From: a bacterium | GTDB taxonomy: Bacteria; Spirochaetota; Spirochaetia; JABEVK01 | Assembly (NCBI GenBank): GCA_021782055.1 | Contig: JAJXVP010000097.1 | Location: 1 to 9,562 of the forward strand | Direction: 5' to 3' | DNA: 9,562 nucleotides | Shown here: positions 1 through 9,562 of the stretch, piece after piece | Layout: every line of letters begins with the position of its first letter | Position numbering within the stretch: the stretch's first letter is position 1 | The notes under the pieces: model-generated | Told to the model about the DNA's origin: nothing | The model's input: only the letters and a program-made list of their open reading frames with translations | The model's database searches: none | Translations under genes and position numbers: made by a program

Positions 1-1724
1 TAGACGAAGGCCTCACCGCCTTTGTCCGAGAGCTCCAAAGAGCACGCCTCCACGGTTTTACCCCGACAGATTTTCACTTGGCCGTCAAAGAGCTAAAATC
101 CGAAATTGAGACGGCCTACGCGCAACGGGGTGGCTTAACGGATGAAGATCGGTTTCAAGCCCTAGCACAAAACTTTCTTACAGGTTTTCCGGTGCCCAGC
201 GACAAAGAGCAGTATGAGGCGGGCCTGAAGGCACTTTCGAGCATAACTTTGCCCGAACTTAACCAGTTTGCGTCCGGCCTTTTAGCATATCCCAAGTTCC
301 GTATGGCCATCTTGAACCCCGAAAAGCCGGGAGCACCTATTCCCTCTGGTGAACACTTTCTTAAGTTAGTGGCCAAAGTTCAAGCTGAGGGCGTTAAAGC
401 CTTGGCAAACCGCACGGTATTGCCCTTGATGACAACCTTGCCGACACCCGGAGCGATTGTTCAAGAACAGCACCTCACCGCCTTGGGCGTTACCGAATAC
501 CAGCTGGCCAATGGGGCTGTAGTCTATGCCAAACAAACCGACTTCACCCCTCACGAAGTGTTACTCAACGGCCAGCGACTGGGGGGACTGAGCCTTATTG
601 ATACCAAAGATTTGTTAAGTGTCGAACAAGCCCCTTCCCTGTTTTCACAAACCGGCTTAGGGCCTTTAGATGCCAGCCAGCTATCTGACTTTCTAGCCGG
701 AAAGCAGGTGCAACTGAGTGCCAGTGTGGGAACCAGTGGTGTATACCTCAGTGGTTCTGCCGCGACTCCCGATTTAGAAACTCTGTTTCAGCTACTCCAT
801 GAACAATTAGGTCCGCCTCATCGGGACCCCAGTGCCGAAGCCGCTTGGTTTGCCCAAATGCGCGACTACCTCAAAAACGCCGACCACCTGCCGCGCACCT
901 TGGTCCAAAGAGCCCTAGAACGGCTTTTGACGCAAGATAATCCGCGTGGACAACCCCTGACAGCGAAAAACCTGAGCCAGGTTAAGGCTGATAGGGCGGC
1001 CTTGCTGTGGGGCGACCTGTTAAAAAATCCCCATGGGTTAGTTCTGTCTATCGTTGGCGATTTTGATCCTGCGCAATTGCGACACCTGATTCGCGTGTAT
1101 GTGGCCAGTCTGCCGCCCGGACCGGCGACTCCCCCCCACGACTGGGGCATACGTCCCGTTTCGGGCCCCGAAACCACGGTGATCGCTCAGGGACAAGACA
1201 ACCGCGCAGAAAACACGTTGGTGATGATCAACCCACGACCCTTTCGCCCCGACGATCGTTTTGCCGCCAATACGCTAAAAGAATTGTTAAACATCAGACT
1301 TCGCGATGTTCTTCGCAATGAAAATGGCGGAACCTACAATGCTCAAGCCGATATTTCGTTGTCTCCCCTGCCCTACCCCCATGCCACAGCAGAAGTTGCC
1401 TTTACCTGTGCCCCAGCGCGGCAAAAAGACCTTGATGCTCTGGCCTTGAGTGTTTTGGACTCGGTCGTTCAGGACAAGTTTTCTCAAGCCGCCTTTGCTC
1501 AAGCCAAGGCCATCGCCGTACGCGGTGTTCAAGGGTATTTGAAACGGAACGCCTTTTGGAGCGGCATTCTTCCTGAATACAGCCTAAAAGGCTACCCGTT
1601 GGAAGAACTCGCAGGGTTGAGTGAACGGTACTCTCAAGTAACCCGTGCTCAGGTCGTAGCCCTTGCCCGTGAGGTTCTGACAACGTCTCGAGCGCTAGAG
1701 GTTGTTCTCAAGCCAGCGCCGTGA
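1..1724 (+). CDS. M16-family (insulinase-like) zinc protease, C-terminal part, 5' truncated
   Basis: The reading frame is open from position 3 to a TGA at 1722-1724, giving 573 residues, and it clearly starts upstream of the window. A TTG at 78 lies inside the gene and is not its start. Visible family features, in order: the helix pattern of the end of the first M16 repeat (residues about 1-40, with HGFTPTDFHLA), a long linker, then the second M16 half. That half contains GLGPLDASQLSDFLAGKQV (residues about 210-230), the inactive-domain signature LSIVGDFDPAQL near residue 350, and RLRDVLRNENGGTYNAQA near residue 440, matching the family's 'R..LRE..GG.YS' motif. Family members are two-repeat peptidases of roughly 900 residues that often sit in the periplasm or envelope and degrade peptides. 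The HxxEH zinc site of the N-terminal repeat lies outside the window, so activity cannot be judged. The 3' end overlaps the convergent esterase gene by 30 bp. Confidence 0.85.
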   Translation, partial: DEGLTAFVRELQRARLHGFTPTDFHLAVKELKSEIETAYAQRGGLTDEDRFQALAQNFLTGFPVPSDKEQYEAGLKALSSITLPELNQFASGLLAYPKFRMAILNPEKPGAPIPSGEHFLKLVAKVQAEGVKALANRTVLPLMTTLPTPGAIVQEQHLTALGVTEYQLANGAVVYAKQTDFTPHEVLLNGQRLGGLSLIDTKDLLSVEQAPSLFSQTGLGPLDASQLSDFLAGKQVQLSASVGTSGVYLSGSAATPDLETLFQLLHEQLGPPHRDPSAEAAWFAQMRDYLKNADHLPRTLVQRALERLLTQDNPRGQPLTAKNLSQVKADRAALLWGDLLKNPHGLVLSIVGDFDPAQLRHLIRVYVASLPPGPATPPHDWGIRPVSGPETTVIAQGQDNRAENTLVMINPRPFRPDDRFAANTLKELLNIRLRDVLRNENGGTYNAQADISLSPLPYPHATAEVAFTCAPARQKDLDALALSVLDSVVQDKFSQAAFAQAKAIAVRGVQGYLKRNAFWSGILPEYSLKGYPLEELAGLSERYSQVTRAQVVALAREVLTTSRALEVVLKPAP

Positions 1725-2351
1725 CCAAGTTGTCACGCGAGCTAGACTCTCGTCGCTGATCGTGTGTTCCATCTCGAACTCTTCGTAGTCGGGATGGATC
1801 CCCAAGGCCTCGAGGGCCTGGCGGGCTTGTCGTCCATGCGCAATCGGCAGGACTCGATCCCTTGTTCCGTGCACAATCAAATATGATATTTTGCTCAAAC
1901 GGCTCAAAGGAGCCGCCGCCGAAACCGAACTAGAAAGAATTCTACCGCTCATCAAGGCTGCGGCACTCAAACTCTCGGGCGAGGCTAAGGCCACCGAAGC
2001 AGCCATGATGGCTCCTTGGCTAAAACCAGCCGCCAGCACCCGGTTAGGATCTGTCCCATAGCGATCGGGCAACGATGTTAGAAACGTTTCAAGGAGTTCA
2101 CGGCTGTTAAGAGCAGAATTTTCGTCGGCAAGTAAACCGTCGGGGGTAAACTCGACAGGAAACCAAGCAAAGCTCCCTGGCCCAAGCGTTAGGGGAGCCC
2201 GCACGCTGATAACAAAAAATCGTGGCGAAAACTCTTCGGCTAGACCAAAAAGGTCTTCTTCGTTACTACCGTACCCATGGAGGAACATCAGAACTGGAGG
2301 GCGTTCTGAGGCTTCTCGAGGGGGCCGCACCAAATGATAAAGCTCAGACAT
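1695..2351 (-). CDS. Alpha/beta-hydrolase, phospholipase/carboxylesterase family
   Basis: This 218-residue serine hydrolase is typical in size for the carboxylesterase/phospholipase (Abhydrolase_2) family, which cleaves short-chain esters or acyl groups. Visible parts are the oxyanion-hole strand LMFLHGYGSNEEDLF (residues 21-35), the nucleophile elbow GFSQG with Ser111, the acid in HGTRDRVLP (Asp165), and the base in EMEH (His196). The catalytic triad is therefore complete. There is no signal peptide or membrane segment, so it is probably cytoplasmic. I chose the ATG at 2351. A TTG three codons upstream (2360) is a real alternative, because an AAGAG sits 5 nt before it. The gene follows the response regulator on the same strand after about 27 bp, so the two are probably co-transcribed. 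Its stop lies inside the 3' end of the convergent M16 gene. The substrate is unknown; deacylation of decorated glycans is possible, but nothing here shows it. Confidence 0.85.
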   Translation of the reverse strand: MSELYHLVRPPREASERPPVLMFLHGYGSNEEDLFGLAEEFSPRFFVISVRAPLTLGPGSFAWFPVEFTPDGLLADENSALNSRELLETFLTSLPDRYGTDPNRVLAAGFSQGAIMAASVALASPESLSAAALMSGRILSSSVSAAAPLSRLSKISYLIVHGTRDRVLPIAHGRQARQALEALGIHPDYEEFEMEHTISDESLARVTTWSRRWLENNL

Positions 2352-2379
2352 CTTACCCAACTTTACTCTTACCCAACTT
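2351..2379. repeat. 13-bp direct repeat between regulator stop and esterase start
   Basis: The sequence TCTTACCCAACTT occurs perfectly at 2351-2363 and again at 2367-2379, a 16-bp period. On the coding (minus) strand, one copy runs up to the first base of the esterase ATG. The other begins at the last base of the response regulator's TGA. The duplication thus fills the whole intergenic gap and also duplicates a GGGTAAG segment, which weakly resembles a ribosome-binding site. It looks like a small local tandem duplication. Confidence 0.8.
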
Positions 2380-3023
2380 CACTTAAGCATAAGCCATTCA
2401 TTGGCTAAAATACGCAATTCTTGAGTCGTCGCACACCCCAATTTTTGTTTAATGTGCTCTTTATGGGTATCAACCGTCTTGATGCTGAGCCCAATTTTTT
2501 CAGCAATCATACGCGAACCTAGGCCACGTCCCATCCAAGTAAAGACCTCAAGTTCACGGTCGGTAAGCTTTGAGGCGACATCCGGTGTAACCGACGTCCC
2601 TCCTCCAAGCATATTCTGGAGCATCAATTCTTTTACTTCGTCGCTAAACCATTTTCGACCATTACTGACGGCACTGACCGCTTCGAGAACGCGCTGAGAA
2701 ACCTCATCTTTTTGCACATACCCGAACGCGCCAGCCGCCAACGATCGTTCCGCGTAGACGCGTTCGTCGTGCATCGAGAGGATGAGCACCCGAAGCCCCG
2801 TATGCTTGGTCATCAGATCTTTTAACAACTCTAAACCATTATCTCCGCCCAAACTGAGGTCGAGCAGAACGACGTCGGGATGAGTTTCTTCGATGACCTG
2901 AAGTGCCTCTGAGCGATCAGAGGCTTCTCCTACGACAATATCCCTAGGCGACTTTGAGATCAATGACGCCAAACCTTTGCGAAAAATGGGATGATCATCG
3001 ACCAAAACAATACGAGTCTTCAT
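2379..3023 (-). CDS. Two-component response regulator, NarL/FixJ family (REC + LuxR-type HTH)
   Basis: This 214-residue cytoplasmic DNA-binding regulator begins with a receiver domain (residues 3-120). The acidic pocket is Asp9-Asp10 in VLVDDHP, the phospho-acceptor is Asp55 in VVLLDLSLGG, the switch Ser is Ser83 in ILSMHD, and the conserved Lys is Lys105 in GYVQKDE. A LuxR-type helix-turn-helix follows at about 152-210, with LTDRELEVFTWMGRG and the recognition-helix pattern GLSIKTVDTHKEHIKQKL. I placed the start at the ATG at 3021-3023, because the receiver fold begins immediately after it and AAAAAGG lies upstream. The same frame stays open to an ATG at 3212, but that extension runs through a terminator and resembles no domain. 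NarL/FixJ regulators pair with HisKA_3 kinases, and the only such kinase in the window is the LacI-type sensor kinase at 5294-7723, the likely partner. The esterase gene follows about 27 bp downstream. Confidence 0.93.
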   Translation of the reverse strand: MKTRIVLVDDHPIFRKGLASLISKSPRDIVVGEASDRSEALQVIEETHPDVVLLDLSLGGDNGLELLKDLMTKHTGLRVLILSMHDERVYAERSLAAGAFGYVQKDEVSQRVLEAVSAVSNGRKWFSDEVKELMLQNMLGGGTSVTPDVASKLTDRELEVFTWMGRGLGSRMIAEKIGLSIKTVDTHKEHIKQKLGCATTQELRILANEWLMLK

Positions 3024-3376
3024 GGGTTCTTGCCTTTTTCTTGTCTGTCCAGATTTGAGTATAGTCACATGCCTCCAATAAAAAAAGGGGGAACGGCTGT
3101 TGATCAACCGTTCCCATACCACAAGACAACCCTTTGCGGCCTTGGTTCCCGGAGTCCAATCAGGAACAAAACCCCTGTGAGCCAGAGATTTTCGGCCCAA
3201 GGTATCTGACATGAAGCTACACCCGAGCCCATTCTGCCGGAATCCAAGATTATCCTGATTCCAATTAAGAACAGCAACCTTACATTCAATCAGTTTATTT
3301 TCTGATGCTTGAAACAGTTTTATTTCTTATTCTCCGATTAGTACCTCCGTGACAAACTGAACTACTCAGGGAGCCT
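3024..3376. other. Divergent intergenic region between regulator and mutarotase-like gene
   Basis: This 353-bp stretch has no convincing gene. Short open frames exist on both strands, but none has a good ribosome-binding site or a recognisable product. It must carry the promoters of the minus-strand regulator/esterase pair and of the plus-strand mutarotase/GH16/kinase operon. On the minus strand it holds a strong intrinsic terminator (3078-3115) about 55 bp before the regulator start. Downstream of that is a TATACT hexamer (plus-strand 3057-3062) that could be a -10 element with a poor -35. Further upstream on the minus strand, a weak TTGCTG-N19-TAATCT pair (3247-3277) could start a leader. 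The part next to the mutarotase gene (3290-3335) is AT-rich, but I see no clear -35/-10 pair. Confidence 0.5.
3078..3115 (-). terminator. Intrinsic terminator in the upstream region of the response regulator
   Basis: On the minus strand, a perfect 8-bp stem, GGGAACGG / CCGTTCCC (3108-3115 with 3089-3096), encloses an 11-nt loop. It is followed by two C residues and then seven T residues plus ATT. The plus strand has no T-run after the stem, so the terminator works in the minus direction only. It lies between any upstream minus-strand promoter and the response regulator start at 3023, with no complete gene upstream to terminate. It may end a short non-coding transcript or act as an attenuator. 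Confidence 0.75.
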
Positions 3377-4345
3377 ATGACCATCACACTGCAAGAACAT
3401 CAAGAATCTGCGACACGAGAAATTGTTCTTGAGTCGTCTCGTCTAACTGCACGTTTTTTACCCGAAATTGGTTTTAAGTTTTGTTCCTTGCGCGAAAAGA
3501 CCTCAGGAATGGAGTTTTTATTTCAGCCGGTCAGTGGAAAGCATCCTATCCCAGCGTATCGTGGACGTTTCGTCGACTTTGAAGCTTCAGGATGCGATGA
3601 AATGTTACCGACGATCGACGAATGCCTCTATGAAGGACCAGTTTTTGCCGGTCGATCGTTGCCTGATCACGGTGGGGTTTGGAGCCGCCCCTGGTCCGTT
3701 CATCTGGCTGATCAAAAGATCCATGGGAGGATTCGACTTTTGGAATTGCCGCTCCTTTTCGAAAGGACCATTTCTTGGGTTGACGAAAACTCTTTGGAAT
3801 TCCGCTACCAGGTCACCAATGAAGGAGACTCTCCCGTCGATTACCTCTGGGCCCTGCACCCTCTTTGTGTGTTTCAGCATGATGCTAAACTGCTTCTCCC
3901 CCGTGTGTCAGAAATGTTTAACGTCCATCAATATGGTCAACGCGAAGAGGTTCTGCCCTTTCCCATTCAGGATTCATTGGGGAAAAAAGCCTGGAATGTC
4001 TGCGAGCTTGCCGAATATGCTGAAAAAAAATGTTACAAATTTTACCCTCAGGGCCCAATAACTGGCATGGCCGGCATTTGGTACAGAAGTCAGCATCTGG
4101 TTTTTCTTGTCGAATTTGATCCTAAAGAAACTCCTTACCTAGGAGTTTGGATCAATCGCGGAGACCCTGAAGTTCAAGGTGACTATAACCTCGCCGTTGA
4201 ACCGGCCAACGGCTTCTTCGATTCTCTCGCCGTTGCACAACGCCGGGGCACGGTGGTGACCCTCTTACCCCAGGAACAAAAATCTTGGAAAGTGGTAATC
4301 CGCGTGCTGGACGAAACGGCTCTCGATTTGAGTCAATTTGCATGA
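3377..4345 (+). CDS. Galactose mutarotase-like (aldose 1-epimerase family) protein
   Basis: This 322-residue protein has the layout of the galactose-mutarotase fold, an all-beta sandwich that interconverts alpha and beta anomers of sugars or acts on related sugar substrates. The catalytic positions can be read out: His98 in LPDHGGVW, His161 in LWALHPLC, and the general-base Glu275 in NLAVEPANGFFDSLA. Their spacing matches known family members (two His about 65-75 residues apart, Glu near the C-terminus). The end, VTLLPQEQKSWKVVIRV, matches the family's closing strands. There is no signal peptide, so it acts in the cytoplasm. The start is the ATG at 3377 with CAGGGAG just before it (short spacing). 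The GH16 gene follows after 20 bp, pointing to co-transcription. The overall similarity is to divergent 'aldose epimerase' proteins, so the true sugar, or even a non-mutarotase reaction, remains open. Confidence 0.8.
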   Translation: MTITLQEHQESATREIVLESSRLTARFLPEIGFKFCSLREKTSGMEFLFQPVSGKHPIPAYRGRFVDFEASGCDEMLPTIDECLYEGPVFAGRSLPDHGGVWSRPWSVHLADQKIHGRIRLLELPLLFERTISWVDENSLEFRYQVTNEGDSPVDYLWALHPLCVFQHDAKLLLPRVSEMFNVHQYGQREEVLPFPIQDSLGKKAWNVCELAEYAEKKCYKFYPQGPITGMAGIWYRSQHLVFLVEFDPKETPYLGVWINRGDPEVQGDYNLAVEPANGFFDSLAVAQRRGTVVTLLPQEQKSWKVVIRVLDETALDLSQFA

Positions 4346-4352
4346 TAGCGTC

Positions 4353-4360
4353 AAGGAGGT
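4353..4360 (+). promoter_or_regulatory. Shine-Dalgarno site fixing the GH16 start
   Basis: AAGGAGGT, a full-strength ribosome-binding site, sits 5 nt before the ATG at 4366. The open frame extends upstream to an ATG at 4285 inside the previous gene, but this site together with the signal peptide that begins at 4366 decides in favour of the downstream start. Confidence 0.85.
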
Positions 4361-4365
4361 CTTTC

Positions 4366-5241
4366 ATGTTGAAACCAAGATTTTTAAAAACGGCCATTGT
4401 TTTGCTCTTGTTGGGAGTATTCTCTCAAGCCTTGACCGCTGAAGGGAGTCAAGAAAATGATCCGGGAGTTTTGCCCAGTTCCACAGGGTGGAAACTTGTT
4501 TGGCACGATAATTTTACGACCGGAAAATCGTTAACACAGGGCGTATGGATGCCTGAAGAATACCCACCGCTTGCCAACAACTCAGAATTGCAAGCCTACA
4601 CGGCTGATCCTGCCAACATTTATATCGCAAATGGTCACTTGGTTTTGGAGGCTTTGCGAACCAAGACCAAAAATGGCTGGAAGATCACCTCAGGACGCAT
4701 CAGCTCATCGATGAACCTTGCCTTTCGTTATGGCCGCTTAGATTTTCGAGCCAAACTTCCTTTAGGTCGGGGAACCTGGCCCGCCTTGTGGCTTCTTCCC
4801 ATAGACCCCTCGGGGCACGGCTATATGTGGCCGGATTCGGGCGAAATTGATGTTATGGAAGAAGTAGGGTTTGAAGGAAATAAAATCCACAGTACGCTTC
4901 ACACCTCAAAGTATAATTACACTCTTGGCACACAAATTACAGCAACCTACCCTGTTCGCGAAGTCAATCATTGGCATGTGTATTCTCTGGAATGGTACCC
5001 CGATCATATTACTTTCCTTGTCGATAACCATCCGTTTCTCACCTTTAACAAAGATGGCGGTGACTGGCGCCGCTGGCCCTTTGATAAGCCATTCTATATC
5101 ATCATGAACTTGGCAATTGGCGGGACTTGGGGTGGTCAACATGGCGTCGACAACAAGCTTTTTCCTGCGAAAATGGAGGTTGATTGGGTTAGGTTGTACC
5201 AAAATCCAAACGTGCCGGGCTCCGAGATCGTGCACCCCTAG
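4366..5241 (+). CDS. Exported glycoside hydrolase family 16 (beta-1,3- or mixed-linkage glucanase)
   Basis: This is a 291-residue GH16 enzyme, a family that cleaves internal beta-1,3/1,4-glucan or related links with retention of configuration. An N-terminal signal peptide is visible: basic MLKPRFLK, then a hydrophobic core, then a probable signal peptidase I site at about residues 22-25. It has no lipobox cysteine, so the product is periplasmic or secreted. The active-site motif is GEIDVMEE with nucleophile Glu160, Asp162 and acid/base Glu165, the ExDxxE (beta-bulge) form typical of laminarinases. Other family strands are RLDFRAKLPLGRGTWPALWLLP (about 124-145), HVYSLEWYPDHITFLVD (about 204-220), FYIIMNLAIGGTWGG (about 243-257) and the closing MEVDWVRLYQ. 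It is a single catalytic domain with no attached binding module; binding may instead come from the CBM9-like lipoproteins nearby. Laminarin or lichenan is the likeliest substrate, but agarose- or carrageenan-type specificity cannot be excluded from motif alone. Confidence 0.92.
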   Translation: MLKPRFLKTAIVLLLLGVFSQALTAEGSQENDPGVLPSSTGWKLVWHDNFTTGKSLTQGVWMPEEYPPLANNSELQAYTADPANIYIANGHLVLEALRTKTKNGWKITSGRISSSMNLAFRYGRLDFRAKLPLGRGTWPALWLLPIDPSGHGYMWPDSGEIDVMEEVGFEGNKIHSTLHTSKYNYTLGTQITATYPVREVNHWHVYSLEWYPDHITFLVDNHPFLTFNKDGGDWRRWPFDKPFYIIMNLAIGGTWGGQHGVDNKLFPAKMEVDWVRLYQNPNVPGSEIVHP

Positions 5242-5293
5242 ACATAATCTTTACAGCATTTGACTTGACAACATGTAGATAGAGGGGGGCAGT

Positions 5294-7723
5294 ATGAGTA
5301 TCGGCGAGATTATGGATTTAGCAATCATTTGCACCGACGCAGCCGACCTCTATCAGCTCAATCTTATCCGCGCCTTGACCAAGTTGTGCTCAGAGAGGGG
5401 GATTACCACCTGTGCCCTCACGGTAAATGTAGCCTGGCGGGAGCACCCCAGTGCGGATATTGATCAGTTGATGGTGGCCTGGGCTGAACACGGTGTTTTT
5501 GATGCTTATGTTCTGCTCGTTGACCCCTTAGTCATTAATTCTGATATGCCCTCTGCCGCAAGGATTCTTAAAGCAATTTCGCGCCGCCCGGGGGTGGTCA
5601 TTGGTCAACCAACAGTTCCATTGCCAACTGTAACTGTCGACAATGAACAACCCATGCGCGATATGCTTCGTCACCTCTATGACAGTCATGGGTATCGACA
5701 CTACCTTTTTCTCCTAGGTCCGGAAAACTCCTTCGACGGCTCACAGCGCGAAGAGGCGATTCGACAAGAAATCGCCCAATTTCCGGACGTAACGTCTGAA
5801 TACCTCCGTGCCTTTTTTCAAGAAGACATCGCCTATGAGTTGGTAAAAGAGCGTCTGCAAGACTCCTCTCGCCCCTTTCCTCGCGTAATTACAGCTTGTA
5901 ACGATAACATGGCTTTTGGTGCACTTCGAGCCTTGGCGGAATTTGGTATTGCGGTCCCGGCAGAATGTGCTGTTACAGGCTTTGACGATGTTGAGTTGGC
6001 AGCTTTACAAGTCCCGTCATTGACAACAATTCGTCAAGAACCGTTGGCCACGGCGCAAGCCGTTCTTGATTTGTTAGCCTCAGCTGGCCCCACAGAAACC
6101 CGTTCGGCTGTTAGGCGTACCATTCCTACTACCCTGATCCTTCGGGAGTCGTGCGGTTGTAGCCGCGATGCGCCCATTGACTTTTATCGGGAACGGCTTG
6201 CCCTTTCGACATTTGCCCAAAGCCAGGACAGCCGCTTTCGGACAGCGGTTTCGGACTTTAGCCTTTCGGTGAATGCTGTAGCGAGTATTACCGAACTCAA
6301 TAATTCTCTGAACCACTTCGCCAAGGTAGCTGGTGTCAGGAATTTGGCTTTTGGCCTCTTTGAGCCGACCAACTACCTTTCGGTTTCTCGCATCTCCCCC
6401 TCGGACCCTGGCCTCGTGACCAATGAAAACACAGTTGTCTCTGCCAAAGATTTTATTGGGCCTATGGGGATACCCCTTTCTACGGGAGAAGTAACCGTAG
6501 CCTTTCTCCTTTTAGTCTCAGGAGAGTTGCAAGGGGTTTTTGTTTGTCAATGCGACGCCCGACTGATGCAGATGATTCGTATTGTCGCTTCACACACGAT
6601 CAATACCCTTCAGCGGCTTCGCATGACAGAGCAACTTTTGCACCATACCGAAGAGTTAGAAGTAGCGGTGGAGCTTCGCACCCAAAGTCTGACGCTTGCC
6701 ATGCGTGAACTTGAAAAGGAAGTACATCAACGCCGTCAGTTGGAAGGCTCGCTTCAGCAGGAAAGGCATGCCTTAGAGACGATTCTGAATAGTCAACCGA
6801 TTCCCTTACTGATTATCAGCGAACAGACCAACAAGGTGCTCTTTGTCAACCAGCCCGCCAAGGAAATGCTCAGGCTCGAGCGCGACGAAGCCGCCGAGGG
6901 TGGCATTCTTGACTGTGTGGCCCCTTTGCTGACTTGGGCAAGAGGAGCGAGTAAAGAAAGTATTCGCGAATTTAAAATCGAAGATACGAGACACCAGCAA
7001 CATCAAATTTTAGCCAGCGGGACTGAGCTCACCCTGCGCGGAGAACGTTCACATATTCTGTGTGTGGTCGATATCAGTCAACAAAAACAATTAGAAAAAG
7101 AACTTTTGACTATAGCCGAGCAAGAACGAGAACGCGTCGGAATGGAAATTCACGATGATGTCTGCCAGCAAATTGCAGCGCTCTCTATTTATGCCGGCAT
7201 GGTACGCGATGAGGTCCGCTCACGCGGGAAGCCCCCCTCTGAAATGGATGAGTTGATCCATTTAATCAACACCCTTCAAGCCAGGGCCAGGGCAATTTCG
7301 AAAGGCCTATTCCCTAAGGACGTTGGTTCTGTTCCCATTGCTGAGGTAATTCAAGAGTTTTTATCTGGGATAGAAAAACAAACAGGCTTAACTTGCGTTT
7401 TTGAAGCAGAACCGCAAAAAGCTGGTGCTAGTCTCAATTTCGGGGCCCAATTGCACCTTTTTCGGATTGTCCAAGAATCGGTACAAAACGCCCTTAAGCA
7501 TGCCAAAGCAACACGGCTCAATTTTCAACTTAAGGAATCGCCCGGGGAACTCCTCTTGACGTATCAAGATAATGGAAAAGGCTTTGGAGAGGCTTCTGAA
7601 AAAGGTATAGAACTGAGAACCATTCGCTACCGTGCCGCACAACTATCAGGAATCTTTACTGTAGGCGATGCCCCCGAAGGTCAAGGTGCTTTCCTCAATC
7701 TGCGTATTCCACTCCACGATTAA
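5294..7723 (+). CDS. Soluble hybrid sensor histidine kinase: LacI-type sugar-binding domain, GAF-like, PAS, HisKA_3, HATPase
   Basis: Domains of this 809-residue protein, in order. Residues about 5-285 form a LacI/GalR-type periplasmic-binding fold (Peripla_BP_3), with VTVDNEQPMRDMLRHL, the hallmark ACNDNMAFGALRAL (201-214), AVTGFDDVELAA (226-237) and PSLTTIRQEP. It ends in RESCGC (284-289). The usual N-terminal DNA-binding helix-turn-helix is absent. Residues about 300-445 look GAF-like. A coiled coil (about 447-495) leads into a PAS domain (about 495-600). The HisKA_3 dimerisation helix ERERVGMEIHDDVCQQ carries phospho-acceptor His620. The ATPase domain has N-box Asn732 in QNALKHA and DNGKGF at 759-764. 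I see no signal peptide or membrane helix, so it should sense a cytoplasmic ligand, probably a sugar. The start has GAGGGGGG 4 nt upstream, and a later ATG (5312) is possible. It follows the GH16 gene by 52 bp with no terminator between them. The likely partner is the NarL-type regulator encoded divergently at 2379-3023. Confidence 0.93.
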   Translation: MSIGEIMDLAIICTDAADLYQLNLIRALTKLCSERGITTCALTVNVAWREHPSADIDQLMVAWAEHGVFDAYVLLVDPLVINSDMPSAARILKAISRRPGVVIGQPTVPLPTVTVDNEQPMRDMLRHLYDSHGYRHYLFLLGPENSFDGSQREEAIRQEIAQFPDVTSEYLRAFFQEDIAYELVKERLQDSSRPFPRVITACNDNMAFGALRALAEFGIAVPAECAVTGFDDVELAALQVPSLTTIRQEPLATAQAVLDLLASAGPTETRSAVRRTIPTTLILRESCGCSRDAPIDFYRERLALSTFAQSQDSRFRTAVSDFSLSVNAVASITELNNSLNHFAKVAGVRNLAFGLFEPTNYLSVSRISPSDPGLVTNENTVVSAKDFIGPMGIPLSTGEVTVAFLLLVSGELQGVFVCQCDARLMQMIRIVASHTINTLQRLRMTEQLLHHTEELEVAVELRTQSLTLAMRELEKEVHQRRQLEGSLQQERHALETILNSQPIPLLIISEQTNKVLFVNQPAKEMLRLERDEAAEGGILDCVAPLLTWARGASKESIREFKIEDTRHQQHQILASGTELTLRGERSHILCVVDISQQKQLEKELLTIAEQERERVGMEIHDDVCQQIAALSIYAGMVRDEVRSRGKPPSEMDELIHLINTLQARARAISKGLFPKDVGSVPIAEVIQEFLSGIEKQTGLTCVFEAEPQKAGASLNFGAQLHLFRIVQESVQNALKHAKATRLNFQLKESPGELLLTYQDNGKGFGEASEKGIELRTIRYRAAQLSGIFTVGDAPEGQGAFLNLRIPLHD

Positions 7724-7734
7724 CCGCAAACTCC

Positions 7735-7768
7735 AAAAAAAAGCGGAACCGGCCGAAGCCGGAACCGC
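7735..7768 (-). terminator. Intrinsic terminator of the lipoprotein operon (UUCG loop)
   Basis: Read on the minus strand, 11-nt arms GCGGTTCCGGC and GCCGGTTCCGC (7758-7768 and 7743-7753) close a TTCG tetraloop and are followed by eight T residues (7735-7742). The inner CCGGC-UUCG-GCCGG hairpin is an unusually stable type. A symmetric 2x2 U/U internal loop interrupts the stem. It lies beyond the stop of the minus-strand lipoprotein genes, within 12 bp of the convergent kinase stop. Confidence 0.85.
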
Positions 7769-7794
7769 CCTTCACAAAGGACCTTAATTCATGC

Positions 7795-7826
7795 GGGCGG
7801 CGTTACCAATGGCAGGCCGCCCTTTT
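7795..7826 (+). terminator. Intrinsic terminator of the mutarotase/GH16/kinase operon
   Basis: On the plus strand, a 7-bp GC stem, GGGCGGC (7795-7801) with GCCGCCC (7816-7822), encloses a 14-nt loop and runs into TTTT, with a further T-rich stretch shortly after. The minus strand has no T-run at this hairpin, so it serves the plus-strand kinase transcript. It is weaker than its minus-strand neighbour. Confidence 0.65.
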
Positions 7827-7854
7827 GCAACACTTTTTCTTTACAAGACCTGAA

Positions 7855-8574
7855 CTATTCCAAACGTGCAACAGTAGTCCACTCTGATGGGGTGTGGTAG
7901 AAATCAGCATTTCCCGTCATGATCCACTGGCCATCGCGCGACAAACCAGGGTCTGACGCGGTGTCGAGCGCAAAATCGAGCATAAAGGTTTTGCCAGAGG
8001 CCGGTGTATAGTTGAAGTGGCTCCACAACACTTTGGCCGACATTTGGTAACCTTGCGCAGTGGGGACCACCTTAATCTCTTGCGCCGGATCGCCCGTTCC
8101 ATGGGTCCAATCGTGGCTAGACGGATTAATATGGGACCGGGCATTCCCGGGGGAAATCCCAATTTGGTAGTCTTGAGGACCAATTGCCGCTGCATACTTA
8201 CTTTCTGCCGGGTCAAGCCCCAAAAGAACTTCTAGACAGTTACCGTTCCAAATATCCTTGCCAGTCTGGAAATTGATCGGTTTTACACCCGAAACATCAA
8301 TGTAGATATAGAGCGCGGTAGCGTCGTAGGCAAGGTGAATCTTACCTGTGACTCCAGCATCCGCATCATTGATGGGGAATACGCCCGCCGCAGGCCAGCC
8401 GGTATCGGTGCCATCAATCGTTAGCGGTGAAGCCGCCTTGGGGATAACGGTTCCTGCGGCTGCAGCTGAAGCCGCAGAGTTATCTGAAGCCCCAGAGGGC
8501 GCGCTAGCGCACGAAACCGCCGTCAAAAGAGCCGCGGATACTGCCGCCGCCGCAAACCAAGACCTTTTCTTCAT
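7855..8574 (-). CDS. Lipoprotein with CBM9-like carbohydrate-binding domain (copy 2 of tandem pair)
   Basis: This 239-residue product has a lipoprotein signal peptide: MKKRSW, a hydrophobic alanine-rich core, then AVSC with the lipidated Cys at 22. An Ala/Ser-rich linker (about 23-42) follows. The rest is one beta-sandwich domain resembling carbohydrate-binding module family 9 (CBM9_1), with TIDGTDTGWPAAG, the strand YDATALYIYIDV, DIWNGNCLEVLLGLDP, DYQIGISPGN, SHDWTH and a closing QWIM...GNADFYH. The family binds sugar ends through aromatic residues. No catalytic motif is visible. It should be anchored to an envelope membrane. The start ATG has AAGGAG 6 nt upstream. It lies 29 bp after its paralogue on the same strand, so the two are likely one operon, ending at the terminator at 7735-7768. 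The domain assignment is by pattern only; ligand and membrane side are unknown. Confidence 0.85.
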   Translation of the reverse strand: MKKRSWFAAAAVSAALLTAVSCASAPSGASDNSAASAAAAGTVIPKAASPLTIDGTDTGWPAAGVFPINDADAGVTGKIHLAYDATALYIYIDVSGVKPINFQTGKDIWNGNCLEVLLGLDPAESKYAAAIGPQDYQIGISPGNARSHINPSSHDWTHGTGDPAQEIKVVPTAQGYQMSAKVLWSHFNYTPASGKTFMLDFALDTASDPGLSRDGQWIMTGNADFYHTPSEWTTVARLE

Positions 8575-8603
8575 TATAGGCTCCTTAATTTTTTTGAGCT
8601 AAA

Positions 8604-9320
8604 TTATTCAAGCTCAGCAACCTTGGTCCACTGAGAGGGAACGTGGTAGTAGTCCGCGTTACCATCCATGATCCACTGACTATCACGCGACAGGCCCATA
8701 CCTGAGGCTTCATCCAGGGCGAAATCTACGGCAAAGGTTGTCCCCGAGGCAGGCTTGAAACCGGCAAAATGACTCCACGGAATGCTGGCTTCCATTTGAT
8801 AACCTTGAGCGGTAACAACCACTTTCATAGCACTAGCCGCTTGACCGTTGTTATGGGTCCAGTCATGGCTGGTTGGCTCAATCTTGACACGGGGATTTCC
8901 GGGTGAAAGCCCGATCTGATAGTCTTTGTCGCCCATCGCTGCTTCAAACTTGCTGGCATTAGGGTCCATACCGAAGAGAATTTCTAAGGCATTGCCGTTC
9001 CAAATGTCTTTACCATGATTGAAGTTAATCGGCTTGTCGCCGTTCACCGACACGAAAACATAGAGGTTCGTTGCGTCGTAGCAGAGCTTGATGTTGCCCG
9101 TTACCCCATCGGCATCGTCGTTAATCGCAATGCCCTTGGTGGCGGGCCAACCTGTGGCATTTCCGTCCACAGGAATAGCACCAGTAGCCTTGGGAATCAC
9201 AATAGCCCCGTTGGCCGGGGAGACAGAGCTTCCTGCCGAACCTGTTGTTGCACAAGACGCTAACAGCGCCACGCTGGCGGCCATACCCAAAACGGCTAGG
9301 CTTCCTCGCAATAATTTCAT
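8604..9320 (-). CDS. Lipoprotein with CBM9-like carbohydrate-binding domain (copy 1 of tandem pair)
   Basis: This 238-residue protein has a lipoprotein signal peptide ending in the clear lipobox LLASC (Cys23), a short Gly/Ser-rich linker, and a single CBM9-like domain. By eye it matches its downstream neighbour at more than half of the domain positions. Shared blocks include GKDIWNGN, DYQIG.SPGN, SHDWTH, TAQGYQM, WSHF, PASG, DFALD, GLSRD, QWIM and GNAD, and both end in W-T-x-V-A-x-L-E. The signal peptide and linker differ between the two, so the copies are an old duplication with a conserved binding domain. It is the first gene of the minus-strand operon. The start ATG (9318-9320) has GAGGT 5 nt upstream, and a plausible promoter lies at 9440-9467. 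It has no enzyme motif. A glycan-binding role at the envelope is inferred from the domain and from the nearby GH16 gene. Confidence 0.85.
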   Translation of the reverse strand: MKLLRGSLAVLGMAASVALLASCATTGSAGSSVSPANGAIVIPKATGAIPVDGNATGWPATKGIAINDDADGVTGNIKLCYDATNLYVFVSVNGDKPINFNHGKDIWNGNALEILFGMDPNASKFEAAMGDKDYQIGLSPGNPRVKIEPTSHDWTHNNGQAASAMKVVVTAQGYQMEASIPWSHFAGFKPASGTTFAVDFALDEASGMGLSRDSQWIMDGNADYYHVPSQWTKVAELE

Positions 9321-9541
9321 AGATTACCTCGTTCATCAGTTCCTGACCAAGCTCGGCTTGAACGGAAACCGAAGTATTGGGGCTCATCGGCAACGCCGTA
9401 GAAAAATACCCCTTATCCATTGGATCATGGATTTGGCAAATTAAAATCAGAAATATTTCGTATTCAATATCAGGCTATAGCCGGATTAACGATCAGCAAA
9501 AACAAGTCAAGTATAGTGTTATCTTACGATAAGGAGTCGTT
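9321..9541. promoter_or_regulatory. Divergent promoter region of the lipoprotein operon and the next plus-strand gene
   Basis: This 221-bp region separates two genes that point away from each other. It contains the minus-strand promoter candidate at 9440-9467. It also has three small palindromes: ATTTG-G-CAAAT at 9431-9441, which overlaps the candidate -10 and would cover its start site; GGCTATAGCC at 9473-9482; and TTATC-N4-GATAA at 9519-9532, just touching the ribosome-binding site of the plus-strand gene. A plus-strand TATAGT at 9512-9517 could be a -10, but its best -35 (TTAACG) is 20 bp away. The minus-strand leader would be about 110 nt long. Confidence 0.4.
9440..9467 (-). promoter_or_regulatory. 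Candidate sigma70-type promoter of the lipoprotein operon
   Basis: On the minus strand, TTGAAT (9462-9467) and TTTAAT (9440-9445) are separated by 16 bp. They match the -35 consensus at four of six positions and the -10 consensus at five of six. Transcription would start near 9433, leaving a leader of about 110 nt before the first lipoprotein gene. Confidence 0.4.
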
Positions 9542-9562
9542 ATGAAATTTCACCTTCCGAAG
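9542..9562 (+). CDS. Start of an unidentified plus-strand gene, 3' truncated
   Basis: An ATG at 9542, with AAGGAG (9531-9536) 5 nt upstream, opens a frame reading MKFHLPK to the window edge. The strong ribosome-binding site and the divergent layout support a real gene, but seven codons are too few to name a product. Confidence 0.5.

Follow-up and report, generated by a model that had tools for sequence, protein, structure and literature searches.

A LacI-type sensor domain joined to a cytoplasmic HisKA_3 histidine kinase in a spirochaete, with a NarL-type regulator as its likely partner

We have analysed a stretch of spirochaete DNA of 9,562 nucleotides (contig JAJXVP010000097.1, here called the window), the features of which are collected in Table 1. 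The gene for a NarL/FixJ-type response regulator, whose true start may be a GTG at 3068 behind a GGAGG, is divergent from a run of DUF4432, GH16 and kinase genes on the + strand, the last two being separated by a gap of 52 bp. The same gene order is found in the closest named relative, L001 (contig JABEVK010000043.1, a Spirochaetales MAG), where an ABC solute-binding protein and two permeases are encoded beyond the CBM9-like genes. A DUF6909 protein with a cyclic-nucleotide-binding domain is encoded downstream of these ABC genes (L001 12871-14892, − strand). A broken gene or frame artefact was rejected as the origin of the kinase, whose reading frame is intact and is matched in L001 over residues 1-809, with 93% identity in the best segment.

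Table 1. Genes, domains and motifs of the window
Feature	Position	Strand	Remarks
M16-type peptidase (inactive-domain match)	3-1724	+	cut by window edge
Carboxylesterase-like hydrolase	1695-2360	-	3' end overlaps that of M16-type peptidase gene
NarL/FixJ-type response regulator (receiver + GerE HTH)	2379..3023	-	likely partner
DUF4432 / aldose-epimerase-like protein	3377..4345	+	first gene of operon-like run
GH16 beta-glucanase-like enzyme	4366..5241	+	signal peptide (by eye), EIDVME motif; ORF opens 4285
LacI-type sensor / GAF / PAS / HisKA_3 histidine kinase	5294..7723	+	809 aa
LacI/PurR-fold ligand-binding domain	5294..6154	+	residues 1-287; R152, N203, D231 included
Junction motif R284-E-S-C287-G-C289	6143..6160	+	RESCGC 284-289
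Linker helix + GAF-fold domain + long coiled-coil helix	6167..6754	+	residues 292-487
PAS domain	6773..7072	+	about residues 494-593
HisKA_3 dimerisation/phosphoacceptor domain	7124..7318	+	His620 in HDDVCQQ
HATPase_c domain	7337..7711	+	Asn732, DNGKGF 759-764
CBM9-like protein	7855..8574	-	lipoprotein-type signal (by eye)
CBM9-like protein	8604..9320	-	lipoprotein-type signal (by eye), paralogue of 7855..8574 protein

An earlier note, made from the window alone, had described the kinase as a LacI-type sensor domain joined to a histidine kinase instead of a DNA-binding domain, and Pfam and fold alignment confirm this. No helix-turn-helix was found in the protein by the Pfam scan, the ligand domain starting at residue 4-7, and alignment with LacI-family chains places the two-lobed LacI/PurR fold over residues 4-289, which settles the fold check that the note had proposed; the chains of PurR and CcpA align nearly as well as that of LacI. 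The N-terminal 76 residues lie outside the Pfam matches. The order of domains that had been read by eye (LacI-type, GAF-like, coiled coil, PAS, HisKA_3, HATPase) is borne out by Pfam and the structural model, and so is the completeness of the kinase: its kinase domains exceed the Pfam cut-offs, and H620, N732, D759, G761, G763 and F764 are invariant in an alignment of 7. PAS is rare in such proteins, being found in P0002, P0003 and L002 among 34 other LacI-HisKA_3 fusions whose alignment rows were checked. The cytoplasmic location likewise holds, in that no membrane segment is predicted. A membrane-bound sensor was considered and rejected: the hydropathy peak at residues 400-418 (1.94) is a hairpin of the GAF domain in the structural model. 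Several relatives have peaks at or near the same hairpin (L007 1.74 and L034 1.70, for example), others elsewhere, and no peak of 2.0 or above occurs in the 61 LacI-HisKA_3 fusions drawn from the best 80 of 450 relatives.

The earlier note named no partner for the kinase, and we find that the NarL-type regulator of the window is a likely one. For the relatives of the kinase, the best 80 of 450 loci were kept, 61 of which combine a LacI-type domain with a HisKA_3 kinase (45 with Treponema-type titles and 16 with other spirochaete titles). In these 61 loci, from the best 80 of 450, a NarL-type regulator is adjacent to the fusion in 48, lies within three genes in 56 and in the fetched locus in 58, and it is the divergent upstream neighbour in 43. 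As a control, such a regulator is adjacent to 6 of 483 other genes, each at least four genes away. No regulator lies in the fetched stretch of L002 or L042, and L055 begins at a contig edge. We also searched the window regulator against four genomes (G001, G002, G003 and G006). The two top matches in G001, a 98% orthologue and then a 40% match, each adjoin a LacI-HisKA_3 kinase, as do the top matches in G002 (46%) and G003 (50%); in G006 the best match (33%) adjoins another HisKA_3 kinase, on a contig in which the Pfam search finds no LacI-type domain. It is the linkage across loci, together with orthologous regulators beside orthologous kinases, that makes this regulator the probable partner, and on these sequence grounds phosphotransfer to it from the kinase is likely. 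The close relative of the window encodes another LacI-type HisKA_3 kinase as well (L132, G001:C35:9908-12531), downstream of which lies a NarL-type regulator gene of its own.

The DNA between regulator and kinase genes was examined as well. No convincing shared operator emerged: 32 regulator-kinase intergenic regions hold no convincing shared inverted repeat. A few AT-rich palindromes did beat simple block shuffles, and the gaps are short. The leader of the window regulator (3080-3190, − strand) contains a terminator-like hairpin of 11 bp and a T run (3115-3089) right before a ribosome-binding site, and a GGGAAC further upstream is a possible competitor for the terminator arm. The block that holds them is nearly identical in L001, and the 111-nt leader stretch folds with z −2.9. 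Possibly the leader regulates its gene as an attenuator or riboswitch. In the scanned region, sites that resemble terminators are not above chance (3 found, 3.1 expected), Rfam finds no RNA family in the window at gathering cut-offs or around the leader at E 0.1, and, among 60 genomes of the phylum, the leader sequence occurs in that of the close relative alone.

The neighbours of eight further fusion loci were scanned by Pfam, with one gene each for L005 and L036. Glycan genes lie beside the kinase-regulator pair in five of the eight: GH10-CBM9 xylanase-like genes in L014 and L026, GH43, GH67 and GH3 in L025, GH2 with ABC genes in L027, and polysaccharide deacetylases in L046. Of the other three, L042 has a glycosyltransferase and a permease adjacent, with GH3 further off, and the single genes scanned in L005 and L036 are signalling genes. 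In the Treponema-type loci (L007, L008, L079 and others) the surroundings of the pair are conserved and include single-domain receiver-like genes on the upstream side; the genes around these copies have no single sugar theme. Over the 61 loci from the best 80 of 450, with one representative of each scanned, GH77-type genes occur in 25 neighbourhoods, chromate-transporter-type genes in 26 and nucleoside-phosphorylase-type genes in 30; in 21 of the loci the second gene upstream belongs to a GH77-type cluster.

What does the sensor bind? R152, N203 and D231 align with Arg197, Asn246 and Asp274, the inducer-contact residues of LacI, and they are kept in 40, 36 and 37, respectively, of the 40 signalling fusions sampled below. 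The sugar sensing proposed in the earlier note is made likelier by this comparison. Given these conserved residues and the glycan and ABC genes near the window kinase, in L001 and in other loci, we consider it quite likely that the ligand is a carbohydrate or a derivative of one. The main alternative is that the domain responds not to a sugar but to, for instance, a purine, a nucleotide, a sugar phosphate or a partner protein, its carbohydrate neighbours being incidental. LacI-family domains do bind non-sugars, as in PurR, or a protein, as CcpA does with HPr. The near-equal alignment of the PurR and CcpA chains would suit this alternative, and so would the chromate-transporter-like and nucleoside-phosphorylase-like genes counted above near the pair. 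It leaves aside, however, that the three residues are conserved at the very places where LacI contacts its inducer, and that carbohydrate genes accompany the pair in the window and in those five distant loci; we thus regard a non-sugar ligand as unlikely.

The earlier note treated the fusion as a single case, although it proposed a search of domain databases, and here our reading departs from it: the window sensor appears, from the comparisons that follow, to be a member of a single lineage in which LacI-type domains are joined to many different signalling outputs. A unique fusion event was rejected, as further LacI-domain fusions occur in many loci and in a protein search. The 48 LacI-domain proteins of that search have chemoreceptor, GGDEF, HisKA, HisKA_3, RsbU-like, STAS and LuxR-type HTH outputs, classes assigned roughly, by best match. 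All 48 have [ST]CGC right behind the domain, a count that is biased because the query words include the motif, and the claim about the junction thus rests on two Pfam-based samples. The first consists of all 75 Peripla_BP_3 matches from six genomes that were chosen from the relatives' loci and are hence rich in fusions; where a genome is assigned to a phylum, the assignment follows the title of the locus through which it was reached. Its 76 ORF rows gave 69 usable domains, after removal of L100 (a truncated duplicate), L142 (a fragment at a contig end) and five rows of 329-401 aa that scored low and lacked the motif (L131, L152 twice, L153, L154). Of the 69 domains, 35 lie in long proteins, 33 of them with a C-x-C at the junction, and 34 are repressor-sized, all lacking it. 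The second sample comprises 40 regions, namely all ten with an open frame of at least 560 aa and 30 shorter, hand-chosen ones, and 41 rows with XylR. It added five N-terminal signalling fusions, of which four have C-x-C, along with 36 other proteins, including XylR of E. coli and AraC-type fusions, none with C-x-C at the junction; the junction is poorly placed in six of these 36 rows (L159, L183, L187, L192, L193, L196) by a profile match that is short or breaks off early, and no C-x-C occurs anywhere in those six.

A tree of the domains, built without the junction, places the 35 fusions of the first sample on one side of a branch (SH-aLRT 99, and bootstrap 100, the bootstrap being not fully settled). 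In a joint tree of 101 rows, which excludes rows scoring below 85, L159 and domains shorter than 220 residues, the 40 fusions again fall on one side (SH-aLRT 89). The window protein is represented in both by L130, its orthologue from the genome of L001. As there is no outgroup, the trees show separation and not direction; one departure from DNA binding followed by exchange of outputs would be the simplest reading of them. Two observations lie beside this question. In L157 (1615-3987, − strand; G007:C111), one 790-aa ORF encodes a complete LacI repressor, with HTH and ligand domain, together with an extracellular-type solute-binding protein (SBP_bac_1), which may be a true fusion of genes or an artefact of assembly. 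A 5.4-Mb genome from the phylum of G001, G052, has 72 Peripla_BP_3 matches, a large expansion; some of these are in proteins of 400-650 aa, and two of those that were checked by Pfam are AraC-type fusions.

By these counts, a C-x-C junction marks the LacI-type domains that are fused to signalling outputs. Of the 40 fusions, 37 retain C287 and C289, a share equal to that of D231 and larger than that of N203; the three without them are L109 and L184, sisters in the 101-row tree, and L146. None of the 70 other LacI-type proteins has the motif at the junction, and four of them have a C-x-C elsewhere. Inheritance and retention under selection is the simplest reading. The same distribution would also suit a second input, in which the two cysteines of each chain, four per dimer, would gate signalling between sensor and output, either by holding a metal or an iron-sulphur cluster or as a redox-sensitive disulphide. 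Since rumen or gut sources are named in many record titles, an oxygen-sensitive cofactor is conceivable, yet three fusions do without the cysteines, and the motif, because its presence follows the lineage, may be structural or merely inherited; we judge such an input improbable. We likewise doubt a wider proposal, in which LacI-type sensors left DNA binding once and gained, on the axis of the dimer, a C-x-C switch based on a metal, an iron-sulphur cluster or thiols; the resulting dual-input module, which would report ligand together with redox or metal state, would later have been combined with kinases, diguanylate cyclases, chemoreceptors and LuxR-type regulators.

We propose that the locus probably encodes a cytoplasmic two-component system sensing an imported carbohydrate. 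The secreted GH16 enzyme and the CBM9-like lipoproteins would process and hold a beta-glucan outside the cell, and a sugar or oligosaccharide would be imported, ABC genes being present in L001. Inside the cell, the ligand would close the LacI-type domain. In repressors, closure moves the DNA-binding heads; here we infer that it is relayed the opposite way, via the C-x-C junction and the linker helix, and then through GAF, coiled coil, PAS and the HisKA_3 dimer to alter autophosphorylation of His620. The NarL-type regulator would then receive the phosphate and act on the divergent DUF4432-GH16-kinase run, and perhaps on the CBM9 and ABC genes too. That the system controls the GH16 and DUF4432 genes, as the earlier note had proposed, is plausible from the operon-like layout, and we lean towards control of the whole run and the neighbouring uptake genes. 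Alternatively, the main signal could enter through the GAF and PAS domains. A vestigial sensor domain, with GAF or PAS ruling the kinase, is very improbable, for all that both folds are present and the Pfam matches omit the first 76 residues, as the LacI-type fold is complete, its cleft residues rank with the best-conserved positions of the lineage and the PAS segment is missing in most relatives checked.

We compare this kinase here with known systems. First of all, LacI is the textbook DNA-bound sugar switch, and the window sensor shares with the LacI/GalR repressors (LacI, PurR, RbsR and CelR) the ligand-binding fold and, by alignment, the inducer-contact residues; it differs in lacking the HTH, in its histidine-kinase output and in the C-x-C, which was unseen in the repressor-type proteins examined. 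Second, NarX/NarQ, UhpB, LiaS and DesK have the HisKA_3 and HATPase domains and the linked NarL-type regulator gene in common with the window; they are membrane proteins, whereas the input of the window kinase is a cytoplasmic LacI-type domain. Third, XylR of E. coli (L156) has a LacI-type domain with a foreign output at its C-terminal side, as in the window. Its output, however, is DNA-binding and its branch is long, and XylR and two other AraC-type fusions, considered as members of the lineage, were rejected since they lack C-x-C and lie outside the signalling-fused group. Fourth, the sensor of BT1754, a Bacteroides hybrid two-component protein, has a LacI-like periplasmic-binding-protein fold. 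BT1754 binds fructose and is needed to raise adjacent fructan genes, its sugar-binding domain directly controlling a histidine kinase (PMC3404733). The presumed sugar sensor of the window kinase would act likewise; BT1754, on the other hand, senses in the periplasm across the membrane and contains its own regulator with an AraC HTH, whereas the window system has a cytoplasmic sensor and kinase and a separate regulator. With no membrane segment and, by the Pfam scan, no fused receiver or AraC domain, the window kinase falls outside the Bacteroides hybrid systems. Finally, LacI-type fusions to GGDEF, chemoreceptor, HisKA, RsbU-like, STAS and LuxR-type outputs share the sensor lineage and an R-x-S-C-G-C-like junction and differ in output. 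The periplasmic-binding-protein-like domain, which is also in LacI regulators, is listed in a review among putative sensory domains of c-di-GMP enzymes, and the available part of that review gives it no experimental role and no cysteine motif (PMC8846402). Automatic annotation already names such fusions ('signal transduction histidine kinase/DNA-binding LacI/PurR family transcriptional regulator'), and in the open-licence literature we found no publication on LacI-type histidine kinases, their regulator partner or the junction motif.

The LacI-type switch, cut from DNA, thus appears as a portable cytoplasmic receptor of one lineage, in genomes titled Spirochaetales or Treponema, Anaerolineae and Ruminococcus. 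If this is confirmed, many LacI-domain kinases, cyclases and chemoreceptors could be treated as intracellular metabolite sensors, whose ligands would be sought from the neighbouring genes, with the cysteine junction as a candidate common coupling element. The set also offers engineers natural junctions between LacI-type domains and kinases, and some spirochaete glycan loci gain a likely regulator pair.
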